Part shown: piece by piece, positions 1 through 64,000 of the stretch | Position numbering within the stretch: position 1 is the stretch's first letter | Layout of the letters: every line of letters begins with the position of its first letter | Made by a program: the position numbers and the translations under genes | From: Halomarina salina | Lineage (GTDB): Archaea > Halobacteriota > Halobacteria > Halobacteriales > Haloarculaceae | Direction: 5' to 3' | Length of the DNA: 64,000 nucleotides | Assembly (NCBI RefSeq): GCF_023074835.1 | Contig: NZ_JALLGW010000001.1 | Coordinates: 1,116,001 to 1,180,000 of the forward strand | Notes under the pieces: model-generated | What the model was told of the DNA's origin: nothing | Database searches by the model: none | What the model saw: the letters and a program-made list of their open reading frames with translations, nothing else

Positions 1-730
1 GTACGCGGAGGACGGCGTCGTCCAGCGGGCGATGCGCGACGTGACGAGCGAGACGGACGCGTACGTCGTCGGCGACGTCTGCCTCTGCGAGTACACGAGC
101 CACGGCCACTGTGGCGTCGTCGAGGACCACGCGGCCGAGGACCCGACGCTCACCGTGAAGAACGACGAGACGCTCGACCTGCTCGCGCGCACGGCCGTCT
201 CGCAGGCCGACGCGGGAGCCGACATGGTCGCGCCCTCCAGCATGACCGACGGGATGGTCGGCGCGATTCGGGAGGCACTCGACGCCGCGGGCCACGACGA
301 CGTGGCTATCATGAGCTACGCAGCGAAGTACGAGTCGGCGTTCTACGGCCCGTTCCGCGACGCGGCCGACGGCGCGCCCGCGTTCGGCGACCGGCGACAC
401 TACCAGATGGACCCCGCGAACGCCCGCGAGGCGATGCGCGAGGTCCGCCTCGACGTCGAACAGGGCGCGGACGTGCTGATGGTGAAACCGGCGCTGCCCT
501 ACCTCGACGTCGTCAGCGACGTCCGCCGGGAGTTCGACCACCCCGTCGCGGCGTACAACGTCTCCGGGGAGTACGCGATGCTCCACGCGGCGGCCGAGAA
601 GGGCTGGCTGGACCTCGACGCGGCCGCCCGCGAGTCGCTGCTCTCCATCAAGCGCGCCGGTGCCGACCTCATCCTGACGTACTTCGCAGAAAGCGTTGCC
701 GCAACGCTTTCTGCGGACAGTCGGACGTAG
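1..730 (+). CDS. hemB: Delta-aminolevulinic acid dehydratase (porphobilinogen synthase), 3' part
   Basis: Condenses two 5-aminolevulinate molecules to porphobilinogen in cytosolic tetrapyrrole synthesis. The reading frame is open from base 2 and the 5' part lies outside the window. Visible are the Cys-rich metal site ([13 protein letters not shown]), the first active-site Lys ([14 protein letters not shown]) and the Schiff-base Lys ([10 protein letters not shown]). The normal enzyme end is near LILTYFAE. The last residues ([14 protein letters not shown]) come from the first copy of a 57-bp tandem repeat that continues past the stop, so the C-terminus was probably replaced by repeat sequence. 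Other heme genes (hemL, hemC, hemD) lie downstream, separated from hemB by the ammonium cassettes. Confidence 0.95.
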
Positions 731-853
731 TCCGACGCTTTTGCCGAGAGCGTAACGGCATCGCTCTCGGCAACCAGCCAGACGTAGTCTGGCGACTTCG
801 CGGAGAGCGTCGCGTCGTCGCTCTCGACGGACAGCCGGACGTAGTTCGGCGAC
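683..853 (+). repeat. Three-copy 57-bp tandem repeat with paired hairpins over the hemB stop
   Basis: Copies lie at 683-739, 740-796 and 797-853. Each holds a longer hairpin A (686-714, 743-771, 803-825) and a 7-bp hairpin B with a GTA loop (720-736, 777-793, 834-850). Stem bases differ between copies but pairing is kept: for example the A arm AGAAAGCG pairs with CGCTTTCT in copy 1, while CGAGAGCG pairs with CGCTCTCG in copy 2. Each copy carries an in-frame TAG at the same place, and the first is the hemB stop. The covariation suggests selection on a folded RNA or DNA form. The role is unknown; a 3'-end or termination/stability element is possible. Confidence 0.85.
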
Positions 854-1122
854 GAGACGGGAGCGCCGGCGTTCCCGACGTGCGGAGTCGCACTCGGGGG
901 TGCCGGCACCGAGACGGTTCGGCGAACGTCCACTCCTCACTCCCCCGTCGACCGGGTGGCCGCCTCCCGATTCCACCGACGCTAGCTTCGATTCGCCACT
1001 GGCTGTCGGCAAAAAAATAGACGTTCCCCCCGCGCACACCCCCGGAAGCCGACCGATTGGCAACATTTACACTGGACGGCTGTCGGGAAACCCTCCCGAC
1101 GAACGTCTCGTTCTCCGACGAA

Positions 1123-1313
1123 GTACAACCTTATATTCGTAATGTTGTTGGCTATATTGGACGCTCGGCGCTCGTATCGACGATAAACTGGCGAATATCA
1201 AGCAAGGTTTTATCTAATGCCATTCCATGCCATTCGGCCGTGACTCAGATGACAAACGCAAGCGAATTCGCGTGGAACGTGGACGATAGTGTACTGGAAC
1301 GCGGGGGTGCGCT
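1123..1313 (+). promoter_or_regulatory. Upstream control region of amt1, duplicated before amt2
   Basis: Block A (1123-1163, containing CTTATATTCGTAATG) matches 3579-3619 with 4 mismatches in 41 bases. A TATA-like TTTTAT (1208-1213) aligns exactly with TTAT at 3666-3669. Block B (1222-1260) contains ATTCCATGC, CGTGA and ACAAACGCA, all at the same spacing as in the second cassette (offset always 2456). Transcription probably starts near the GTG at 1240, 30 nt after the TATA-like box, with block A as an upstream regulator site at about -117 to -77. An alternative is that CTTATATT in block A is itself a TATA box. The rest of 854-1122 shows no gene. Confidence 0.7.
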
Positions 1314-1317
1314 GTGA
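1240..1317 (+). CDS. Small 25-codon ORF coupled to amt1 (leader peptide or small protein)
   Basis: It starts with GTG, 30 nt after the TATA-like box, which is the layout of a leaderless haloarchaeal mRNA. Its TGA overlaps the amt1 start as GTGA. The predicted peptide has TNA at residues 5-7, W12, V14, L19 and GG at 22-23, all shared with the equivalent ORF before amt2 (9 of 25 identities, same length, same start position). A GGGGGTG sequence before the amt start can serve as a ribosome binding site for the transporter. Function is unknown: it may be a coupling or attenuator ORF or a small regulator. A downstream ATG at 1249 would give 22 residues. Confidence 0.45.
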   Translation: MTQMTNASEFAWNVDDSVLERGGAL

Positions 1318-2675
1318 CGCTCCTGCTCCCCCTCCAGGGCGACGTGACGCAGGTGGCCGACGCGGTCAGCGCGGTGTGGGTGCTGACGGTGTCGTTCCTC
1401 ATCTTCTTCATGCAGCCGGGGTTCGCGCTGCTGGAGGCCGGACAGGTGCGGGCGAAGAACGCCGGCAACGTCGTGATGAAGAACATGACCGACTGGTCGA
1501 TGGGCGTCATCGTGTTCTTCCTCGCCGGCGCGGGGATATCGACCATCGCCGCGGCGCTGACCGCCTCCGGCACGTCGCTGGACATCGCCGGGGCGTTCGC
1601 GTACATCGACGAGCCGAGCGGGTGGGTCAGCTGGCTGTTCGGTGCGGTGTTCGCCATGACCGCGGCCACCATCGTCTCGGGGGCCGTCGCGGAGCGGATG
1701 AAGTTCTCCGCCTACGTCGTCTACGCCGTCGCCATGACGGCGGTCATCTACCCCGTCATCGCGGGCTTCGCGTGGGGCGGCGGTCTGCTGTCGGCCGACG
1801 GCTTCCTCGGGGCGGCCATCGGGGTCGGCTACAAGGACTTCGCGGGGGCGACGGTCGTCCACGCTCTGGGTGGCATCGCCGGGCTGACCGCGGCGTACGT
1901 CGTCGGCCCACGTCGCGGCCGGTACGACAGTAAGGGGAAGGCCCAGCCGATTCCGGGCCACAGCGTGCTGTTCGCCGTCATCGGGACGCTCATCCTCGCG
2001 TTCGGCTGGTACGGCTTCAACGTCGGGACGCAGGGCGTCCTCTCCGACGGGCAGTTCATGGGCGAGGCGCTCGGCCGCGTCGCCCTCAACACGACGCTCG
2101 CGATGGGGGCCGGGATGCTGGCCTCCTCGCTCGTCAGCTACTACATCGAGGGGAAACCGGACCCGCTGTTCGCCGCGAACGGCCTGCTCGCCGGTCTCGT
2201 CGCCATCACCGGGGCGTGCGCCCACGTCACCTGGTGGGGCGGCATCCTCATCGGTCTCATCGGCGGCGCGCAGACCCCGCTGGTCTACCGCTGGGTGGTC
2301 GACAACCTGAAGATCGACGACGTCTGTGGCGTCTTCGCGGTCCACGGCAGCGCGGGGTTCATCGGCACGATGCTCATCCCGTTCTTCGACGTGGCGGGCT
2401 TCTCGACGGCGCAGCTCGTGATGCAGGTCGCGGGCTCGGTCGTCATCGCCGGCTGGACGGTGCTGACGACGCTCGTCGTCATGTACGCCCTGAAGTACAC
2501 CATCGGCGTGCGCGTCTCCGACGAGGAGGAGGAACTGGGCCTGGACCTCGGCGAGCACGGTCTCGCGACCTACCCCGAGTTCACGGCCGACTCCGGCTCG
2601 TCGCCCATCACCGACGGCGGCGACGTCCGTACGGATGGCGGCGACGTGCGCACCGACGGAGGTGAGGACGAATGA
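1314..2675 (+). CDS. amt1: Ammonium transporter (Amt family)
   Basis: Membrane channel-type transporter of NH4+/NH3, 453 residues, with a GTG start overlapping the preceding small ORF. The Amt fold of about 11 membrane segments is recognisable from [13 protein letters not shown], the two pore histidines ([11 protein letters not shown] and FAVHGSAGF) and [11 protein letters not shown]. The C-terminus ends in a 21-bp DNA repeat encoding TDGGDVR-type units (2611-2671). The stop overlaps the glnK1 start (ATGA), so the channel and its PII regulator are translationally coupled. This is the usual arrangement, since PII proteins plug Amt pores when nitrogen is sufficient. Confidence 0.96.
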
Positions 2676-3034
2676 GCGCCGCGAACGAGGGCGAGGTGAA
2701 ACTCGTCGTGGCGTACATCCGGCCCGACAAACTCAGCGCGGTCAAGCAGGCGCTGGTGGACGTCGGCGCGCCGTCCATCTCGGTGACGAACGTCTCCGGT
2801 CGCGGCTCGCAGCCGGCCCGCAAGGGCCAGTACCGCGGCGAGGAGTACATCGTCGACCTGCACCAGAAGGTGAAGGTGGAGTGCTTCGTCGCCGAGGTTC
2901 CGGCCGACGAGGTGGCGGAGGCCATCGTCGAGGCGGCGAAGACGGGCGATCCCGGTGACGGGAAGGTGTTCGTCATGCCCGTCGAGAGCGCCCACCAGAT
3001 CCGCACCGGGACGACGGGTGTCGACGCCGTCTGA
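2672..3034 (+). CDS. glnK: Nitrogen regulatory protein PII (GlnK type)
   Basis: Trimeric PII signal protein, 120 residues, that senses ATP/ADP and 2-oxoglutarate and blocks Amt. The N-terminal strand [12 protein letters not shown], the T-loop with the conserved Tyr ([15 protein letters not shown]) and the nucleotide loop [14 protein letters not shown] are all present. The first 8 residues are an acidic extension. It overlaps amt1 by 4 bases and is followed after 2 bases by the Lrp-like gene, so the three form one operon. The T-loop Tyr would allow covalent modification, but no modifying enzyme gene is in the window. Confidence 0.96.
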
Positions 3035-3036
3035 CC

Positions 3037-3459
3037 GTGTCCGGTTCGCTCGGCGACTCGTCGACCGACGAGGGTGAGGACATCCGGGGGCTCGACCTCG
3101 TCGCTCCCGACGACCTGCGCGAGCGACTCGCCGCGGCCGAGCTCTCGGGTGCGGTCGTCGGCTACGCCCCTCGCATCGACTACGACGAACTCGGGATGCG
3201 GACCGTCATCACCCGCGTCCTCGCCCGCGAGTCGTGCGTCGAGGACGTCGCCATGGACCTCCGCGGCCGGAACGTCTCCGACGTGTACGTCGTCACGGGC
3301 GAGTACAACATCGTCGCAATCGGACGGTTCGTCGGGGAGGGCGCGTTCGACGCGTTCCTCTCCCGACTGGCGACCGACGACCGCGTGCTGAGCGTGACCG
3401 CGACCGTCACGCTCGACACCGTCTGCGAGTACGACACGGTCGGATTCCTGGAGGAGTGA
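3037..3459 (+). CDS. Lrp/AsnC-type ligand-binding protein with a degenerate HTH region
   Basis: A 140-residue protein with a GTG start 2 bases after glnK1. From about residue 40 it resembles the Lrp/AsnC family: the linker SGAVVGYAPRIDYDELG, then a RAM-type ligand domain with a GxY-like turn (TGEYNIVAIGRF) and VLSVTATVTLDTV. The N-terminal 35-40 residues are acidic and show only the last helix-like part (DDLRERLAAAELSG) of the usual winged helix. It may therefore bind an effector and oligomerise with full-length Lrp proteins without binding DNA itself. Its place in the amt1 operon points to nitrogen or amino-acid sensing, which is inference. Confidence 0.75.
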   Translation: MSGSLGDSSTDEGEDIRGLDLVAPDDLRERLAAAELSGAVVGYAPRIDYDELGMRTVITRVLARESCVEDVAMDLRGRNVSDVYVVTGEYNIVAIGRFVGEGAFDAFLSRLATDDRVLSVTATVTLDTVCEYDTVGFLEE

Positions 3460-3578
3460 CGGGCACGCTCGGGTGCCCGAACGGCACGCGCGCACCCCCG
3501 AAAACTGGGTGTTCGGCAACTCTTGCGCTGACCGTTCGTCGGGTTTTCGCCGGACATACGACGAAAAATCTGGGGATA

Positions 3579-3769
3579 GTACGACCTTATATTCGTAATG
3601 TTGTGGGCTATTCTGGACGAACGCCGCCGAGAGCGGGGAATTTTTTGTGTTCCTTGAGCACACGCTTATGTGGGTGGATTCCATGCGGATGTGACGTGAT
3701 GCGGATTACAAACGCACCAAAATCACGCTGGATTGTTGGGGGAACGGAACTTCGGAACGGGGGTGACAG
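3579..3769 (+). promoter_or_regulatory. Upstream control region of the amt2-glnK2 fusion, paralogous to that of amt1
   Basis: Block A is at 3579-3619, the TATA-like TTAT at 3666-3669 and block B at 3678-3716 (ATTCCATGC, CGTGA, ACAAACGCA). All three sit at the same distance from the start codon as in the amt1 leader. Sequence between the blocks has diverged, so the conserved parts are likely functional. A GGGGGTG before the amt2 ATG (3760-3766) is a probable ribosome binding site shared with amt1. The preceding part of the gap (3460-3578) holds no recognisable gene. Confidence 0.7.
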
Positions 3770-3773
3770 ATGA
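3696..3773 (+). CDS. Small 25-codon ORF coupled to amt2 (paralogue of the one before amt1)
   Basis: GTG start exactly 30 nt after the TATA-like TTAT and aligned with the GTG at 1240. The TGA overlaps the amt2 ATG as ATGA. The peptide shares TNA (5-7), W12, V14, L19 and GG (22-23) with its paralogue. An ATG directly follows the GTG and could be the real start. The same length, start, stop overlap and residues in two diverged copies support translation. The product's role is unknown. Confidence 0.45.
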
Positions 3774-5458
3774 GCGTCGCGATGCAGGCGGACGTCGCGG
3801 CCATCGCCGACAGTATCAACGCGGTGTGGGTGCTGACGGTCACCTTCCTCATCTTCTTCATGCACGCCGGGTTCGCCATGCTGGAGGCGGGGCAGGTCCG
3901 CTCGAAGAACGTCGCCAACCAGCTGACGAAGAACATGCTGACGTGGAGCGTCGGCGTGACGGTGTTCTTCCTCGTCGGACAGGGCGTCGGGAACGTCGTC
4001 GGCGGGAACGCCGCCCCGTTCGGCTACGTCAACGACCCGAACGCGTGGGTCGGCTGGCTGTTCGGTGCGGTGTTCGCCATGACGGCCGCCACCATCGTCT
4101 CCGGGGCGGTGGCGGGCCGGGCGAAACTGCGCGCGTACGTCACCTACACCATCGTCCTGGCGGCGGTCATCTACCCGGTCGTCCTCGGGTTCACGTGGGC
4201 CGGGTCGGGTCTGCTCTCCGCCGACGGCTTCCTCGGCACGACGTTCGGGGCCGGCTTCGGCGACTTCGCGGGCGGCATGATCGTCCACGGGATGGGCGGC
4301 ATCGCCGGCCTGACCGCGGCGTGGATCCTCGGCCCGCGGCTCAACCGGTTCAACGAGGACGGGTCGGTCAACGTCATCCCCGGCCACTCCATCACGTTCG
4401 CGGTGCTGGGGACGCTGCTGCTCTGCTTCGGCTGGTACGGCTTCAACGTCGGCACGCAGGCGACCATCCTCGACCCGGAGACGGGCGAGTTCATGGGCGC
4501 GGCGCTCGGCCGCGTCGCGCTGACGACGACGCTCGGGATGGCCGCCGGGGCCATCGGCGCGAGCGCGTTCTCGCTGTACAAGACCGGCAAGGTCGACACG
4601 CTGTACGTCGCCAACGGGATGCTCGCGGGTCTCGTCGGCATCACGTCGAACACCAACGCCATCGTCTGGTGGGCCGCACCCATCATCGGCTTCCTCGCGG
4701 GTGCGCAGCTCCCGCTCGTGTTCGGCTTCGTCGAGAAGCGCCTGCACATCGACGACGTCTGTGCGGTGTTCCCGGTCCACGGGAGCGCGGGCGTCCTCGG
4801 GGCGCTCCTCCTGCCGTTCTTCACGGTCGGTGAGGCCGGCGGCTGGGTCATCAGCACCGACCTCATCCTCCCGCAGGTCGTCGGCGTGCTGGTCATCGCC
4901 GGGTGGACGATTCTCGCCACGGCGGCCGTGTTCGGCGCGCTCAAGGCCGTCGGGCAAGCGCGGGTCACGCGCGAACACGAACTCGAAGGGCTCGACATCG
5001 CCGAACACGGCGTGGAGACGTACCCCGAGTTCGGCATCGGCGAGGAACCCGTCAGCACCAGCGTCCGCACCGACGGCGGCGTGGTCCGCTCGGACGGTGG
5101 CGCACCCAACCGGGGAGGCATCAAGATGGTCGTCGCGTACATCCGGCCCGACCGGCTGAGTGCGGTCAAGCAGTCGCTGGTCGAGGCCGGAGCGCCCTCC
5201 ATCACGGTGACGAACGTCTCCGGCCGTGGCTCGCAGCCTGCGAAGAAGGGCCAGTGGCGCGGCGAGGAGTACGTCGTCGACCTGCACCAGAAGGTGAAGA
5301 TAGAGTGCGTCGTCGCCGAGATTCCCGCCGAGGACGTCGCCACCGCCATCCGCGATGCGGCGATGACCGGCGAGAAGGGCGACGGGAAGGTGTTCGTCAT
5401 GCCCGTCGAGCAGGCGCTCCAGATTCGCACCGGGACGTCCGGCGTCGACGCGGTCTGA
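3770..5458 (+). CDS. amt2-glnK2: Ammonium transporter fused to a PII (GlnK) domain
   Basis: Single 562-residue frame. Residues 1 to about 430 form an Amt transporter with pore histidines in [12 protein letters not shown] and [11 protein letters not shown]. Residues about 430-452 are a Gly/Asp linker ([12 protein letters not shown]) like the tail of Amt1. Residues 453-562 are a complete PII domain ([12 protein letters not shown]-loop [15 protein letters not shown], loop [14 protein letters not shown]). The fusion looks like loss of the stop between an ancestral amt-glnK pair such as the neighbouring cassette. It tethers one PII subunit per Amt subunit, giving a trimer on a trimer. The ATG is chosen because of the leader alignment and GGGGGTG upstream. 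Confidence 0.93.
5112..5128 (+). promoter_or_regulatory. Internal Shine-Dalgarno and in-frame ATG able to start free GlnK2
   Basis: GGGGAGG at 5112-5118, then 7 bases, then ATG at 5126-5128, in frame with the fusion (codon 453). Starting here would give a 110-residue free GlnK beginning MVVAYIRP, which is where stand-alone GlnK proteins begin. The Gly-Gly codons of the linker could also explain the G-rich run, but such a close match at the exact domain start suggests one mRNA gives both tethered and free PII. Confidence 0.5.
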
Positions 5459-5574
5459 GCACACTCACACTCCCAGCACGTCCCCGCCTGCTTCTCCTCC
5501 CGTCTCGTCGCTGCCTTCCGACTGTATCCTCGCGGGCGAACAGTTATGTTCGATTGGTAGTCACGTAGCCATGA

Positions 5575-6066
5575 ATGAGGGAACGGCAGATGTGGAAGCG
5601 GTTGGCTGCTCTCCAGAACCAGGTCCCTCGGGTGACCGACGACCCGCCGAGACCGACCGACAGCGTCGACTGGCGGGCAGTGATGCTCGGTGTCCTCGTG
5701 GCACTGACCTTCGGTTGTCTCGCGTTCACGAACGTCCTCGGCGAGGGGGTCGTCCCCCTCGCTCTCCTCGCCCCAGGCGTCGTCGTCGGCCTGTTCGTCC
5801 GGAAGGGCCGGGCGGTCCTCGACGACGCGGCCGTCGCGGGGTTCGGCACCATCTTCGGCCTCACGGTCGCGAACATCGCCCTCGGGTCGACGGCGCTCCC
5901 CTGGGTCCTCGTCGACCCGCAGAGCGTCGTCGGGGCGTTCGCGGCGCTCCTGTTCGCGGCGCTCGCGGGCGTGCCGGTGCTCGTCCTCGGCACCGTCGCC
6001 GTCGCGGGTGTCGTCGCGTACGCCCGTCGGCAGTTCCTCGCCGGGGTCCGCGCCGGTCGCTCGTGA
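5575..6066 (+). CDS. Integral membrane protein of unknown function
   Basis: 163 residues with an acidic/polar N-terminal 30 residues, then about four hydrophobic segments (around 34-54, 58-74, 84-105 and 120-148), and a short basic end. It resembles small haloarchaeal multi-pass membrane proteins, but I cannot assign a function. Two ATGs at 5571 and 5575 lie close together and only the second is in this frame; an ATG at 5590 is an alternative. It lies 116 bases after amt2-glnK2 and 84 bases before hemL on the same strand. Confidence 0.7.
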   Translation: MRERQMWKRLAALQNQVPRVTDDPPRPTDSVDWRAVMLGVLVALTFGCLAFTNVLGEGVVPLALLAPGVVVGLFVRKGRAVLDDAAVAGFGTIFGLTVANIALGSTALPWVLVDPQSVVGAFAALLFAALAGVPVLVLGTVAVAGVVAYARRQFLAGVRAGRS

Positions 6067-6150
6067 CGACCTCTCGCCTCTCTGTCTCGCTCTGGTCCCG
6101 GGATGTCGTCACTCAGTAACCTCCTTACCACGTCCGGGAGAACCGCCCCT

Positions 6151-7497
6151 ATGGCTCGCAATCGCGAGAACTCTCGCGCGCTGTACGACCGGGCGCTCTC
6201 GGTCATGCCCGCCGGCGTCAACTCCTCGGTCCGGGCGACCCAGCCGTACCCGACGTTCGTCCGGTCGGGCGACGGCGCGCACGTCATCGACCACGACGGC
6301 AACCGCTACCTCGACTACGTGATGGGCTACGGGCCGCTCCTGCTCGGCCACGACATGCCCGAGTCGGTCGCCGCGGCGGTCCAGCGCGCCGCCAGCGAGG
6401 GGCCGATGTACGGCGCACCCACCGAGGTCGAGGTCGACCTCGCGGAGTTCGTCGTCCGGCACGTCCCGAGCGTGGAGATGATCCGCTTCGTCAACTCGGG
6501 GACCGAGGCGACCGTCTCGGCCGTCCGCCTCGCCCGCGGCCACACCGGCCGGAACAAGATCGTCGTCATGCAGGGCGGCTACCACGGTGCCCAGGAGTCG
6601 ACGCTCGTCGAGGGCGACGCCGAGCACCCGCGCCCGTCGACCAGCGGCATCCCCCAGTCGTTCGCCGAGCACACGCTCCCCGTCCCGTTCAACGACGAGG
6701 AGGCGCTCCGCGAGGTGTTCGAGCGCCACGGCGACGACATCGCCTGCGTGCTGACCGAACCCATCCTCGGCAACTCGGGCATCGTGATGCCCGAGGAGGG
6801 CTATCACGAGGCCATCCGGGAGACCTGCGACGAGTACGGCGCGCTGTACGTCCTCGACGAGGTCATCACGGGGTTCCGCGTCGGCGGCCTGGGCTGCGCC
6901 CAGGGGAAGTTCGGCGTCACGCCCGACGTCACGACGTTCGGCAAGATCGTCGGCGGTGGGTTCCCGGTCGGCGCTATCGGCGGGAGAAGCGAGATCATCG
7001 AGCAGTTCTCGCCGTCGGGCGACGTCTTCCAGTCGGGGACGTTCTCGGGCCACCCCGTCACGATGGCGGCGGGCCTCGCCACGCTGGAGTTCTGCGCCGA
7101 GAACGACGTCTACGACCACGTGAACGCGCTCGGCGAGCGGTTGCGCGAGGGACTGACCGACATCGTCGCCGACCGCGCGCCCGAGTACACCGTCGTCGGG
7201 ACGGACTCGATGTTCAAGGTCGTCTTCGGCCGGGCGAACACCGGCCCGCAGAGCGACTGCTGTTCGGCCGGGTGTCGGCAGGACCCGACGTGCGAGCGCT
7301 CCCCCGACTGCCCGAAGACGGGGGCCGACGTGGCCGACGGCGAGACGCAGCGCTGGGACCGGCTGTTCCGGCCGTTCATGGAGGAGCAGGGCATCCTGCT
7401 TCCCGCGAACCAGATGGAGAGCCAGTTCGTCAGCTACGCCCACACCGAAGCCGACATCGAGGAGACGCTGGAGGCCTACGAGGCGTTCTTCTCGTAG
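6151..7497 (+). CDS. hemL: Glutamate-1-semialdehyde 2,1-aminomutase
   Basis: PLP enzyme making 5-aminolevulinate from glutamate-1-semialdehyde (C5 pathway), 448 residues. The start [16 protein letters not shown] was chosen by family N-termini; an upstream ATG at 6103 would add 16 residues unlike the family. The PLP Lys is K265 ([10 protein letters not shown]) and D236 is in [10 protein letters not shown] Cys-rich insert (C370, C371, C375, C381, C387) lies in the C-terminal domain before the conserved [10 protein letters not shown]. That insert is unlike bacterial HemL and could bind a metal. It feeds HemB, encoded at the window's left edge. Confidence 0.96.
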
Positions 7498-7530
7498 CGC
7501 CGTGGTGTAGGGGGCCGCGACGGTCGCCCC

Positions 7531-8292
7531 TCAGAACCGGAGCGGCCGGATGAGCCGTCGAACGACCCGCTTCCCGTTCTCGCGGACGAACGCGGCGCCG
7601 CCGACCTTCGACTCGTCGAGCGCGTAGCGACCGGTGTACGTCCCGTCCCCGGCGTCGGGTCCGTCTTCGTCGTCCGTCCGCTCGTCCGCGTACGCCTCGG
7701 GGTCGTCGACGCGATACACCGTGTCGTCGTGCGTCGCCACGGCGAGCGCCTCGCGGACACGGGATTCGGTGAGGTCGCACGAGGCGGCGAGCTCGGGGAC
7801 CGTCTTCGGGCCGTCACGCAGCTCTCTGGTGACGAGACTGGCGTGGTGCATCACGAGCATCGACTCGCTCGCGCTCAGGTCGTCGAACTCGTCGTCCGCT
7901 CCGGCCGCTCCCGTCGCGGACGCCTGGCGAGCGTCGAGCAATAGCCAGACGCCGGCGAGCGCGACCACCAGCGGGAACCAGACCGGGCCACCGCTGTCGG
8001 GGACGACCGTCACCTCGTACGCGAACCACGCGAGACTCCCGAGCACGACGAACGCGCCGGTGCCGACGCCGACCCACCGTTCGTCGACGCCGGGCGTCTC
8101 GCGGAGCAGGTTCGTCGTCTCTACGACCACGAGACCGGCACCGAGGCCCACGAGCGACCCGGGTTCGCCGGTCACCGCGTAGACCAGGGCGAAGACGACG
8201 ATCAGGCTGGCGACGTGCCGGAGCGTGTACCGCTCGCGTGCGGCGTGGCGGAGTCCGTCGAACACGTCTCCTGCTGTCTCTCGGACGAACAT
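7531..8292 (-). CDS. Membrane protein with a C-terminal winged-helix domain
   Basis: 253 residues. The N-terminal part has about four hydrophobic segments (residues 25-125). The C-terminal cytosolic part (about 140-195: ESMLVMHHASLVTRELRDGPKTVPELAASCDLTE in pieces) looks like a winged helix, followed by a segment that reads YRVDDPEAY. It resembles haloarchaeal membrane-anchored HTH proteins; whether it binds DNA is unknown. It is divergent from the gene at 8357, and the 64-base gap must hold both promoters. Confidence 0.7.
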   Translation of the reverse strand: MFVRETAGDVFDGLRHAARERYTLRHVASLIVVFALVYAVTGEPGSLVGLGAGLVVVETTNLLRETPGVDERWVGVGTGAFVVLGSLAWFAYEVTVVPDSGGPVWFPLVVALAGVWLLLDARQASATGAAGADDEFDDLSASESMLVMHHASLVTRELRDGPKTVPELAASCDLTESRVREALAVATHDDTVYRVDDPEAYADERTDDEDGPDAGDGTYTGRYALDESKVGGAAFVRENGKRVVRRLIRPLRF

Positions 8293-8356
8293 AAATCACC
8301 GAACGCGCTCTCACGGCGAGAGAACGCTTATCCCACGTGACGATGTGCTACCGGGT

Positions 8357-8806
8357 ATGTCCCGCTCCTCCACACGGACTGCCACGGGATTCGAGTCCGC
8401 GACGACACACGTCGACTCGGACTGGTGGCAGGCCATCGCCGTCGCGGGGGTGTTCTTCGTCCTCGCGTACGTCGTCGGTCTGTTCCTGTTCGTCACGGTG
8501 TTCGCGTCGTTCCTGTTCGGCGCGGCCGCGGGCGGCCCGCCGGAACTGTTCGTCGGCGGGTTCGGCCTCCTGTTCGTGTTCGTCAGCCTGTTCGTCCTCG
8601 TCGGCGTCGTGCTCAGCCTCCTGTTGCCGGTGGCGCTCTACCTCGACGCGAAGGCCGTCGACGAGGCGAACGTCGGCTGGCACCCCGACCCGACGCTGTA
8701 CGCCATCGTCGGCGTCGTCGGTCTGTTCGCGCAGGGGTTGCCGGTCCAGCCGGCGGTCGCGTTCTACTACCTCTACAAACGCCGACAGGCGGTCGGGACG
8801 CCATAG
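8357..8806 (+). CDS. Small multi-pass membrane protein of unknown function
   Basis: 149 residues with three to four strongly hydrophobic segments (about 27-52, 58-90 and 110-140), a DAKAVDEANVGWHPDP loop between the last two, and a basic cytosolic end (YLYKRRQ). A TTAT sequence about 25 bases before the ATG suggests a nearly leaderless transcript. No family with known function recognised. It ends 34 bases before hemC. Confidence 0.72.
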   Translation: MSRSSTRTATGFESATTHVDSDWWQAIAVAGVFFVLAYVVGLFLFVTVFASFLFGAAAGGPPELFVGGFGLLFVFVSLFVLVGVVLSLLLPVALYLDAKAVDEANVGWHPDPTLYAIVGVVGLFAQGLPVQPAVAFYYLYKRRQAVGTP

Positions 8807-8840
8807 AACGTCTTTTCAGCGTTCGCCGTCCAGTCGGAGT

Positions 8841-10316
8841 ATGAGCGATACGCTGCGGCTGGCGACGCGCGGGTCGGCGCTGGCGCTCCGACAGGCCGAG
8901 TCGGTGCGCGAGGTGCTGGCGACCCGGCGTCGGCCGGTCGACCTCGTCGAGGTGGAGACGCGGGGCGACCGCATCACCGACGAACTCATCCACCGACTGG
9001 GCAAGACGGGGGCGTTCGTCCGCGCACTCGACGAGCAGGTGCTCTCGGGCGACGTCGACGCTGCCGTCCACTCGATGAAGGACATGCCGACCGAGATGCC
9101 CGAGGACCTCGTCGTGGCGGGCGTCCCCGAACGCGCGACGCCGGGCGACGTGCTGGTCACCGCCGACGGGCGCTCGCTGGACCAGCTACCGAGCGGCGCG
9201 ACGGTCGGCACTTCCAGCCTCCGCCGGAAGGCACAGTTGCTCGCCGAGCGCCCGGACCTCGACGTGCAACCACTCCGAGGGAACGTCGACACGCGCGCCG
9301 AGAAACTGCTCGCGCCGGGGCTCCAGCGCGAACACGAGCGACGACTCGATGCGGAGGAAGCGGACGGCGCAGAGGACGAGGCCACCGGGGAGTCGTTCGA
9401 CGAGACCCTCGACGACTGGTTCGACGGCCTGAGCGAACTCCAGCGTCGCGCGCTCGAACGCGACGTGGAGACGGAGTACGACGCCATCGTGCTCGCCGAG
9501 GCCGGTCTCGACCGGTCGGGGCTCGCACACTCGCTCTCGTACCAGCGGCTCTCGCCGACGCGGTTCGTCCCCGCGCCGGGCCAGGGAGCGCTCGCGGTAA
9601 CCGCCCGCGACGGCGAGGTCGCAGAGCGCATCCACTCCTCGCTCGACCACCCGCAGACGCGGGTCCGGACGACCGTCGAGCGGACCATCCTCGCCGAACT
9701 CGGCGGTGGCTGCGTCGCCCCCATCGGCATCTACGCCCGCCTGCAGGGCGCGAAGGTGAACGTCGCCGTCCGCGTCCTCTCGCGGGACGGCACCGAGGAG
9801 ATACGCGAGAACCGGGACCTGCCTGTCGAGCGCCACCCCGAGGCGGCCCGCGAGTTCGCCGCCGACCTCCGCGACCGGGGGGCGGCCGACCTCATCGAAC
9901 GCGCCCGCCGCGAGACGCAACCGGAACGTGGCGCGCGCGAGGACGCCGACGGTGCCGACGCCGAGGACGGCCCGGACTCCGGTCCCGCCGACACCGGCGA
10001 CGCTGACGCCGTCACCGACGACACACTCGTCGACGACACCGTCACCGGCGACACCGACGACACGAACGGGGTGGCAGTCGAGGACGCCGACACCGGCGAG
10101 GACGACGCGGCCGACGACGAATCGCCGAGCGAGTCCGGGGGTGCTGTCGAGGGCGAGGAGTCGGCCGACGAGGTGACGGACGACGGAGAACCGGCCGACC
10201 AGACGCCGGCGGACGAGGCGACAGACGACGAGGAATCGGACGACGACGATGGAGCGTCGACCGGCTACACGCCCAGCACGCCGTGGCCGACGGCCGGGAA
10301 CGGCGAGGAGGAGTGA
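8841..10316 (+). CDS. hemC: Hydroxymethylbilane synthase (porphobilinogen deaminase) with a long acidic tail
   Basis: Polymerises four porphobilinogens into hydroxymethylbilane. 491 residues; the catalytic Asp is D81 (HSMKDMPTE) and the dipyrromethane-cofactor Cys is C291 (LGGGCVAPIG). Residues about 157-205 are a charged insert seen in haloarchaeal forms. Residues about 361-491 are a low-complexity Asp/Glu/Thr tail with no family equivalent, ending in YTPSTPWPTAG. The stop is followed after 1 base by the methyltransferase start, so hemC, the methyltransferase and hemD form one operon. Confidence 0.95.
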   Translation: MSDTLRLATRGSALALRQAESVREVLATRRRPVDLVEVETRGDRITDELIHRLGKTGAFVRALDEQVLSGDVDAAVHSMKDMPTEMPEDLVVAGVPERATPGDVLVTADGRSLDQLPSGATVGTSSLRRKAQLLAERPDLDVQPLRGNVDTRAEKLLAPGLQREHERRLDAEEADGAEDEATGESFDETLDDWFDGLSELQRRALERDVETEYDAIVLAEAGLDRSGLAHSLSYQRLSPTRFVPAPGQGALAVTARDGEVAERIHSSLDHPQTRVRTTVERTILAELGGGCVAPIGIYARLQGAKVNVAVRVLSRDGTEEIRENRDLPVERHPEAAREFAADLRDRGAADLIERARRETQPERGAREDADGADAEDGPDSGPADTGDADAVTDDTLVDDTVTGDTDDTNGVAVEDADTGEDDAADDESPSESGGAVEGEESADEVTDDGEPADQTPADEATDDEESDDDDGASTGYTPSTPWPTAGNGEEE

Positions 10317-10317
10317 G

Positions 10318-11142
10318 ATGGGCGGGTCGACTCCTGACGAGTCCGAGGCGACGGGCGCGACGGGCACCGTCTATCTCGTCGGCAGCGGCCCCGGCGACCC
10401 GGACCTGCTGACGGTGAAGGCTCGCCGTCTGCTGGAGGAGGCGGACGTGGTCCTCCACGACAAACTTCCGGGACCGGAGATCCTCGGGTCGATTCCCGAG
10501 GGCAAGCGCGAGGACGTGGGCAAGCGCGCCGGCGGCGACCGGACGAGCCAGGAGTACACGAACGACCGCCTCGTCGAACTCGCGCGCGAGGGAAAGTCGG
10601 TGGTACGGTTGAAGGGCGGCGACCCGTTCGTCTTCGGCCGCGGCGGCGAGGAGGCCGAACACCTCGCCGCGAACGAGATACCCTTCGAGGTGGTGCCGGG
10701 CGTCACCAGCGCCGTCGGCGGCCCCGCCGTCGCGGGCATCCCCGTCACCCACCGCGACCACGCCTCCAGCGTGACGTTCGTGACGGGCCACGAGGACCCC
10801 ACCAAGGAGGAGTCGGCCGTCGACTGGGCGGCCCTCGCCGCGACGGGCGGCACGCTCGTCGTGCTGATGGGCGTCGGCAAACTCCCCGACTACACCGCCG
10901 CGCTCCGGGCGGCCGGGATGGACGCGGCGACGCCCGTCGCACTCGTCGAGCGCGCGACGTGGCCCGACCAGCGCGTCGCGACCGGCACCCTGGAGACCAT
11001 CGTCGAGGTGCGGGACCGGGAGGACATCTCGCCGCCCGCCATTACGGTCGTCGGCGAGGTGGCGGCGACGCGCGAGACGCTCGCCGAGTTCATGCGCAAC
11101 GGCACGTCGGACGGGCCAGCACAGGAGGGCGACGACCAGTGA
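10318..11142 (+). CDS. cobA: Uroporphyrinogen-III C-methyltransferase
   Basis: Uses SAM to methylate uroporphyrinogen III to precorrin-2, the branch to siroheme, cobalamin and alternative (siroheme-dependent) heme. 274 residues with VYLVGSGPGDPDLLTVKA, the SAM loop VRLKGGDPFVFGRGGEE and VVPGVTSAVGGPAVAGIPVTHR. The ATG follows the hemC stop by 1 base and the stop overlaps the hemD GTG (GTGA). Archaeal heme synthesis normally goes through siroheme, so this enzyme probably serves heme as well as B12. Confidence 0.93.
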   Translation: MGGSTPDESEATGATGTVYLVGSGPGDPDLLTVKARRLLEEADVVLHDKLPGPEILGSIPEGKREDVGKRAGGDRTSQEYTNDRLVELAREGKSVVRLKGGDPFVFGRGGEEAEHLAANEIPFEVVPGVTSAVGGPAVAGIPVTHRDHASSVTFVTGHEDPTKEESAVDWAALAATGGTLVVLMGVGKLPDYTAALRAAGMDAATPVALVERATWPDQRVATGTLETIVEVRDREDISPPAITVVGEVAATRETLAEFMRNGTSDGPAQEGDDQ

Positions 11143-11924
11143 GCGACGACGGTGTCTCGGAGACGGCCGCGACCGCGACCGACGCCACCGCGGACGACGA
11201 CCGCCCGCGCGTGGCCGTGTTCCGACCGGCCGACGAGCGACTGGACCGGGCGGTCGAACTGCTCGACTCGCTGGGCGTCCGACCGGTGGGTGACCCGATG
11301 CTCGCCGTCGCGCCGACGGGGGTCGCGCCCCGCGAGGACGCCGACTACGCCATCCTCACGAGCAAGACCGGGGTCGAACTCGTCGCGGAGGCGGGGTGGC
11401 GGTTCGACGGGACGCTCTGTGCCATCGGCGAGTCGACCGCGAGCGCGCTCCGTGACGCGGGCTACGCCGTCGACGTGGTCCCCGAGGTGTTCTCCTCTGC
11501 GGGGCTGGTCGAGACGCTGGCCGACCGCGTCTCGGGTACCCGCGTCGAGGTGGCCCGGAGCGACCACGGCTCTGCGGTGCTCACCGACGGCCTGAACGAC
11601 GCGGGCGCGTTCGTCCACGAGACGGTCCTCTATCGGCTCACGCGCCCGCCCGACTCCGGCGAGTCGGTGGCGCTCGCGGCACGTGGCGACCTCGACGCGG
11701 CGCTGTTCACCTCCTCGCTCACCGTCGAGCACTTCCTCGACGCGGCCGCCGAGCGAGGGATCCACGAAGACGCCCTCGCGGGACTGGACGCGGCCGTCGT
11801 CGGCACCATCGGCGACCCGACGCGGACGGTCGCCGAGGCCGCCGGCATCGACGTCGACGTCGTCCCCGAGACGGCCGACTTCGAGACCATGGCGCGCGCC
11901 GTCGTCGCCACGCTCACGGGATAG
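11139..11924 (+). CDS. hemD: Uroporphyrinogen-III synthase
   Basis: Cyclises hydroxymethylbilane to uroporphyrinogen III. 261 residues; the GTG start overlaps the preceding stop (GTGA). The family is poorly conserved, but the two-domain pattern is clear: VAVFRPADER at the start, ILTSKTGVE, a hinge near VARSDHG, LFTSSLTVEHF and VGTIGDPTRTVAEAAG near the end. The first 25 residues are an acidic Thr/Ala extension. It follows hemC and the methyltransferase in the order common in haloarchaea. Confidence 0.88.
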   Translation: MSDDGVSETAATATDATADDDRPRVAVFRPADERLDRAVELLDSLGVRPVGDPMLAVAPTGVAPREDADYAILTSKTGVELVAEAGWRFDGTLCAIGESTASALRDAGYAVDVVPEVFSSAGLVETLADRVSGTRVEVARSDHGSAVLTDGLNDAGAFVHETVLYRLTRPPDSGESVALAARGDLDAALFTSSLTVEHFLDAAAERGIHEDALAGLDAAVVGTIGDPTRTVAEAAGIDVDVVPETADFETMARAVVATLTG

Positions 11925-11992
11925 TCCGCATTCTTTTCAACTGTCCGACACTACTTTCGTCGTCCGTGTCGCACCTCCGGCCGGTGACCCTG

Positions 11993-12406
11993 ATGTACGA
12001 CACGATTCTCGTCCCCATCGACGGGAGCGACGGGGGGAACCGCGCCGCCGAACACGCCCTCGAACTGGCCGACCGCTACGACGCGACCATCCACGCGATG
12101 TACGTCGTCGACGTGAGTCGGTACGGCGAACCGGCGCTGAGCAGCGTCGAACTCGTCGTCGACGAACTCGAAGACCGGGGTCGGGACCTGCTGACGACGT
12201 TCGCCGACCGCGCGGACAACGACGGTATCGTCGTCGAGACGAAACACTGCCACGGTGCTCCCCACGAGGAGATCGTCGCGTACGCCGAGGACGCGGACGC
12301 CGACCTCGTCGTGATGGGCTTCCAGGGGTACTCCCACCAGAACCGCATCGGGAGCGTCGCCGAACGCGTCACCCGAACGGGCGTCCGACCGGTGATGCTC
12401 GTCTGA
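11993..12406 (+). CDS. Universal stress protein (UspA family)
   Basis: 137 residues with the typical start MYDTILVPIDGSDGGNRAAEHA and a late VVMGFQGYSHQNRIGSVAERV. The nucleotide motif is G-x2-G followed by GS after only 7 residues, where the usual spacing is 9, so ATP binding is uncertain. The ATG fits the family; a GTG 27 bases upstream is possible. The T-rich stretch before it (11930-11960) probably ends the heme operon and starts this transcript. Confidence 0.9.
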   Translation: MYDTILVPIDGSDGGNRAAEHALELADRYDATIHAMYVVDVSRYGEPALSSVELVVDELEDRGRDLLTTFADRADNDGIVVETKHCHGAPHEEIVAYAEDADADLVVMGFQGYSHQNRIGSVAERVTRTGVRPVMLV

Positions 12407-12455
12407 GTCTGCACGGACGACGGGGTGCGTCGACACGGCTGGTGGCGTCCGAGAG

Positions 12456-13073
12456 TCACTCGCCGTAGTCGCCGCCGTACTTGAGCAGGAAGAACGTGAA
12501 CGCGACGACGGCCACGAGCGCCAGCGCCGTCGCGATTCCCAGCAGCCGCACGTCGTCGCCGACGACCGGTGGAGCAACCCCACCACCCTCCGCATCACCA
12601 CCGCCGCCGGGCGCGACGGTGACGGTCCCGACCATCCCGGCCGACTCGTGTGGAATGCAGAAGTATCCGTACGACCCCTCCACGTCGAACGTGTGTTCGT
12701 AGGTCCCGCCGCCCCCGATGTCGCCCTCGTCGGGGTAGGCGCTCCGGGCGGCCTCCTCGCTACCGGCGTCCGCGCTGTCGAAGTACTCCGCGTCGGACGG
12801 TATCTCGCCCTCGTACGCGGTCACGCTGTGGCCGACCTGCCCGACGTTCTCCCAGACGACCGTTCCGCCCGGCGGGACGGTGACCTCCTGGGGGTCGAAC
12901 ACGAGTCCGTCGGTCATCTCGACGGTCGTGGCTCCTCCCTCCTGTGCGGCCCCCGCGTCCGTTCCGACTGCGACCGCGAGGGTACCGACGCCGCCAAACA
13001 GGAGCGCTCGCCGTGTGAGACCCGTCCCCGTCGCCCCGGACGCGTCTCTGCCGCTCTCCGCTCGCTGGCTCAT
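12456..13073 (-). CDS. Halocyanin-like blue copper protein, membrane anchored
   Basis: 205 residues. A Tat-like signal (LTRRALLFGGVGTLAVAVG, about 19-43) is followed by a plastocyanin-type domain with copper ligands H82 (GHSVTA), C139 (YFCIPH), H142 and M147. A Gly/Glu linker and a C-terminal membrane helix (about 178-198) with a short charged tail complete it. It probably carries electrons on the outer face of the membrane. It is flanked by two universal stress genes and is divergent from the one at 13199. Confidence 0.9.
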   Translation of the reverse strand: MSQRAESGRDASGATGTGLTRRALLFGGVGTLAVAVGTDAGAAQEGGATTVEMTDGLVFDPQEVTVPPGGTVVWENVGQVGHSVTAYEGEIPSDAEYFDSADAGSEEAARSAYPDEGDIGGGGTYEHTFDVEGSYGYFCIPHESAGMVGTVTVAPGGGGDAEGGGVAPPVVGDDVRLLGIATALALVAVVAFTFFLLKYGGDYGE

Positions 13074-13198
13074 GGCCGACGCTACGACCTGTCGAGAGGA
13101 TAACAGTTTTGTCGCGGCGGCGGTCTGTCACGTCCCACGGAGACACCCGTCCACCGACGGCTGCGAAGCTATTCGTCAGCTGACAGCCTCCACCCCGC

Positions 13199-13633
13199 AT
13201 GACCTCGTCCGTCCTCGTCCCGATGACCTACGGTCCGCTCTCGGAGCAGGCGCTCCGGCACGCTCTGGAAACGTACCCCGACAGCGAGGTGACGGCGTTG
13301 CACGTCGTCGACTTCCGGTCGAGCGACCGGGGTCCCGGCGGCTGGGGCGACGAACCCTCCGAGTGGGACGACTGGCTCGACACGGCCCGGGCTCACGCCG
13401 ACGAACTCTTCGCCGACGCTCGCGACGTCGCCGCCGAGTACGACCGGGAGCTACGGACCGAGTCGACGGTCGGGAAGGCCGCACCGACCATCGTCGAGTA
13501 CGCCGAAGAGCACGACCCGGACGTCGTCGTGATGGGCAGTCACGACCGGTCCGCACCCGCGAGGTTCCTCCTGGGAAGCGTCGCCGACCACGTCGTCCGG
13601 CGCTCTCCGGTGCCGGTGTTGCTCGTCCGCTAG
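13199..13633 (+). CDS. Universal stress protein (UspA family)
   Basis: 144 residues with start SSVLVPMTYGPLSEQALRHAL and late VVVMGSHDRSAPARFLLGSVADHVV. The nucleotide loop reads G-S-H-D where ATP-binding Usp proteins have G-x2-G, so ligand binding may differ. It resembles haloarchaeal Usp proteins but is not close to the one at 11993. The start ATG is the first in the frame after the gap shared with the divergent halocyanin gene. Confidence 0.88.
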   Translation: MTSSVLVPMTYGPLSEQALRHALETYPDSEVTALHVVDFRSSDRGPGGWGDEPSEWDDWLDTARAHADELFADARDVAAEYDRELRTESTVGKAAPTIVEYAEEHDPDVVVMGSHDRSAPARFLLGSVADHVVRRSPVPVLLVR

Positions 13634-13679
13634 TCCGGGTCCCGCAGTTTAAATCGGAGAGCGAACTAGTCGCCCGTAG

Positions 13680-15107
13680 ATGACGTCGCCCGTCCCCGAA
13701 CTCGCCGACTGCGCCGACGCCTGCGCCGACCAGTTGCTCGACGCCGAGGAGGTGCTGCTCGCCTCGCACATCGACGCAGACGGGCTGACGAGCGCCGCCG
13801 TCGCCTCGACCGGCCTCGAACGGGCGGGCATCGAGTTCGAGGCGGTGTTCAAGAAGCAGCTCGACGCCCACGAGATAGCGACCATCGCGGCCACGGAGTA
13901 CGACACCGTCCTGTTCACCGACTTCGGCAGCGGCCAGCTCGACGACATCGCGCGCCACGAGCGCGAGGGCGACTTCACGCCCGTCGTCGCCGACCACCAC
14001 AAACCGGCAGCGGACGTCGAGACCGAGTTCCACCTCAACCCGTTGCTGTTCGGTATCGACGGCGCGAGCGAACTGTCGGGCGCGGGTGCGGCGTACGTCC
14101 TCGCCCGCGCACTGGGGCAGACGACGACCGACGACGACCGGGCGAACGCGGACCTCGCGGCGCTCGCCGTGGTCGGCGCGGTGGGCGACATGCAGGCCTC
14201 GGGCGGCGAACTCCACGGCGCGAACGCGGGCATCGTCGCGGAGGGCGTCGAGGCGGGGGTGCTCGGCGAGACGACCGACCTCGCGCTGTACGGTCGCCAG
14301 ACTCGCCCGCTCCCGAAGCTGCTGGAGTACTCCAGCGACGTCTACATCCCCGGTATCTCGAACAGTCAGTCCGGAGCGGTCGGGTTCCTCTCGGACCTCG
14401 ACGTCGACCTGAAACGGGACGGTGACTGGCGGACGTGGGTCGACCTCTCGGCCGACGAGCGACAGACCGTCGCCAGCGCGCTCGTCCGGCGGGCCATCCA
14501 GCGGGGCGTTCCCGCACAGAAGATAGACGGCCTCGTCGCGACGACCTACACGCTCCTCGACGAGCACGAGGGGACCGAACTCCGCGACGCCAGCGAGTTC
14601 TCGACGCTCCTCAACGCCACGGCGCGCTACGAACGGGCGGACGTGGGCCTCGCCGTCTGTCTCGGCGACCGAGACGGTGCGCTCGACCGGGCGCGCGACC
14701 TGCTGACGAACCACCGCCGGAACCTCTCGGAGGGCCTGCGCTGGGTCCAGAACGAGGGCGTCACGCGCGAGGAACACGTCCAGTGGTTCGACGCGGGCAC
14801 ACACATCCGAGAGACCATCGTCGGTATCGTCGCGGGGATGGCCGTCGGCAGCGACGGCGTCGACCGCGAGGTGCCTATCGTCGCGTTCGCTTCGAAGAAC
14901 GACGAGGAGACCAAGGTGAGCGCTCGCGGCACGCACGCGCTGGTCCGCGCCGGCCTCGACCTCTCTGCGGTGATGGGCGAGGCGTCGGCCGCCGTCGGCG
15001 GGAAGGGCGGCGGCCACGACGTCGCCGCTGGCGCGACCATCCCCGCCGGGCAGGAGCAGGCGTTCATCGACCGTGCCGACGACATCGTCGGCCAACAGCT
15101 CGGATAG
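13680..15107 (+). CDS. recJ: Archaeal RecJ-like single-strand exonuclease (DHH/DHHA1)
   Basis: 475-residue DHH-family phosphoesterase. Metal motifs are SHIDADG (about 29-35), TDFGSG and ADHHKP (the DHH motif). The C-terminal DHHA1 RNA/DNA-binding motif is GGKGGGHDVAAG. Archaeal RecJ/GAN proteins degrade single-stranded DNA or RNA and associate with the replisome. TTTAAA at 13648-13653 lies 27-32 bases before the ATG, so the gene is probably leaderless. It ends in a long gap. Confidence 0.9.
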   Translation: MTSPVPELADCADACADQLLDAEEVLLASHIDADGLTSAAVASTGLERAGIEFEAVFKKQLDAHEIATIAATEYDTVLFTDFGSGQLDDIARHEREGDFTPVVADHHKPAADVETEFHLNPLLFGIDGASELSGAGAAYVLARALGQTTTDDDRANADLAALAVVGAVGDMQASGGELHGANAGIVAEGVEAGVLGETTDLALYGRQTRPLPKLLEYSSDVYIPGISNSQSGAVGFLSDLDVDLKRDGDWRTWVDLSADERQTVASALVRRAIQRGVPAQKIDGLVATTYTLLDEHEGTELRDASEFSTLLNATARYERADVGLAVCLGDRDGALDRARDLLTNHRRNLSEGLRWVQNEGVTREEHVQWFDAGTHIRETIVGIVAGMAVGSDGVDREVPIVAFASKNDEETKVSARGTHALVRAGLDLSAVMGEASAAVGGKGGGHDVAAGATIPAGQEQAFIDRADDIVGQQLG

Positions 15108-15388
15108 GACCCGAGCGACGTTCTCGGAGACATTGGGGGCGTTCGAGGGGCTACCCTGTTCTCCCCACGATAAACTGCATGTAGCGATACGAAAGTTGGA
15201 CACTGGGTGAAGAGTCCGGAGTCGAGACGGTCCACGAGGTTCGCTTCGCGGGTCGAGACGACGGGTTGGAGCGGACCGCAGGCGCTGGACTGGGTCGAGT
15301 ACGCGAACGTGCCGTTGCGACGAGGAGGCGAACCGACGGATCGCGAGTTCGACTGCGACGTCGTCGGTATCAACGAGGGCGGCCCCGC
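15108..15388. other. Intergenic stretch without a recognisable intact gene
   Basis: Long open frames run through here but translate to Arg/Ser-rich sequence without family features. It may hold the eroded 5' part of the glyoxalase-like remnant that follows. Confidence 0.5.
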
Positions 15389-15550
15389 CTCTCGAAGCAC
15401 CACTCGGCAGTCGAGGCGAGCGACCTCGATGCCACACGAGATCGGCTCGAACGAGGCGGTATCGAGGACCACGACGAGACGCGAACTGCGGGTCACGACC
15501 CGTTTACCGTCCGCGACCCCTCCGGTAATAGAATCGAACTACTGGAAAGA
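15389..15550 (+). pseudogene. Remnant of a glyoxalase/VOC-family gene (3' part)
   Basis: This frame reads LSKHHSAVEASDLDATRD and later FTVRDPSGNRIELLE, the hallmark end of vicinal-oxygen-chelate (glyoxalase/dioxygenase-like) domains. Upstream in the same frame the sequence becomes Arg-rich and unlike the family, and no N-terminal metal-binding half is found. The frame runs on past the usual end without a stop. The likely explanation is a decayed gene; an N-terminal part in another frame could not be identified. Confidence 0.5.
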
Positions 15551-15640
15551 CCCAGACCGCTGTCGGGTGTTCACCCCGACTCCAGACTCTCCGTCGGAAT
15601 CGAAGTTCGGTTCGACAACTGCGAGACGCCGGTCCGTCAG

Positions 15641-15802
15641 CTACTCGACGACTTCCACGGCCGCGTCCTCGTCGAAGGACTCCTCCCCGTCGAGCAGTTG
15701 CGGTTTCCCGAACGGGAACGCCCCGAAGAGGGCGTAGTGAACGACCGAGGCGACGACGAACAGACCGACCAGTGCGGTCAGCAGGCGGGTTACTCTCGAC
15801 AT
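15641..15802 (-). CDS. Small single-pass membrane protein, 53 residues
   Basis: Starts MSRVTRLLTALVGLFVV. A hydrophobic helix at about 7-31 is followed by an acidic tail with GEESFDEDAAVEVVE. The basic N-terminus suggests it faces inside. It has a plausible haloarchaeal small-protein composition. Function unknown. Confidence 0.55.
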   Translation of the reverse strand: MSRVTRLLTALVGLFVVASVVHYALFGAFPFGKPQLLDGEESFDEDAAVEVVE

Positions 15803-15860
15803 GCGCCCGACCACGTGCCGGAACCGCAAGAAGCCGATGGGTTCGTCCCCGTGTCGTCGC

Positions 15861-16145
15861 TCACTCGGTCGACGACTCCGACGACGGGTCGGCCAGTCGT
15901 TCGGCGAGGTTCTTCGCCGCCTCCACGTGCCGGTCGGCCTCCCCGTCGCCCGTGGACTCGACGTTCGACAGCAGGTCGACGACGTGACCCGCACGCTCGC
16001 GTTCGACTGCCGGGTCCAGGTCCGCCTCGGCGATGTCCAGCGCCAGCGCTTCTGCCTCGCCGAGCCAGGCGTTCGTTCGAGAATCGACCGGCCGCTCGCC
16101 GGTGGCGACGAGGTGGTCCGCGAGTCGCTGGGCGTCGTCGGTCAC
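15861..16145 (-). CDS. Small acidic haloarchaeal protein of unknown function
   Basis: 94 residues, predicted mainly alpha-helical and strongly acidic, with GEAEALALDIAEADLDP and GHVVDLLSNVESTGD. It resembles conserved haloarchaeal hypothetical proteins, but I cannot name a function. It lies 58 bases upstream of the small membrane protein on the same strand, perhaps in one transcript. Confidence 0.65.
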   Translation of the reverse strand: MTDDAQRLADHLVATGERPVDSRTNAWLGEAEALALDIAEADLDPAVERERAGHVVDLLSNVESTGDGEADRHVEAAKNLAERLADPSSESSTE

Positions 16146-16348
16146 GTCGGTAGCATCGCGCCGCTGGACCGTCAGGGTTACGCCAGCGCTTCAGCGGTCG
16201 GCGACCTGGTCGAATTCGAACGATTCTGGCTATCTCGAGATGTCTCTCGCAGTCGGCAGCCGAGTCGACCCAACCGATTCTGTATAGCGAAATGAGATTC
16301 ACGCCTCCCGACCGCCCGGCTTTTACCGACCGACGGCGACTGCCGAAT

Positions 16349-16687
16349 ATGGCCGACTTCGACCCCGAGACCTTCGAGGAGGAGAAGTACGTCGAGCACT
16401 TCACCGAGCTCCAGCAGGCGTACAAGCGCGCGTTCGACACGATGAACGAGGAGTACGACTCGGGACTCGTCCACGGCATCGACCAGCAGGTGCTCAACGA
16501 GAGCGAACCCATCTACGACACCGACTCTGGCGGGTTCCACATCGACCTCCCCGACGACCCGTACGAGCGACTCCAGGCCGTCGTCGTGGAGCGAGAGCGG
16601 TTCGAGGCCGTCATGGAGCGGTACGTCGAGGAACTCGAACGCGAACTCCGTCGGGTGTTCGACCTCTCGCCGGAGTCGCGTGGGTAA
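16349..16687 (+). CDS. Conserved haloarchaeal protein (DUF5783-like)
   Basis: 112 residues, acidic and helical; starts MADFDPETFEEEKYVEHF and ends with ELERELRRVFDLSPES. I recall this pattern as DUF5783, with no known role. The start is supported by TTTTAC about 28 bases upstream (leaderless). It is followed after 32 bases by the NifU-like gene on the same strand. Confidence 0.78.
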   Translation: MADFDPETFEEEKYVEHFTELQQAYKRAFDTMNEEYDSGLVHGIDQQVLNESEPIYDTDSGGFHIDLPDDPYERLQAVVVERERFEAVMERYVEELERELRRVFDLSPESRG

Positions 16688-16719
16688 CATCTAAGCGTCC
16701 GCATCCGTTACCTTCGTCC

Positions 16720-17085
16720 ATGAGCACCGAAGCGCGTACGGAGGACGAACTCCGCGAAGACGTGACCAACTTCCTCCGCCGCAACTTCCCGCAGATCCAG
16801 ATGCACGGCGGGAGCGCAGCCATTACCAACCTCGACATGGAGGAGGGAACGGTTTCCCTGCGCCTCGGCGGTGCCTGCTCGGGCTGTGGCATCTCCCCGA
16901 TGACCATCCAGGCCATCAAGTCCCGCATGACCAAGGAGATTCCCGAGATCCAGCAGGTCCACGCCGACACCGGCATGGAAGGCGGCCACGGCGGCGGCGA
17001 TGGCATGTCCCCGTCGTTCCCCGGCGAGACACGCGGCGGCGACATCGACAGCGGCGGGGACGAAGGGCCGGAAGCGCCTTTCTAG
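16720..17085 (+). CDS. NifU-like C-terminal domain protein, Fe-S scaffold
   Basis: 121 residues. The Nfu domain at about 8-85 carries the cluster CxxC (GGACSGCGISPMTIQ). It binds a 4Fe-4S cluster between two subunits and passes it to target proteins. The C-terminal 35 residues are a Gly/Asp-rich flexible tail (GGHGGGDGM). It is the stand-alone Nfu form typical of haloarchaea. Palindromic sequence follows the stop directly. Confidence 0.9.
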   Translation: MSTEARTEDELREDVTNFLRRNFPQIQMHGGSAAITNLDMEEGTVSLRLGGACSGCGISPMTIQAIKSRMTKEIPEIQQVHADTGMEGGHGGGDGMSPSFPGETRGGDIDSGGDEGPEAPF

Positions 17086-17094
17086 AACCACCAC

Positions 17095-17200
17095 GTTTTG
17101 CTGCGTTCGCTCGCCAGTCGCGGAGCGACTGCCTCGCTCACTGGCAAAACTGAACTAAAAGCACTCCTTCACCCCCTTCGGGGGTTCAGTCGGCCCGCTC
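17095..17200. repeat. Nested palindromes after the NifU-like gene
   Basis: GTTTTGC (17095-17101) and GCAAAAC (17144-17150) enclose CAGTCGC-GGA-GCGACTG. Further on ACCCCC-TTC-GGGGGT forms another 3-nt-loop hairpin. It could end transcription or be part of the genome's dispersed palindromes. No gene is seen in 17086-17262. Confidence 0.6.
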
Positions 17201-17262
17201 GCTCGCTTCGCTCACTCGCGGTACAATCCACGAGTGTGACCACCCTGCTCTGCCCAGCACCG

Positions 17263-18144
17263 CTACCTCCGGAGTCCACGTTCGCGTTCCCACGCTCGGA
17301 GGAGGGCGGTCAGCGTCTGATTGACGGGAGCGTCCGGTCCGTCGACGACGCCGTTGATGCTGTCGACCTCCGTCCGGCGACCCTTCTCGACGTCCTGGAG
17401 CATCGACGAGCGGTTGTCGGCAGTGGCGTCGGCGACGCGCTCGACGGCCGCGACGGCCGTCTCGTCGGTCAGTTCGACGCCGTCGGCGCGTGCGGCGGCG
17501 GCCACCTCGCGGGCCGCGGCGCGCATCACGTCGCCCGCGTCGTGGCCGAGGAGTGCGCCGTTCTGGACGCGAGCGAGCGCGGTGGGCGCGTTGATACCCG
17601 CGTTGACGGCGAGTTTCTCCCAGAGACGGCGAGGCATGTCGTCGGCGACTCGTGTGACGACGTCGGCCTCGTCGAACGCCCGACCCACGCGCTCGGCGAC
17701 TGGTGACGGTCCGCCCTCGCGTGCGCCGAGGACGACCTCCCCGACGCCGGTGCAGGCCACCTCGCCGGGGCCGGTCAGCCGAGCGCCGTAGGTGCAGGTC
17801 CCGGCGAGGACGGGCGCGTCGAGCGCGTCGGCGAGCGTCCGTTCGTTGCCGAGGCCGTTCTGAAGCGAGAGCGCGCAGTCGAGGCTGGTGTCGGCGAGGG
17901 CGCGGGCGGCCGCGGGGGTGTCGTACGCCTTCACGGTCACGAGCGCGAGGTCGGCGCTCGGCGGGACGTCGGTCCGGGCGTCGGGGCCGACGGTCGTCTC
18001 GATAGCGCCGGATACGCGGAGCCCCTGTTCGCGGATGCGGTCGACGTGTGGTCGTCGCCCGACGAGCGTCACGTCGTGGGTGCGCGCGAGCAACCCGCCG
18101 AGCAGGCTCCCGAGACTCCCGGCGCCGAAGACGACCACGTCCAT
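17263..18144 (-). CDS. panE: 2-dehydropantoate 2-reductase (ketopantoate reductase)
   Basis: NADPH-dependent reduction of ketopantoate to pantoate in coenzyme A synthesis. 293 residues: Rossmann start MDVVVFGAGSLGSLLGG, SLQNGLGNE, the catalytic Lys region WEKLAVNAGINAPTA and the late NRSSMLQDVEKGRRTEVDSINGVV (in pieces), which matches the ApbA/PanE C-terminal motif. The start is the ATG directly before the Rossmann strand. It lies downstream of the rubredoxin-like gene on the same strand, 25 bases apart. Confidence 0.9.
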   Translation of the reverse strand: MDVVVFGAGSLGSLLGGLLARTHDVTLVGRRPHVDRIREQGLRVSGAIETTVGPDARTDVPPSADLALVTVKAYDTPAAARALADTSLDCALSLQNGLGNERTLADALDAPVLAGTCTYGARLTGPGEVACTGVGEVVLGAREGGPSPVAERVGRAFDEADVVTRVADDMPRRLWEKLAVNAGINAPTALARVQNGALLGHDAGDVMRAAAREVAAAARADGVELTDETAVAAVERVADATADNRSSMLQDVEKGRRTEVDSINGVVDGPDAPVNQTLTALLRAWERERGLRR

Positions 18145-18169
18145 ACTCCGATTCGGTCCAGGGGGGTAC

Positions 18170-18454
18170 TCAGTCTTCCGTCCAGTAGTAGAGCGCCTCG
18201 CGGGAAGCGCCGCAGTCGGGACAGCCGTCGGGAATCGCGTCGATGCGGCCCATCGCGCCGCAGTCGAGACAGCGCCAGACCAGTTCGTCCTGTCCCCGGG
18301 TGACGCGTTCGTGGAGCGCCCGGTCCCCGTGGGAGACGTAGAATCCGCCGTCGTCGACGCTGTGGACGTGTCCGAGGCGGTCGCCGTCACGGTCGAATAT
18401 CGGCTCGCCGGTTCGGACGGTGCGCTCTTCGTGTTGGTTGGTGCCACCGACCAT
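18170..18454 (-). CDS. Rubredoxin-like zinc-ribbon protein (DUF7130-like)
   Basis: 94 residues. The N-terminal half is a PRC-barrel-like beta region (GEPIFDRDGDRLGHVHSVDDGGFYV). The C-terminal zinc ribbon has CLDCG and CPDCG. A TTATTC about 29 bases upstream of this ATG supports a leaderless start; an ATG at 18487 would overlap that box. Probably binds Zn or Fe; its partner is unknown. It is divergent from the gene at 18591 across a palindrome. Confidence 0.72.
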   Translation of the reverse strand: MVGGTNQHEERTVRTGEPIFDRDGDRLGHVHSVDDGGFYVSHGDRALHERVTRGQDELVWRCLDCGAMGRIDAIPDGCPDCGASREALYYWTED

Positions 18455-18514
18455 GATACTATACACGTCACCTCGATGAATAACCATTGCGACGGAACTG
18501 CTGAAAATGCCGAA

Positions 18515-18552
18515 CTGTCCCAGTAGGAGGGCTGTACGCGTTGCTGGGACAG
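18515..18552. promoter_or_regulatory. Inverted repeat between two divergent metal-binding protein genes
   Basis: CTGTCCCAG (18515-18523) and CTGGGACAG (18544-18552) are perfect 9-base arms, 20 bases apart. They lie between the start of the rubredoxin-like gene (minus) and the start of the small zinc-ribbon gene (plus). The position fits a shared operator or a transcript hairpin. Confidence 0.4.
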
Positions 18553-18590
18553 CCACCATTATAGTCAATGAAAATGTACTGTCGTAGCGT

Positions 18591-18749
18591 ATGCCTGAAT
18601 GCCAGAACTGCGGTTCCTTCGTCACTGTGGCGTACGCGCGGGTGTTCACTCCCGACGAGATGGACAGCCCGAGAGTCTGTCCCAACTGCGAGGACAAGAT
18701 ACGTGACGGAGCGAGCGTCCGTGAGGCGCGGTCGACGCGCCGAATCTGA
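18591..18749 (+). CDS. Small zinc-ribbon protein (DUF7563-like), 52 residues
   Basis: MPECQNCGSFVT, then YARVF and CPNCEDKIRDGA form two CxxC pairs, a compact zinc ribbon of a type frequent in haloarchaea. TTATAG at 18559-18564 is 27-32 bases before the ATG (leaderless). Its stop is 1 base from the convergent stop of the mutase gene. Small zinc fingers of this kind may have regulatory roles; the function here is unknown. A paralogue is at 22110. Confidence 0.8.
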   Translation: MPECQNCGSFVTVAYARVFTPDEMDSPRVCPNCEDKIRDGASVREARSTRRI

Positions 18750-18750
18750 A

Positions 18751-20049
18751 CTACAGCAGCGACCGCGCTTCCTCTAACACCGCTTCTGCGCGCGCTTCGT
18801 CTCTGGCTTCGGCAGTCACGCGCACGAGCGGTTGGGTCCCGCTCGCGCGTAGCAGGAACCAGGCGTCGCCCCGGTCGACGCGCACACCGTCGATGGTCGA
18901 GATGTCGCTCTCGTCGTACTCGCGGCGCGCCCGTTCGCTCACGTCGGCCATGACGCGTTCCTTGTCCTCGACCTCGACGTTCGCCCGGCGAATCGGGTAG
19001 TCGGGGACGTCGGCGACGCGCTCGGAGAGTGGTCGCTCGGCGGCGAGTTCGGCGAGTTTCACGGCCGCCAGCGGACCGTCCGGACAGAGCGTCTGGTCGG
19101 GCCAGATCCACGCGCCCGACGGCTCGCCGCCGAACGTCACGTCCCCGCCCAGTGCCTCCGCGACGTAGACGTCACCGACCGGCGTGTGGTCGACGCCGAC
19201 GTCGCGGTCGGCGAGGTAGTCGGTCACCACGAGGCTGGTGTCGACGGGGACGGCGACTCGTTCACCGGAAGCCGTGGACTCGGCGGCGAGGATGGCGAGC
19301 AGGGCGTCCTTCGGGACGAACGTCCCCGTCTCGTCGACCGCCATCATCCGGTCGGCGTCCCCGTCGTGGGCGACGCCGAGGTCCGCGTCGCCAGACCCCA
19401 CGAGTTCGCAGAGCGAGGTGAGCGTCTCGGCGTTCGGTTCGCTCGGGCGACCGGGGAACCGGCCGTCGGGTTGCGCGTTGAGCGTCTCGACGTGGCAACC
19501 GAGTCGCTGGAGCGCCTCGACGCTCACGCCGCCCGCGCCGTTGCCGAGGTCGACGACCACCTCCGGGGCGTCGCCGTCGAACGAGACGCTGTCGACGAGC
19601 GCCTGAACGTGGCGCTCGCTCGCGTCGGCCTCGCTCCGGGTGCCGAGACCGTCCCACGCTTCGAGGTCGAACTCGCGCTCGCGGAGGCGCTCTTCGATGC
19701 GCTCGCGGCCCGCCTCGTCGTAGGCCTGCCCGCTGGGCTGCCAGAGTTTGATGCCGTTGTCCTCCGCGGGGTTGTGACTCGCCGTCACGGAGACGCCCGC
19801 GTCGCAGTCCTCCCACTCGACGGCCCGCGCGACGGTCGGCGTCGAGGCCTGTCCGAGGTCCACGACGTCCGTCCCCGTCTCGCGGAGGCCAGCGCTCAGC
19901 GCGTCGACCAGCAGTCGCCCGCTCGCTCGTGGGTCCCGCCCGACGACGACCCGGTCGGTCTCGACACCCACGCTCCGCCCGACCGCGAGCGCGAGGTCGG
20001 CCGTCACCACGTCGCCCACGGGACCGCGGATGCCACTGGTTCCGAACAT
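18751..20049 (-). CDS. glmM: Phosphohexomutase (GlmM-like phosphoglucosamine mutase)
   Basis: 432 residues of the alpha-D-phosphohexomutase family: start MFGTSGIRGPVG, active-site phosphoserine TASHNP, metal loop DGDADR, sugar loop GGEPSG and phosphate loop LRASGTQPLVRV. Probably converts glucosamine-6-P to glucosamine-1-P for UDP-GlcNAc and glycan precursors; phosphomannomutase activity is also possible. The start was chosen at the conserved FGTSGIRG. A second family member is at 23260. Confidence 0.88.
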   Translation of the reverse strand: MFGTSGIRGPVGDVVTADLALAVGRSVGVETDRVVVGRDPRASGRLLVDALSAGLRETGTDVVDLGQASTPTVARAVEWEDCDAGVSVTASHNPAEDNGIKLWQPSGQAYDEAGRERIEERLREREFDLEAWDGLGTRSEADASERHVQALVDSVSFDGDAPEVVVDLGNGAGGVSVEALQRLGCHVETLNAQPDGRFPGRPSEPNAETLTSLCELVGSGDADLGVAHDGDADRMMAVDETGTFVPKDALLAILAAESTASGERVAVPVDTSLVVTDYLADRDVGVDHTPVGDVYVAEALGGDVTFGGEPSGAWIWPDQTLCPDGPLAAVKLAELAAERPLSERVADVPDYPIRRANVEVEDKERVMADVSERARREYDESDISTIDGVRVDRGDAWFLLRASGTQPLVRVTAEARDEARAEAVLEEARSLL

Positions 20050-20158
20050 ATTCGTGGGGACACGAGGGCGATACAAAGCTACTGCGCCCGACGGTCGAGG
20101 TCGGTCGTCGCGAGTGCGAAGCGGTGGAGTTTTTGACCGCACCGTGAGAACACGGCCC

Positions 20159-20842
20159 ATGAAGTCGACCGACGGTAGCGACGCGGCGAAGCGCCGTGCC
20201 GGGGAGGCCGCCGCCGACCGGGTCGACGACGGGATGGTCGTCGGTCTCGGGACGGGGAGTACGACCGCCCACGCGATTCGGGCACTGGGCCGAGCGGTCG
20301 ACGCGGGACTCGACGTCCGTGGGATTCCGACGTCCTACCAGTCGCGCGCACTCGCGCGCGAGGTGGGCATCCCGCTGACCACGCTCGACGAGGCGACGCC
20401 CGACGTCGCCATCGACGGGGCCGACCAGTTCGCGGGAAACGACCTCGTCAAGGGCGGTGGGGCGGCCCACGCCCGCGAGAAGGTGGTCGACGCGAGCGCC
20501 GACCGCCTCCTCGTCGTCGCCGACGAGTCGAAACGGGCCGAGCGACTCGACCACCCCGTCCCCGTCGAGGTGCTCCCGGACGCCGTCCCGACCGTCGAGC
20601 GGGCGGTCCGCGAGGCGGGCGGCGAACCGACGCTCAGAACCGCCGAGCGGAAGGACGGTCCCGTCGTCACGGACAACGGCAACCTCGTCCTCGACTGCGC
20701 GTTCGGGACTATCGACTCGCCGGGCGACCTCGCGACGACGCTCTCGACGCAACCGGGCGGTGTCGAACACGGTCTGTTCGTCGGCCTCGCCGACACGCTC
20801 TACGTCGGGAGCGGCGACGGCGTGCGCGTCGAGCGGTACTGA
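20159..20842 (+). CDS. rpiA: Ribose-5-phosphate isomerase A
   Basis: Interconverts ribose-5-P and ribulose-5-P for pentose and nucleotide synthesis. 227 residues with GLGTGSTTAHAI, AIDGADQF, LVKGGGAAHAREKVV and TDNGNLVLDC. A T-rich GTTTTTGA about 30 bases upstream suggests a leaderless transcript. It is divergent from the mutase at 20049. Confidence 0.95.
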   Translation: MKSTDGSDAAKRRAGEAAADRVDDGMVVGLGTGSTTAHAIRALGRAVDAGLDVRGIPTSYQSRALAREVGIPLTTLDEATPDVAIDGADQFAGNDLVKGGGAAHAREKVVDASADRLLVVADESKRAERLDHPVPVEVLPDAVPTVERAVREAGGEPTLRTAERKDGPVVTDNGNLVLDCAFGTIDSPGDLATTLSTQPGGVEHGLFVGLADTLYVGSGDGVRVERY

Positions 20843-20889
20843 CGGCTCTGGGGAGCGAGATAAATGGAGAAGCTGTTTCGAAACCCGAC

Positions 20890-21057
20890 TTACAGGTCGC
20901 GGGGCTGGACCGTCTTGCGGTCGTTCTCGTCGGCTCGGCGCGCTGCGTCGTCGAGCAGTTCCTGCACTTCCTCGTCGAGCGCGTCGTAGAAGTCCGACGC
21001 CACGTTCATGTCATCGAGCGCATCCTTGACGGCCGCTTTGACGATTAGGTCTGCCAT
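20890..21057 (-). CDS. DUF1931 histone-fold protein, 55 residues
   Basis: Reads MADLIVKAAVKDALD, NVASDFYDALDEEV, ARRADENDRKTVQPRDL. This matches the short haloarchaeal DUF1931 family, which has a histone/NF-Y-like fold ending in the typical TVQPRDL. A TATA-like TTATAA (21083-21088) is about 27-31 bases upstream, suggesting a leaderless start; a GGAGG also sits 6 bases before the ATG. Possibly a DNA-binding chromatin protein, although the role of this short form is not known. Confidence 0.85.
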   Translation of the reverse strand: MADLIVKAAVKDALDDMNVASDFYDALDEEVQELLDDAARRADENDRKTVQPRDL

Positions 21058-21242
21058 GCAAACCTCCGTTCACAGACGCCCCTTATAAACTTTCCCAAAT
21101 ACGGGGCTTCTAGCCGGTGTTCACTGCTTTATACACCGAATCTTTGGTCGGTATTAACGGTTTCGAGTGTGAAGCTAGATATGCTTTTTGGCCAGCACCT
21201 CGATTCGACGGGTTCCTTGTTCTCGCGCGCGCAGGGTGGTGT

Positions 21243-22019
21243 ATGCGCGACATCCTCGACTCGGTCGCGGCGGGCGACCTGTCACCGAGCGAAGCGGAAG
21301 CGCGACTCCGCGGCTACGCGACCACGGGTGCGGGTCGGTTCGACGCCGGGCGTGAGTCCCGAACCGGCGTCCCGGAGGCCATTCTGGTCGACGGGAAGAC
21401 CGCCAGCGAGGTCGTCGACCTCGCGGTGACGGCCGTCGAGACGACCGGGAGAGCGTTCTGTACCCGCGTCGACCGGACGACCGCCGAGACGGTCACGGAC
21501 CACCTCGACGACGACTGGCCGGAGACCACCGTCGACTACGACGACCGTGCGCAGACGCTCGTCGCCCACACCCCGGCGTTCGACGTGCCGGCTCTCGACG
21601 CCGACGTGGGGGTCGTCACCGCCGGGACGGCCGACGCGGCAGCGGCCGGTGAGGCGGCGACCACCGTCTCGGAGATGGGCGCACGGGTGACGCGGGTGTC
21701 GGACGTGGGCGTCGCGGGCCTCCACCGACTGCTCGACGCCCTCGACGGCCTCCGCGAGATGGACGTGCTCGTCGTCGCCGCCGGCCGGGAGGGCGCACTG
21801 CCGACCGTCCTCGCCGGTCTCGTCGACGTGCCGATAATCGGGCTTCCGGTCGCCTCGGGGTACGGTCACGGTGGTGAGGGCGAGGCGGCGCTCCTGGGGA
21901 TGTTGCAGTCGTGTGCCCCCATCACCGTCGTCAACGTCGGTGCCGGGTACGCGGCGGGTGTACAGGCCGGTCTCGTCGCCCGGTCGGTCGATTCGGCACG
22001 GAGCGGTCCGGAGGCGTGA
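21243..22019 (+). CDS. larB: Nickel pincer cofactor biosynthesis protein LarB
   Basis: 258 residues with a PurE-like C-terminal domain (VGVVTAGTADAAAAGEAA, VVAAGREGALPTVLAGLV, PVASGYGHGGEGEAALLGMLQ). LarB carboxylates and hydrolyses nicotinate adenine dinucleotide to start the nickel-pincer nucleotide cofactor of lactate racemase-type enzymes. The N-terminal MRDILDSVAAGDLSPSEAEARL matches the family. larC and larE are not in the window. Confidence 0.9.
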   Translation: MRDILDSVAAGDLSPSEAEARLRGYATTGAGRFDAGRESRTGVPEAILVDGKTASEVVDLAVTAVETTGRAFCTRVDRTTAETVTDHLDDDWPETTVDYDDRAQTLVAHTPAFDVPALDADVGVVTAGTADAAAAGEAATTVSEMGARVTRVSDVGVAGLHRLLDALDGLREMDVLVVAAGREGALPTVLAGLVDVPIIGLPVASGYGHGGEGEAALLGMLQSCAPITVVNVGAGYAAGVQAGLVARSVDSARSGPEA

Positions 22020-22109
22020 GTGTCGGACCATCTATAACTGAACAGACAAGAAGGGTATATGAGTCTTGAGCGGCAACAGGTCGTACCGGCGATTCGTCGC
22101 CGGTGTACC

Positions 22110-22259
22110 ATGGCCAAGTGCGACCACTGTAGCGCGCACGTCTCGGAGCGCTTCGCGCGCGTGTTCGCCGACGAAACCGGAAATGTTCACGCATGTCCGA
22201 GCTGTTCGGCGAACGCAGGCATTGCCGAAGTCTCCCGAGACCGCGCACGTGACAGTTGA
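22110..22259 (+). CDS. Small zinc-ribbon protein (DUF7563-like), 49 residues
   Basis: MAKCDHCSAHVSERFARVF followed by CPSCSANAGIAEVSRDRA: two CxxC pairs and the ARVF element shared with the gene at 18591. An upstream ATG at 22059 with a CTATAAC 27 bases before it would give 66 residues, so the start is uncertain. Function unknown. Confidence 0.72.
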   Translation: MAKCDHCSAHVSERFARVFADETGNVHACPSCSANAGIAEVSRDRARDS

Positions 22260-22321
22260 TGGCGACGGGCCATCGAACCGTGGTGTGACCACCACGTGAA
22301 GCCCTTTGCGACCGTACGACC

Positions 22322-22594
22322 GTGACACACTACGTCTACGTCCTGCGCTGTGGAGACGATACACTCTACACCGGCTACAGCACCGACGTCGAGCGACGGG
22401 TCCGGGAACACCGGGCGGGAAGCGGAGCGAAGTACACTCGCGGTCGGGGACCGCTCGAACTCGTCCACGTCGAGTCGTTCGGCTCGCAGTCGGCGGCGAT
22501 GGCCCGCGAGTACGAGATAAAGCAGTTCTCGCGCGGCCGGAAGGACCGACTGGTCGGCGAGAGCGAGGAGCGGCCGACGGACGCCGACGACTGA
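22322..22594 (+). CDS. GIY-YIG domain protein (UPF0213/YhbQ type)
   Basis: 90 residues. The GIY-YIG core is YVYVLRCGDDTLYTGYS, then RVREHRAGSGAKYTRGRGP, and Glu in AAMAREYEIKQFSRGRK. Stand-alone small forms act as DNA endonucleases or DNA-damage proteins in other prokaryotes. GTG start directly before THYVYVL. It ends with an acidic tail and is convergent with the flavin reductase gene. Confidence 0.9.
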   Translation: MTHYVYVLRCGDDTLYTGYSTDVERRVREHRAGSGAKYTRGRGPLELVHVESFGSQSAAMAREYEIKQFSRGRKDRLVGESEERPTDADD

Positions 22595-22628
22595 CCCGAC
22601 CGACGGACGCCGACGACCGGCCCGTCGA

Positions 22629-23177
22629 TCAGTCGCTCGCCGCCGGCATGAGGCACGTCCCCGCCCGTTCGGCGACGACGCGGCCGAGTTTCCGGATCCG
22701 GTCGTCGAGTTTCGGGTCGACGACCGACCCGTCGTCGTCGAACTCCCGCGACGCACCCCGGATGCCGACCTGGTGGGGAATCACCCAGCCGTGGACGCCA
22801 CGGACGGTGCTGCGCATGTGGTCGAGCGTGCTGCCGTACGAGCCGCCGCCCGCGGTCGCGAGCAGGCCGACGACGGTGTCCTCGTACTCGTCGAACCCGC
22901 AGTAGTCGTGGAAGTTGCGGAACGTCGAGGAGTACGACCCGTGGTACACCGGCGACCCGAGGAGGACGCCGTCGGCCTCCCGGACGACGCGTTTCAGCTC
23001 CTCGCTCTCGCCCTGTTCGTCGATGCTCGGGTGGTACAGCGGGAGGTCGACGTCTCCCAGGTGAATCAGTTCGGTGTCCGCCCCGGCGTCCTCGGCGGCG
23101 TCGAGCGCGTGTCTCAGCGCGAGTCTGGTGTAGCTACCGTCGCGGCGACTGCCGCTGACGGCGACGACACGTGCCAT
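22629..23177 (-). CDS. NADPH-dependent FMN reductase
   Basis: 182 residues, flavodoxin-like fold: start MARVVAVSGSRRDGSYTRLAL, FMN loop GSPVYHGSYSSTFRNFHD, and LLATAGGGSYGSTLDHMR. Such proteins reduce flavins, quinones or metal/azo compounds using NAD(P)H. It is divergent from the phosphomutase at 23260. Confidence 0.9.
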   Translation of the reverse strand: MARVVAVSGSRRDGSYTRLALRHALDAAEDAGADTELIHLGDVDLPLYHPSIDEQGESEELKRVVREADGVLLGSPVYHGSYSSTFRNFHDYCGFDEYEDTVVGLLATAGGGSYGSTLDHMRSTVRGVHGWVIPHQVGIRGASREFDDDGSVVDPKLDDRIRKLGRVVAERAGTCLMPAASD

Positions 23178-23259
23178 TGCTCGAACTACGGAACGACGAC
23201 GCAAAACGCCGTCGCACCGGGGCAGGTGGATTTTTCCTGCCCGACCGAGAGGTGCTGGT

Positions 23260-24627
23260 ATGGACGCTATCTCGTTCGGTACGGACGGCTGGCGCGCGAC
23301 CCTCGACACCTTCACCGAGGACCGCGTCCGCATCGTGGCGCAGGCCGTCGCCGACCACCTCACCGCGGCCGAGGCGGGCGAGACGGTCGCCGTCGGCTAC
23401 GACGCCCGCGAGCACTCTCGTGGGTTCGCGGACGCCGTGAGCGAGACGCTCGCCGACAACGGGTTCGACGTGCTGCTCTCCGAACGCGACTGCCCGACGC
23501 CGGTCCTCGCGTGGACCGTCCGCGACCGCGGCCTCGCGGGCGGCGTGATGATAACGGCGAGCCACAACCCGCCGGAGTACAACGGCATCAAGTTCCTCCC
23601 CGGCGACGGCGCACCGGCCACGCCCGAGGTGACCGACGACGTGGAGTCACGACTCGCCGAACCGCGCGAAGCAGACGAACGTGGCGGCGTCAGCGAGGAC
23701 ACGTTCACGACCCGGTACGGCCAGCACGCCCTGAACTTCTCGGGGGCCGACCTCGACGGTCTCACCGTCGCCTACGACGCGATGCACGGCAGCGGTCGGG
23801 GAGTGACCGACAACCTCCTCGACGCGGCGGGCGCGAGCGTCGAGGCGCTCCGGGCGGACCTCGACCCCGAGTTCGGCGGCGGGTCGCCCGAACCGAGCGC
23901 GGAGAAACTCGGTGACCTCGTCGAGACGGTGACCGCGGGCGAGGCGGACCTCGGGTTCGCCAACGACGGGGACGCCGACCGGATGGCCGTCGTCACGCCC
24001 GACCGAGGCTTCCTCGACCCGAACCTGCTGTTCGCGGTGCTGTACGACTACCTCCTCGAATCCGAGACCGGTCCCGCCGTCCGGACCGTCTCGACGACCG
24101 CGCTCATCGACCGCATCGCCGAGTCGCACGGCGAGGAGGCCGTCGAGGTACCGGTCGGGTTCAAGTGGGTCGCGCAGGGGATGGCCGACCACGACGCCCT
24201 CTGTGGCGGCGAGGAGTCCGGCGGGTTCGGCATCACCGAGCACCTGCGGAACAAGGACGGCGTCTGTCTCGCCCTCGTCGTCGCGCAGGCCCACGCCGAG
24301 CGACCGCTCGACGAACGCGCCGACGACATCGAACTGGAGTTCGGCGAGATACACCAGGGCCGCGTCAGCGTCGACTGCCCGAACGACCGGAAGGCGGGCG
24401 TGCTCGACTCGCTGGAGGGCGACCTGCCCGACACCATCGCCGGGAAGGGCGTCGCCGAGGTCGGCACCAAGGACGGGTTCAAGATCTTCCTCGACGACGG
24501 GACCTGGCTCCTGATCCGCCCGAGCGGGACCGAACCGAAGCTCCGCGTCTACGCGGAGGCGACCGACGACGACCGCGTCGACGAACTGCTCGCCGCGGGC
24601 CGGGAACTGGTCGAACCGCGCGTCTGA
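23260..24627 (+). CDS. pgm: Phosphoglucomutase/phosphomannomutase
   Basis: 455 residues of the phosphohexomutase family: start FGTDGWRATLD, active-site TASHNPPEYNGIKF, metal loop NDGDADRMAV, sugar loop GGEESGGFG and phosphate loop IRPSGTEPKLRVYAE. The GGEESG loop fits glucose/mannose phosphates better than glucosamine. It probably supplies glucose-1-P or mannose-1-P for glycans. ACCG-TTTTT-CGGT after the stop (24667-24679) may help terminate. Confidence 0.92.
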   Translation: MDAISFGTDGWRATLDTFTEDRVRIVAQAVADHLTAAEAGETVAVGYDAREHSRGFADAVSETLADNGFDVLLSERDCPTPVLAWTVRDRGLAGGVMITASHNPPEYNGIKFLPGDGAPATPEVTDDVESRLAEPREADERGGVSEDTFTTRYGQHALNFSGADLDGLTVAYDAMHGSGRGVTDNLLDAAGASVEALRADLDPEFGGGSPEPSAEKLGDLVETVTAGEADLGFANDGDADRMAVVTPDRGFLDPNLLFAVLYDYLLESETGPAVRTVSTTALIDRIAESHGEEAVEVPVGFKWVAQGMADHDALCGGEESGGFGITEHLRNKDGVCLALVVAQAHAERPLDERADDIELEFGEIHQGRVSVDCPNDRKAGVLDSLEGDLPDTIAGKGVAEVGTKDGFKIFLDDGTWLLIRPSGTEPKLRVYAEATDDDRVDELLAAGRELVEPRV

Positions 24628-24865
24628 GCGGCGTTCTCACCTGTACGGCTGCTCGATAACCTCCCGACCGTTTTTCGGTGAAGACGCGACCAGCGTCGCC
24701 GTGCTCTGACGAGCCACGCGACGCGCGTCACCGGGGACGACCCCGAACCGGCGCATCCTCCGCCGGAGTACGGTTCGACGCGTCGCCACTCGGCTCCGGC
24801 GAGCGGTCTCGCCCCTCGCTCACGGATGGAACCGTCTGCTCGCCCCCGAGGGTCCTCGCCGGGTC

Positions 24866-25342
24866 TCAGCGCCCGACGCGCAACACGCCCCGGCGCCGTC
24901 CGTCGGTCAGCGGGTCGACGTCGAACCCCAGCGACTCGTAGAACGGCGCAACCTCCGCCCGGAACTCCGCCGTGAGGCGGTCACAGTCCACTCGCTCGAC
25001 GGCCGCCTCCACGAGCGCCCGTCCGATTCCGCCCTCGCGACGCCGCCGAGTCACGGCTATCGCCTCGACGTGGCGCGTATCGGGGCGGACCTCCTCGGGA
25101 CGCGGCGCGATACCCTCGCGCTCGGGCGTGTCGAGGACGAGGACGCCGACGACCCTGGCCGTCGCGTCGTCGGGAGAGCCCGCAAGCCCGACGGTCGCGA
25201 CCAGCACCGCCGCTCGCTCGATGCGCTCCCGAACTGTCCCGGCATCCGTGTCGAGCAGTGACCCGTCGAGGACGCGCATCGCGGCGACGTGGTCGTCGGG
25301 CCGGGCGAAGCGAACCCGAACGTCGTCGCTCGCGGCGCTCAT
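24866..25342 (-). CDS. GNAT-family N-acetyltransferase
   Basis: 158 residues. The acetyl-CoA region reads HVEAIAVTRRRREGGIGRALVEAA, followed by LTAEFRAEVAPFYESLGF typical of GNAT enzymes. Substrate unknown. The start overlaps the stop of the ubiquitin-like SAMP2 gene (ATGA), so the two are co-translated and probably act together. Confidence 0.9.
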   Translation of the reverse strand: MSAASDDVRVRFARPDDHVAAMRVLDGSLLDTDAGTVRERIERAAVLVATVGLAGSPDDATARVVGVLVLDTPEREGIAPRPEEVRPDTRHVEAIAVTRRRREGGIGRALVEAAVERVDCDRLTAEFRAEVAPFYESLGFDVDPLTDGRRRGVLRVGR

Positions 25343-25536
25343 CCGCCCTGGACGAGTCGCAACACTCGCACCTCGCTGGCCTCGACCGGCGCGTCCTCGG
25401 GGACGGGGCGGCCGTCGACCAGCACCGTCGCCTCGTGCGGGTTGAGGTCGACGGCGTCGATGAGGTCGCCGTACGTCGGGTCGGGGAGGTCCACCTCGTG
25501 GGCCTCCCTGCCGAAGACGTGGACGGTGACGTGCAT
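25339..25536 (-). CDS. samp2: Ubiquitin-like small archaeal modifier protein SAMP2
   Basis: 65 residues, beta-grasp fold: MHVTVHVFGREAHEVDL, DLNPHEATVLVDGRPVPED and the C-terminal VLRLVQGG. The di-Gly end is needed for adenylation by an E1-like UbaA enzyme. SAMP2 of Haloferax is attached to lysines of target proteins and also carries sulfur for tRNA thiolation. The stop overlaps the acetyltransferase start, an intriguing pairing of two protein-modifying functions. Confidence 0.9.
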   Translation of the reverse strand: MHVTVHVFGREAHEVDLPDPTYGDLIDAVDLNPHEATVLVDGRPVPEDAPVEASEVRVLRLVQGG

Positions 25537-25626
25537 GGGTGCACTCCGAAAAGCAGCGGTTTCAGGCTGTCGCGTTCGGTCGGAGTCGGTTCGAGTCGGA
25601 GTCCCGAGGTCGGTGACGGAGCGGAC

Positions 25627-26658
25627 TCAGACCGTGGGCCGACCCGTGTCGTCGTCGACGACCGGCGGTTCGCTGGCGCGTTCGTCCGAGCGACCGCGGT
25701 ACGCGCGGTAGACCACGAGCGCGAGTGCGCCGAGGCCGAGCAACAGGACGAGGAAGTCCACGACGCCACCGAGGACGGGGACGTACCCCACCGCGAAGAC
25801 GACGAGGAACCCGACGAGGAGGCCCGCCCAGCGGTTGCGCACGTCGGCGAAGCCGAGCAGCCAGTTGCCGAGTGCGAGGCGGCCGTAGACGGTCGCCACC
25901 CACGCCACGACGGCGAACAGGAGTGCGCCGACGATGGTGATGGGGATGCCGATGATGGTGACCGCGAACAGCACCAGTACGAGGGGGATGCCGACGAGCG
26001 TCAGCAGGCCGGTCCCACCGGAGCGGAACGGTTCGGCGAGCGCCGTCGCCGAGACGCGGTCGGCCGTGCGCGGGAACACCAGCAGCAGCACCGCACCGAG
26101 CAGCAGCGAGGCGAGCAGCCCGTAGAACGCGAAGACGGGCGCGAGCGGCCCGAAGTCGACGGGGCCGACGCCGCCGTCGGTGGCGGTGACGGTGCCCGCG
26201 ACGACGGCCCCGTCCGCGCGGACGAGTTCGCCGTCGTAGCTCAGGTCGCCGCCGACGACCGCCGTATCGAGCAACCGGACGGTGTCGCCGCCGACGTTCG
26301 CGTCGCCGCGCACCGTCCCGGCGATGACGACGTCTCCCGCGCCGGCGTTCAGGGAGCCGTCGACGACGGCACCCTCGGCGAGTTCGACGGTTCCGGCCCC
26401 CACGTTGACGTCACCGTTGACCGTCCCCTCGATGCGGACCGTGCCTGCAGCACCTTCGACGTCACCGTTGATTGTCCCACGGATGACCACGGACCCGGCG
26501 AACACCTGCAGGTCGTCGTTCACGACCTCGTTCTCACCGACGACGACGCTACCGCCGCTCCGGGTCTCCGCCGCCGCGAGGCCGGGCATCCCGCCGAGGA
26601 CGACCACGGCCACGAGCAGTACGACCAGGACGCTCCTGATGGCTCTCCGTCCAATCAT
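25627..26658 (-). CDS. Exported bactofilin-like (polymer-forming) membrane protein
   Basis: 343 residues. Signal or anchor helix (about 10-28, ending GLAAAE), then a right-handed beta-helix of short repeats (VVIRGTINGDVEGAAGTV, VNGDVNVGAGTVEL, GGDTVRLLDT; about 33-150) as in bactofilins, then four to five hydrophobic helices (about 160-315) and an acidic tail. With the beta-helix outside and helices in the membrane, it may form extracellular or periplasm-like scaffolds. The ATG precedes the basic start of the signal. Confidence 0.82.
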   Translation of the reverse strand: MIGRRAIRSVLVVLLVAVVVLGGMPGLAAAETRSGGSVVVGENEVVNDDLQVFAGSVVIRGTINGDVEGAAGTVRIEGTVNGDVNVGAGTVELAEGAVVDGSLNAGAGDVVIAGTVRGDANVGGDTVRLLDTAVVGGDLSYDGELVRADGAVVAGTVTATDGGVGPVDFGPLAPVFAFYGLLASLLLGAVLLLVFPRTADRVSATALAEPFRSGGTGLLTLVGIPLVLVLFAVTIIGIPITIVGALLFAVVAWVATVYGRLALGNWLLGFADVRNRWAGLLVGFLVVFAVGYVPVLGGVVDFLVLLLGLGALALVVYRAYRGRSDERASEPPVVDDDTGRPTV

Positions 26659-26898
26659 AATCGGTTTGACAGATGTTGTGCGGGCAGATAACGGTTGCTG
26701 GCCTCGTGCGGGCACGGAGCACGCGAGTACTCACGCAGCGACACTCCGGAACTACCGAGGGGCGGGTCGGGCGGGGACCCGACCTCCCGCTGACAACCGG
26801 CGGCCTGGCTGGTGGAGACACAGGGAGCCGTGTGTAGGAGAGACCGTCCCGAAGGCGCTCTCGCGGTAGTTAAGTGACGCCCGGAACTGGGTTCCGGT

Positions 26899-27891
26899 AT
26901 GAGCGAGAGCGACGCGGGCGAGGGCGAGGCGCGACCTCGCGGGCGGGAGGTCTGGATCGAGAAGTATCGCCCGCAGACCCTCGACGAGGTGTTCGGTCAG
27001 GAGCACATCGTCGAGCGACTGGAGAGCTACATCGCGAAGGACGACCTGCCCCACCTCCTGTTCGCCGGACCGGCCGGCGTCGGGAAGACCACCTGCGCGA
27101 CGGCCATCGCCAAGGAGGTGTACGGCGACGACTGGCGCGAGAACTTCCTCGAACTGAACGCCTCCGACGAGCGCGGTATCGACGTGGTCCGTGACCGCAT
27201 CAAGAACTTCGCCCGCGTCTCCTTCGGCGGCTACGACTACCGCATCATCTTCCTCGACGAGGCGGACGCGCTGACGAGCGACGCCCAGTCCGCGCTGCGC
27301 CGCACGATGGAGCAGTTCTCGAACAACACGCGGTTCATCCTCTCGTGTAACTACTCCAGCCAGATCATCGACCCCATCCAGTCCCGGTGTGCCGTCTTCC
27401 GGTTCGCGCCGCTGTCGGACGACGCCGTCGAGGACCAGACGCGAGCCATCGCGTCGAACGAGGGCATCGAGGTCACCGACGACGGCATCGACGCACTCGT
27501 CTACGCCGCCGCGGGCGACATGCGCAAGGCCATCAACGGCCTGCAGGCCGCCAGCACGACGGGCGACACCGTCGACGAGGAGGCGGTGTACGCCATCACC
27601 TCCACCGCGCGCCCCGAGGCCGTCCAGGAGATGGTCCGGAAGGCGCTCGACGGCGACTTCACCGTCGCCCGCTCCCAGCTCGACACGCTCGTCACCGAGG
27701 AGGGTATCGCGGGCGGCGACATCATCGACCAGTTGCACCGCTCGGTGTGGGAGTTCGGTCTGGACGACCAGGAGGCGGTCCGCGTGATGGACCGCATCGG
27801 CGAGGCGGACTACCGCATCACGGTCGGCGCGAACGAGCAGGTGCAGCTGGAGGCGCTGCTCGCGTCGCTCGCACTCGGGAACGAGGAGTAG
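26899..27891 (+). CDS. rfcS: Replication factor C small subunit
   Basis: Clamp-loader ATPase subunit that opens PCNA at primer ends, 330 residues. Walker [10 protein letters not shown], Walker [11 protein letters not shown], sensor SCNYSSQI, arginine finger SRC, and the start [17 protein letters not shown]. No intein is present, whereas some haloarchaeal copies carry them. A short acidic N-terminal extension precedes the core. TTAAG about 30 bases upstream suggests a leaderless transcript. Confidence 0.97.
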
Positions 27892-28008
27892 TCGCCGTCC
27901 TGCGCTCCTGCGGTCCGTTATCGTGTGGCCAGCGTCTCGACGGACGAGTACGGGTTCGACTGTCGGAACGAGTACAGTTGAGTGGCTGCCGTCCGAGAGT
28001 CTCTCTCG

Positions 28009-28848
28009 ATGAACAGATTCGACGGGAAGACGGCAGTCGTGACCGGCGCGGGGTCGGGGATCGGGCGGGCGTCCGCGCTCCGTTTCGCCGAGGAGGGTGC
28101 GAACGTCGTCGTCGCCGACGTCGCCGAGGAGAGCGGCCGCGAGACGGTCGAACTGGTCGAGGAGGTCGGGGGTGACGCGACGTTCGTGACGGTGGACGTC
28201 TCGGACCTCTCGTCGGTCGAGCGGATGGTCGAGGTCGCAGTCGAGACGTACGGGGGCCTCGACCTCGCGCACAACAACGCGGGCATCCTCACCGACTTCG
28301 TCGAGGTGAGCGACATCACGGAGGCGGACTGGGACCGGTTACTCGACGTCAACCTGAAGGGCGTCTGGGCGTGCATGAAGGCCGAACTCCCCGTCATGAA
28401 CGAGCAGGGGAGCGGCGCTATCGTCAACACCGCTTCCGAGGCGGGGCTGGTCGGGATGGGCGGCCTCGGCAGTTACTCGGCCAGCAAACACGGCGTCGTC
28501 GGCCTGACGAAGACGGCCGCACTGGAGAACGCCAGTCGGGGGGTCCGCGTCAACGCCATCGCGCCCGGCCCGACGAAGACGAACATCCAGTCCGGACTGG
28601 GTGGTGGGCCGGGCGACGCCTCGTCGATAGCGCTTCTGGACCGCCTCAGGACCGCGGTTCGACTCCTCCGAATCGCGGTTCGCACGCTCCGGGCGGACTT
28701 CGACACCTCCGCGATGCGGGACGTGCCGATGGACCGCATCGCCGACCCCGAGGAGATGGCGGGCGCGGTCGCGTTCCTCTGTTCGGACGACGCCTCCTAC
28801 GTCACGGGGCACACGATACCCGTCGACGGCGGGCAGGCGGCCGACTGA
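28009..28848 (+). CDS. Short-chain dehydrogenase/reductase
   Basis: 279 residues: TGAGSGIGRA cofactor loop, NNAG, catalytic Ser in NTASEAGLVG and YSASKHG (Tyr/Lys). D in VVVADVAEE suggests NAD preference. An unusual basic insert (LLDRLRTAVRLLRIAVRTLRADFD, about 211-234) lies in the substrate-lid region. The C-terminus GHTIPVDGGQ is typical. Substrate unknown. Confidence 0.92.
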   Translation: MNRFDGKTAVVTGAGSGIGRASALRFAEEGANVVVADVAEESGRETVELVEEVGGDATFVTVDVSDLSSVERMVEVAVETYGGLDLAHNNAGILTDFVEVSDITEADWDRLLDVNLKGVWACMKAELPVMNEQGSGAIVNTASEAGLVGMGGLGSYSASKHGVVGLTKTAALENASRGVRVNAIAPGPTKTNIQSGLGGGPGDASSIALLDRLRTAVRLLRIAVRTLRADFDTSAMRDVPMDRIADPEEMAGAVAFLCSDDASYVTGHTIPVDGGQAAD

Positions 28849-28919
28849 GTGACGGGGCGGTCTCGTTCCTGCTGTTCGGCCCGCGTCGAGCCGACGGCTG
28901 CGTAACTCCTTTACTCTGC

Positions 28920-28935
28920 GTACACGTACACGTAC
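28920..28935. promoter_or_regulatory. GTAC triplet repeat upstream of vapB, possible operator
   Basis: GTAC occurs three times at 6-base intervals (28920, 28926, 28932), a self-complementary run directly between TTTACT and the antitoxin ATG. Toxin-antitoxin complexes usually bind such palindromes to repress their own operon. Confidence 0.35.
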
Positions 28936-28937
28936 CC

Positions 28938-29186
28938 ATGTCGTCGAAGAACATCTCGCTTCGCGAGGACGCCTACGAGCGACTCGCGGAGCAGAAACGC
29001 GAGGGTGAGAGCTTCAGCGACGTCGTCCTCCGGCTGACCGCAGACGACCCCGGTGACTTCTCGAACCTCATCGGTGCGGACGTAACCCCCGTTCTCGAAC
29101 CGGAGGAGGTTCCAAGCGGCAGGACAGAAGCAGACGAGCGCCGTGAACGTCGACTACGCGAGCGCATCGAGAGCCACCGTGACTGA
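28938..29186 (+). CDS. vapB: VapB-type antitoxin
   Basis: 82 residues. Start SSKNISLREDAYERLAEQKREGESFSDVVLRL (in pieces) is a ribbon-helix-helix-like or DUF217-type DNA-binding region; the charged C-terminal half (RTEADERRERRLRERIES) would wrap the toxin. It overlaps vapC by 8 bases. Confidence 0.85.
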   Translation: MSSKNISLREDAYERLAEQKREGESFSDVVLRLTADDPGDFSNLIGADVTPVLEPEEVPSGRTEADERRERRLRERIESHRD

Positions 29187-29538
29187 GTACCTCCTCGACA
29201 CGAGCGTTCTCATCGACCTCGTCTACGAGGACGGGGAAGCGATTCGCGTCCACGACGACATCGCAGGCGACGCCGCGACGACCACCGCAAGCGCCTACGA
29301 ACTGATGAAGTTCTTCGAAGAGACCCCCGGCCTGCTCGCTCGGAAGACCGTGTTCGATCTCTCTCCCGAGGATGCGGCCGAAGCGGGGCGGCTCTACCGG
29401 GAACTACACGGCCGGGGGGCGCTCCTCGGTGAGGTCGATACGCTCATCGCTGGGACTGCACGCTCCCGAAACCTCACGCTCGTCACTCGCGACGACGACT
29501 TCGAGCGCGTGGCCGATCTTGACCTGCACCTGTTCTAG
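29179..29538 (+). CDS. vapC: VapC-type PIN-domain ribonuclease toxin
   Basis: 119 residues from GTG 29179, which overlaps the antitoxin stop; a GTG at 29143 would add 12 residues. PIN acidic residues: D in YLLDTSVLID, E in SAYELMKF, D in GEVDTLIAG and D in TRDDDFERV. Likely cuts RNA when released from VapB. Confidence 0.9.
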   Translation: MTEYLLDTSVLIDLVYEDGEAIRVHDDIAGDAATTTASAYELMKFFEETPGLLARKTVFDLSPEDAAEAGRLYRELHGRGALLGEVDTLIAGTARSRNLTLVTRDDDFERVADLDLHLF

Positions 29539-29565
29539 CACTGACGGCCACTATCGGTCTCTCGC

Positions 29566-30066
29566 TCAGTTCAACTGCCAGAACCCGTAGTTGAGGTACG
29601 TCGCGAAGCTCACCCACGCGAGGTACGGGACCATGAGCAGTGCCGCCCGGCGGTCGATACGCCAGAACGCCGTGGTGGTCGTGCCGATGGCGAACAGCAG
29701 GAGGAGGATGACGACCAGTCCACCGAGTATCGCCTCCTGCCCGAAGAAGACGAACGACCAGGCGAAGTTGAGCGCTAGCTGGACGCCGAAGAGGCCGAGC
29801 GCGACCCGCAGTTCTCGTCCTCTCCCCTCGCGCCAGACCAGCCACGCCGCCACGCCCATCAGCGCGTACAGCGTCGTCCAGACGGGGCCGAACACCCAGT
29901 TCGGCGGGGCGAGTGCTGGCTGTTCGAGCGTCGCGTACCACGACTCGACGCCGGTCGCGGTGAACACCGCTCCGGTGATGCCGACGAGTTCACAGAGGAG
30001 GATGGCCCCGGCGAGCGTCAGCAGCGGTCGCTCGTGCGGGAGTCGTGACTGGGTGACCGATGCCAT
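29566..30066 (-). CDS. tspO: TspO/MBR family membrane protein
   Basis: 166 residues, five membrane helices, Trp-rich: WYATLEQPALAPPNWVFGPVWTTLY and the conserved LNFAWSFVFFGQ and WVSFATYLNYGFW. Family members bind or degrade porphyrins and respond to oxygen or light in bacteria; the heme cluster of this window is far away. Convergent with vapC. Confidence 0.95.
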   Translation of the reverse strand: MASVTQSRLPHERPLLTLAGAILLCELVGITGAVFTATGVESWYATLEQPALAPPNWVFGPVWTTLYALMGVAAWLVWREGRGRELRVALGLFGVQLALNFAWSFVFFGQEAILGGLVVILLLLFAIGTTTTAFWRIDRRAALLMVPYLAWVSFATYLNYGFWQLN

Positions 30067-30226
30067 GGCGGACCGTACGGGCGGGAGAGAGATAGGGGTT
30101 CGCCGGGGCGACGGTGAGCGGGGCTGGCCGAGTCGGCCGAACCTGGCGATGCGAACGTGTCGGCCGTGACACCGGATTCGGCACGTTCGGAACAGTTTTA
30201 CCCGACGCTGGGCCAAAACAGGGGTA

Positions 30227-33004
30227 ATGAGCGAACTCGACGAGGAGTACCAGTTGGCGTACTTCGAAGAGGAGGGGTTCACTCGTCACGAGTGTCCGTC
30301 CTGTGGGGACCACTTCTGGAGTCGCGACCCCGACCGGGAGACGTGCGGGGAGCCGCCGTGTGCGCAGTACACGTTCATCGGCGACCCGGGGTTCGACGAG
30401 GAGTACACGCTCGAGGAGATGCGCGAGGCGTTCCTCTCGTTCTTCGAGGACCACGACCACGAGCGCATCGAGCCGTACCCAGTCGCCGCGAACCGCTGGC
30501 GCGACGACGTGCTGTTGACGCAGGCATCTATCTACGACTTCCAGCCGCTCGTCACCTCGGGGCAGACGCCGCCGCCCGCGAACCCGCTCTGCATCAGTCA
30601 GCCCTGCATCCGGATGCAGGACATCGACAACGTCGGGAAGACGGGCCGCCACACGATGGCGTTCGAGATGATGGCCCACCACGCGTTCAACGCCCGCGAG
30701 GACCTGGAGGACCCCGAGCAGTACGCCTACGAGGGTGAGGTGTACTGGAAGGACGAGACGGTGCGCTACTGCGACCAGTTCTTCGAGTCGATGGGTGCCG
30801 ACATCGACGACATCACCTACATCGAGGACCCGTGGGTCGGCGGCGGGAACGCCGGCCCCGCCATCGAGGTCATCTACCGCGGTGCCGAGTTGGCGACGCT
30901 CGTCTTCATGTCGATGGAGCAGGACCCCGACGGCGAGTACGAGATGAAGGACGGTAACCGGTACTCGCCGATGGACACGTACATCGTCGACACCGGCTAC
31001 GGTCTGGAGCGCTGGACCTGGATGAGCCAGGGGACGCCGACGGTGTACGAGGCCGTCTACCCCGAGATGACGGCGTTTCTGAAGGAGAACGCGGGCGTCG
31101 AGCTGAGCGACGAGGACGCAGAACTCGTCCACGAGGCCGCGAAACTCGCGGGCAACCTCGACATCGACGAGGCCGAGGACATGATGGCGGCCCGCGCCGA
31201 CATCGCCGCCGAACTCGGCGTCGAGCGGGCGTACCTCGAGGAACTGATGGAGCCGCTGGAGACCATCTACGCCGTCGCGGACCACTGCCGGACGCTGGCG
31301 TACATGCTCGGCGACGGCATCGTCCCCTCCAGCGCCGGATCGGGCTACCTCGCCCGCCTCGTGCTCCGCCGGACGAAGCGCCTCGTCGACGACGTGGGCG
31401 TGGACGCGCCGCTGGACGAACTCGTCGACATGCAGGCCGAGCGGCTGGGCTACCAGAACCGCGACACCGTCCGCGATATGGTCCGCACGGAGATGGAGAA
31501 GTACCGCGAGACGCTCGAACGCGGCGGTCGGCGGGTTCGACAGCTCGCAGACGAGTACGCCGAGCGCGACGAGCCGATTCCGCTGGAGGAGGTCGTCGAA
31601 CTGTACGACTCCCACGGCATCCAGCCGGACATGGTCGAGGAGATAGCGGAGGAGCGCGGTGCCTCCGTCACCATCCCCGACGACTTCTACGGGCAGGTCG
31701 CGGCCCGTCACGGCGGCGGCGACCTCGCGCAGGTCGAGACCGAACGCGACGAGCGGGTGGCCGACCTCCCGGAGACCGAGCGACTGTTCTACGACGACCC
31801 CGACGGGACGGAGTTCGAGGCGGTCGTCATCGACGTGCTCGACCGCGAGGGCGGCTACGACGTCGTGCTCGACCAGACCATGTTCTACCCCGAGGGTGGT
31901 GGCCAACCGGCCGACCACGGGACGCTGTCGAGCGACGACGCCAGCGTCGACGTCACGGACACGCAGTCCGAGGACGGCGTCGTCCTCCACCGGGTCGAGG
32001 AACCCATCGGCAAGGGCGACTTCGTCACCGGGCGTATCGACACCGCCCGCCGCCGTCGGCTGATGGCCCATCACACCGCGACGCACGTCGTCGGCTACGC
32101 CGCCCGGCAGGTGCTCGGGACGCACATCCGGCAGGCCGGTGCACAGAAGGGGACCGACTCCTCGCGCATCGACGTCCAGCACTACGAGCGCATCTCGCGC
32201 GAGGACGTGAAGGCCATCGAGCGAGTCGCGAACCAGGTCGTGACGGAGAACACGAACGTCACGCAGGAGTGGCCCGACCGCCACGAGGCCGAGAGCCAGC
32301 ACGGCTTCGACCTCTACCAGGGTGGCATCCCGCCGGGGACGAACATCCGCCTCATCCACGTCGGCGACGACGTCCAGGCCTGTGCCGGGACCCACGTCAC
32401 CCGTACGGGCGACATCGGGACCATCAAGATACTGAGCACCGAGCGCATTCAGGACGGCGTCGAGCGCATCACGTTCGCCGCTGGCGAGGCCGCCATCGAG
32501 GCGACCCAGCGCACCGAGGACGCGCTGTACGACGCCGCGGACGCGCTCGACGTCTCCCCGGCGGAGGTGCCGGACACCGCCGAGCGGTTCTTCGAGGAGT
32601 GGAAGGCCCGGGGCAAGGAGATAGAGGACCTGACCGCCGACCTCGCGGAGGCCCGCGCGGCGGCCAGCGAGGGCACCGAGGTCGAACTGGGCGACGTGAC
32701 GGCCGTCGTCCAGCGACTCGACGGCGACACCGACGAACTCCGGGCGACGGCGCACGCGCTGGCCGACGACGACAAGGTCGCCGTCGTCGGGTCCGGTGTC
32801 GGGGGGAGCGCGCAGTTCGTCGTCGCCGTCCCCGACGGCGTCGCGGTCAACGCCGGCGAGGTGGTCGGCGAACTCGCCGGTCGCGTCGGCGGTGGCGGTG
32901 GCGGCCCGCCCGACTTCGCACAGGGCGGCGGTCCCGACGTGGACGCACTGGACGACGCACTGGAGGCCGCACCGGCTATCCTCGAACAGAAACTCGACGC
33001 CTGA
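30227..33004 (+). CDS. alaS: Alanyl-tRNA synthetase
   Basis: Charges tRNA-Ala, 925 residues, archaeal form. A zinc-binding N-terminal extension ([23 protein letters not shown]) precedes the class II core ([18 protein letters not shown], the [18 protein letters not shown] region and [11 protein letters not shown]). The editing domain has [11 protein letters not shown] and [13 protein letters not shown]. The C-Ala domain ends with a Gly-rich [24 protein letters not shown] upstream and a start close to the box suggest a short leader. Confidence 0.97.
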
Positions 33005-33087
33005 GCGTCGGACGCTCCAGCGAATCGCCGTTTCTGCTTCTGCTCCGGAACGCAACGCCGATACCCCTCCCGAGCGCAGACGCTACC

Positions 33088-33975
33088 ATGCCGTTCGTCG
33101 ACCGCGACGACGCTCGCCTCTACTACGAGACCAGTGCCGACGAGAGCGAGGCCGCCGCCTCGGAGAGCGAGGCCGCCGCCTCGGAGAGCGAGGCCGCCGC
33201 CTCGGAGAGCGAGGCCGCCGCCTCGGAGAGCGAGGCTACTGCCTCGGAGAGCGAGGCTGCCGTCCCGAACGACGCCGATACGGTCGCGTTCGTCGGCGAG
33301 ACGGGCTACGCCGCGTGGCAGTGGTCCTGGCAGTACCCCGCCGTGTCGGGGCCGTTCGAGGCGCTGGTCACGGACCTCCGGGGGAGCGGTCGCTCGGAGA
33401 CGACGAGCGACTCGTTCGACGTGACGACGCTCGTCGCCGACCTGGGGGCGGTGCTCGCCGACCACGGCGCGCGCCGGGTCCACCTCGTCGGCGCGGGCCT
33501 CGGCGGGATGGTCGCGCTGGAGTGCGCCCGCGTGTCGGGTCGCGTCCGCAGTCTCTCGCTGTTCGGGACGGCGCTGTCGGGCGACCGGTTCGACGAGGGG
33601 ATGCTCTCGGTGCTGGGCGGTCGCGGCCCCGACTCGCTCGCGCCCTGCTTCTCGGAGTCGTTCTTCGACCGCCAGCGCGAGGTCGTCGCGGGCGTCGAGA
33701 AGTGGCGAGCGGACGACGCCCCCGACGCCGTTCGTGCGGCGCAGGTCGACGCGCTGCTCGACTACGACTGCGCCGACCCGTACGAACTCACCGTCCCGAC
33801 GCTCGTCTGCCACGGCGAGGACGACCCCGTGGTGCCGGTCGAGGCCGGGCGCGACCTGGCCGACGCGCTGCCTCGGGGTGAGTTCTGTCCGCTACCGGGC
33901 CGCCACCTCGCGCACGTCGAGTCCTCGCGGGTCGCCAACGACGAACTCGTCGGCTTCCTGGCCGAGCGAGCGTAG
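33088..33975 (+). CDS. Alpha/beta-hydrolase-fold protein lacking the nucleophile Ser
   Basis: 295 residues. N-terminal MPFVDRDDARLYYETS is followed by the ESEAAAS repeat (see repeat feature), then the hydrolase fold. The nucleophile elbow is GAGLGGM, with Gly where Ser/Asp/Cys should be. The acid (CHGEDDPVVP) and His (GRHLAHVE) positions look kept. It may be a pseudo-enzyme or use another residue. Cap region contains FFDRQREVVAGVEKW. Confidence 0.82.
   Translation: MPFVDRDDARLYYETSADESEAAASESEAAASESEAAASESEAAASESEATASESEAAVPNDADTVAFVGETGYAAWQWSWQYPAVSGPFEALVTDLRGSGRSETTSDSFDVTTLVADLGAVLADHGARRVHLVGAGLGGMVALECARVSGRVRSLSLFGTALSGDRFDEGMLSVLGGRGPDSLAPCFSESFFDRQREVVAGVEKWRADDAPDAVRAAQVDALLDYDCADPYELTVPTLVCHGEDDPVVPVEAGRDLADALPRGEFCPLPGRHLAHVESSRVANDELVGFLAERA
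33142..33264 (+). repeat. 21-bp tandem repeat, about six units, within the hydrolase gene
   Basis: Units encode ESEAAAS. The first four (33142-33225) are near identical and the last two have small changes (GCT ACT, GCT GCC GTC). They insert an acidic/Ala linker between the first and second beta strands. Copy number probably varies between strains by slippage. Confidence 0.9.
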
Positions 33976-34289
33976 TCAGCTCTCCGCTCCGGCCCTGGAC
34001 TTCGCCATCGAACGTCTTCCGAACTGTCTACCGGAGTGGACTGTACGACACAGACGACTGTCTTCTGCAGTGTTATTCGACACTTTTCGGTCGGTATCCT
34101 CCGACAAACGACGGCGCAGTGGTGCGATTTCGGGCTTGGGAGTGACCGATGATGATAGTTGTCGCATACTCTCACTCAGCAGACCTGTAACTAATGGTCG
34201 AAATGGTGGAGAGGAAATCGCATGGATTCGGACGAAACCATCACAGGTGGGTCCTCTCGGCCCACGAATACGACAGCAGGGGAGAATCG
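33976..34289. other. Promoter region of the secreted repeat protein, lower GC
   Basis: No gene recognised. It is more AT-rich than its surroundings and contains GTAACTAATGG near 34187 and a GGGGAG before the next ATG (ribosome binding site). Open frames running through it do not look coding. Confidence 0.5.
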
Positions 34290-36044
34290 ATGAAGCGATT
34301 CGTAGCCGTACTCATGACCGCGTTGCTGGTCACGTCGGCCGTCGGGGCTGGTATGCTCGTGACCACGAACGGCAACGACGACGACCAGTCCGCGTCGGTC
34401 TCGTTCGACGGCTGTACGGCCGTGGACATCACGGGGGTCTCGGTGAACGCCCTGGCGGATGGCGAGGCGAAACTGGACGTCTACAACACGGAGACCCAGA
34501 CATCCGAGACCGTCACACTCGACAGTAGCGACGTCGACGACGGTATCAGCGTCGTGAGCGGTACCGAGGCGAGGCTCTCCCTCGGCGACGAGTACCACAT
34601 CGAATCCGTCACGTTCGTCGGCATCCTCGGTGGGGAGACCTACGAGAACCCGAACGACTGTGGCGCGCCCGACGATGGGTCGGACGCACCCACGACGGAC
34701 GACGTGAAAGCGGGCATCCTCCTGACCGGTATCTGCTCGGACAGCGAGGACGGCCTCTCGAAGATGCGCGTCCGCAGCGACCTCGCCCAGAACGTCACGC
34801 TCGACTACCGCGTCGCGGGGTCGGGTGAGACGGGCACCGTCGAGGCGGTCGCCGGCGAGGACGTGTTCTTCAACGTGAACACGAGCGGCGCGACGACGGT
34901 CGTCCTCATGTACGAGGGCGACAACGTCGAGACGAAGAACGCCAACACGAACAGCGAGTGCGACCTCGGCGAGCCGAACGTCGACTCCGAGGAGATTCGA
35001 CTGACGGCCATCTGTACGGACGACGAGGACGACCTCGCGAAGTTCCGTGTCGTCAACGACAACGACGTCGGCGTCAGCGTCGACTACGACGTCTACGGGA
35101 CCGACCAGAACGGTAGCCTCTCGCTGAACGCCAGCGAGACGACGTACTTCACCGTCGAGACGGACGACGCGGGCGACGCGACGGTCCGACTCGAGTACGA
35201 CGGTGAACTCATCCAGACCAAGGCCGCTGGCAACAGCGAGTGCGACCTCGGCGAGCCGAACGCAGAACCGACCGAAGTCGGCGTCGAGTACGAGTGCACC
35301 GACGACGGTGCGACCGCGACGGTCACGAACGAGAACGACGTGCCGGTCACCATCGAGGTCGGCGGCGACGCGTCGCTGACCGAGACCATCGAGGCAGGTG
35401 GCAACGTGACGTTCTCGAACGTCGCGAACGGCGAGTACAACGTGACGACCATCGCCGACGGTGAGGAGGTCGGCACGCAGACGGTCACCATCGACTGCCA
35501 GAAGTCCGACGAGGGTGACGACGGCGACGAGGGTGACGACGGCGACGAGAGCGACAACGCCGGCGATGGCCAGAACGGTGACGACGACCAGAACGGCGAC
35601 GACGTGCCCGCCTACCAGATCGACGTCGCGACGGGCGACGTCATCGAGCAGCTGGGTGTCGACGGCGACGACGCCGACGACGCACCCGACTTCTACGAGC
35701 GGCAGGGTCGCCTGCTGCAGGCCCAGACCGTCCTCGCGGACGGTGAGGTCACCAGCCAGTTCATGGTGCCCGACGGCGAGGTCACGAAGTCCCTGAACGG
35801 CTGCATGGTCAGCTACGAGGCGGTGAGCTACGACGCCTCGTCCGGCGAAGTCACGCTCGACGTGAGCGTGAGCGACGACGCGGACTGTGAGGGCGTCACG
35901 CTGACGCTGGCCGGCTACGAACTGCCCGGCGACGACACCACGTTCGTCCGCGAGCACGCCGACGACCAGGAACTCGTCGACTCGAAGACCGTGACCGTCG
36001 ACGCTGGGTCCTCCAGTACGGTCACCATCGACCTCGACGGCTGA
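34290..36044 (+). CDS. Secreted acidic repeat protein of unknown function
   Basis: 584 residues. Signal peptide (MKRFVAVLMTALLVTSAVGAG, given to show the start). Three Cys-containing beta repeats: about 145-232 (from GICSDSEDGLSKMRV to NSECDLGEPN), 238-324 (from AICTDDEDDLAKFRV to NSECDLGEPN) and a shorter, diverged one at 333-407 (YECTDDGATATV). Then an Asp/Gly low-complexity linker and a C-terminal beta region with two Cys. No sortase-like or PGF-type anchor is seen. Probably a secreted or surface adhesin-like protein. Confidence 0.8.
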   Translation: MKRFVAVLMTALLVTSAVGAGMLVTTNGNDDDQSASVSFDGCTAVDITGVSVNALADGEAKLDVYNTETQTSETVTLDSSDVDDGISVVSGTEARLSLGDEYHIESVTFVGILGGETYENPNDCGAPDDGSDAPTTDDVKAGILLTGICSDSEDGLSKMRVRSDLAQNVTLDYRVAGSGETGTVEAVAGEDVFFNVNTSGATTVVLMYEGDNVETKNANTNSECDLGEPNVDSEEIRLTAICTDDEDDLAKFRVVNDNDVGVSVDYDVYGTDQNGSLSLNASETTYFTVETDDAGDATVRLEYDGELIQTKAAGNSECDLGEPNAEPTEVGVEYECTDDGATATVTNENDVPVTIEVGGDASLTETIEAGGNVTFSNVANGEYNVTTIADGEEVGTQTVTIDCQKSDEGDDGDEGDDGDESDNAGDGQNGDDDQNGDDVPAYQIDVATGDVIEQLGVDGDDADDAPDFYERQGRLLQAQTVLADGEVTSQFMVPDGEVTKSLNGCMVSYEAVSYDASSGEVTLDVSVSDDADCEGVTLTLAGYELPGDDTTFVREHADDQELVDSKTVTVDAGSSSTVTIDLDG

Positions 36045-36206
36045 GCAGCGAGCGACGAACGACATCGACGTGAGCAGGTGCGCGCCTGCTCCACCCATTC
36101 TTTCGAGCACGCACGCGCCCAGCGGTGCCACCGTCTCGACGTGCGACTGTGTCGCATACTGCACCGAGCGTAACGCACTAACAGGGTCGTGGCGTAGCGA
36201 GGGTAG

Positions 36207-36941
36207 ATGGAACGTCCCCGACTCGCTTTGCTGAACGCCGCGCGCTCCGGTGAGAGTACCCGCCGGAACTTCCGCCGGGAACTCGACGCCGACCTCGCCG
36301 AGTTCTCCGTCGTCGACGGTCAGCTACCGCCCGAATCGCCCGCAGACGGTCAGATACCGTACGACGGCGTCGTCGTCACCGGCTCACGCTCGTCGACGTA
36401 CGACGACGAACAGTGGATCGACGACGCCTGCGAGTGGGTCCGCGCGGCCCACGACCGCGGCCTCCCCATCCTCGGCGTCTGCTTCGGTCACCAGTTGCTC
36501 GCCCGCGCGCTCGGCGGGACGGTCGAGGCGATGGGCGCTCGCGACACCGACGCCGGGTTCGAGATCGGCTACCGGACGGTCGAGCGGACCGCCGAGACGC
36601 CGCTGCTCGCCGGGCTGAACGACGAGTTCACGGTGTTCACCACGCACGGCGACACCGTGTCGGAACTGCCCGACGGTGCGTCGGTGTTCGCCGAGAACGA
36701 GTACGGCGTCCACGGCTTCCGCGTCGGCGACGCCTTCGGCGTCCAGTTCCACCCGGAGTACGACCAGGAGACCGCACGCGAGGTCACGCGGGGCAAGGAG
36801 TTCCTCGGCGAGGAGCGCATCGAACACGTCCTCTCGGGCATCACGCAGGAGAACTACGCGTCGGCCTGCGAGGCGAAGCGACTGTTCGACAACTTCACCG
36901 ACCACGTCGACGCCGTCCGGGCCGAACCGGCCGCGGACTGA
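36207..36941 (+). CDS. Class I glutamine amidotransferase
   Basis: 244 residues with Cys nucleophile GVCFGHQLLA (C92), a TTHGDTV segment and the HPEYD motif giving the His-Glu pair. It resembles GuaA-like stand-alone amidotransferases rather than a synthase subunit. The acceptor substrate is unknown and no synthetase partner gene lies next to it. It may act as a peptidase-like gamma-glutamyl hydrolase. Confidence 0.9.
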   Translation: MERPRLALLNAARSGESTRRNFRRELDADLAEFSVVDGQLPPESPADGQIPYDGVVVTGSRSSTYDDEQWIDDACEWVRAAHDRGLPILGVCFGHQLLARALGGTVEAMGARDTDAGFEIGYRTVERTAETPLLAGLNDEFTVFTTHGDTVSELPDGASVFAENEYGVHGFRVGDAFGVQFHPEYDQETAREVTRGKEFLGEERIEHVLSGITQENYASACEAKRLFDNFTDHVDAVRAEPAAD

Positions 36942-36987
36942 CGATCGCGGCTCTCCCACTCGCGCTCTCGCACTCTCTCCCTACGCC

Positions 36988-37548
36988 TCACTTGCTCCAC
37001 CGCGTCCGTCCCGTCGTGTCGACGAGTCGGCCGACCGCCGGGGAGAGCCAGCGCCGTTCGACCGCGTCGAGCGCGCGCTGGGTCGCGAGCAGGACGGCGA
37101 CGGCGACGACGACGACGACGCCCGCCCGGACCGTCGAGAGCAGGCCGAGCGAGACGATGAGGGTGGTCGCGCAGGCTGGCGCGTGGCGGAGGTCGGTCCA
37201 CACCATCACGACGGCGGTGAGCGCTAGCGAGAGGACGCCCGCCGCGGCGAGGTGGAGCGCGGCCCCCGAGAGCGGCGCGTGGCTCTCGACGACGACGAAG
37301 CCGTCGGCGAACAGTCGGTACGCGACGAGACCGGCGACGACGCCGATGGCGTGCCCGCCGACGACGCGGTCCGGTCGGCTCTCGGCGGCGTCGGGCCGGA
37401 GCGCGAGGACGTACGCCGAGGGGCCGAGACTCGGGAACAGCGCGCTCACCCCGGTCGCCCAGGTGAGACCGCCGAGCACGGCGAGCATCCCCGCCGCGAG
37501 GGTGCCCGCGCGGAGCGCTTCCCGTGCGTCGCCGCTCGGTTCGAGCAT
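36988..37548 (-). CDS. HPP-family membrane protein
   Basis: 186 residues, four membrane helices. The family signature is FPSLGPSAYVLALRPDAAESRPDRVVGGHAIGVVAG (in pieces), and late RHAPACATTLIVSLGLLS. HPP proteins are linked to nitrite transport in plants and cyanobacteria. Convergent with the amidotransferase; divergent from gcdH. Confidence 0.88.
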   Translation of the reverse strand: MLEPSGDAREALRAGTLAAGMLAVLGGLTWATGVSALFPSLGPSAYVLALRPDAAESRPDRVVGGHAIGVVAGLVAYRLFADGFVVVESHAPLSGAALHLAAAGVLSLALTAVVMVWTDLRHAPACATTLIVSLGLLSTVRAGVVVVVAVAVLLATQRALDAVERRWLSPAVGRLVDTTGRTRWSK

Positions 37549-37637
37549 ACGCCAGCCTGTCGCTCGCCCCGCAAAGGCGACACGGAACGGCCGCCGACGA
37601 ACGAGCGTTTTTACCCGGCGCGACCCGACTCGCGGGT

Positions 37638-38801
37638 ATGCTCGACTACGTCGGTCTCGAATCGGACCTCGACGCCGAAGAGCGGATGATTCGCGACACG
37701 GCCCGCGAGTTCGTCGACGAGAAGGTGCGCCCGGACGTCGGCGAGCACTGGATCGAGGGGACGTTCCCGACGGACCTCGTCGAGGAGATGGGCGAGCTGG
37801 GGTTCTACGCGCCCAACCTGGATGGCTACGGCTCACCGAACGTCTCGGAGACCGCCTACGGTCTGCTGATGCAGGAACTCGAGGCGTGTGACTCGGGATT
37901 GCGCTCGATGGCGAGCGTGCAGGGAGCGCTCGTGATGTACCCCATCCACGCGTTCGGCAGCGACGAGCAGAAAGACGAGTGGTTGCCCGCTCTCGGGAGG
38001 GGCGAGGCGGTCGGCTGTTTCGGTCTGACCGAGCCACAGCACGGGTCGAACCCCACCGCGATGGAGACGTACGCCGAACGCGACGCCGAGGGCTACACGC
38101 TCAACGGCTCGAAGACGTGGATCACGAACTCGCCGATTGCGGACGTGGCCATCGTCTGGGGACGCGACCGCTCGGCCGAGGACACACCAGTGCGGGGCTT
38201 CCTCGTCGAGACCGACCGCGACGGCGTCTCCACCAACAAGATCGACGAGAAGCTCTCGCTACGGGCCTCTATCACGGGCGAGATCGGCCTGAACGACGTC
38301 TACGTCCCCGAGGAGAACGTCCTTCCCGAGGTTTCCGGGATGAAGGGACCGCTGTCGTGTCTGACGCAGGCGCGCTACGGCATCGCGTGGGGTGCGATTG
38401 GCGCAGCGCGGGACTGCTTCGAGACGGCTCGGGAGTACGCGACCGACCGCGAGCAGTTCGGCGGTCCCATCGCTCGATTCCAGCTCCAACAGCAGAAACT
38501 GGCGGAGATGGCGACCCAGATAACGACGAGTCAGCTGCTCGCCCACCGCCTCGCCGAGTTGAAAGAGCGCGGCGAACTGCGCCCCCAGCACGTCTCGATG
38601 GCGAAACGCAACAACGTGCGGATGGCCCGTGACCAGTCACGCATCGCCCGCGAGATGCTCGGTGGGAACGGCATCACGGCGGACTACTCGCCGATGCGCC
38701 ACATGGCCAACCTTGAGACCGTCTACACCTACGAGGGGACCCACGACATCCACACGCTGATTCTCGGCCAGGACCTCACCGGCTTCGCCGCCTACGAGTG
38801 A
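37638..38801 (+). CDS. gcdH: Acyl-CoA dehydrogenase, glutaryl-CoA dehydrogenase type
   Basis: 387 residues. GcdH-like signatures: SVQGALVMYPIHAFGS, GCFGLTEPQHGSNPTAMET, the conserved Arg/FAD region and the catalytic Glu in YEGTHDIHTLILG. It oxidises and possibly decarboxylates glutaryl-CoA in lysine/tryptophan/aromatic breakdown. TTTTTAC about 28 bases upstream supports a leaderless start. Confidence 0.9.
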   Translation: MLDYVGLESDLDAEERMIRDTAREFVDEKVRPDVGEHWIEGTFPTDLVEEMGELGFYAPNLDGYGSPNVSETAYGLLMQELEACDSGLRSMASVQGALVMYPIHAFGSDEQKDEWLPALGRGEAVGCFGLTEPQHGSNPTAMETYAERDAEGYTLNGSKTWITNSPIADVAIVWGRDRSAEDTPVRGFLVETDRDGVSTNKIDEKLSLRASITGEIGLNDVYVPEENVLPEVSGMKGPLSCLTQARYGIAWGAIGAARDCFETAREYATDREQFGGPIARFQLQQQKLAEMATQITTSQLLAHRLAELKERGELRPQHVSMAKRNNVRMARDQSRIAREMLGGNGITADYSPMRHMANLETVYTYEGTHDIHTLILGQDLTGFAAYE

Positions 38802-39016
38802 CGCGGGTCGGAGGGAAGTGAGCGACCGAGATCGCCGGTGTTCCACTCGAAACGACACCCTTTCTTCTCGATAGGTCTCCGGAGCCGTACCGACCGGTCC
38901 GGCGACGCGACCGGACCAACTAAGGCGATTCCCGTCCCCGATTCGGCTATCCTCTCCCGGTCGGAGCGGCCGCGCCGGTCCGTCTCCGACCGTCTACCCG
39001 CGTGACGGGGCCGACC

Positions 39017-39955
39017 ATGACACGAGACGTATCCGAGGCGCTCGCACAGCACACCGACCAGTTCACCGTCGGTCCCGAACTCCACCGCGTCCCGCCACAC
39101 GTCACCCACGAGGTGACCGTCGACGGCCGCCGCGCGGTCTGCAAGCGCGCGACGAGTGCGGAGGGCGACCCCGCGACCGAGGGTGCGGTGCTGGGGTTCG
39201 TCGCCGACCACACGTCCGTCCCGGTCCCAGAACTCCTCGGGACGGGACCCCACCACTTCGTCGCCGCGTGGTGCGACGGCCTCCCCGACGAGGCCCGCGA
39301 CGACGAGGCGTGGGCGCGCGCCGCCGGGGCCGGACTGGCGCGCCTCCACGACGAGACGGCGGGTCGATTCGAGCGGTTCGGCGCGCTCGAAGCGACAGAC
39401 GGCGGCATCTCCCTCGTCGGCGGTGGCGTGTCGTGGCCCGAGGCGGCGCTCGCGTACCTCGACGAGAAGCGTCGGTTCCTCGCGGCGAACGGCCACGACG
39501 AGGCGGCGACCGTCGCCCGCGAGGTGGCGGTGTTCGCACGCGACCAGCCAGGGGCGTTCGAGACGGCCGCCGACCCGGTGCTCTGTCACGGAAACTGGCT
39601 CCCGGAACACGTCGGCGTCCACGACGGGGCGGTGACGGGCGTCGTCGACTTCGAACACGCGCTGGTCGCGCCGCCCGCGTTCGACGTCTGGCGGGTCGCG
39701 CTCCCGGTGTTCGCGGGGCCGGACGGGTTCGACGCCCGGTTCGAGGCGTTCCGGGGGGGCTACGAGTCTATCCGGGCGCTCCCGGCGGACCTCGACGAGC
39801 GAGCGGCGGCGTTCCGGGTGCTCAACGGCGTGTCGTACCTCCGCTCGCTGTACCTGCAGGACCAGCACGACGAGGCGGAGACGGCCCGTCACGCCGACTA
39901 CTTCGCGGAGCGCGTCGACGCGACGTTGGGGGACCTGCGCGACCGACTCGCCTGA
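39017..39955 (+). CDS. Aminoglycoside phosphotransferase-like kinase with altered catalytic motif
   Basis: 312 residues, APH/choline kinase fold: AVCKRATSAEGDPATEGAVLG near the N-lobe Lys, catalytic loop CHGNWLPEHV and metal site VVDFEHAL. The usual HGDxxxxN reads HGNxxxxH, so both catalytic Asp and Asn are replaced. A GTG at 39002 is an alternative start. It may phosphorylate a small molecule by a variant mechanism or be inactive. Confidence 0.8.
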   Translation: MTRDVSEALAQHTDQFTVGPELHRVPPHVTHEVTVDGRRAVCKRATSAEGDPATEGAVLGFVADHTSVPVPELLGTGPHHFVAAWCDGLPDEARDDEAWARAAGAGLARLHDETAGRFERFGALEATDGGISLVGGGVSWPEAALAYLDEKRRFLAANGHDEAATVAREVAVFARDQPGAFETAADPVLCHGNWLPEHVGVHDGAVTGVVDFEHALVAPPAFDVWRVALPVFAGPDGFDARFEAFRGGYESIRALPADLDERAAAFRVLNGVSYLRSLYLQDQHDEAETARHADYFAERVDATLGDLRDRLA

Positions 39956-40010
39956 GCGACCGGGTCGCTACGCTCCTGGCTCGACGCCTTCGCTTGACTC
40001 CCTCGCTCGA

Positions 40011-40385
40011 CTACTCGACGGAGTCGGCGCGTCGAATCTGCCCCCACCAGTCGCGGTGGTCGGCCGCCCACCGGTAGCTCTCCTCGCGGAACGCGGCGTA
40101 GCCCGGTACCTGCCGGAGCAGCCCGAGGGCGGCGCTCGCGGGGATGTTCGACCGGGCGAGCGTCTGTTCGATGGCCTCGCCACAGGAGTAGACGGTCCGC
40201 CCGACGAGCAGGTGGGCACACTCCTCCCAGTCGTCGGGGAGCCTCGCGCGCTGTTCGTCGGTCAACTCGTCGAATCCGACGGCGTCGACGGGAGCGACGC
40301 GGACGGCCCAGCGGGCGCACCAGGTACAGAACCCGCAGTCGTCGTCGTAGACGAGTTGCGGGCGCGTTCGACGGCGTTCGCTCAT
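40011..40385 (-). CDS. DUF393 (DCC) thiol-disulfide-like protein
   Basis: 124 residues with the DCC signature YDDDCGFCTWCARW near the start (a CxxC plus a third Cys), and later GYAAFREESYRW. A thioredoxin-like fold is inferred for the family; substrates unknown. Confidence 0.88.
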   Translation of the reverse strand: MSERRRTRPQLVYDDDCGFCTWCARWAVRVAPVDAVGFDELTDEQRARLPDDWEECAHLLVGRTVYSCGEAIEQTLARSNIPASAALGLLRQVPGYAAFREESYRWAADHRDWWGQIRRADSVE

Positions 40386-40455
40386 GGTCGTGGCACGAGT
40401 CCGAGCGTGGAAAATCCACCGACGCGGCGGGGTATCGCGTCCGTGCTCCGCGCCT

Positions 40456-40923
40456 TCAGGTGAACCGGCCGGTCTCCGCGCCGCAGCCCTCGCAGATGGT
40501 CAGCAGCGCGTCCTTCTCGTCGGTCGGTTCGATGCGCTGTGGGGTGCGCTCGCCGCAGTCCTCGCAGTCGCGCAGTATCTCGGTCTCGCCGGTCTCGGCG
40601 GGCGCACCGAGTGCGACGGCGACCACGCGCTCGTCGCCGCGGTTCCACCCCTGTTGCCACTCGTTCGGTTCGAAACGGACCGCCTCGCCCTCGCCGACGA
40701 CCGTCTCGCCGTCTTCGGTCTCGAAGGTGGCCTCCCCGCTCACGACGAAGAACACCTCCTCCTGGTCGGCGTGGCGGTGGTAGCCGAACGCGAACGACTC
40801 GCCCGGCGCGAGTTCGAAGTAGTTCATCGCCAGCTTCTCGACGCCGAGTTTCTCTCCGACCGGTTTGCGGACGCTGGCCGGACTCATCCACGCGTCGACG
40901 TCGTCGGTGCGGACGTGCTCCAT
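40456..40923 (-). CDS. Cupin-domain protein with C-terminal zinc ribbon
   Basis: 155 residues. Cupin barrel: GYHRHADQEEVFFVVSGEATFETEDG and EAVRFEPNEWQQGWN. C-terminal zinc ribbon with CEDCGERTP and CEGCGAETG. Family enzymes bind metals for isomerase or dioxygenase roles; here the function is unknown. Start at MEHVRTDD rather than the upstream ATG at 40962. Confidence 0.85.
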   Translation of the reverse strand: MEHVRTDDVDAWMSPASVRKPVGEKLGVEKLAMNYFELAPGESFAFGYHRHADQEEVFFVVSGEATFETEDGETVVGEGEAVRFEPNEWQQGWNRGDERVVAVALGAPAETGETEILRDCEDCGERTPQRIEPTDEKDALLTICEGCGAETGRFT

Positions 40924-41144
40924 ACGCCGCCCGTCGGCGGGCGCTGTGATATCGTTTTCCACACCTACCGCGTGCTCGCCTTCTACTTGACGTGGCGCGA
41001 CGCGTCCCGCGGCTCACTTCGAACCGCGCTGCTCACGGTTCACTGCGTTCACCGTTCGCTAGTCCGCGGTTCTCGTTCGCTGCGCTCACTCCGAATCGCG
41101 CTCCCCGCGAGGCGCTTAAGTGTCCCACCGCCAAAGCGCCAGCA
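40924..41144. other. Promoter region of the ferredoxin gene, hairpin-rich
   Basis: Contains CTTAAG at 41115-41120, 25-30 bases before the ferredoxin ATG, and palindrome-like CACTGCGTTCACCGTTCGC / GCTGCGCTCACTCC sequence of the dispersed type. No gene seen. Confidence 0.5.
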
Positions 41145-41483
41145 ATGGCTATCGACCCCAACTTCGCCGAGTCGCGCGAGCGCTCCTCCGTCAGCGACTG
41201 GCTGGACATCGACGCCGACTACGACGTCTGGGGGGAGGTCGACCAGCCCGACCGGCTGGGTATCCACGGCACGCACGTCGCCGTCGACTTCGACATCTGC
41301 GACGGCTCCGGGCCGTGTCTGGAGAACTGCCCCGTCGACGTCTTCGAGTGGACCGAGACGCCCGGCCACCCCACCAGTGAGCGGAAAGCCGCGCCCGTCA
41401 ACGAGAGCCAGTGCATCGACTGTATGCTCTGCGTCGACATCTGTCCCGTCGACGCCATCGACGTGGACGGCTCGCGGGGCTGA
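41145..41483 (+). CDS. fdx: Seven-/eight-iron ferredoxin (Sulfolobus zinc-ferredoxin-like)
   Basis: 112 residues. The first cluster motif, CDGSGPCLENCPVDVF, has three Cys with an Asp-containing gap (likely 3Fe-4S); the second, CIDCMLCVDICPVDAID, is a normal 4Fe-4S motif. The central GIHGTHVAVDFD and TETPGHPTSERKA match Sulfolobus-type dicluster ferredoxins with an N-terminal extension. It probably serves 2-oxoacid oxidoreductases. The ATG has a box about 27 bases upstream. Confidence 0.9.
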   Translation: MAIDPNFAESRERSSVSDWLDIDADYDVWGEVDQPDRLGIHGTHVAVDFDICDGSGPCLENCPVDVFEWTETPGHPTSERKAAPVNESQCIDCMLCVDICPVDAIDVDGSRG

Positions 41484-41600
41484 GACGGCTATCTCTGTGG
41501 TGTCTCGTGGCGGTGGTGAGCGGTGCGGTCGCTGTGCTGTACGGGAGCGGTCAGTGCGGTCCCAGTTGTACCGCGAGCGAACGAAGCGAACGCCGGCTGA

Positions 41601-41908
41601 AACCCCCGAAGGGGGCGACGCCGGTTTTTAGTCCCATTGTGAGACGCTTCGCGTCTCACAGGCTCCCAGAAGCTTCGTCGCCGAAACCGTTGGTTTCGGC
41701 TGGCACGCGAGAGCTTCGCTCTCGTGAACGTCACCGGCGGCTTCGCCGCCGGTTGCTAGCGGGACGGAGTCCCGCGCGCTTGCCGGGAGAGGTTTTGCCA
41801 GGGAGCCGCTGGCGACCGACGAGCAACGCGAGTCGGGTCACCAGCAAGCGACCGTCACCAGAACTGCTGCGCAGTTCTGGCTGGCTCACGAGAGCGGCGC
41901 TCTCGTGA
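41601..41908. repeat. Cluster of near-perfect, mostly 3-nt-loop palindromes
   Basis: Hairpins at 41638-41660 (10-bp arms), 41681-41699, 41708-41724, 41733-41753, 41759-41775, 41858-41880 and 41886-41908, mostly with TTC, GGA, TGC or GGC loops and no mismatches; the one at 41681-41699 has 8-bp arms and a GTT loop. They lie between the convergent ferredoxin and DUF6757-like genes. The rest of 41484-41945 holds no recognisable gene. Confidence 0.85.
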
Positions 41909-41945
41909 ACGCAGCGAAACGTGGCGTGGCAGAAAGTGGTGGTCG

Positions 41946-42110
41946 TTAGTCGAACCGGTCGGTCTCGATCTCGTCCTGGAGGTCGTCGAGCCAGCCTTCC
42001 TCTCGCAGTTCGTCCATCCGCTGGCGGAAGTGAGGGCCACAGAGACCGACCTTGACTCCGCCGCGCTCGACGGAGATGTCTGCGGGGTCGTCACAGTAGT
42101 GACACTGCAT
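41946..42110 (-). CDS. Small DUF6757-like protein, 54 residues
   Basis: Starts MQCHYCDDPADISVERGG; CxxC near the N-terminus and a third Cys in GLCGPHFRQRMDEL suggest a zinc site; ends DDLQDEIETDRFD. I recall this as a small conserved haloarchaeal family. Function unknown. Confidence 0.75.
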   Translation of the reverse strand: MQCHYCDDPADISVERGGVKVGLCGPHFRQRMDELREEGWLDDLQDEIETDRFD

Positions 42111-42177
42111 ACGCTAGCTACGGGACGACACTACTGAAGGGTTGCGGGTGCGGGGAGGACCGCCGCTGTCGAACGAG

Positions 42178-42957
42178 TTAAATCGCTACGCTGTTGCGGA
42201 AGGCGCGGTACTCGTCGCGGTCCAGTCCGGCCCGGCCGAGCACCTCGTCGTGGGCGTCGCTGCCGCCGGTGACGGTGAGGTCGTGACGCTCGATAGCCTG
42301 CTCGACGGGCCGGAGGTCGACCTCGCGGCCGTAGTCGTAGTGGTACTCGACGGCGTCGAGGTGCTCGCAGAGCGCGAGCGCGGCCTCGGGGTCGCCGTAC
42401 CGGAGCGGGTGGGCGAGGCTCACGAGGCCGCAGGCGTCCGTGAGGAGGTCGACGCCGCGCTCGAACGACGGGACGGCGCGAGCGACGTAGCACGGCCCGT
42501 CGTTGCCGATGAGGTGCTCGAACGCGCCCTCGTAGTCGTAGGGAGCGTCGCTGTCGGCGATGGCGCGGGCGACGTGCGGGCGGCCGACGCCCGGTTCGAA
42601 CGCGACGTCCAGTTCGGCACCGGTCTCGCGCTCGACGCGGTCGACGATGCGCCGGGCGCGGTCGACGCGGTCGGCCTGGATGCGGTCGGTCTCCTCGTCG
42701 AGGGATGGGGTGTCGGTGACCGCGTAGCCGAGCAGGTCGACCTCCTGGTCGCCCGCGTCGACGCGCAGTTCGATGCCGTGGACGACGGTGACGCCGCGGA
42801 CGTGCGCGACCGGTGTCGAGAGGTCGGGGTGCGTCCGGTCGTGGTCCGTGACGGCGACGACGGGGACGTCGTACTCGTCGGCGGCGGCGACGAGCGTGTC
42901 GAGTGTGAACGTCCCGTCGGAGTTCGTGGTGTGGGTGTGGAGGTCGGCGACGACCAT
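42178..42957 (-). CDS. PHP-domain metal-dependent phosphoesterase
   Basis: 259 residues: start MVVADLHTHTTNSDGTF, TDHDRTHPDL, GIELRVDAGDQEVDLLGY, SLAHPLRYG and TGGSDAHDE, all typical PHP metal-binding motifs. Family members hydrolyse phosphoesters, for example 3',5'-nucleotides or AMP/pAp-like products. The ATG is the one directly before VVADLHTHT. Confidence 0.93.
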   Translation of the reverse strand: MVVADLHTHTTNSDGTFTLDTLVAAADEYDVPVVAVTDHDRTHPDLSTPVAHVRGVTVVHGIELRVDAGDQEVDLLGYAVTDTPSLDEETDRIQADRVDRARRIVDRVERETGAELDVAFEPGVGRPHVARAIADSDAPYDYEGAFEHLIGNDGPCYVARAVPSFERGVDLLTDACGLVSLAHPLRYGDPEAALALCEHLDAVEYHYDYGREVDLRPVEQAIERHDLTVTGGSDAHDEVLGRAGLDRDEYRAFRNSVAI

Positions 42958-43095
42958 GGGTGCCGTCGGCGAGTGGGGGCCTTCACGCCACCGACTCGTC
43001 GTCGCCTGGCGGCACTCGCTGGGGCCGCGGAGGGGGTCTTGAGTGTGCCCCTTCAACGTCCTTAAACAATCGATGATGAATTATAGTGAACGTTT

Positions 43096-43410
43096 ATGAA
43101 GGACCTCGTGGTCCGTGCGTGTATGCGACAGTTCACCGAGGCGACGGAGGAGTTCGACGCCCACAACTACCCTGCGACGGCGCAGGAGATAATCGACGAG
43201 CACGGCGACATGGTGCTCGACCTGCCCAACGGGTCGGAGACGGTCGAGGAGGCGCTCGAACCGCTCGGGACGACGACGTTCGAGGACGCCGAGTCGGCGC
43301 GACTCGCCCTCTACAGCACGGTCTCCAGCAAGGCCATCGGCCGGAAGTTCTACTCCGACCGCGACCCGACGGCGGTCGGCGAGAACGGCCCCGAACAGGT
43401 GAGTTTCTGA
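43096..43410 (+). CDS. Conserved haloarchaeal protein (DUF5789-like)
   Basis: 104 residues; LDLPNGSETVEEALEPLG and KFYSDRDPTAVGE match the DUF5789 pattern as I recall it. ATG 43123 (MRQFTEATEEFD) may be the true start. CTTAAAC about 35 bases upstream could be the promoter. Role unknown. Confidence 0.72.
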   Translation: MKDLVVRACMRQFTEATEEFDAHNYPATAQEIIDEHGDMVLDLPNGSETVEEALEPLGTTTFEDAESARLALYSTVSSKAIGRKFYSDRDPTAVGENGPEQVSF

Positions 43411-43640
43411 GAGACGGGCGACGCGCGTAGTTTCGTACCACTCACGGGGCCCTTGGATTCCCAGTCAGGTCGTGGCCCCATCTTCTGCGGTCGATGACGT
43501 CACTCGGGAGCGACGCTTCTCGCACTTCTACACCCGGCTCTCGCCATCCGTGGCCTGCCGAGCGTCCGCGACACTCCCCGACTGCTATTCCGTCGTGAAC
43601 GAGGCGACGGAGTTATTGTTCTGTGTTAACAAGGGGCAGT
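43411..43640. other. Intergenic gap, no gene seen
   Basis: Nothing recognisable on either strand except the T-rich GTTATTGTTCTGTG near 43612-43625, a probable promoter for the next gene. Confidence 0.5.
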
Positions 43641-43859
43641 ATGTCTCGGGGTCTCGCGGACGCTCACGACCGAGGTGGCGAGGTACTGAGCGAACGACTC
43701 GCGCAGACGGTGGTGGCCTGCGACTGCGGGTTCGCGGACTCGCTGCTCCGCGGCGAGTGGCGGGCGCGCGTCGACCGAGCGCCTCGCTCACGGCACCTTC
43801 GCTACAGTCTCACCTGTCCGGACTGTCGGGACGTCACGGTCGTCGAACTCAGCCTCTGA
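43641..43859 (+). CDS. Small zinc-ribbon-like protein, 72 residues
   Basis: Start MSRGLADAHDRG; CDCGFADSL and TCPDCRDVTVVEL form a Cys4 site near the ends of a short beta protein. It belongs to no family I can name. It is convergent with the large DUF5784-like gene, with 6 bases between stops. Confidence 0.68.
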   Translation: MSRGLADAHDRGGEVLSERLAQTVVACDCGFADSLLRGEWRARVDRAPRSRHLRYSLTCPDCRDVTVVELSL

Positions 43860-43865
43860 GTCGAC

Positions 43866-44915
43866 TCAGAGCCAGTACACCGCGTCGCCGAGGTCGACGG
43901 GGGAGTCGCCGTGGCGGTACGCCTCGACGGACCCGTTCGGGCGCATCCGGTAGACGATGGCGGGTGCGTGAGCGACGGCTGGCCGTTCGGCGCGGATGGT
44001 GTTCCACTGGTCGTCCCGGAACGACGAGCAGTCGACGAGCAACAGCGCGTTCGGGTGGGCGTCTAGCTGGTCCTCGGTCTTCGCGTCCGCCGTCGCCCTG
44101 AGTGCGGCGATGGGCGTGTCGGCCGCACGCGTGGAGGGCGGACCGGGTCTGGTCACCTCGACGAGCGTGTCGCCGGAGCGCGGGAGGTCACGGCGCGGCG
44201 TGTCGCGGACGCCGTCGCCCACGACGAAGTCCAGCGCGTGACCGCTCCCGAGGTCGATTTCGGGGACGAACTCGGTGTCCGAGTCGGCGAGCAGTTTCGC
44301 GGCGTGGAACTCGGCCATCGACGCCCCCATCCTGACGACGTCGACCTGTGGACTGGTCCCCAGTTTCCCCGCCATCGTCTCGCGGTACGGGTCGAGGATA
44401 CCCGTCTCCAGCAGTGACTCGTAGAACCGGAGGACGCGGTCCCGGTCGGCGTCGGGGAAGCCGGCAGCGTGGTCGCGGAAGAACGACCGGGTGCTGTCGC
44501 GGCCGTCCTTCGAGAAGAAGACGGGGAGGAAGAACCAGGCGAGGTGCGAGTACTCGGCCAGCCACGGGTCCTGTTCGGCGAGGTCGGCGAGCAGTTCGCG
44601 CTGTGCCCACCGGGCGACGCCGTAGGGCACCTCGTCCCAGCCGAACTTGTCGGTCCGCCACAGCACCTCGGGCGTCTCGGTGTTCCCGAGCCAGAAGGCC
44701 GTCGGGCGTTCCCCCTCCTCGTTGTACCACGCGAACAGCGCGACGTCACCGTTCGCCATGTCGAGACGGACGCCCGCGTACGGCTCCGGTGGCGGCACTC
44801 GGGTCTCGCCGAGCGTCGCACCGAACCGGTCGTCGAGCGGTGCGAGGAGCGAACGCTCGACCCGTCGCTCGGACCACGCTTCGGTCGACCGACGGAATCG
44901 TAACGGTCCTGCCAC
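43866..44915 (-). CDS. Conserved haloarchaeal protein (DUF5784-like)
   Basis: 349 residues. MAGPLRFRRSTEAWSERRV, FWLGNTETPEVLWRTDKFGW, FFLPVFFSKDGRDSTRSFF, VRMGASMAEFHAAKLL and SGHALDFVVGDG match the DUF5784 family as I recall it. No catalytic motif is recognised and no signal peptide is present. Function unknown. Confidence 0.8.
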   Translation of the reverse strand: MAGPLRFRRSTEAWSERRVERSLLAPLDDRFGATLGETRVPPPEPYAGVRLDMANGDVALFAWYNEEGERPTAFWLGNTETPEVLWRTDKFGWDEVPYGVARWAQRELLADLAEQDPWLAEYSHLAWFFLPVFFSKDGRDSTRSFFRDHAAGFPDADRDRVLRFYESLLETGILDPYRETMAGKLGTSPQVDVVRMGASMAEFHAAKLLADSDTEFVPEIDLGSGHALDFVVGDGVRDTPRRDLPRSGDTLVEVTRPGPPSTRAADTPIAALRATADAKTEDQLDAHPNALLLVDCSSFRDDQWNTIRAERPAVAHAPAIVYRMRPNGSVEAYRHGDSPVDLGDAVYWL

Positions 44916-45086
44916 GGTTCGTGCTTCCTCCGAGAGCGGTTAGCAGTTACGACCCCGATATCGTCCGGCACGCACCGGCCCGCGCGTCACCCTGTCGTAT
45001 CTCCGAACTGTCGATTACCACTGTCGGACGTTCATCGAAATTATCCGTTACATTGATACTCTGTAGTTCGCAAGACTATGTGTACC

Positions 45087-45260
45087 ATGTCAATGGGTGC
45101 CTATGACGAAGACGAGCACGAGCGTCGCGAGGCGAAGGCGGCCGCGGTCGACACGGACTTCGACGACGAGCGGACGGAGTACCGGGGGAAACTCGAGTAC
45201 GACTCCGGCGAGTCCGCCGAGGCGCTGCTCGACCAGTTCAAGGAGATGAAGTCCCGGTAG
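45087..45260 (+). CDS. Small DUF5786-like protein, 57 residues
   Basis: MSMGAYDEDEHERREAKAAA, TDFDDERTEYRGKLEYDSG and EALLDQFKEMK: a very acidic, well-conserved haloarchaeal small protein. Upstream ATG 45078 is possible but the family starts at MSMGAYD. Function unknown. Confidence 0.82.
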   Translation: MSMGAYDEDEHERREAKAAAVDTDFDDERTEYRGKLEYDSGESAEALLDQFKEMKSR

Positions 45261-45289
45261 TTCGGTTTCCCGACTCCTGCGGTGTGACG

Positions 45290-46036
45290 CTACTCCCGAG
45301 CGACGGCACCGTCCCCGTGACCATCGGTGGTGTCCGTCCGCGCTCTGAGTGTCACCAGCACCGACGACGACCCCGCCACGAGCCAGACGGCCAGGACGTG
45401 GCCGACGAGGACGGCGACGATGACCGGCTGGCTGCGGACGAACGGGACGAGCACGAGCTGTGCGGTGGCGAAGGCGACCACCTCCAGGTCCGCCCGGCGG
45501 AGCGCTCGCGCCGTCGGTTCGTCGAACCGGTAGCGCACGGAGCGCCACAGCGCGACCACCGAGGCCCACCACGCCGTCCCGATGCGGTAGCAGACGTCCC
45601 AGAGGACGAGCAGCGTGACGTAGACGGCGAGGACCGGCGGCTCCGGGCCGAACAGCCGTTCGAGCAGCGCCGGGGACTCCTGCGCCCCTGTCGTGAACAG
45701 GTAGGTGAGGAAGGCGACGTACGCCAGCACCGCCAGCACCACCTCGATGCTCGACCCGAACAGCAGTCGCGGGTACGCCGGGGGGAGGCGCTCGGACCGG
45801 ACGAGTCGCGAGATGCGCAGCATCTCGACGCTCCCGATAGCCGCGACGACGACGGCGGCGGTGCCCGCGAACAGCGTCTCGGTCGGGAAGCCGTAGACGG
45901 CCCAGACGACGACGACGGCCACCTCGAACACCGCTAGCTGGATGCCGATGGCGAGCGGTTTGGACACCCGGATGCCCGGTAGCGCCGAGACGATGGACTC
46001 GTAGGTCCACGTCTCGCCGAACTCGACCTTCGCCAT
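45290..46036 (-). CDS. Haloarchaeal multi-pass membrane protein
   Basis: 248 residues with about six hydrophobic segments; ETWTYESIVSALPGIRVSKPLAIG at the start and LFGSSIEVVLAVLAYVAFLTYLF centrally. The start follows the preceding gene's stop without a gap, so it is co-transcribed with the NAD(P)-binding protein gene. Function unknown. Confidence 0.78.
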   Translation of the reverse strand: MAKVEFGETWTYESIVSALPGIRVSKPLAIGIQLAVFEVAVVVVWAVYGFPTETLFAGTAAVVVAAIGSVEMLRISRLVRSERLPPAYPRLLFGSSIEVVLAVLAYVAFLTYLFTTGAQESPALLERLFGPEPPVLAVYVTLLVLWDVCYRIGTAWWASVVALWRSVRYRFDEPTARALRRADLEVVAFATAQLVLVPFVRSQPVIVAVLVGHVLAVWLVAGSSSVLVTLRARTDTTDGHGDGAVARE

Positions 46037-46978
46037 TCAGCGCGCTCCGCGGGGCTGCGGGCGCTCGGTCGGCGGCTCGGCGTCGTGGAGCTGGTCGGGA
46101 CCGAGCGCGCGCTGGACCGCCTCGTCGAACGTCGTCGGGTCGACGGGGACGAGGTCACGGATGCGCGTGTCCTCGACGACGACGGGGTTGCGCATCCCGT
46201 CGACGAGCGGTCGAGCGACGCTCATCTCCACGTCGGTCGTCAGCACCAGCCAGTACGACGACAGTCGGGGCGTGAGGACGGGCACCGGGACGACCAGCGG
46301 TCGGCGCCCCCGCGACAGTTCGGCGGTGCGTTCGATGAGTTCCCGGTAGGTCAGCACCTCCGGCCCGCCGATCTGGTAGGTCTCGCCTGCGGTCTCCGGC
46401 ACGTCGAGCACGCCCACGAGGTACGCGACGACGTCGTCGACGGCGATGGGCTGGCACTCCGTGTCGACCCACTGCGGCGTCACCATCACCGGCAGGCGCT
46501 CGGCCAACTGGCGGACGATGTCGAAACTCGCCGACCCGTCGCCGACCACTATCGCGGCCCGGAGGACGGTCACCTCGGGGTCGCCCTCCCGGAGGATGGT
46601 CTCGACCTCGCGGCGGGACTTGAGGTGTTTCGAGAGGCGGTCGCGGTCGTCGCCGAGTCCGCTGAGGTAGACGACCCGCGACAGTCCGGCCTCGTTCGCC
46701 GCGGCGACGAACTGCCGGGCGGCGAGGCGGTCGCGCTCCTCGAACTCGTCGCCCGCTCCCATCGAGTGGACGAGGTAGTACGCGGCCTCGACGTCCGCGA
46801 GGGCGTGTTCGAAACTGCCGGCCTCCAGCAGGTCGCCCTGCTCCACCGTGATGCCCTCCGGCGGGTCGTAGTCGCTCGGGTCGCGCACCAGTGCGACGAC
46901 GTCGTGGCCCGCCTCGACCAGCATCGGGACGAGGCGACTCCCGACGAACCCGGTCGCGCCGGTGACCAGAACTCGCAT
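46037..46978 (-). CDS. NAD(P)-binding SDR-type protein (NDUFA9/NmrA-like)
   Basis: 313 residues: MRVLVTGATGFVGSRLV, ALADVEAAYYLVHSM, VVYLSGLGDD and HLKSRREVE, then a C-terminal segment that reads IGGPEVLTYREL. This atypical extended-SDR subgroup is linked to quinone biosynthesis, complex I or stress. Its stop touches the start of the membrane gene. Confidence 0.88.
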   Translation of the reverse strand: MRVLVTGATGFVGSRLVPMLVEAGHDVVALVRDPSDYDPPEGITVEQGDLLEAGSFEHALADVEAAYYLVHSMGAGDEFEERDRLAARQFVAAANEAGLSRVVYLSGLGDDRDRLSKHLKSRREVETILREGDPEVTVLRAAIVVGDGSASFDIVRQLAERLPVMVTPQWVDTECQPIAVDDVVAYLVGVLDVPETAGETYQIGGPEVLTYRELIERTAELSRGRRPLVVPVPVLTPRLSSYWLVLTTDVEMSVARPLVDGMRNPVVVEDTRIRDLVPVDPTTFDEAVQRALGPDQLHDAEPPTERPQPRGAR

Positions 46979-47085
46979 AGAGAAGCTAGGGGCGGGACGC
47001 GCTTACCCCTTGGCCTCCCGGCGGTCGGGTCGGCGGTTTCCACGCGCCCGGTGGGTTCGATTCGCGAAGGGGTGAACCGAGCGCG

Positions 47086-48624
47086 TCAGAACAGCCTGGC
47101 CGGGTGTGGCGGGAGTTCGGGGCCGGGACTACCGGTCCGGCCGCGCGCCCCGGTCCGACCGCGGGCGGCCGCCCGGCCGGTCCCCTCGGGGTCGTCGACG
47201 GGGTACTCCTCGCCGCTCAGCGGGATGTCGAAGTACGACTCCGCGTCGACCGACGACAGTTCGGGGTCGGCCGCCAGCGCCTCGAACGTCTCGACGAAGC
47301 CGACGCGCGACGCCTCGACCTTCTGCCCGTACGCTCGCGACCCGACGGAGTCGGACTGGCCGGATATCTCGTACAGCATCCCCGCGGCGTTCGTCCGCGG
47401 GCAGAGCGCGTCGAGGTACGACCCCCAGAGCGTCGTGTAGCCGTAGCGCGTCACGGTGTCGAAGTCGTCCCAGGGGTCGGTCTCCGCGGCCAGTCGCTCC
47501 TCGACGAGGCTGTTGAGGCGGAGCGACCGCTGGCTCGTCGCCTCGTCGATGAACGGGTTGACGGCGTCCTCGACCGGCCCCTCGCCGTCGTAGAACGGCG
47601 CGCGGTCGAGGTAGGACGGGCCGAACGCCGCCATGACGCTCATGACGGAGGGTTCGGCGGGGTCGGTGTCCGGCACCGTCGGGATACCCTGGTGGTGGTG
47701 GGTGATGGCGTAGTCGGGGTCGGCGCGCAGGAACGACCGCGTCACGGCGCGCACCTCGGGAGCGAGCCGTAGCCCGCTCGATTGCAGCGTGTACCCCTCG
47801 TAGGGCATGTCGAGTCGGTGGCGCGTCTCGTCGTTCCGCTCGTAGCCGGTCCACCACTCCTCGGGGAGGTAGTCGGTGTGGCCCCCACCGTGGTTCCCGT
47901 GGTTTCCGTTTCCGTTCCCGTTGCCCTTCGCATCGTTCTCGCCGTTCCCGTTGCCCTCGCCGTTCGACTCGCTCTCGCCGCCCTCGGCTCCGTTCGGACC
48001 GCCGCCGTGTCCGGGTCGCCGGTCGCCGAGTTCCGCCCGGAGGTTGAAGTCGCGGTTCATGTCGTAGCCGCTCGGCGGGTTCGGCTGGGCGAACGGGTGG
48101 TCGTCGCCCTGCGCGTAGTGGTAGTACGGTTCGTACCGCGAGTCGGACTCGTCCCACTCCTGGGTGTTCTGCCGCCGGGTGATGCGCTCGTCGTCGCCGT
48201 CGGTGTCGGTGTCCCAGCCGAACATCGCGCCGTCGGGGTTGACCCGCGGGACGACGGTGACGGTGAGTTCGCGCAGCACGTCCTCGAAGCGGTCCGGTTC
48301 GGCGGTGACCTGCTGGAGCACCTTCACGATGGCGTCGGTACCCGCCGGTTCGTCGCCGTGTATCTGGGTGATGAGGTGGACGTTCGTGTCGCCCTCGCCG
48401 AGCGTCACCTCCCAGATGGGCGCGCCCAGCCCCGCCGACCGGCCGATAGGCCGGAGCGAGACGTGCCGACTCCTGTCCAGCAGGCGGAGTTGCTCGGCCA
48501 ACTGCCGGTTGGTGAGGTACGCGTTCGGGTTCGGGGGTTCGTCGTCGTCCTGTGCGGCCACGCTGGGGAGGCCCGCGGCCGCCACAGCGATGCTCGTCGT
48601 GGTGAGGAACTGTCGTCGTCTCAT
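47086..48624 (-). CDS. Tat-exported M14 zinc carboxypeptidase
   Basis: 512 residues. Tat signal MRRRQFLTTTSIAVAAAG. Zinc ligands H89 and E92 (IHGDEPAG) and a later His at about 309-311 (ITHHHQG); substrate motif YDMNRDFN; catalytic Glu in AGMLYEISGQSDS. A 48-residue Gly/Asn-rich insert (about 202-249, GNGNGNGN type) lies before the third ligand. A RGRTGARGRTG repeat is near the end. Probably trims extracellular peptides that feed uptake. Confidence 0.9.
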   Translation of the reverse strand: MRRRQFLTTTSIAVAAAGLPSVAAQDDDEPPNPNAYLTNRQLAEQLRLLDRSRHVSLRPIGRSAGLGAPIWEVTLGEGDTNVHLITQIHGDEPAGTDAIVKVLQQVTAEPDRFEDVLRELTVTVVPRVNPDGAMFGWDTDTDGDDERITRRQNTQEWDESDSRYEPYYHYAQGDDHPFAQPNPPSGYDMNRDFNLRAELGDRRPGHGGGPNGAEGGESESNGEGNGNGENDAKGNGNGNGNHGNHGGGHTDYLPEEWWTGYERNDETRHRLDMPYEGYTLQSSGLRLAPEVRAVTRSFLRADPDYAITHHHQGIPTVPDTDPAEPSVMSVMAAFGPSYLDRAPFYDGEGPVEDAVNPFIDEATSQRSLRLNSLVEERLAAETDPWDDFDTVTRYGYTTLWGSYLDALCPRTNAAGMLYEISGQSDSVGSRAYGQKVEASRVGFVETFEALAADPELSSVDAESYFDIPLSGEEYPVDDPEGTGRAAARGRTGARGRTGSPGPELPPHPARLF

Positions 48625-48739
48625 GTGCTACCAGCACCCACAGACTGGGGGTGACTACCGTTCTCACCTCTCTGCAATCAATCTGTTTATCGGTAGAATT
48701 TTGTGAAATTAACTCTCGTCGTCCGAAGATATCGACGGG

Positions 48740-50746
48740 TTACGCGACCGGAGCGACGACCTTCGACGTCGGGGTCGTCTCTCCCTCGTCGGGTTCGTCG
48801 CGGCCGCCGTCGCTCGCCCGGGAGCGCTCCTCGGTCAGGTAGCCGGGGCCGGCGTCCAGTTCGATGCGGGCCGTCTCGGTCCACGTCCGCTCGTCGACGA
48901 CGACCAGTTCCGACCCGGCGACGTAGAGGTGGTCGCCGATGTAGACGGCGCGACGCGGATTGTCGACGTCTATCTCGGCCACCCGGTCCAGCGAGTAGTC
49001 GAACACCTGTCCACCGGTCTCGGTCGGGAGGAAGAACACCTCCTTGCGGGCGTCGAGCAGGAACGCGTGGTGGTCGTGGGCGGCCTCGGACCAGCGCGCG
49101 TCGAGCACCGTCTCGTGGGCGATGGTCGGGTCCGTGGGGTCGCTGGAGTCGAAGACGACGAGTTTCACGCGGCCGTCCTCCTGGCCGACGCCGAGCACCT
49201 GGTCCTCGCCGAGCGGGTGGAGGTACGTCGAGACGCCGGGGAGCTTCAGTTCGCCCTCGACTGTGGGGTTCTCGGGGTCCGAGAGGTCGAGCACGTGGTA
49301 CGGGTCGATCTGCCGGAACGTGACGACGTAGCCCCGGTCGCCGTCGAACCGGACGCTGTAGATGCGCTCGTTCTCGCCCATCCCCGTCGCCTCGCCGGTG
49401 ATATCGAGCGACTCGGCGTCGAGGACGTAGAGGTCGTTCTCGGACTCGGTGGTCCCGCCGCCGACCGTCGTCGCGATGCGCAGGTGGCCGTCGTGTTCGT
49501 CGATGGAGAACTGGTCGAGCGGCTGGCCCGGCACCGCGCCCGTCGCTTCGACCGAGAGGTCGTCCGTCGAGACGCGGACGACGTGGGTCGTCGTCAGCGA
49601 GCGCTTGCGGTCGTCGAGGTAGCTCCGGAAGCCCTCGTAGATGGTCTCCCGGGCCTCCTTCTGTTCTCGGGCGTCGAGGGTGCGGAACCACTGTTCGAGC
49701 GTCGCCTGCACCTCGACGGCTTCGGCCTGCGGCGAGAGGTCGTAGCCCTGGACCTCCTCCAGTCGGGCGGCCACGTCGTCGGGAATCTCGGAGCGACCGT
49801 CGTTCAGGAGGTACTGGAGCATGGCCTCGCGCTGGTCGGTGTACTCGGTGTAGGTGACGTACAGCGCGTTCTCGGACATCGAGACGACCGACCGGTAGGT
49901 GCCGACGAACGAGACGCGGTCGCCGACCGTCCCGTCGTGGGGGTCGAGCGTCGTCACGGTGTACGTCGTGTCGACGGGCATCGGGTCGCGCGGGTGGAGG
50001 ACGTCGGTGCAGGCCACCTCCGCACCGCCGACCGGTTCGACCGGGCACGCACGCGGGGCCGTCGAGAGGACGAGGTAGACCTGCCCGTCGGTCAGCCGCG
50101 CGGTCCGGACCTGCGCGTCGAGCGCGTGCTCCCAGCGCTGGGTCGGGTCCTCGGGGTCGCTCACGTCGTACCCGGTGATGCGGTCGCTCCCGATGACGAC
50201 CAGCGTCTCGTTCACGAGGAACAGCCGGCCGCCGTCGGGCACGCTGGCGACGGCGGCGGGCGAGTCGGCGGGCAGCGCCGCGATGACCTGCGTCGCCCCG
50301 CTTCGCGTCCCGCTGTAGTAGATGTGCTTCCCGTCGGTCTTGATGACGTCCGCCTCGTCGATACCGGTGACCTGCACGTTCGTCGAGGAGTGGGCGGGCG
50401 CGGCGCTGCCGCCGTCGTCGCCGCTCGCCGCTCCGGCGCTGGCGGCGCTCTCGGTGGCGGCCGCGGTGTCGGTCCGGCCACCGTCTGCGGCCGTCTCGGC
50501 GACGGCCCCGCCACCGACGGCGACACCGTAGTAGCCGCTGCGACGCTCGCCGTCGGCGAGGTAGCTGGCGAACGACTCTTCGGAGTCGGAGGTGACCATG
50601 GAGAGCGGTTCGGGCGAGTCAGCGTTCGCCTCGTCGGGGAGGAGTGCGGAGCCGACGAGTCCGGCGACGCCGACGGCAGCGACGACGACCACGACGGCCA
50701 TCGCGACGCCGACGCCTCGCCTCGTGTCGGGAATCGGGGAGCGCAT
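48740..50746 (-). CDS. Membrane-anchored beta-propeller protein
   Basis: 668 residues. Signal or anchor helix (about 10-34), Ala/Gly-rich linker, then the C-terminal PF09826-type propeller: SSTNVQVTGIDEADVIKTDG, YVLDAESLDITGEATG, DPYHVLDLSDPENPTVEGELKLPG and SDPTDPTIAHE. Secreted function unknown. The start MRSPIPDTRRGV is preferred over the ATG at 50791. Confidence 0.85.
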   Translation of the reverse strand: MRSPIPDTRRGVGVAMAVVVVVAAVGVAGLVGSALLPDEANADSPEPLSMVTSDSEESFASYLADGERRSGYYGVAVGGGAVAETAADGGRTDTAAATESAASAGAASGDDGGSAAPAHSSTNVQVTGIDEADVIKTDGKHIYYSGTRSGATQVIAALPADSPAAVASVPDGGRLFLVNETLVVIGSDRITGYDVSDPEDPTQRWEHALDAQVRTARLTDGQVYLVLSTAPRACPVEPVGGAEVACTDVLHPRDPMPVDTTYTVTTLDPHDGTVGDRVSFVGTYRSVVSMSENALYVTYTEYTDQREAMLQYLLNDGRSEIPDDVAARLEEVQGYDLSPQAEAVEVQATLEQWFRTLDAREQKEARETIYEGFRSYLDDRKRSLTTTHVVRVSTDDLSVEATGAVPGQPLDQFSIDEHDGHLRIATTVGGGTTESENDLYVLDAESLDITGEATGMGENERIYSVRFDGDRGYVVTFRQIDPYHVLDLSDPENPTVEGELKLPGVSTYLHPLGEDQVLGVGQEDGRVKLVVFDSSDPTDPTIAHETVLDARWSEAAHDHHAFLLDARKEVFFLPTETGGQVFDYSLDRVAEIDVDNPRRAVYIGDHLYVAGSELVVVDERTWTETARIELDAGPGYLTEERSRASDGGRDEPDEGETTPTSKVVAPVA

Positions 50747-50809
50747 ACACTCGGTAGCACGTACCAGAGGGTAGTCGTTGTGGAGCGTCAAATGGGGGTT
50801 TGAGGGTCG

Positions 50810-51030
50810 CTCGACGGGGACGTGTCGGGCCGACTGCTGTCGAGCGGTGGAGGAAGTGGAGGGCCGGTCGGGGAACCGGTGCGCCCGGTGGGACCGGGCA
50901 GGGGGACCTGAGACTGTCGGAGGGGGCTCCCGCCGAGGGGCAGCGGGAGACGGGGACCGGTCGAGGTCGGTCGGTTGGGGGGTCGGAACCGTTCCGTGGC
51001 CGCGACCGGCAACTACTCCGATGGGTGGTA
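50810..51030. ncRNA. Strand-biased G-rich segment with stacked stem-loops, possible structured RNA
   Basis: Hairpins: CCGGT/ACCGG (50864-50879), a 7-bp stem with GGG loop (50883-50899), CTCCCGC/GCGGGAG (50927-50949) and CGGAA-CCG-TTCCG (50984-50996). The plus strand is strikingly G-rich. It does not match RNase P or 7S RNA consensus motifs. It could be a structured leader of the propeller gene (minus strand, from a TTTATC box near 51035) or a separate RNA. Strand is not settled. No ORF in the gap looks coding. Confidence 0.4.
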
Positions 51031-51183
51031 GTGATAAACCCCTGCCGTAGGTTCAAACGACCGCTTTACCGTCTGACGCACGTCGTTCGTGGCTGTCGCA
51101 CGCGATTCGGACCTGGGCTGGGAACCGGTTCGCGCGCGTCGCTCGCCCGGTCACTGATTAGCCCTCGTCGCCTCCTCGACGGT

Positions 51184-51396
51184 ATGGGAAAGCAGACGTG
51201 CGACGCCTGTGGGCGGCGCGTCCGGGTCGCCGGCGGTATCGCCAACCTCTGGACGTTCGACCCCGGCCCGAGCGAGGGGCTGGCGCTCGAACTCGCCGAC
51301 GGCACCGACTGGTTCCTCTGTTTCGACTGCATCGACCGCCTCCCTGATGACCGGGACGTGACCGCGGCGGACGTCGAAGCGCTGGCATCTGAGTGA
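51184..51396 (+). CDS. Small zinc-ribbon protein (DUF7561-like), 70 residues
   Basis: MGKQTCDACGRRVRVAGGI, LALELADGTDWFLCFDCIDRLPDD: Cys pairs CxxC and CxxC, acidic surroundings. I recall a similar haloarchaeal DUF. Function unknown. A large inverted repeat follows. Confidence 0.72.
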   Translation: MGKQTCDACGRRVRVAGGIANLWTFDPGPSEGLALELADGTDWFLCFDCIDRLPDDRDVTAADVEALASE

Positions 51397-51454
51397 GGGA
51401 GTGGAGTATTCGGTGGATTCGGAGGAATCGTCTCGACAGACGCCGTGAACACTT

Positions 51455-51706
51455 CGAAAGCCCCGAGACGCTGGACTCGGGGGCCTCGCTGCGCTCCTCG
51501 GCCTCCGGCCTGCGGTGCTTGCGTCGGCCTCCTTCGCCCAGCGTCTCGCCCCTTTCAGTCCCCCCGCGATGACCAGTCAGACTGTCGATGCGGGTTGGAC
51601 TGAAAGGGGCCGACCGCTCGTGAGCCGAAACGACGCAAGCACCACAGCGAACGCAGTGAGCGAGGAGCGCAGCGAGTTGCAGGCCACGAGCGGTCGGGGG
51701 CTTTCG
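51455..51706. repeat. 252-bp palindromic element with near-symmetric arms
   Basis: Arms carry matched blocks in mirror order: CGAAAGCCCC (51455-51464) with GGGGCTTTCG (51697-51706), a 16-base block (51485-51500 with 51661-51676), a 13-base block (51514-51526 with 51631-51643) and a 14-base block (51548-51561 with 51597-51610). The centre (51562-51596) is itself imperfectly palindromic. No transposase and no obvious target duplication. It resembles a MITE-like or REP-like haloarchaeal repeat. The rest of 51397-51798 is gene-free. Confidence 0.75.
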
Positions 51707-51798
51707 AGGCGTCATCGACTTGCTCACCACCAGTAGATTCGAATCCACCGTTCACTCCTAGTCGGCAACTTTACGCCCGTCGTGGAACACCACCAGAC

Positions 51799-53538
51799 GT
51801 GAAGCCGTCCCGCATCGTCGAGGAGTTCCCCGCCCCCTCTTTCCGCGGCGCGCAGGAACAGGCGCTCGCGGACATCCGCGCGGCGTTCGAGGCGGGCAAC
51901 GACGTGGTCCTCGTCCGCGCGCCGACCGGCAGCGGGAAGTCACTGCTCGCGCGGGCCATCGCCGGGTGTGCCCGACGCGCTGGCGAGGACGACGCCGCGA
52001 AACCCGTCGGGTCGTACTACACGACGCCGCAGGTCTCACAGCTAGACGACGTGGCGAGCGACCCGCTCCTGACCGACCTCTCGCTCGTCCGGGGGAAGGG
52101 CAACTACTCGTGTATCCTGCCGGGCGAGACGATGACGCCCGTCGACCAGGCCCCCTGTGCGAGAGAGCGCGGGTTCGACTGTCCCGTCAAACACCGCTGT
52201 CCGTACTTCTCCGACCGGGACATCGCCTCGAACCGCGACATCGCGGCGATGACGCTCGCGTACTTCATGCAGATGGCCGGGTCGGAGGTGTTCGGCCAGC
52301 GAGACGTCGTCGTCGTCGACGAGGCCCACGGCCTCGCGGAGTGGGCCGAGATGTACGCGACCATCGAACTCGGCCCGTCGACGGTGCCGATGTGGGGGCA
52401 GAAACCGGCACCCGCAGTCGAGGACAGCGAGGACGCCGCGAAGTACGCGGACACCCTCGTCACGCTCTGCAAGCGCCGACAGGAGGAGCTGCGCAGCGAG
52501 ATCGAACTGTCCCAGGAGGAGGTCGCCGAGCGCGACCGTATCGCCGAGTTGATCCGCGAGTTGCAGTGGTTCGTCGAGGACGCCCGCGACCCCGAGAGCG
52601 CGACGACGTGGGTCGTCGACCAGCACGAGGGTGCGGGCTCGAAGGTGGTCGTCAAACCGATGGACCCCGAGCGGTACCTGAAACACACCGTCTGGGACCG
52701 GGGGACGAAGTTCGCGCTCCTGTCGGCGACGATTCTGAACAAGGAGGCGTTCTGTCGGTCGTCCGGGTTGGACCCCTCGCGGGTCGCCCTCGTGGACGTC
52801 GAGCACACGTTCCCGGTCGAGAACCGGCCGCTGTTCGACGCGACACAGGGGAAGATGACCTACGAGCACCGCGAGGAGACCCTTCCCAAAATCGCGCGTC
52901 TCGTCGTCCGACTGATGCAGCGCCACCCCGACGAGAAGGGCCTGATTCACGCGCACTCGTACGCCATCGCCGAGGAGCTGGTGCGGCTGCTCAACGACTT
53001 CGGCGTCGGCGAGCGCGTCCGAACGCACGACTCGGAGGGGCGGGACGCGGCGCTGGACTCGTGGAAGCGTTCGGACGACGCCGACGTGTTCGTCTCGGTG
53101 AAGATGGAGGAGGCGCTGGACCTGAAGTACGACCTCGCGCGCTGGCAGGTGCTCTGTAAGGCACCGTACCCAAACACGCGGGATTCTCGGGTCGCCCAGC
53201 GCCTCGAAGACGGCCAGTGGGCGTGGTACTACCGCGCCGCCCTGCGAACCGTCATCCAGGCGTGTGGCCGGGTCGTCCGCGCGCCCGACGACAGCGGGGC
53301 GACGTACCTCGCGGACTCGTCGCTGCTCGACCTGTTCGAGCGAGCGCGGACCGACATGCCGCCGTGGTTCGCCGAGCAGGTCGACCGGATGACGGTCCCC
53401 GACCTACCCCCGTTCGACCCGGCAGCGGCCGTCGGTGAGAGCGGGAACGACGGCGGGTCGAGTGGAGGCGGAAACCGTCGCAGTCGCTCCAGGAAGCGCT
53501 CGCTCGACGACCACCCGCTCGGGGACGTCTGGCAGTAG
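51799..53538 (+). CDS. XPD/DinG-like DNA helicase, superfamily 2, iron-sulfur type
   Basis: 579 residues, GTG start. Walker A RAPTGSGKSLLA, DEAH motif VVVDEAHGL, a later ALLSATI, and VIQACGRVVRAP near the end. Four Cys between motifs I and II (NYSC, QAPCA, GFDCP, HRCP) fit a 4Fe-4S cluster. The helicase probably acts in DNA repair or processing of unusual DNA structures. Its C-terminus is a basic Arg/Ser-rich tail. Confidence 0.9.
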   Translation: MKPSRIVEEFPAPSFRGAQEQALADIRAAFEAGNDVVLVRAPTGSGKSLLARAIAGCARRAGEDDAAKPVGSYYTTPQVSQLDDVASDPLLTDLSLVRGKGNYSCILPGETMTPVDQAPCARERGFDCPVKHRCPYFSDRDIASNRDIAAMTLAYFMQMAGSEVFGQRDVVVVDEAHGLAEWAEMYATIELGPSTVPMWGQKPAPAVEDSEDAAKYADTLVTLCKRRQEELRSEIELSQEEVAERDRIAELIRELQWFVEDARDPESATTWVVDQHEGAGSKVVVKPMDPERYLKHTVWDRGTKFALLSATILNKEAFCRSSGLDPSRVALVDVEHTFPVENRPLFDATQGKMTYEHREETLPKIARLVVRLMQRHPDEKGLIHAHSYAIAEELVRLLNDFGVGERVRTHDSEGRDAALDSWKRSDDADVFVSVKMEEALDLKYDLARWQVLCKAPYPNTRDSRVAQRLEDGQWAWYYRAALRTVIQACGRVVRAPDDSGATYLADSSLLDLFERARTDMPPWFAEQVDRMTVPDLPPFDPAAAVGESGNDGGSSGGGNRRSRSRKRSLDDHPLGDVWQ

Positions 53539-53557
53539 TCGCCACGATATCGGCCAG

Positions 53558-53641
53558 CTACAGCATACTGATGAAGCCGATGAACATCGACGATATCATC
53601 AGCAGTGCCATCAGGAGGGCGAACAGTCGCTGACGGTCCAT
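53558..53641 (-). CDS. Tiny membrane peptide, 27 residues
   Basis: MDRQRLFALLMALLMISSM, then FIGFISML: a single membrane helix after a basic tip. Similar 25-30-residue haloarchaeal peptides with the MDRxRxFALLM start are familiar to me. Located in the gap after the helicase, opposite strand. Function unknown. Confidence 0.55.
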   Translation of the reverse strand: MDRQRLFALLMALLMISSMFIGFISML

Positions 53642-53721
53642 ACCTCCGCCTACGGGTGAGTGGGCAAACCGCTTTCGACGCCGGGGGAAGAGCTTTGTGT
53701 ACGTGTGGCATTGGCTCGCAC

Positions 53722-53823
53722 ATGGACGTGGACCCGTTCGTCATGTTCGACGAGGCCGTCGAGGAACGACTCGCGACGATTCGCGGTCGAGAAGGCGTCG
53801 AACCGGACGAAGAAGCCGAGTAG
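53722..53823 (+). CDS. Small acidic peptide, 33 residues
   Basis: MDVDPFVMFDEAVEERLATI, then RGREGVEPDEEAE: helical and acidic. Codon use and composition look haloarchaeal, but the size makes it uncertain. Function unknown. Confidence 0.4.
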   Translation: MDVDPFVMFDEAVEERLATIRGREGVEPDEEAE

Positions 53824-53920
53824 TCTACGCGTCAGTTCTGGCGGTGCGGGGTGTCGAGAGCGGTCGCTCTGGCTCGTTCACGACTGCCTGCCAATCTACT
53901 GTTCCAGGCCGCGGGCCGGG

Positions 53921-55039
53921 CTACTCCTCGCCGGCGTCGTCCGGGAGCACGTGGAGTCCGGCGCGACTCTTGAGGACGGTCACGGTGTCGGCGTCGGTGT
54001 CGAGGTACGATGGCCGGGCGACGGTCTTCGTCTCGTACGTGTCCGGGTCGAGCACCTGCACCGCGTGGTCGTCCTCGACGGCGACGAGCGTCGTCTCCCG
54101 TCCCTCCGAGACGTGGCCGAGTCGTCGCGCCTCGGGGGCGACGCCGTCGTCGCTGGAGGCCTCGTAGTGCTCGCCCGTCGTGAGGTAGTCGCCCTTGAGG
54201 TTGCCGTGGGCCGACCGGACGAGCACCGGGTCGTCGTCCGCTGGTTCGACGACGGTCCCGGCAGGGTACGGCGGCAGGCGGACGGCGTAGGTGACGCGGT
54301 ACACCTCGTTGCCGTCCTCGTCCTCGGTGACGAGCGTCCGGGAGTTGGTGATGGTCCCGCCGAACCGACGGCGGACGCGTTCGGCGATGGCTCGGCCCAT
54401 CTGCGTCGTGGATATCTTGATGTCCACGCCGTCCGCGCTCTCGTCGATCTCCGAGATGAACGCGTTGCGGTCGCCCTTCTCCTCGCGGGCCTCGATGTAC
54501 TCCTCGGCCATCTCGACGGACTGCGTCACCTCCTCGTCGGTGGGGTTCCGCTCGACGGCCCGGACCTGCACGACGGAGGCGTAGAAGTCCCCGGCGATGC
54601 GCGAACAGCGGGTGCAGGTCTCGCGGGCGAACCGGACGCGCACCTGCACGTCCTCCTCCTGGACCGTCCCCCGCACGAGCCCCGAGAAGTTGCAGTGCAT
54701 GACGATGGTGTTCTGGTCGACCTGTTCGGGGTCGACGAGCCACGACACCTCCTCGGCGTCGACGTGGACGCCCAGGGCCTCGCGGGTCTCCTCGACGGCG
54801 ACGTCGGTGTAGTCGTCGGCTCCCACGTCGACCCAGCGGTTCCCGCGGTGGACCGCGCCGCAGCGCGCACAGACGCGGACCCGTAGCTCCTCGGGGACGT
54901 CCACGAGGTCGAAGTCCTCGAAGTAGCACTTGTCGCAGAGGTTCGCCTCCCGCCCGGACGGGTTGCCGGGTCGCGGCCCCGTCTCCCCGACGGGGTCGCC
55001 ACAGCGCGGGCAGAACTCGCCCGACGTACGTGAACTCAT
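53921..55039 (-). CDS. nmd3: NMD3 homologue
   Basis: 372 residues. N-terminal zinc modules: CPRCGDP, LCDKCYF, VCARCGAVH, and a later CTRCSR. Then a region with IVMHCNFSGLVRG and ADGVDIKISTTQMGRAIAERVRRRFGG. Eukaryal NMD3 exports 60S subunits; archaeal homologues probably act in large-subunit assembly. The first two Cys pairs resemble treble-clef fingers. Confidence 0.93.
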   Translation of the reverse strand: MSSRTSGEFCPRCGDPVGETGPRPGNPSGREANLCDKCYFEDFDLVDVPEELRVRVCARCGAVHRGNRWVDVGADDYTDVAVEETREALGVHVDAEEVSWLVDPEQVDQNTIVMHCNFSGLVRGTVQEEDVQVRVRFARETCTRCSRIAGDFYASVVQVRAVERNPTDEEVTQSVEMAEEYIEAREEKGDRNAFISEIDESADGVDIKISTTQMGRAIAERVRRRFGGTITNSRTLVTEDEDGNEVYRVTYAVRLPPYPAGTVVEPADDDPVLVRSAHGNLKGDYLTTGEHYEASSDDGVAPEARRLGHVSEGRETTLVAVEDDHAVQVLDPDTYETKTVARPSYLDTDADTVTVLKSRAGLHVLPDDAGEE

Positions 55040-55132
55040 TGCCGGAGGTAGCGCGTTCGGACGGTTAACTCCCGCGTCACGGGCCGCGGGTGGGTCGCCT
55101 GGGTTCGGCCCTCGGCGTCGGCTCCCAGACGC

Positions 55133-55525
55133 TCACTCGGTGTTCAGCGCGTACAGCCGTCGGACGAGGACGGCGACGACCACCGCCACGAGCGCACGGG
55201 TCAGCGGGACGGCGTACTCGTCGGTCGCCGTGGTGACGGTCACGGTCAGACGACTGCCGACGAGAGCCTCGACGGCGACGAGCAGACAGAGCGTCGCCAG
55301 CGGGAGGGCGCTGGCGTACGCCAGCCGAGCGAGGGAGTACGCCGTCGCGCCCAGCAGGTACCGCGCGCCCGCGGTCGGGTTCGCGGGCGGTGCCGTCCCG
55401 TCGGGTTCATCGGGTGTGGTGGCGTCGGCGGGCGCAGTCGGTTCGGCGCGACCCGTCGGGCCGTCCCGCCCGGCCGGGTCTCCCTGCCGGTCGCTCGTCT
55501 CCGGTCGCGTCGTGTGGTCGGTCAT
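55133..55525 (-). CDS. Small membrane protein with acidic/Pro-rich N-terminal part
   Basis: 130 residues. The first 50 are polar and Pro/Thr-rich (ADATTPDEPDGTAPP), then two to three hydrophobic helices (about 53-125) ending in VRRLYALNTE. No recognised family. Lies between nmd3 and a zinc-ribbon gene on the same strand. Confidence 0.65.
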   Translation of the reverse strand: MTDHTTRPETSDRQGDPAGRDGPTGRAEPTAPADATTPDEPDGTAPPANPTAGARYLLGATAYSLARLAYASALPLATLCLLVAVEALVGSRLTVTVTTATDEYAVPLTRALVAVVVAVLVRRLYALNTE

Positions 55526-55540
55526 CGGTCCATCGGGAGG

Positions 55541-55795
55541 TCACCGGAGGACGACGGCCGCCCAGGGGACGGTCTCGCCCGTCTTCTTGTCGAGCAGTTC
55601 CCAGTACTCCGGGTCGACGCCGTGGAGCGCCGCACACGTCGCACACCAGAGGTGGTTGTTCGTCGGGTCCCAGTCGGTGTGGCCGTTCGGGCAGACGAAC
55701 CGCCAGCGCGTCGGCGGGTCCGAGCGGTCGACGACCACGGGGGGCCGCGCGTCGTCGCCGCCGCTTCCGTCGGCGCAGAGACAGGTCGAAGGCAT
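55541..55795 (-). CDS. Small zinc-binding protein, 84 residues
   Basis: MPSTCLCADGSGG, RFVCPNGHTDWDPTNNHLWCATC: two Cys-pair knuckles with a His. A TTATCA about 33 bases upstream may be the promoter, making the start at MPSTC likely. It lies 15 bases before the small membrane gene. Function unknown. Confidence 0.65.
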   Translation of the reverse strand: MPSTCLCADGSGGDDARPPVVVDRSDPPTRWRFVCPNGHTDWDPTNNHLWCATCAALHGVDPEYWELLDKKTGETVPWAAVVLR

Positions 55796-56060
55796 ACTTG
55801 ATTCCAACGTAGTGGACAGGTGATGATAAGCGACGTTCACGGGTGGGGTGAAACTGGACGACTTCGCGGAACTGCACGAGGGCGGCGGGACGGTTCATGT
55901 CGCTGGACCGTCGGGATTCCCGTCCCAGCGAGCGACTCGCCGGTCGGACCGGCGGGTACGGCGGCCTCGCCGTCGGGGAAACACGGGGGCGAAAGTGAAA
56001 CTGGACGAGGAGGGGGAGGCGAACCGCCGGAGCCATGTGGGGTGTCCGCGTGGCTCGGAC

Positions 56061-57728
56061 ATGGAACGGGACGTCGATACGTTCGGGTCGCGTCGGTCCA
56101 CGGTCTACGCCACGAACGGCGTGGTCGCCACGAGTCAACCGCTCGCCGCTCAGGCGGGCGTCCGGGTGCTGGAGGAGGGGGGCAACGCGTTCGACGCCGC
56201 CGTCGCCACCGCCGCGGCGCTGAACGTCACCGAACCCACCTCGACGGGCCTCGGCGGGGACGTGTTCGCGCTGTACCGCACGGCCGACGGCGAGGTCGGT
56301 GGGATGCGCTCGTGTGGCGGTGCGCCCCGGGAAGCGACCCGCGAGAAGGTGCGGGAGGCCGTCGCGGGCGAGAACGACGAGACGACACCCGAGGACGCCG
56401 AGATGCCACACCTCGGCCCGCACACCGTCACCGTGCCGGGGACCGCCCGCGGGTGGGAAGCGACCGTCGAGCGGTTCGGACGGCGTTCGCTCGCCGAAGC
56501 GCTCGAACCGGCCATCCGGTACGCCACGGAGGGCTACCCGGTCAGCGAGGTCATCGCCAGCCACTGGACCGGCGCCGAGGACCTGTTCGAGTCCGACCAC
56601 GCCCGCGAGGCGTACCTCGTGGACGGTGAGCGCGCGCCCGAGGCGGGCGAGGTGATGGTCCTCGACCGACTCGGCGAGTCGCTGCAGGCCATCGCCGACG
56701 AGGGCGCGGACGTGGTGTACGAGGGCTCCATCGGCGAGGCAATCGTCGAAGAGGTGCAGGCGGAAGGCGGGTTCATGACGATGGACGACCTCCGAGCGTT
56801 CGAACCGGAGTTCGTCGACCCCGTCTCGACCACCTACGAGGGGGTGGAGGTGTTCGAACTCCCGCCGAACAACCAGGGCCTCATCGCGCTGGAGGCGCTC
56901 AACATCGCGAGCGAACTCGACGTGGCTAGCGCTACGGGCGTCGAGCGCTACCACCGCCTCGGCGAGGCGATGAAGCGAGCGTTCCACGACGGCCACCGCT
57001 ACATCACCGACCCCGAGTTCGAGGAGGTGCCGCCGCTCGCCTCTCGCGAGTGGGCGGAGAAGCGCGCGGCTGACGTGACCGACGAGGCGAGCGACGTCTC
57101 GTTCGGCGTCCCGGACTCCCACGCGGAGGATAGCGCGGGACAGGGTCCCGCTGACCCTCGGGACCCGAACCTTCCCGAGGACGCGGACACCGTCCTGCTC
57201 TGCGTCGCCGACGACGAGGGGAACGTCGTCTCGTACATCAACTCGCGGTTCGCGGGGTTCGGCTCCGGTCTCGTCGCCGGAGACACCGGCATCGCCCTCC
57301 AGAACCGGGGCGCGTCGTTCTCGCTCGACGACGACCACCCCAACCGGCTGGAACCGGAGAAGAAGCCGTTCCACACGTTGATTCCGGGGCTACTCAGGTT
57401 CGACGAGGACGACTGGGCGGCGTTCGGCGTGATGGGCGGGTTCATGCAACCGCAGGGTCACCTGCAGGTCGTCACGAACCTCGTCGACGAGGGGATGACG
57501 CCACAGGAGGCGCTCGACGCGCCGCGCTGGCGGTACCGGGAGTCCGGCCGACTGGCCGTCGAGACGCGCATTCCGGGTGACGTGCAGAACGGCCTGGTCC
57601 GGCGGGGCCACGACGTGCAGGTGCTCCCGCCGGTGATGTTCGGCGGCGCGCAGTTCGCCCGGAACGCCGACGGCGTCCTCTCGGCGGCGACGGAGCCGCG
57701 GAAGGACGGGAACGCGACGGGCTTCTGA
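56061..57728 (+). CDS. ggt: Gamma-glutamyltransferase (glutathione hydrolase family)
   Basis: 555 residues. The N-terminal nucleophile fold: EEGGNAFDAAVATAAALNVTEPTSTGLGGD, and the self-cleavage/nucleophile Thr in DADTVLLCVADDEGNVVSYINS. No signal peptide, so cytosolic. It hydrolyses or transfers gamma-glutamyl groups, probably of gamma-glutamylcysteine (the haloarchaeal thiol) or peptides. Next to a peptide ABC operon, convergent. The ATG is favoured because upstream sequence in this frame is not family-like. Confidence 0.92.
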   Translation: MERDVDTFGSRRSTVYATNGVVATSQPLAAQAGVRVLEEGGNAFDAAVATAAALNVTEPTSTGLGGDVFALYRTADGEVGGMRSCGGAPREATREKVREAVAGENDETTPEDAEMPHLGPHTVTVPGTARGWEATVERFGRRSLAEALEPAIRYATEGYPVSEVIASHWTGAEDLFESDHAREAYLVDGERAPEAGEVMVLDRLGESLQAIADEGADVVYEGSIGEAIVEEVQAEGGFMTMDDLRAFEPEFVDPVSTTYEGVEVFELPPNNQGLIALEALNIASELDVASATGVERYHRLGEAMKRAFHDGHRYITDPEFEEVPPLASREWAEKRAADVTDEASDVSFGVPDSHAEDSAGQGPADPRDPNLPEDADTVLLCVADDEGNVVSYINSRFAGFGSGLVAGDTGIALQNRGASFSLDDDHPNRLEPEKKPFHTLIPGLLRFDEDDWAAFGVMGGFMQPQGHLQVVTNLVDEGMTPQEALDAPRWRYRESGRLAVETRIPGDVQNGLVRRGHDVQVLPPVMFGGAQFARNADGVLSAATEPRKDGNATGF

Positions 57729-57794
57729 CCGTCTGAACCCGCGGCTCCTCCGTCGGACGACGTACTGAGAAATGGTTCGCCGGGTGGTAGCTGG

Positions 57795-59132
57795 TCAGTC
57801 GTTGCGGACGCTCGCGCGGTTCTGCAGCGACTCGCCGCCCTCCTGCGTGAGGAAGCACTTCGAGCGGTGGCCGTCGCCGTGGTCGGTGTACGACGGTGCC
57901 TCCTGCTCGCAGGGGGTGACGAACGCCGAGGACAGCACCTCCCGAGCCTCGGCCATCTCCCCGGCGACGACGTGGTCGATGGACTCGCCGAGCGTCCGTT
58001 CGGCCGCCCGGTCCGAGAGGCGCTCCGGCAGGTCGTACTCCCGACGGAGTTCGGCTTCGAGTTCGGCGTCCGCGTCGGTCTCGGCCGGGCCAGTGCTCAG
58101 TAGCTCCCGCGTCGCCTCGACGTCGAGGCCGCCCTTCACGACGCCGTCCCGGAAGTTGAGGAGCGACCGCCACTCGGACTGTTCGAGGTCGTACTCGTCG
58201 GGCTGGATGACGCGGTGACAGCGCGTGTGGAACCGACAGCCCGAGGGCGGGTCCGTCGGGCTGGGGACGATACCCTTGAGTTCGATGTCGTCGCGTTTCC
58301 GGCGCGGGTCGGGCCGCGGAACGGCCGACAGCAACGCCTCGGTGTACGGGTGCTGCGGGTTCGAGAACAGCTCCTCCGTGTCACCGATCTCGACGATCTC
58401 GCCGAGGTACATGACCGCGACGCGGTCGCTCACCTCGCGGATGACCGAGAGGTCGTGACTGATGAACAGCATCGACAGTCCGTACTTCTCCTGCAGGTCG
58501 TTCATCAACGACAGTATCTCGGCGCGAATCGAGACGTCGAGCGCGCTGACGGGTTCGTCGGCGACGACGAGGTCGGGGTTCAACACGAGCGCTCGGGCCA
58601 GTGCGATGCGCTGTTTCTGCCCGCCCGAGAACTCGTGGGGGTACCGGTCGTAGTCGTCGGCCGAGAGGCCGACGTCTTCGAGCAGGTTCTCGACGATGGC
58701 CCGCCGACGCTTCTTGTCGGTCATCCCGTGGACCTCGAGCAGTTCGGCGACCGACCCGCCGACGGTCATCCGCGGGTCGAGGCTCGACGAGGGGTCCTGG
58801 AAGATCATCTGTGCGTCCCGGCGGAACGCCTTCAGCTGGGCGTCGCCGAACTTCGTCACGTCGTTCGTCTCGCCGGCCTTCGCGGCGGCGGAGTTCCGAC
58901 CGTTGAACAGGACCTCGCCACCGGTCGGCTCTTCGAGCCGGATGATGGACGTGGCCGCAGTCGACTTCCCACAGCCGGACTCGCCGACCAGCCCCAGCGT
59001 CTCGCCCTCCGCGATGTCGAAGCTGATGCCGTCGACGGCACGTGCCGCCCCGACCTGTCGCGAGAGGATACCCTGCTTGATGGGGTAGTGCTTCTCGAGG
59101 TTCCGCACCGACAGCAGCGGTCGCTCAGTCAT
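57795..59132 (-). CDS. dppF: Peptide ABC transporter ATP-binding protein (DppF/OppF)
   Basis: 445 residues. Walker A VGESGCGKST, signature [16 protein letters not shown], Walker B LVVADEPVSALD and the Opp-type C-terminal FHTRCHR region. Extra about 110 residues at the C-terminus are acidic, with a late cluster of Cys residues (TPCEQEAPS, KCFLT). Overlaps dppD by 8 bases; the last gene of the operon. Confidence 0.95.
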   Translation of the reverse strand: MTERPLLSVRNLEKHYPIKQGILSRQVGAARAVDGISFDIAEGETLGLVGESGCGKSTAATSIIRLEEPTGGEVLFNGRNSAAAKAGETNDVTKFGDAQLKAFRRDAQMIFQDPSSSLDPRMTVGGSVAELLEVHGMTDKKRRRAIVENLLEDVGLSADDYDRYPHEFSGGQKQRIALARALVLNPDLVVADEPVSALDVSIRAEILSLMNDLQEKYGLSMLFISHDLSVIREVSDRVAVMYLGEIVEIGDTEELFSNPQHPYTEALLSAVPRPDPRRKRDDIELKGIVPSPTDPPSGCRFHTRCHRVIQPDEYDLEQSEWRSLLNFRDGVVKGGLDVEATRELLSTGPAETDADAELEAELRREYDLPERLSDRAAERTLGESIDHVVAGEMAEAREVLSSAFVTPCEQEAPSYTDHGDGHRSKCFLTQEGGESLQNRASVRND

Positions 59133-60318
59133 CGGCGGTCCCTCCACTGGTCGCCGGGGTAGTATCGTCGCCGGTGATGGCCGACTCGTCGTAGCCCGAC
59201 TGGTAGTAGACACAGGAGACGCAGTGGTCGTCGGTCAACCGTGCTTCCTCGGGCTGGCCGCCCTCGAAGCAGTCGTCGACGGCGTACTCACACCGGGGGG
59301 CGAACCGACAGCCGTCCGGTGGGTCGGTCGGGTCCGGCAGGGTCCCCCTGATGCCCGCCGCCGCCCGCCCGCCGCCGGGGAGACACTCAAGCAGGGCGCG
59401 GGTGTAAGGGTGTGACGGCTGCTCGAATATCTCGTAGACGGTCCCCCGCTCCATCACTTTGCCGGCGTACATGACGACGACGTGGTCGGCGATTTCCGCG
59501 ACGACGCCCAGGTCGTGCGTGATGAACAGGATGCCCATCCCGTACTCCTCCTGGAGCCTGCCGAGGAGCTTGAGTATCTGTGACTGGACGGTCACGTCGA
59601 GTGCGGTCGTCGGTTCGTCGGCGATGAGGAGGTCCGGGTTCGTCACCAGCGCCATGGCGATCATCACGCGCTGTTTCTGGCCCCCGGAGAACTCGTGGGG
59701 GTAGTCGTCGAGGCGGGCCGCCGGGTTGGCGATGCCGACCTCGTTGAGGAGCTCGATGGCCCGCTTGCGAGCCTCGGCCTTCGAGACGTCCTCGTGCATC
59801 TGGACGGCCTCGACGATCTGCCAGCCGACCGTGTAGCAGTGGTTGAGCGCGTCCTGCGGGTTCTGGAAGACGTGGGCGATGTCGCCCCCGCGGATGCGCC
59901 GAAGCGCTTTCTCCGGGGCACGGGCGAGGTCGACGTAGCCACGCGTAATCTCGCCGTTCCGTCGTCGCTCGACGACGACGAACTGGTCGTCGTCGCCGGG
60001 TCGGTCGCGGTCGTCGACCGCTCCGGCTCCCGCCTGCGTCACGTCGAAGACGGCCTTCGGGTACGCGTCGGCGAGCTCCCGGACCGACTCCATGTCGCGG
60101 AACGCGACCTTCCCCGTCACCTCGCCCGGTGGCGAGGGGATCAGTTTCGTGACGGACTCGCTGGCGACGGTCTTGCCGGAGCCGGACTCGCCGACGATGC
60201 AGAGCGTCTCGCCCGCACGGACTTCGAAGTCGATACCGCCGACGGCGGTGAGCAGTCCGCCGTCGGTCTTGAACGTCGTTCTGAGGTCCTCTACAGAGAG
60301 GAGTGGTGTGTCGGTCAT
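59125..60318 (-). CDS. dppD: Peptide ABC transporter ATP-binding protein (DppD/OppD)
   Basis: 397 residues. Walker [16 protein letters not shown], signature [17 protein letters not shown], Walker [15 protein letters not shown], and the Fe-S-like C-terminal Cys cluster ([21 protein letters not shown]). An insert at about 85-130 ([19 protein letters not shown]) is specific to this copy. The start overlaps the stop of dppC (TAATG). Confidence 0.95.
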
Positions 60319-61715
60319 TACGATTCAGCCTCCGCCTGGGCCTCGGGGTCCAGTGCGTCGAGTGCTCCGTCGCCGATGAAGGCGAACGCGAGGATGGTCA
60401 GGAACAGCAAGATTCCCGGTGCGAGCGTGATCCACGGCGCGAACGAGAGGTCGTTGCGCCCCGCGGAGATGAGGATGCCCCACGACGCGATTCCCGTGTC
60501 GCCGAGTCCGAGGAACGCCAGCTGTGCCTCGGCGAGCAGGAACGCGGGAATCAGCAGCGTGAGGTCGGTGACGATACTGCTCGCGGTGTTCGGGACGATG
60601 TGTCGTCGGATGATGCGGTAGAGGCTCGCCCCGCTCAGCTGGACGGCCTTGATGTACTCCTCCTGGGACTTCGCGAGCGCGTTCGACCGGACGTAGCGTG
60701 CGGTCCCGCTCCACGAGAAGAACCCGAGCAGGAGGATGAACAGCGTGAGGTCCGCGCCGTAGATGTAGAGGATGAGCAGGTAGAGGATGAGCGTCGGGAA
60801 CGACTGCATGATGTCGACGTAGCGCATCAGCACCTCGTCGACGAGGCCGCCCGCGTACGCGCTGACCGTGCCGACCGCCGTCCCGATGCTGATGGCGATG
60901 AGCGTGGTGACGAACGCGATCTTCGCGCTGACCTGCATCCCGTAGATGATCATCGTGAGGATGTCCCGTCCCTGTCCCGTCGTCCCGAGGGGGTACTGCC
61001 ACGTCCCGTGGCAGACGCCGTTCGCCTGCGTGCCGACGCAGTCGAGGACGAAGTTCGTACTCACCGTCCCGTACACCGGCGGCTGGTACTTCCGGAAGAA
61101 CTCGGCCTGGGGGTAGTCGAGGAACAGCGGCCCGACGATGCCGACGCCGAAGACGAAGCCGAGCATGGCGAGGCCCACCATCGCCGGCCGGTTCTTCTTG
61201 AACTCCGACCAGTAGTAGCGTGTCATGCGGGGGTTCTGGTACAGCGGTAACACCGCGTAGAACACGAACACGAGCAGGGAGAACGCGAACAGGTAGTCGA
61301 GCCCTTCGACGTTGTAGTCCCAGCCGATGGCCGCGAACGTGGGGGCTTCGTTCGCGAGGTAGACGCCGTCGTAGAGCACCAGTGCGAGCAACGCGCCGGT
61401 CGTGACGACGATGCCGAGGAAGTTCACCGAGAGGTAGCGGTAGTTGCGGACCAGCGGGACGAGCCCCATGAACACGTAGGTGAGGAGGCAGAAGACGAGC
61501 GTCCAGTGGAACAGCGAGACGTCGTACTCCCAGCCGACCGCCGCGAACGTCGGCTCGCCGCTGGCGACCGCGACGTCGTAGACGAGCACCAGGACCAGCA
61601 GTCCGAGCGCTCCGAGGTACGCACGCATCGCCCTCCCACTCCCCGTCGGAGCGTCCCGCGCGATATCGTCCCAATCGACCGTATCGAACCGTTCTGATGT
61701 GTTTTGTGCAGCCAT
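60318..61715 (-). CDS. dppC: Peptide ABC transporter permease (DppC/OppC) with a duplicated N-terminal region
   Basis: 465 residues; usual length is about 300. Residues 46-93 and 115-163 are an internal duplication (YDVAVASGEPTFAAVGWEYD with APTFAAIGWDYN, and then LVPLVRNYR with VLPLYQNPR), each preceded by a membrane helix. The normal permease follows (FKKNRPAMVGLAMLGFV, then EEYIKAVQLSGASLYRIIRRHIVPN and GLGDTGIASWGILI). The start overlaps the dppB stop. Confidence 0.92.
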   Translation of the reverse strand: MAAQNTSERFDTVDWDDIARDAPTGSGRAMRAYLGALGLLVLVLVYDVAVASGEPTFAAVGWEYDVSLFHWTLVFCLLTYVFMGLVPLVRNYRYLSVNFLGIVVTTGALLALVLYDGVYLANEAPTFAAIGWDYNVEGLDYLFAFSLLVFVFYAVLPLYQNPRMTRYYWSEFKKNRPAMVGLAMLGFVFGVGIVGPLFLDYPQAEFFRKYQPPVYGTVSTNFVLDCVGTQANGVCHGTWQYPLGTTGQGRDILTMIIYGMQVSAKIAFVTTLIAISIGTAVGTVSAYAGGLVDEVLMRYVDIMQSFPTLILYLLILYIYGADLTLFILLLGFFSWSGTARYVRSNALAKSQEEYIKAVQLSGASLYRIIRRHIVPNTASSIVTDLTLLIPAFLLAEAQLAFLGLGDTGIASWGILISAGRNDLSFAPWITLAPGILLFLTILAFAFIGDGALDALDPEAQAEAES

Positions 61716-62689
61716 TATCGATCGTCGAAGCTAATCCGCGGGTCGAGGACGGTGTAGACCAGGTCCTGGATCAGGTTGCTGATCGTCCCGACGAAGGTGA
61801 AGAACAGCGTGAACCCGAGCACGACGCTGGTGTCCTGCGCGATGATGGCGTCGTAGCTCAACCGGCCGATACCGGGAATCCCGAAGACGATCTCGACGAG
61901 CAGCGACGACCCGACGAACAGCGCGAGGAGCTGTGCGACCATCGTGGTCGACAGCGGCACCATCGTCGGCCGCAGGACGTGTCGCGCGTAGATGCGGTAG
62001 CGCGAGACGCCCTTCGCCTTGGCCGTCTTCACGAAGTCGGCGGTCATGTACTCCGAGGACTCGTTGCGCGAGACGCGCATGATGCCGCCGATGGAGCCCG
62101 TCACGAGGACGAACACCGGCAGAACGAGCTGTCGGACGTTCTCGAAGCTGAACAGGGCCGCGTCGGTGCTGTACAACACCGGCACCCACCCCAGTTGGAC
62201 CCCGAATATCAACAGGAGGATGATCCCGAAGAAGAAGTTCGGAATCGCGTAGCCGAAGAAGCTGATGCCCGTCGCGACGTGGTCCTTCCAGCTGTACTGA
62301 CTGGCGGCCGAGTACAGCCCCGCGATGGGTCCTAACGTGATCGTCAGCAGCGTCCACGGTATCGAGTACTGTGCGGTGTAGTAGAGCGCGTTGAGTACCG
62401 ACTCCGTGACCGGTTCGTTGTTCATCGTCGACCAACCCCAGTCCAGCGTGTACACGCCGGTGACGTACTCGACGTAGCGCTCGGTGAGTGGTCGGTCGAG
62501 TCCGCGAAGCTGTCTGATACGGTCTGCCGCCTCGGTCGGGCTGTCACCCTGGAGCGCCGCCTGAGTCGCAGCCCGTTGTACTTCCGGGTTCGGCGCTGCA
62601 GAGAGCAGAACGAACGTGACGCTGATGATGATGAACGTCACCACGAAGGTCCAGGCGAGCCGGCGTGTGATATACCATCCCAATCCCAT
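61715..62689 (-). CDS. dppB: Peptide ABC transporter permease (DppB/OppB)
   Basis: 324 residues, six membrane helices. MGLGWYITRRLAWTFVVTF, LNALYYTAQYSIPWTLLTITLG, MTADFVKTAKAKGVSRYRIY (the EAA-type loop) and the end VVLGFTLFFTFVGTISNLIQD are typical. Follows dppA after 73 bases; the ATGTG region before it has no terminator-like hairpin. Confidence 0.95.
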   Translation of the reverse strand: MGLGWYITRRLAWTFVVTFIIISVTFVLLSAAPNPEVQRAATQAALQGDSPTEAADRIRQLRGLDRPLTERYVEYVTGVYTLDWGWSTMNNEPVTESVLNALYYTAQYSIPWTLLTITLGPIAGLYSAASQYSWKDHVATGISFFGYAIPNFFFGIILLLIFGVQLGWVPVLYSTDAALFSFENVRQLVLPVFVLVTGSIGGIMRVSRNESSEYMTADFVKTAKAKGVSRYRIYARHVLRPTMVPLSTTMVAQLLALFVGSSLLVEIVFGIPGIGRLSYDAIIAQDTSVVLGFTLFFTFVGTISNLIQDLVYTVLDPRISFDDR

Positions 62690-62762
62690 GTGTGTTGTCG
62701 TTATATCGAATAGCGGTTAATGTGTCGCACTGTACGTCACGAACCGAGAGGAGACCCGGTGT

Positions 62763-64000
62763 CTACTCGCTGCGGTACCAGGTCGACTCGTTCCAGCCGT
62801 TGAAGAAGTTCTCCTCGGGACCTTCGATGCCCGAGCGGTAGCCGATGGTGTCGTCCGCGAAGACGAGCATCCCGAGCGGCTGCGCCTCCGACACCTCCAC
62901 GAATATCTGCGTGAGCGCCTCCTGGACGGCCTCCTGGCTCTCGGCGGTCGACGCCTGCTCGAACAGTTCGGCGGCGTTCCACTCGGGCTGGTAGCCGTAC
63001 GGGTTGTACGCCGAGTCCTCGATGAAGAACACGTCACCGGCCGTCGGGTTCAGCGGGTAGGTGTTGAGTCCGTAGACGATGGACATGTCCCACGACTCGG
63101 AGCTGGTGACCTCGTAGGGGCCGGCGTTGGCCACGCCGTTGCTCCACTCGTACTCGTCGGGGTTCTCCGGCACCTGCTGGTACCAGTAGTCGTCGCGGAA
63201 CGTCGTGCCCTGAATCTGCTGGGCGTTGACGGTGATGCCCGCGTTCGCCTCGTACTCCTGTTTGATGTACTGCGCGAGGTCCTCGTTCGTGCTGGACGTC
63301 GGACTGAAGTACAGCGATATCTCGACCGGGTTGCCGTCGGGGTTGACGAGCTGGTCGCCGTCGTAGCTGTAGTCGGTGTCCGAGATGGCCTCCTGGATTC
63401 GGCTCCGGGTCGCCTCCGGACCGTAGAGGTCACCGACACCGTACCGCGAGATATCGGCGTCGTCCGGGTACCACTTCGACCACTCGGGCTGCCACGTGAA
63501 GTGGGGCTGCGCGTAGCCGTTGTAGATACCGTCGGCGATGGCCTGCTTGTCGACGGCACAGCCGAGGCCCTGCCGGAACGTCTTGTTCCTGAACAGGTTC
63601 CCCGGGCCCGCGGTCCAGCCGTTGTCACGGAAGTTGTACGCGATGATGCGGTTGTACGGCTGCGGGACGACGTTGACGTACGTCCCGTCGTTGCTCTGGA
63701 ACTCGTTGACGCGGTTCTTCGGGAGCCCCGCCGTGTCGATCTCGCCGTTCTGCAGCGCACCGAGACGCGAGGACTGCTCGGGGATGACGCGGACCTCGAG
63801 GGTCTCGAAGTACGGGGCGTTGCTGAACGCCTGGTCGGCCCCCTCGGCGTCGCGGAGGTAGTAGTCGTCGTTCCGAGAGAACGTGATGCGCGAGTTCCGT
63901 TCCCAGTTCTCCAGGGTGTACGCCCCGAGGTTCCCCGCGAACGAGAGGTCGAGGAGCTCCTCGTCCTGCTGGAACCCTTCGGCGTCCTGCTCCTCGACGT
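62763..64000 (-). CDS. dppA: Peptide ABC transporter substrate-binding protein (DppA/OppA, SBP family 5), 3' part
   Basis: At least 412 residues; the 5' end is beyond the window. Family signatures: WERNSRITFSRNDDYYLRDA, GALQNGEIDTAGLPKN, NLFRNKTFRQGLGCAVDKQ (the R-x-A-x-xxAIDR-like region), and QPEWNAAELFEQASTAES. It binds extracellular peptides and delivers them to DppBCDF; haloarchaeal forms are lipoproteins, but the signal is not in the window. Confidence 0.93.
   Translation of the reverse strand, partial: VEEQDAEGFQQDEELLDLSFAGNLGAYTLENWERNSRITFSRNDDYYLRDAEGADQAFSNAPYFETLEVRVIPEQSSRLGALQNGEIDTAGLPKNRVNEFQSNDGTYVNVVPQPYNRIIAYNFRDNGWTAGPGNLFRNKTFRQGLGCAVDKQAIADGIYNGYAQPHFTWQPEWSKWYPDDADISRYGVGDLYGPEATRSRIQEAISDTDYSYDGDQLVNPDGNPVEISLYFSPTSSTNEDLAQYIKQEYEANAGITVNAQQIQGTTFRDDYWYQQVPENPDEYEWSNGVANAGPYEVTSSESWDMSIVYGLNTYPLNPTAGDVFFIEDSAYNPYGYQPEWNAAELFEQASTAESQEAVQEALTQIFVEVSEAQPLGMLVFADDTIGYRSGIEGPEENFFNGWNESTWYRSE

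Follow-up and report, generated by a model that had tools for sequence, protein, structure and literature searches.

In the textbook example of a transporter blocked by a freely diffusing sensor, GlnK plugs the ammonium transporter AmtB. In the stretch of Halomarina salina DNA analysed here (64,000 nucleotides, hereafter the window), an ammonium transporter (Amt) and a PII protein of the GlnK type share one gene. Is the sensor permanently tied to its channel at this locus, and is it also made as a free protein from an internal start, as an initial annotation of the sequence had proposed?

One reading frame encodes a complete transporter and a complete PII domain

On the forward strand, the gene is read as a single uninterrupted frame of 562 codons that runs from an Amt domain through a linker into a PII (GlnK) domain (Table 1). 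The Amt part matches PF00909 (Ammonium_transp) over the entire profile (1-399 of 399; E = 8e-93, 311.7 bits for a cut-off of 23.2), and the C-terminal part matches PF00543 (P-II) as a full PII domain (E = 2e-23, 83 bits for a cut-off of 25). The in-frame fusion of PII to the Amt C-terminus through a Gly/Asp linker, as initially annotated, is thus borne out by one frame with both Pfam domains complete; the permanent tethering of PII to the channel is likewise supported at the sequence level, by the complete domains and by a frame that is widely kept unbroken.

Table 1. Coordinates of the fused gene, its parts and the neighbouring pair (positions in the window).
Feature	Position	Strand	Basis or remark
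amt1, separate Amt, paralogue in the second deep clade (B)	1314..2675	+	Pfam, tree
GGAGGTGAG, strong Shine-Dalgarno (SD) sequence before glnK1 (overlapping ATGA stop/start)	2658..2666	+	
glnK1, separate PII protein, 120 aa	2672..3034	+	Pfam
Fused amt-glnK gene, 562 aa	3770..5458	+	Stop TGA 5456-5458; fused orthologues conserved
Ammonium transporter (Amt) domain, residues 19-418	3824..5023	+	Pfam PF00909, alignment, fold match to Amt structures
Flexible linker, residues 422-450 (29 residues)	5033..5119	+	Predicted disordered
SD-like GGGGAGG, codons for Arg-Gly-Gly	5112..5118	+	Judged a chance match
PII/GlnK domain, residues 452-555	5123..5434	+	Pfam PF00543; closest solved relative Haloferax (Hfx.) mediterranei GlnK2 (4OZJ)
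Proposed internal ATG, Met453 of the first PII strand	5126..5128	+	

In alignments, the Amt domain keeps the Phe gate (F102/F225), the selectivity-filter Trp (W143), the twin His (H173/H337) and the C-terminal motif. The pore residues are identical across all 177 haloarchaeal Amts compared, the Ser of the filter being replaced by Thr. The T-loop, GDGK and QIRTG motifs of the PII domain are intact as well, and comparison with separate GlnKs yielded no strong or convincing fusion-specific PII residue. A T-loop Trp, which is Tyr in glnK1, was considered as a mark of the fusion and dropped, being present in most separate haloarchaeal GlnKs examined.

An AlphaFold model of a single chain, built with 32 fused orthologues (mean pLDDT 75.7), comprises a helical Amt fold, a disordered segment (410-444, pLDDT < 50) and a PII fold whose T-loop is flexible. 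Structurally, it is best matched by Amt proteins, among them the AmtB chains of AmtB-GlnK complexes; the best match of its tail is Hfx. mediterranei GlnK2. This GlnK2 shares the N-terminal PNDGGIK segment, the T-loop and the C-terminus with the fused PII, but it is soluble and free, and has a start of its own.

The neighbouring amt1-glnK1 pair had been taken for the ancestral arrangement. The pair does display the separate-gene layout, but it is not the ancestor of the fusion: amt1 and the fused Amt are 59% identical and belong to different deep clades of the Amt tree, which rules out such a descent and makes amt1 a deep paralogue.

The fusion is widespread among haloarchaea and has changed state many times

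The gene is certainly a real and widespread domain fusion. A search for the fused architecture in haloarchaeal genomes, which the initial annotation had suggested, recovered it as one uninterrupted gene in at least 142 of the 391 genomes with a completeness of at least 90% that were sampled from the order. In a direct genome scan, fused relatives occur in dozens of named genera, the nearest named ones being Halomarina species. Within Halomarina, the fusion is unbroken in seven genomes, including that of the window; in an eighth (73% complete), the Amt part meets a contig end and PII lies on another contig. An artefact of sequencing or assembly is refuted as the cause of the join, the same unbroken fusion being present in more than 140 independently assembled species, and its probability is close to nil. 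Outside the haloarchaea, no fusion was found among the PII matches listed for a 119-genome sample of one phylum, and we found no description of an Amt-PII fusion in openly accessible papers.

In at least 24 genomes of the same family (completeness of at least 94%), the fusion is the sole PF00543 match, a count that leaves remote PII-like families aside. Glutamine synthetase is present in all 24.

In most haloarchaea examined, hemB and hemL flank the amt(-glnK) locus, be it fused or separate (1-7497 in the window; loci L065, L071 and L131 are examples), and since both versions occupy this same site, many are likely orthologous. The locus of the window also encodes a small protein (3037-3459, forward strand) whose Lrp/AsnC ligand-binding domain falls just under the Pfam cut-off (24.2 vs 25 bits) and in which no DNA-binding domain is recognised; homologues of this protein adjoin many amt-glnK loci.

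A tree of 177 Amt domains contains two deep clades: A, with 107 fused and 38 separate members, and B, where two of 32 Amts are fused (L188 and L189). The fused or separate state changes at least 19 times on this tree, of which at least eight changes are forced by well-supported branches; the tree is a quick one with one support value, on which the direction of each change is not readable, and a few of the rows scored as separate may be contig breaks. Apparent fusions are also seen in genus g36 (G161 and G182), where a single frame of 613-665 residues covers both PII and Amt. With fusions in clade B and apparently in this genus, the fusion must have arisen more than once or been lost very often. 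Two positions of the ammonium site known from Ks-Amt5, an Amt-histidine kinase, separate the clades completely: they are His/Thr in A (145/145) and Gln/Asp in B (32/32).

The proposed internal start is most likely a chance match

The GGGGAGG run does lie seven bases ahead of an in-frame ATG, as annotated. Stand-alone GlnK does not, however, begin at this ATG: the start of GlnK1 lies 10 codons further upstream, and in 70 separate haloarchaeal GlnKs the start precedes the site by a median of 9 codons (range 5-21). The Met encoded by the ATG is already residue three of the first PII strand, so that a product initiated here would miss the first residues of that strand.

The SD-like run is not conserved in orthologues, an outcome that the initial annotation had named as refuting its proposal. 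Among 86 distinct fused genes, the window gene alone carries GGAGG at the site (1/86), where 2.9 would be expected from synonymous shuffles and codon usage; the motif is missing from all six other intact Halomarina fused genes, three of which have CTC in place of the ATG. The codon itself varies: ATG in 61, CTC in 17, CTG in 6 and TTG in 2 of the 86 distinct genes and, over all 109 fused genes, ATG in 82 and a Leu codon (CTC, CTG or TTG) in 27. The equivalent position is ATG in 42 of 76 separate GlnKs, and as these start several codons earlier, Met is just one of two residues tolerated in the first strand.

Pairing with the 16S tail gave the same picture in a test that covers SD-type starts. 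Mean pairing at the site is -4.8 kcal/mol (-5.4 expected from synonymous shuffles), and 8% of the synonymous versions of the window peptide pair as strongly as the actual sequence, so the run is not beyond chance. A strong in-frame start (ATG, GTG or TTG) anywhere in the linker was found in 6 of 109 fused genes, vs 10.5 expected from synonymous shuffles. As a positive control, strong SD pairing was recovered at 64 of 70 true starts of separate glnK genes (mean -12.2).

Could ribosomes nevertheless initiate at the ATG through GGGGAGG and yield a free PII of ~110 residues beside the full-length chain? The window's own run has a duplex energy of -10.1 kcal/mol, and an internal in-frame start has precedent in haloarchaea with Cas11b of Hfx. 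volcanii (PMC11899642). Nevertheless, the conserved start codon and signal to be expected of a Cas8b/Cas11b-type start are lacking in the fused orthologues. Moreover, the haloarchaeal SD serves termination-reinitiation, as opposed to de novo initiation (PMC6728339); it acts where ribosomes reinitiate behind an upstream stop, a codon that the fusion lacks. Finally, the adjacent glnK1 already encodes a free GlnK, so the fusion is not needed as its source. Dual translation, which was to provide both gated and free PII, is thus unsupported, with an unconserved SD-like run and internal start signals no commoner than in synonymous shuffles, and we regard it as very improbable. The GGGGAGG-ATG arrangement is most likely a chance match; an SD gained solely in this species is a possible reading. 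At this gene, PII is encoded solely as part of the fusion, with no conserved internal start.

The fused protein as a probable tethered plug for its own transporter

For the E. coli AmtB-GlnK complex, a plugging model is established in which T-loops sit in the pores and 2-oxoglutarate and ATP bring about release. The complex (E. coli 2NUU/2NS1; Hfx. mediterranei AmtB1-GlnK) and the fusion have the same domains in the same order, with the same pore and T-loop motifs, and the haloarchaeal amtB-glnK genes are adjacent or overlapping; the fusion differs in being one covalent chain, from which PII cannot leave the membrane and in which its ratio to the channel is fixed at 1:1. The GlnK of Hfx. mediterranei associates with AmtB1 in membranes upon ammonium shock, and in vitro it activates glutamine synthetase (PMC3831643).

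We consider it probable (roughly 0.6) that PII in the fused gene product is a plug permanently tied to its own transporter and controlled by nucleotides and 2-oxoglutarate. One polypeptide would provide an Amt subunit and its own PII domain on a disordered linker of ~29 residues, and three such chains would build the usual Amt trimer, with one PII trimer from the three PII domains beneath. Under nitrogen excess, with little 2-oxoglutarate and more ADP, all three pores would be closed by the T-loops; a rise in 2-oxoglutarate and ATP would make PII release the channel but remain tethered, so that the plug would stay at very high local concentration and in a fixed 1:1 ratio. We infer trimer assembly, plugging and release, and the full-length chain as the sole product.

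The Amt domain scores higher against the solved sensors Ks-Amt5 (174 bits) and Sd-Amt1 (169 bits) than against E. coli AmtB (96 bits), and given this closeness transport by the fused protein is only presumed. Both sensors, Ks-Amt5 with its histidine kinase and Sd-Amt1, a receptor Amt of Shewanella denitrificans (entries of 644-661 residues), likewise carry an extra C-terminal cytoplasmic part; in the fusion, the attached part is PII, a pore-plugging sensor of 2-oxoglutarate, ATP and ADP. By analogy, the Amt domain might bind ammonium and signal to or through the tethered PII, as a receptor and not a transporter, which is consistent with these proteins being the closest solved relatives and with the invariance of the Ks-Amt5 ammonium-site residues E31, N47 and T109 in haloarchaeal Amts. 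Yet the complete site (Q24, E31, N47, D50, T51, T109, T112; site and pore-blocking residues from PMC5764959) reads H, E, N, T, W, T, S throughout the fused clade (145 members): D50, one of the two site acids, is always Thr, and Q24 is His. Of the bulky blockers, Y30 and F34 are Leu and Gln (two of the three pore-blocking residues are absent), every pore motif is retained, and the same features occur in the separate Amts of the clade; the Ks-Amt5 sensor signature is just partly present and unlinked to the fusion. With one site acid missing clade-wide and two of three pore blockers gone, we keep the receptor merely as a rival, and an unlikely one. Release of PII after translation, by a protease cutting the exposed Gly/Asp linker, would suit a linker that is predicted to be disordered and varies in length (17-73 residues, median 30, across 109 fused genes), and the 24 genomes that encode no other PII retain glutamine synthetase, which GlnK activates in Hfx. 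mediterranei (PMC3831643). However, no conserved cleavage motif was noticed in the linker, and its RTDGG repeats also occur in separate Amt tails, so we judge such cleavage to be rather improbable.

Elsewhere, PII is a mobile cytoplasmic hub. In much of the haloarchaea, it may be solely a membrane-tethered transporter domain, so that nitrogen signalling to glutamine synthetase would occur at the membrane or not at all, a proposal that we make tentatively. Species with the fusion as their only PII gene offer a direct route to the control of glutamine synthetase and other PII targets where PII has no gene of its own. More generally, a natural covalent version of AmtB-GlnK, repeatedly gained or lost at one conserved locus, is a built-in experiment on the purpose of free PII diffusion.

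The linker resembles an Amt tail joined to a GlnK N-terminus

Haloarchaeal separate Amts very often end with an RTDGG-rich tail, and separate GlnKs often start with MSDxxPNDGGIK. The linker of the fused genes combines both in the pattern ...RTDGG...PNDGGIK, its RTDGG portion resembling the tail of separate Amts and its (A)PN(D)GG portion the N-terminus of separate GlnKs. The linker would thus be an Amt tail joined to a GlnK N-terminus, with loss of the GlnK start. RTDGG repeats are general to haloarchaeal Amt C-terminal tails (2555-2672 in the window and other separate Amts) and are not a linker made for the fusion.

Stop and start overlap in 51 of 63 separate amt-glnK pairs. Overlapping genes of this kind are translationally coupled by termination-reinitiation in Haloferax (PMC6728339). 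From this gene order, the fusion may be seen as the extreme, or end point, of the overlapping and translationally coupled haloarchaeal amt-glnK pair. In six genomes of genus g56 (G418, G410, G286, G365, G408 and G341), one continuous match spans the amt and glnK frames, which are separated by just one stop codon; these could be either near-fusions or recent splits.

Follow-up and report, generated by a model that had tools for sequence, protein, structure and literature searches.

The ubiquitin-like modifier SAMP2 and a GNAT acetyltransferase: a conserved and sometimes fused gene pair of haloarchaea

Two overlapping genes of Halomarina salina, one encoding the ubiquitin-like modifier SAMP2 and the other a GNAT acetyltransferase, raise the question of whether ubiquitin-like modification and acetylation are connected in haloarchaea. 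They lie within the window, i.e. the whole stretch of 64,000 nucleotides that was analysed (contig NZ_JALLGW010000001.1, positions 1,116,001 to 1,180,000), in whose numbering all coordinates are given. The SAMP2 gene (25339..25536; 65 aa) and the GNAT gene (24866..25342; 158 aa, haloarchaeal family) are both encoded on the minus strand. The GNAT start codon (ATG, 25342-25340) shares bases with the SAMP2 stop codon (TGA, 25341-25339), and this ATGA overlap (25339..25342, minus strand) makes translational coupling likely. The original prediction of an overlapping SAMP2/GNAT pair thus proved exact in its coordinates and correct in both gene identities. The two genes look like a unit of their own, because a convergent phosphohexomutase (PGM) gene (23260-24627) lies downstream of GNAT and a bactofilin-domain gene (25627-26658), on the same minus strand, is located 90 nt upstream of SAMP2; the intervening gap (25537..25626, minus strand) may carry a promoter of the pair. 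A relative of the bactofilin-domain gene is found near SAMP2 in 36 of the 114 loci introduced below. Elsewhere in the window (28371-29538, plus strand), judged by eye, an ORF at 29143-29538 resembles a PIN-domain ribonuclease and the frame before it has an antitoxin-like end, so that a VapBC-type pair is possible there.

The modifier was assigned using family models. It scored 106.2 bits against the NCBIfam SAMP2 equivalog model NF041919 (cut-off 70) and 98.2 bits against Pfam PF21965 (cut-off 27), and its only PDB matches were the solved SAMP2 chains 2l32 and 4hrs (approximately 75 bits), which we take to be structures of the Haloferax volcanii protein (HVO_0202). The family search also returned matches in the Haloferax volcanii control genome. 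The window protein ends with LRLVQGG directly before the stop codon, i.e. with the C-terminal diglycine, and it resembles its Haloferax volcanii counterpart in family model, length and Gly-Gly end. In Haloferax volcanii, SAMP2 is covalently attached to target lysines in an E1-dependent manner (PMC5587910). However, whereas the Haloferax volcanii protein carries Lys58 and Lys64 (PMC4048286), the window SAMP2 contains no lysine at all and hence lacks both chain-forming residues. These poly-SAMP2 lysines are a property of the Haloferax volcanii protein rather than a requirement for membership in the family. In this respect, the window SAMP2 is a natural counterpart of the lysine-free Haloferax volcanii variant that was built in the laboratory as a chain test (PMC4048286).

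The acetyltransferase exceeded the cut-offs of three Pfam models: PF13508 (31.8 bits; cut-off 27), PF13673 (29.1; 23.6) and PF00583 (27.7; 20.7). Its residues 102-107 form an RxxGxG sequence, a version of R/QxxGxG/A, which we take to be the motif that binds the pyrophosphate of acetyl-CoA in GNATs; R102, G105 and G107 are invariant in an alignment of 60 sequences, and Tyr135 is a further residue of note. An AlphaFold2 model (mean pLDDT 89.1) contains a complete GNAT fold, and 956 of 999 PDB chains aligned to it using VIA-align reached Z 8 or more. The best structural matches were archaeal Ard1/NatA protein acetyltransferases (5c88_A: Z 15.8, rmsd 2.4, 136 aligned residues), which are alike in fold, although the identity to 5c88_A is only about 24%, and ArgA and an uncharacterised Bacillus GNAT score equally well, within Z 1. 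A ranking of this kind, obtained with a predicted model, cannot exclude any GNAT subfamily. With the RimI model (NCBIfam TIGR01575), the window GNAT scored 18.9 bits, far under the cut-off of 86.4. An insertion at approximately residues 71-90, before the acetyl-CoA-binding strand, is common to the window GNAT and an ortholog of the same genus (L059); the remaining sequences of the alignment in question lack it or differ there. The GNATs are poor in lysine (mean content 0.70%; 53 of 99 have none), but the idea that this reflects self-avoidance was dropped, as neighbouring genes are lower still (LARB 0.46%, bactofilin-domain protein 0.11%).

The bare association of the two genes has been known since 2010, when a row in Table 1 of Makarova and Koonin (PMC2948915) joined arCOG00535 with arCOG04721, GNAT N-acetyltransferase, for Halobacteria. 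This is very probably the same pairing as that in the window. In the accessible text of that paper it occupies this single row; section 3.2 does not discuss it, and neither a SAMP2-GNAT fusion nor a haloarchaeal peroxiredoxin partner is mentioned. In the openly licensed literature, we found no experimental follow-up of this GNAT and no report of SAMP2-GNAT fusions; an apparent match to HVO_0201 was false, being a KEGG pathway code.

The conservation of the pair was examined in two partly overlapping sets of genomes, using a profile built on the window GNAT to find its relatives. In the first set (116 genomes, including that of the window), SAMP2 was found in 114, and approximately 5 kb on each side of it was inspected for 113 loci, contigs permitting, with the window as the 114th; some loci end early at contig ends, where neighbours may be hidden. 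GNAT was present in 99 of these 114 loci, spanning 13 of 17 GTDB families, and always on the same strand, either downstream of SAMP2 or fused to it. In 78 of these 99, two of which are fused, its start is no more than 150 nt from the stop of the SAMP2 ORF; the spacing is -4 in 15 and -1 in 12, single gap values being approximate, as GNAT starts were chosen by a script and two scans differed on the same Haloferax loci. The second set comprised 145 genomes of the class. Both genes occur in 142; GNAT follows SAMP2 in the same orientation at a distance of no more than 5 kb in 133 of these (no more than 150 nt in 98); in the remaining nine, GNAT is 13-19 kb downstream (three genomes), 79 kb upstream (one) or on another strand or contig (five). 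Linkage within 5 kb also holds for 84 of the 92 genomes that are new in this set and carry both genes. Members of the GNAT family were detected in 143 of the 145 class genomes; of 203 genomes sampled from the rest of the phylum, 185 of which entered as a count and were not itemised, none had a match. It is essentially a single-copy family: at E 1e-12 there is one match per matching class genome, except for G084 with a second match of 49.9 bits. The pairing is therefore real, old and haloarchaeal. A lack of conservation was one half of the condition set for refuting the original prediction, and on this half the prediction held.

A third, named set consisted of the best 80 of 138 loci ranked by similarity to a fusion, and is thus biased and gives no rate; it comprised 53 adjacent, 19 gapped and 5 fused pairs, two loci without GNAT and one without SAMP2. 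This set took in Haloferax gibbonsii, Haloferax prahovense, Haloferax sulfurifontis and others, and left out Haloferax volcanii. MAGs of approximately 1 Mb titled Marine Group IV (L226, L271) or Halobacteriales (L225, L227) also keep the pair, with a gap of 39 nt or, in L227, as a fusion, and no Prok-JAB protease was found in these four incomplete genomes.

Among the 15 first-set genomes without GNAT near SAMP2, GNAT was unlinked in G089, on another contig in G018, 6.6 kb downstream in G020 and a fragment in G033, while no GNAT ortholog was found in the other 11, some of which are incomplete. The near-complete genomes G013 and G078 contain SAMP2 and have no ortholog of the window GNAT, nor was one found in any genome sampled from families f3, f9 and f15, which indicates that SAMP2 works without GNAT. 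Members of SAMP2 ending with VMRTxSGG (L131, L132, L138, L139 and L142) occur in GTDB families f9 and f11, and no GNAT ortholog was found there.

What, then, might the acetyltransferase act on? It was originally suggested that it may control SAMP2 itself. As the window SAMP2 has no lysine, acetylation of SAMP2 lysines is excluded in this organism, where lysine-linked SAMP2 chains are likewise impossible, and the GNAT substrate, judged from the translated gene, is not a SAMP2 lysine. The targets left are therefore other proteins (UbaA and the conjugation targets) or the alpha-amine of SAMP2, N-terminal acetylation of which is possible. Nor is SAMP2 lysine acetylation favoured as a conserved function: across the 114 loci, GNAT accompanies 17 of the 22 SAMP2s that lack lysine and 82 of the 92 that contain it (Fisher p 0.16). 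Where the Haloferax protein has Lys58, just 13 of the 114 SAMP2s have a lysine and 58 an arginine, so that, as far as these alignments indicate, Lys58 chains cannot be general among haloarchaea.

In five genomes, which belong to four genera and three GTDB families and include the named isolates Haloplanus ruber R35 and Halorubrum sp. 48-1-W, a single ORF encodes both SAMP2 and GNAT. These are Haloplanus ruber R35 (G161) and a second genome of the same genus (G202), whose linkers measure 24 and 18 nt, respectively, Halorubrum sp. 48-1-W (G184), a Halobacteriales MAG from CSSed (G080) and an ALOHA MAG (G098). Another fusion is present in the uncultured archaeon A07HR67. Since G080, G098 and G184 each have sisters within their genus whose two genes are separate, we infer, from these sisters rather than from a tree, that fusion arose at least four times. 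SAMP2 is the N-terminal part of the fusions, its Gly-Gly is invariant, internal and intact across the five aligned sequences, and Pfam finds both domains in the two that were scanned (G080 and G098). None of the five genomes has a second SAMP2 copy.

In four of the six junctions checked (Haloplanus ruber, G202, the CSSed MAG and A07HR67), the stretch from Gly-Gly to the GNAT domain contains no ATG, GTG or TTG. In-frame GTG codons do occur inside the last 15 codons of SAMP2 in Haloplanus ruber and G202, and the Halorubrum and ALOHA MAG fusions keep in-frame start codons in the linker; in these four, GNAT could thus still be produced as a protein of its own. The ALOHA MAG has a sense codon where the SAMP2 stop of its relatives sits, with the GTG of GNAT kept, and a sequencing error could still account for this loss of the stop.

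If the fused protein is to yield SAMP2, it has to be cut. HvJAMM1 cleaves isopeptide linkages of ubiquitin and ubiquitin-like proteins, including SAMP2 conjugates (PMC5587910). A Prok-JAB (JAMM) protein is encoded in four of the five fused genomes, and none was found in G098 and three of its relatives, all of which are incomplete genomes. The Haloplanus fusion, modelled using AlphaFold2 (mean pLDDT 92.8, pTM 0.68), has two confident domains, and the only stretch under pLDDT 50, residues 67-70, is located at Gly-Gly, which fits cleavage after this site and is no proof of it. Of the 114 SAMP2s, 92 have no tail after Gly-Gly, 4 have a domain-sized extension and 18 have short tails of 1-17 residues, and the latter look like precursors that would need trimming. 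In eukaryotes, ubiquitin-ribosomal-protein precursors are cut by deubiquitinases. They are similar to the fusions described here in having the modifier at the N-terminus and Gly-Gly at the junction; however, the modifier here is joined to an acetyltransferase or to a peroxiredoxin-like protein, the cleavage is predicted, and the window pair itself is unfused.

The peroxiredoxin-like protein appears to be an optional third partner. In 16 of the 114 loci, its gene is found downstream of SAMP2 and in the same orientation, a count from which the weak match in L080 (30 bits, opposite strand) was left out. In two of the 16 (G107 and G084), the domain, AhpC/TSA by Pfam, follows the SAMP2 Gly-Gly in one fused ORF, and in two others (G070 and G086) the gene follows SAMP2 with no GNAT nearby. 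Among 36 further loci, most of them selected because they had a gap or a fusion and thus giving no rate, 19 have a peroxiredoxin-like gene, four of them fused. The SAMP2-peroxiredoxin fusions, which have GNAT downstream, were recorded in L037:4443-5195:- and L041:4341-5195:-, where the fused domain is AhpC/TSA by Pfam, and in L181, L182, L184 and L187, while in many other genomes a free-standing peroxiredoxin-like gene is located between SAMP2 and GNAT. A Prok-JAB protein was found in all six genomes with a SAMP2-peroxiredoxin fusion. A redox partner makes sense because, according to PMC5587910, hypochlorite and mild oxidants raise SAMP2 conjugates and a samp2 deletion is oxidant-sensitive.

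The explanation that we prefer, while giving it slightly less than an even chance, is that SAMP2 and GNAT constitute an ancient haloarchaeal functional module, in which GNAT, using acetyl-CoA, serves the SAMP2 pathway as its dedicated protein acetyltransferase. The common strand, the stop/start overlap, the conserved order, the near single-copy GNAT family and several one-ORF fusions support the module as such, whereas it is presumed that GNAT acts on a SAMP2-pathway protein. Co-translation would make both proteins together; GNAT would then acetylate an amine (of a lysine or of an N-terminus) on a protein of this pathway (the E1 UbaA, for instance, another pathway component or a SAMP2 target), and the acetyl and SAMP2 marks would be set in relation to each other. 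In the fused genomes, a JAMM protease would probably first free SAMP2 by cutting after Gly-Gly.

The original interpretation is thus supported in part. It is plausible that sampylation and lysine acetylation are linked, because acetylation in Haloferax volcanii also occurs at 24 of the 78 sampylation sites mapped there (PMC10294847), but the available text of that source assigns the shared sites to no one enzyme, and they are not tied to this one. Published studies of haloarchaeal acetyltransferases deal with Pat1, Pat2 and Elp3 (PMC12323606, PMC12607858, PMC6267482), known or predicted lysine acetyltransferases of Haloferax volcanii that, like the window GNAT, belong to the GNAT superfamily, but are other genes, set apart by their identifiers (HVO_1756, HVO_1821 and HVO_2888, respectively). 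A parallel case is that of a GNAT co-encoded with a UspA protein, which it was suggested to acetylate (PMC3403918).

A point against a protein substrate is that the GNAT fold also serves small molecules. It is accordingly conceivable, though in our opinion unlikely, that the substrate of this GNAT is a small molecule or an RNA, for example one belonging to sulfur metabolism or tRNA modification, where SAMP2 is a sulfur carrier, and that the enzyme shares an operon and its regulation with SAMP2 while leaving conjugation untouched. Thiolation of the wobble uridine by NcsA has been linked to the SAMP2/UbaA system (PMC4048286), the peroxiredoxin-like partner could fit sulfur or redox chemistry, and the nearest PDB sequence matches of the window GNAT include YjaB, SACOL1063 and PA2271, which are named as uncharacterised or generic acetyltransferases. 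However, repeated fusion to the modifier is hard to square with co-regulation alone.

Alternatively, GNAT might acetylate the alpha-amine of SAMP2, which is the only amine of a lysine-free SAMP2; such a cap would block head-to-tail chains or N-terminal sampylation. We consider this quite unlikely. The best structural matches, Ard1 and NatA, are N-terminal acetyltransferases, the position of SAMP2 at the front of the fusions leaves its N-terminus free, and most of the lysine-free SAMP2s keep GNAT nearby. On the other hand, the structural match is tied with other GNATs, and the second residues of SAMP2, at script-chosen starts, vary widely (R in 29, H in 17, E in 14 and D in 12 of the 114, and others), with no common acetylation signature recognised.

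Could gene order alone explain the pair? It might hitchhike in a conserved neighbourhood, the fusions being rare read-through accidents, as the lost stop of the ALOHA MAG with its retained GTG would suggest. PGM and RfcS are also found near SAMP2, in 75 and 76 of the 114 loci, respectively, and the syntenic neighbourhood explains part of the SAMP2-GNAT linkage. However, GNAT is kept in 25 of 39 loci without PGM, in 30 of 38 without RfcS and in 8 of 16 without both; the pair therefore outlasts its surroundings. GNAT without PGM was observed in 25 loci and PGM without GNAT in one (McNemar p 8e-7, not corrected for phylogeny), and the corresponding numbers for RfcS are 30 and 7. This retention, together with the linkage in most class genomes, weakens pure synteny as an explanation. 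Strand and order are, moreover, constant within the linked loci, two genomes of one genus (G161 and G202) are both fused, and, of the four junctions that lack a start codon between the domains, two also lack one in the 15 codons before Gly-Gly. For these reasons we regard gene order as an improbable sole cause.

It is very improbable that GNAT is an E2/E3-like factor presenting an amine to activated SAMP2 in place of the conjugating enzymes that, to our knowledge, archaea seem to lack: GNATs do catalyse amine attack on a thioester, and the SAMP2-specific linkage and the fusions would agree with such a role, but the invariant motif residues point to ordinary acyl-CoA chemistry and some SAMP2-bearing genomes have no GNAT. 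Besides, MsrA together with UbaA supports the conjugation of SAMP2 in vitro, albeit with cell lysate present (PMC5587910).

Our preferred reading, the module with a dedicated protein acetyltransferase, can be extended to a broader one, which we put forward as a speculation with a low probability. The haloarchaeal SAMP2 module would consist of the modifier, an optional peroxiredoxin-like protein and a GNAT serving conjugation, either as a gating acetyltransferase or as the missing transferase, and in several lineages the only SAMP2 would be born as a fusion with GNAT or with the peroxiredoxin-like protein and matured by proteolysis after Gly-Gly, as an archaeal counterpart of ubiquitin precursors.

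Sampylation is an archaeal counterpart of ubiquitin conjugation, and the E1 UbaA and, under mild oxidants, MsrA are known to steer it. The fusions and the peroxiredoxin-like partner turn the pair from an operon observation into a testable module. A lineage-bound GNAT that stands beside SAMP2, or is welded to it, is a concrete gene for deletion and offers a direct test of whether acetylation and sampylation are wired together, while the fusions predict that SAMP2 is matured by proteolysis in living isolates such as Haloplanus ruber.
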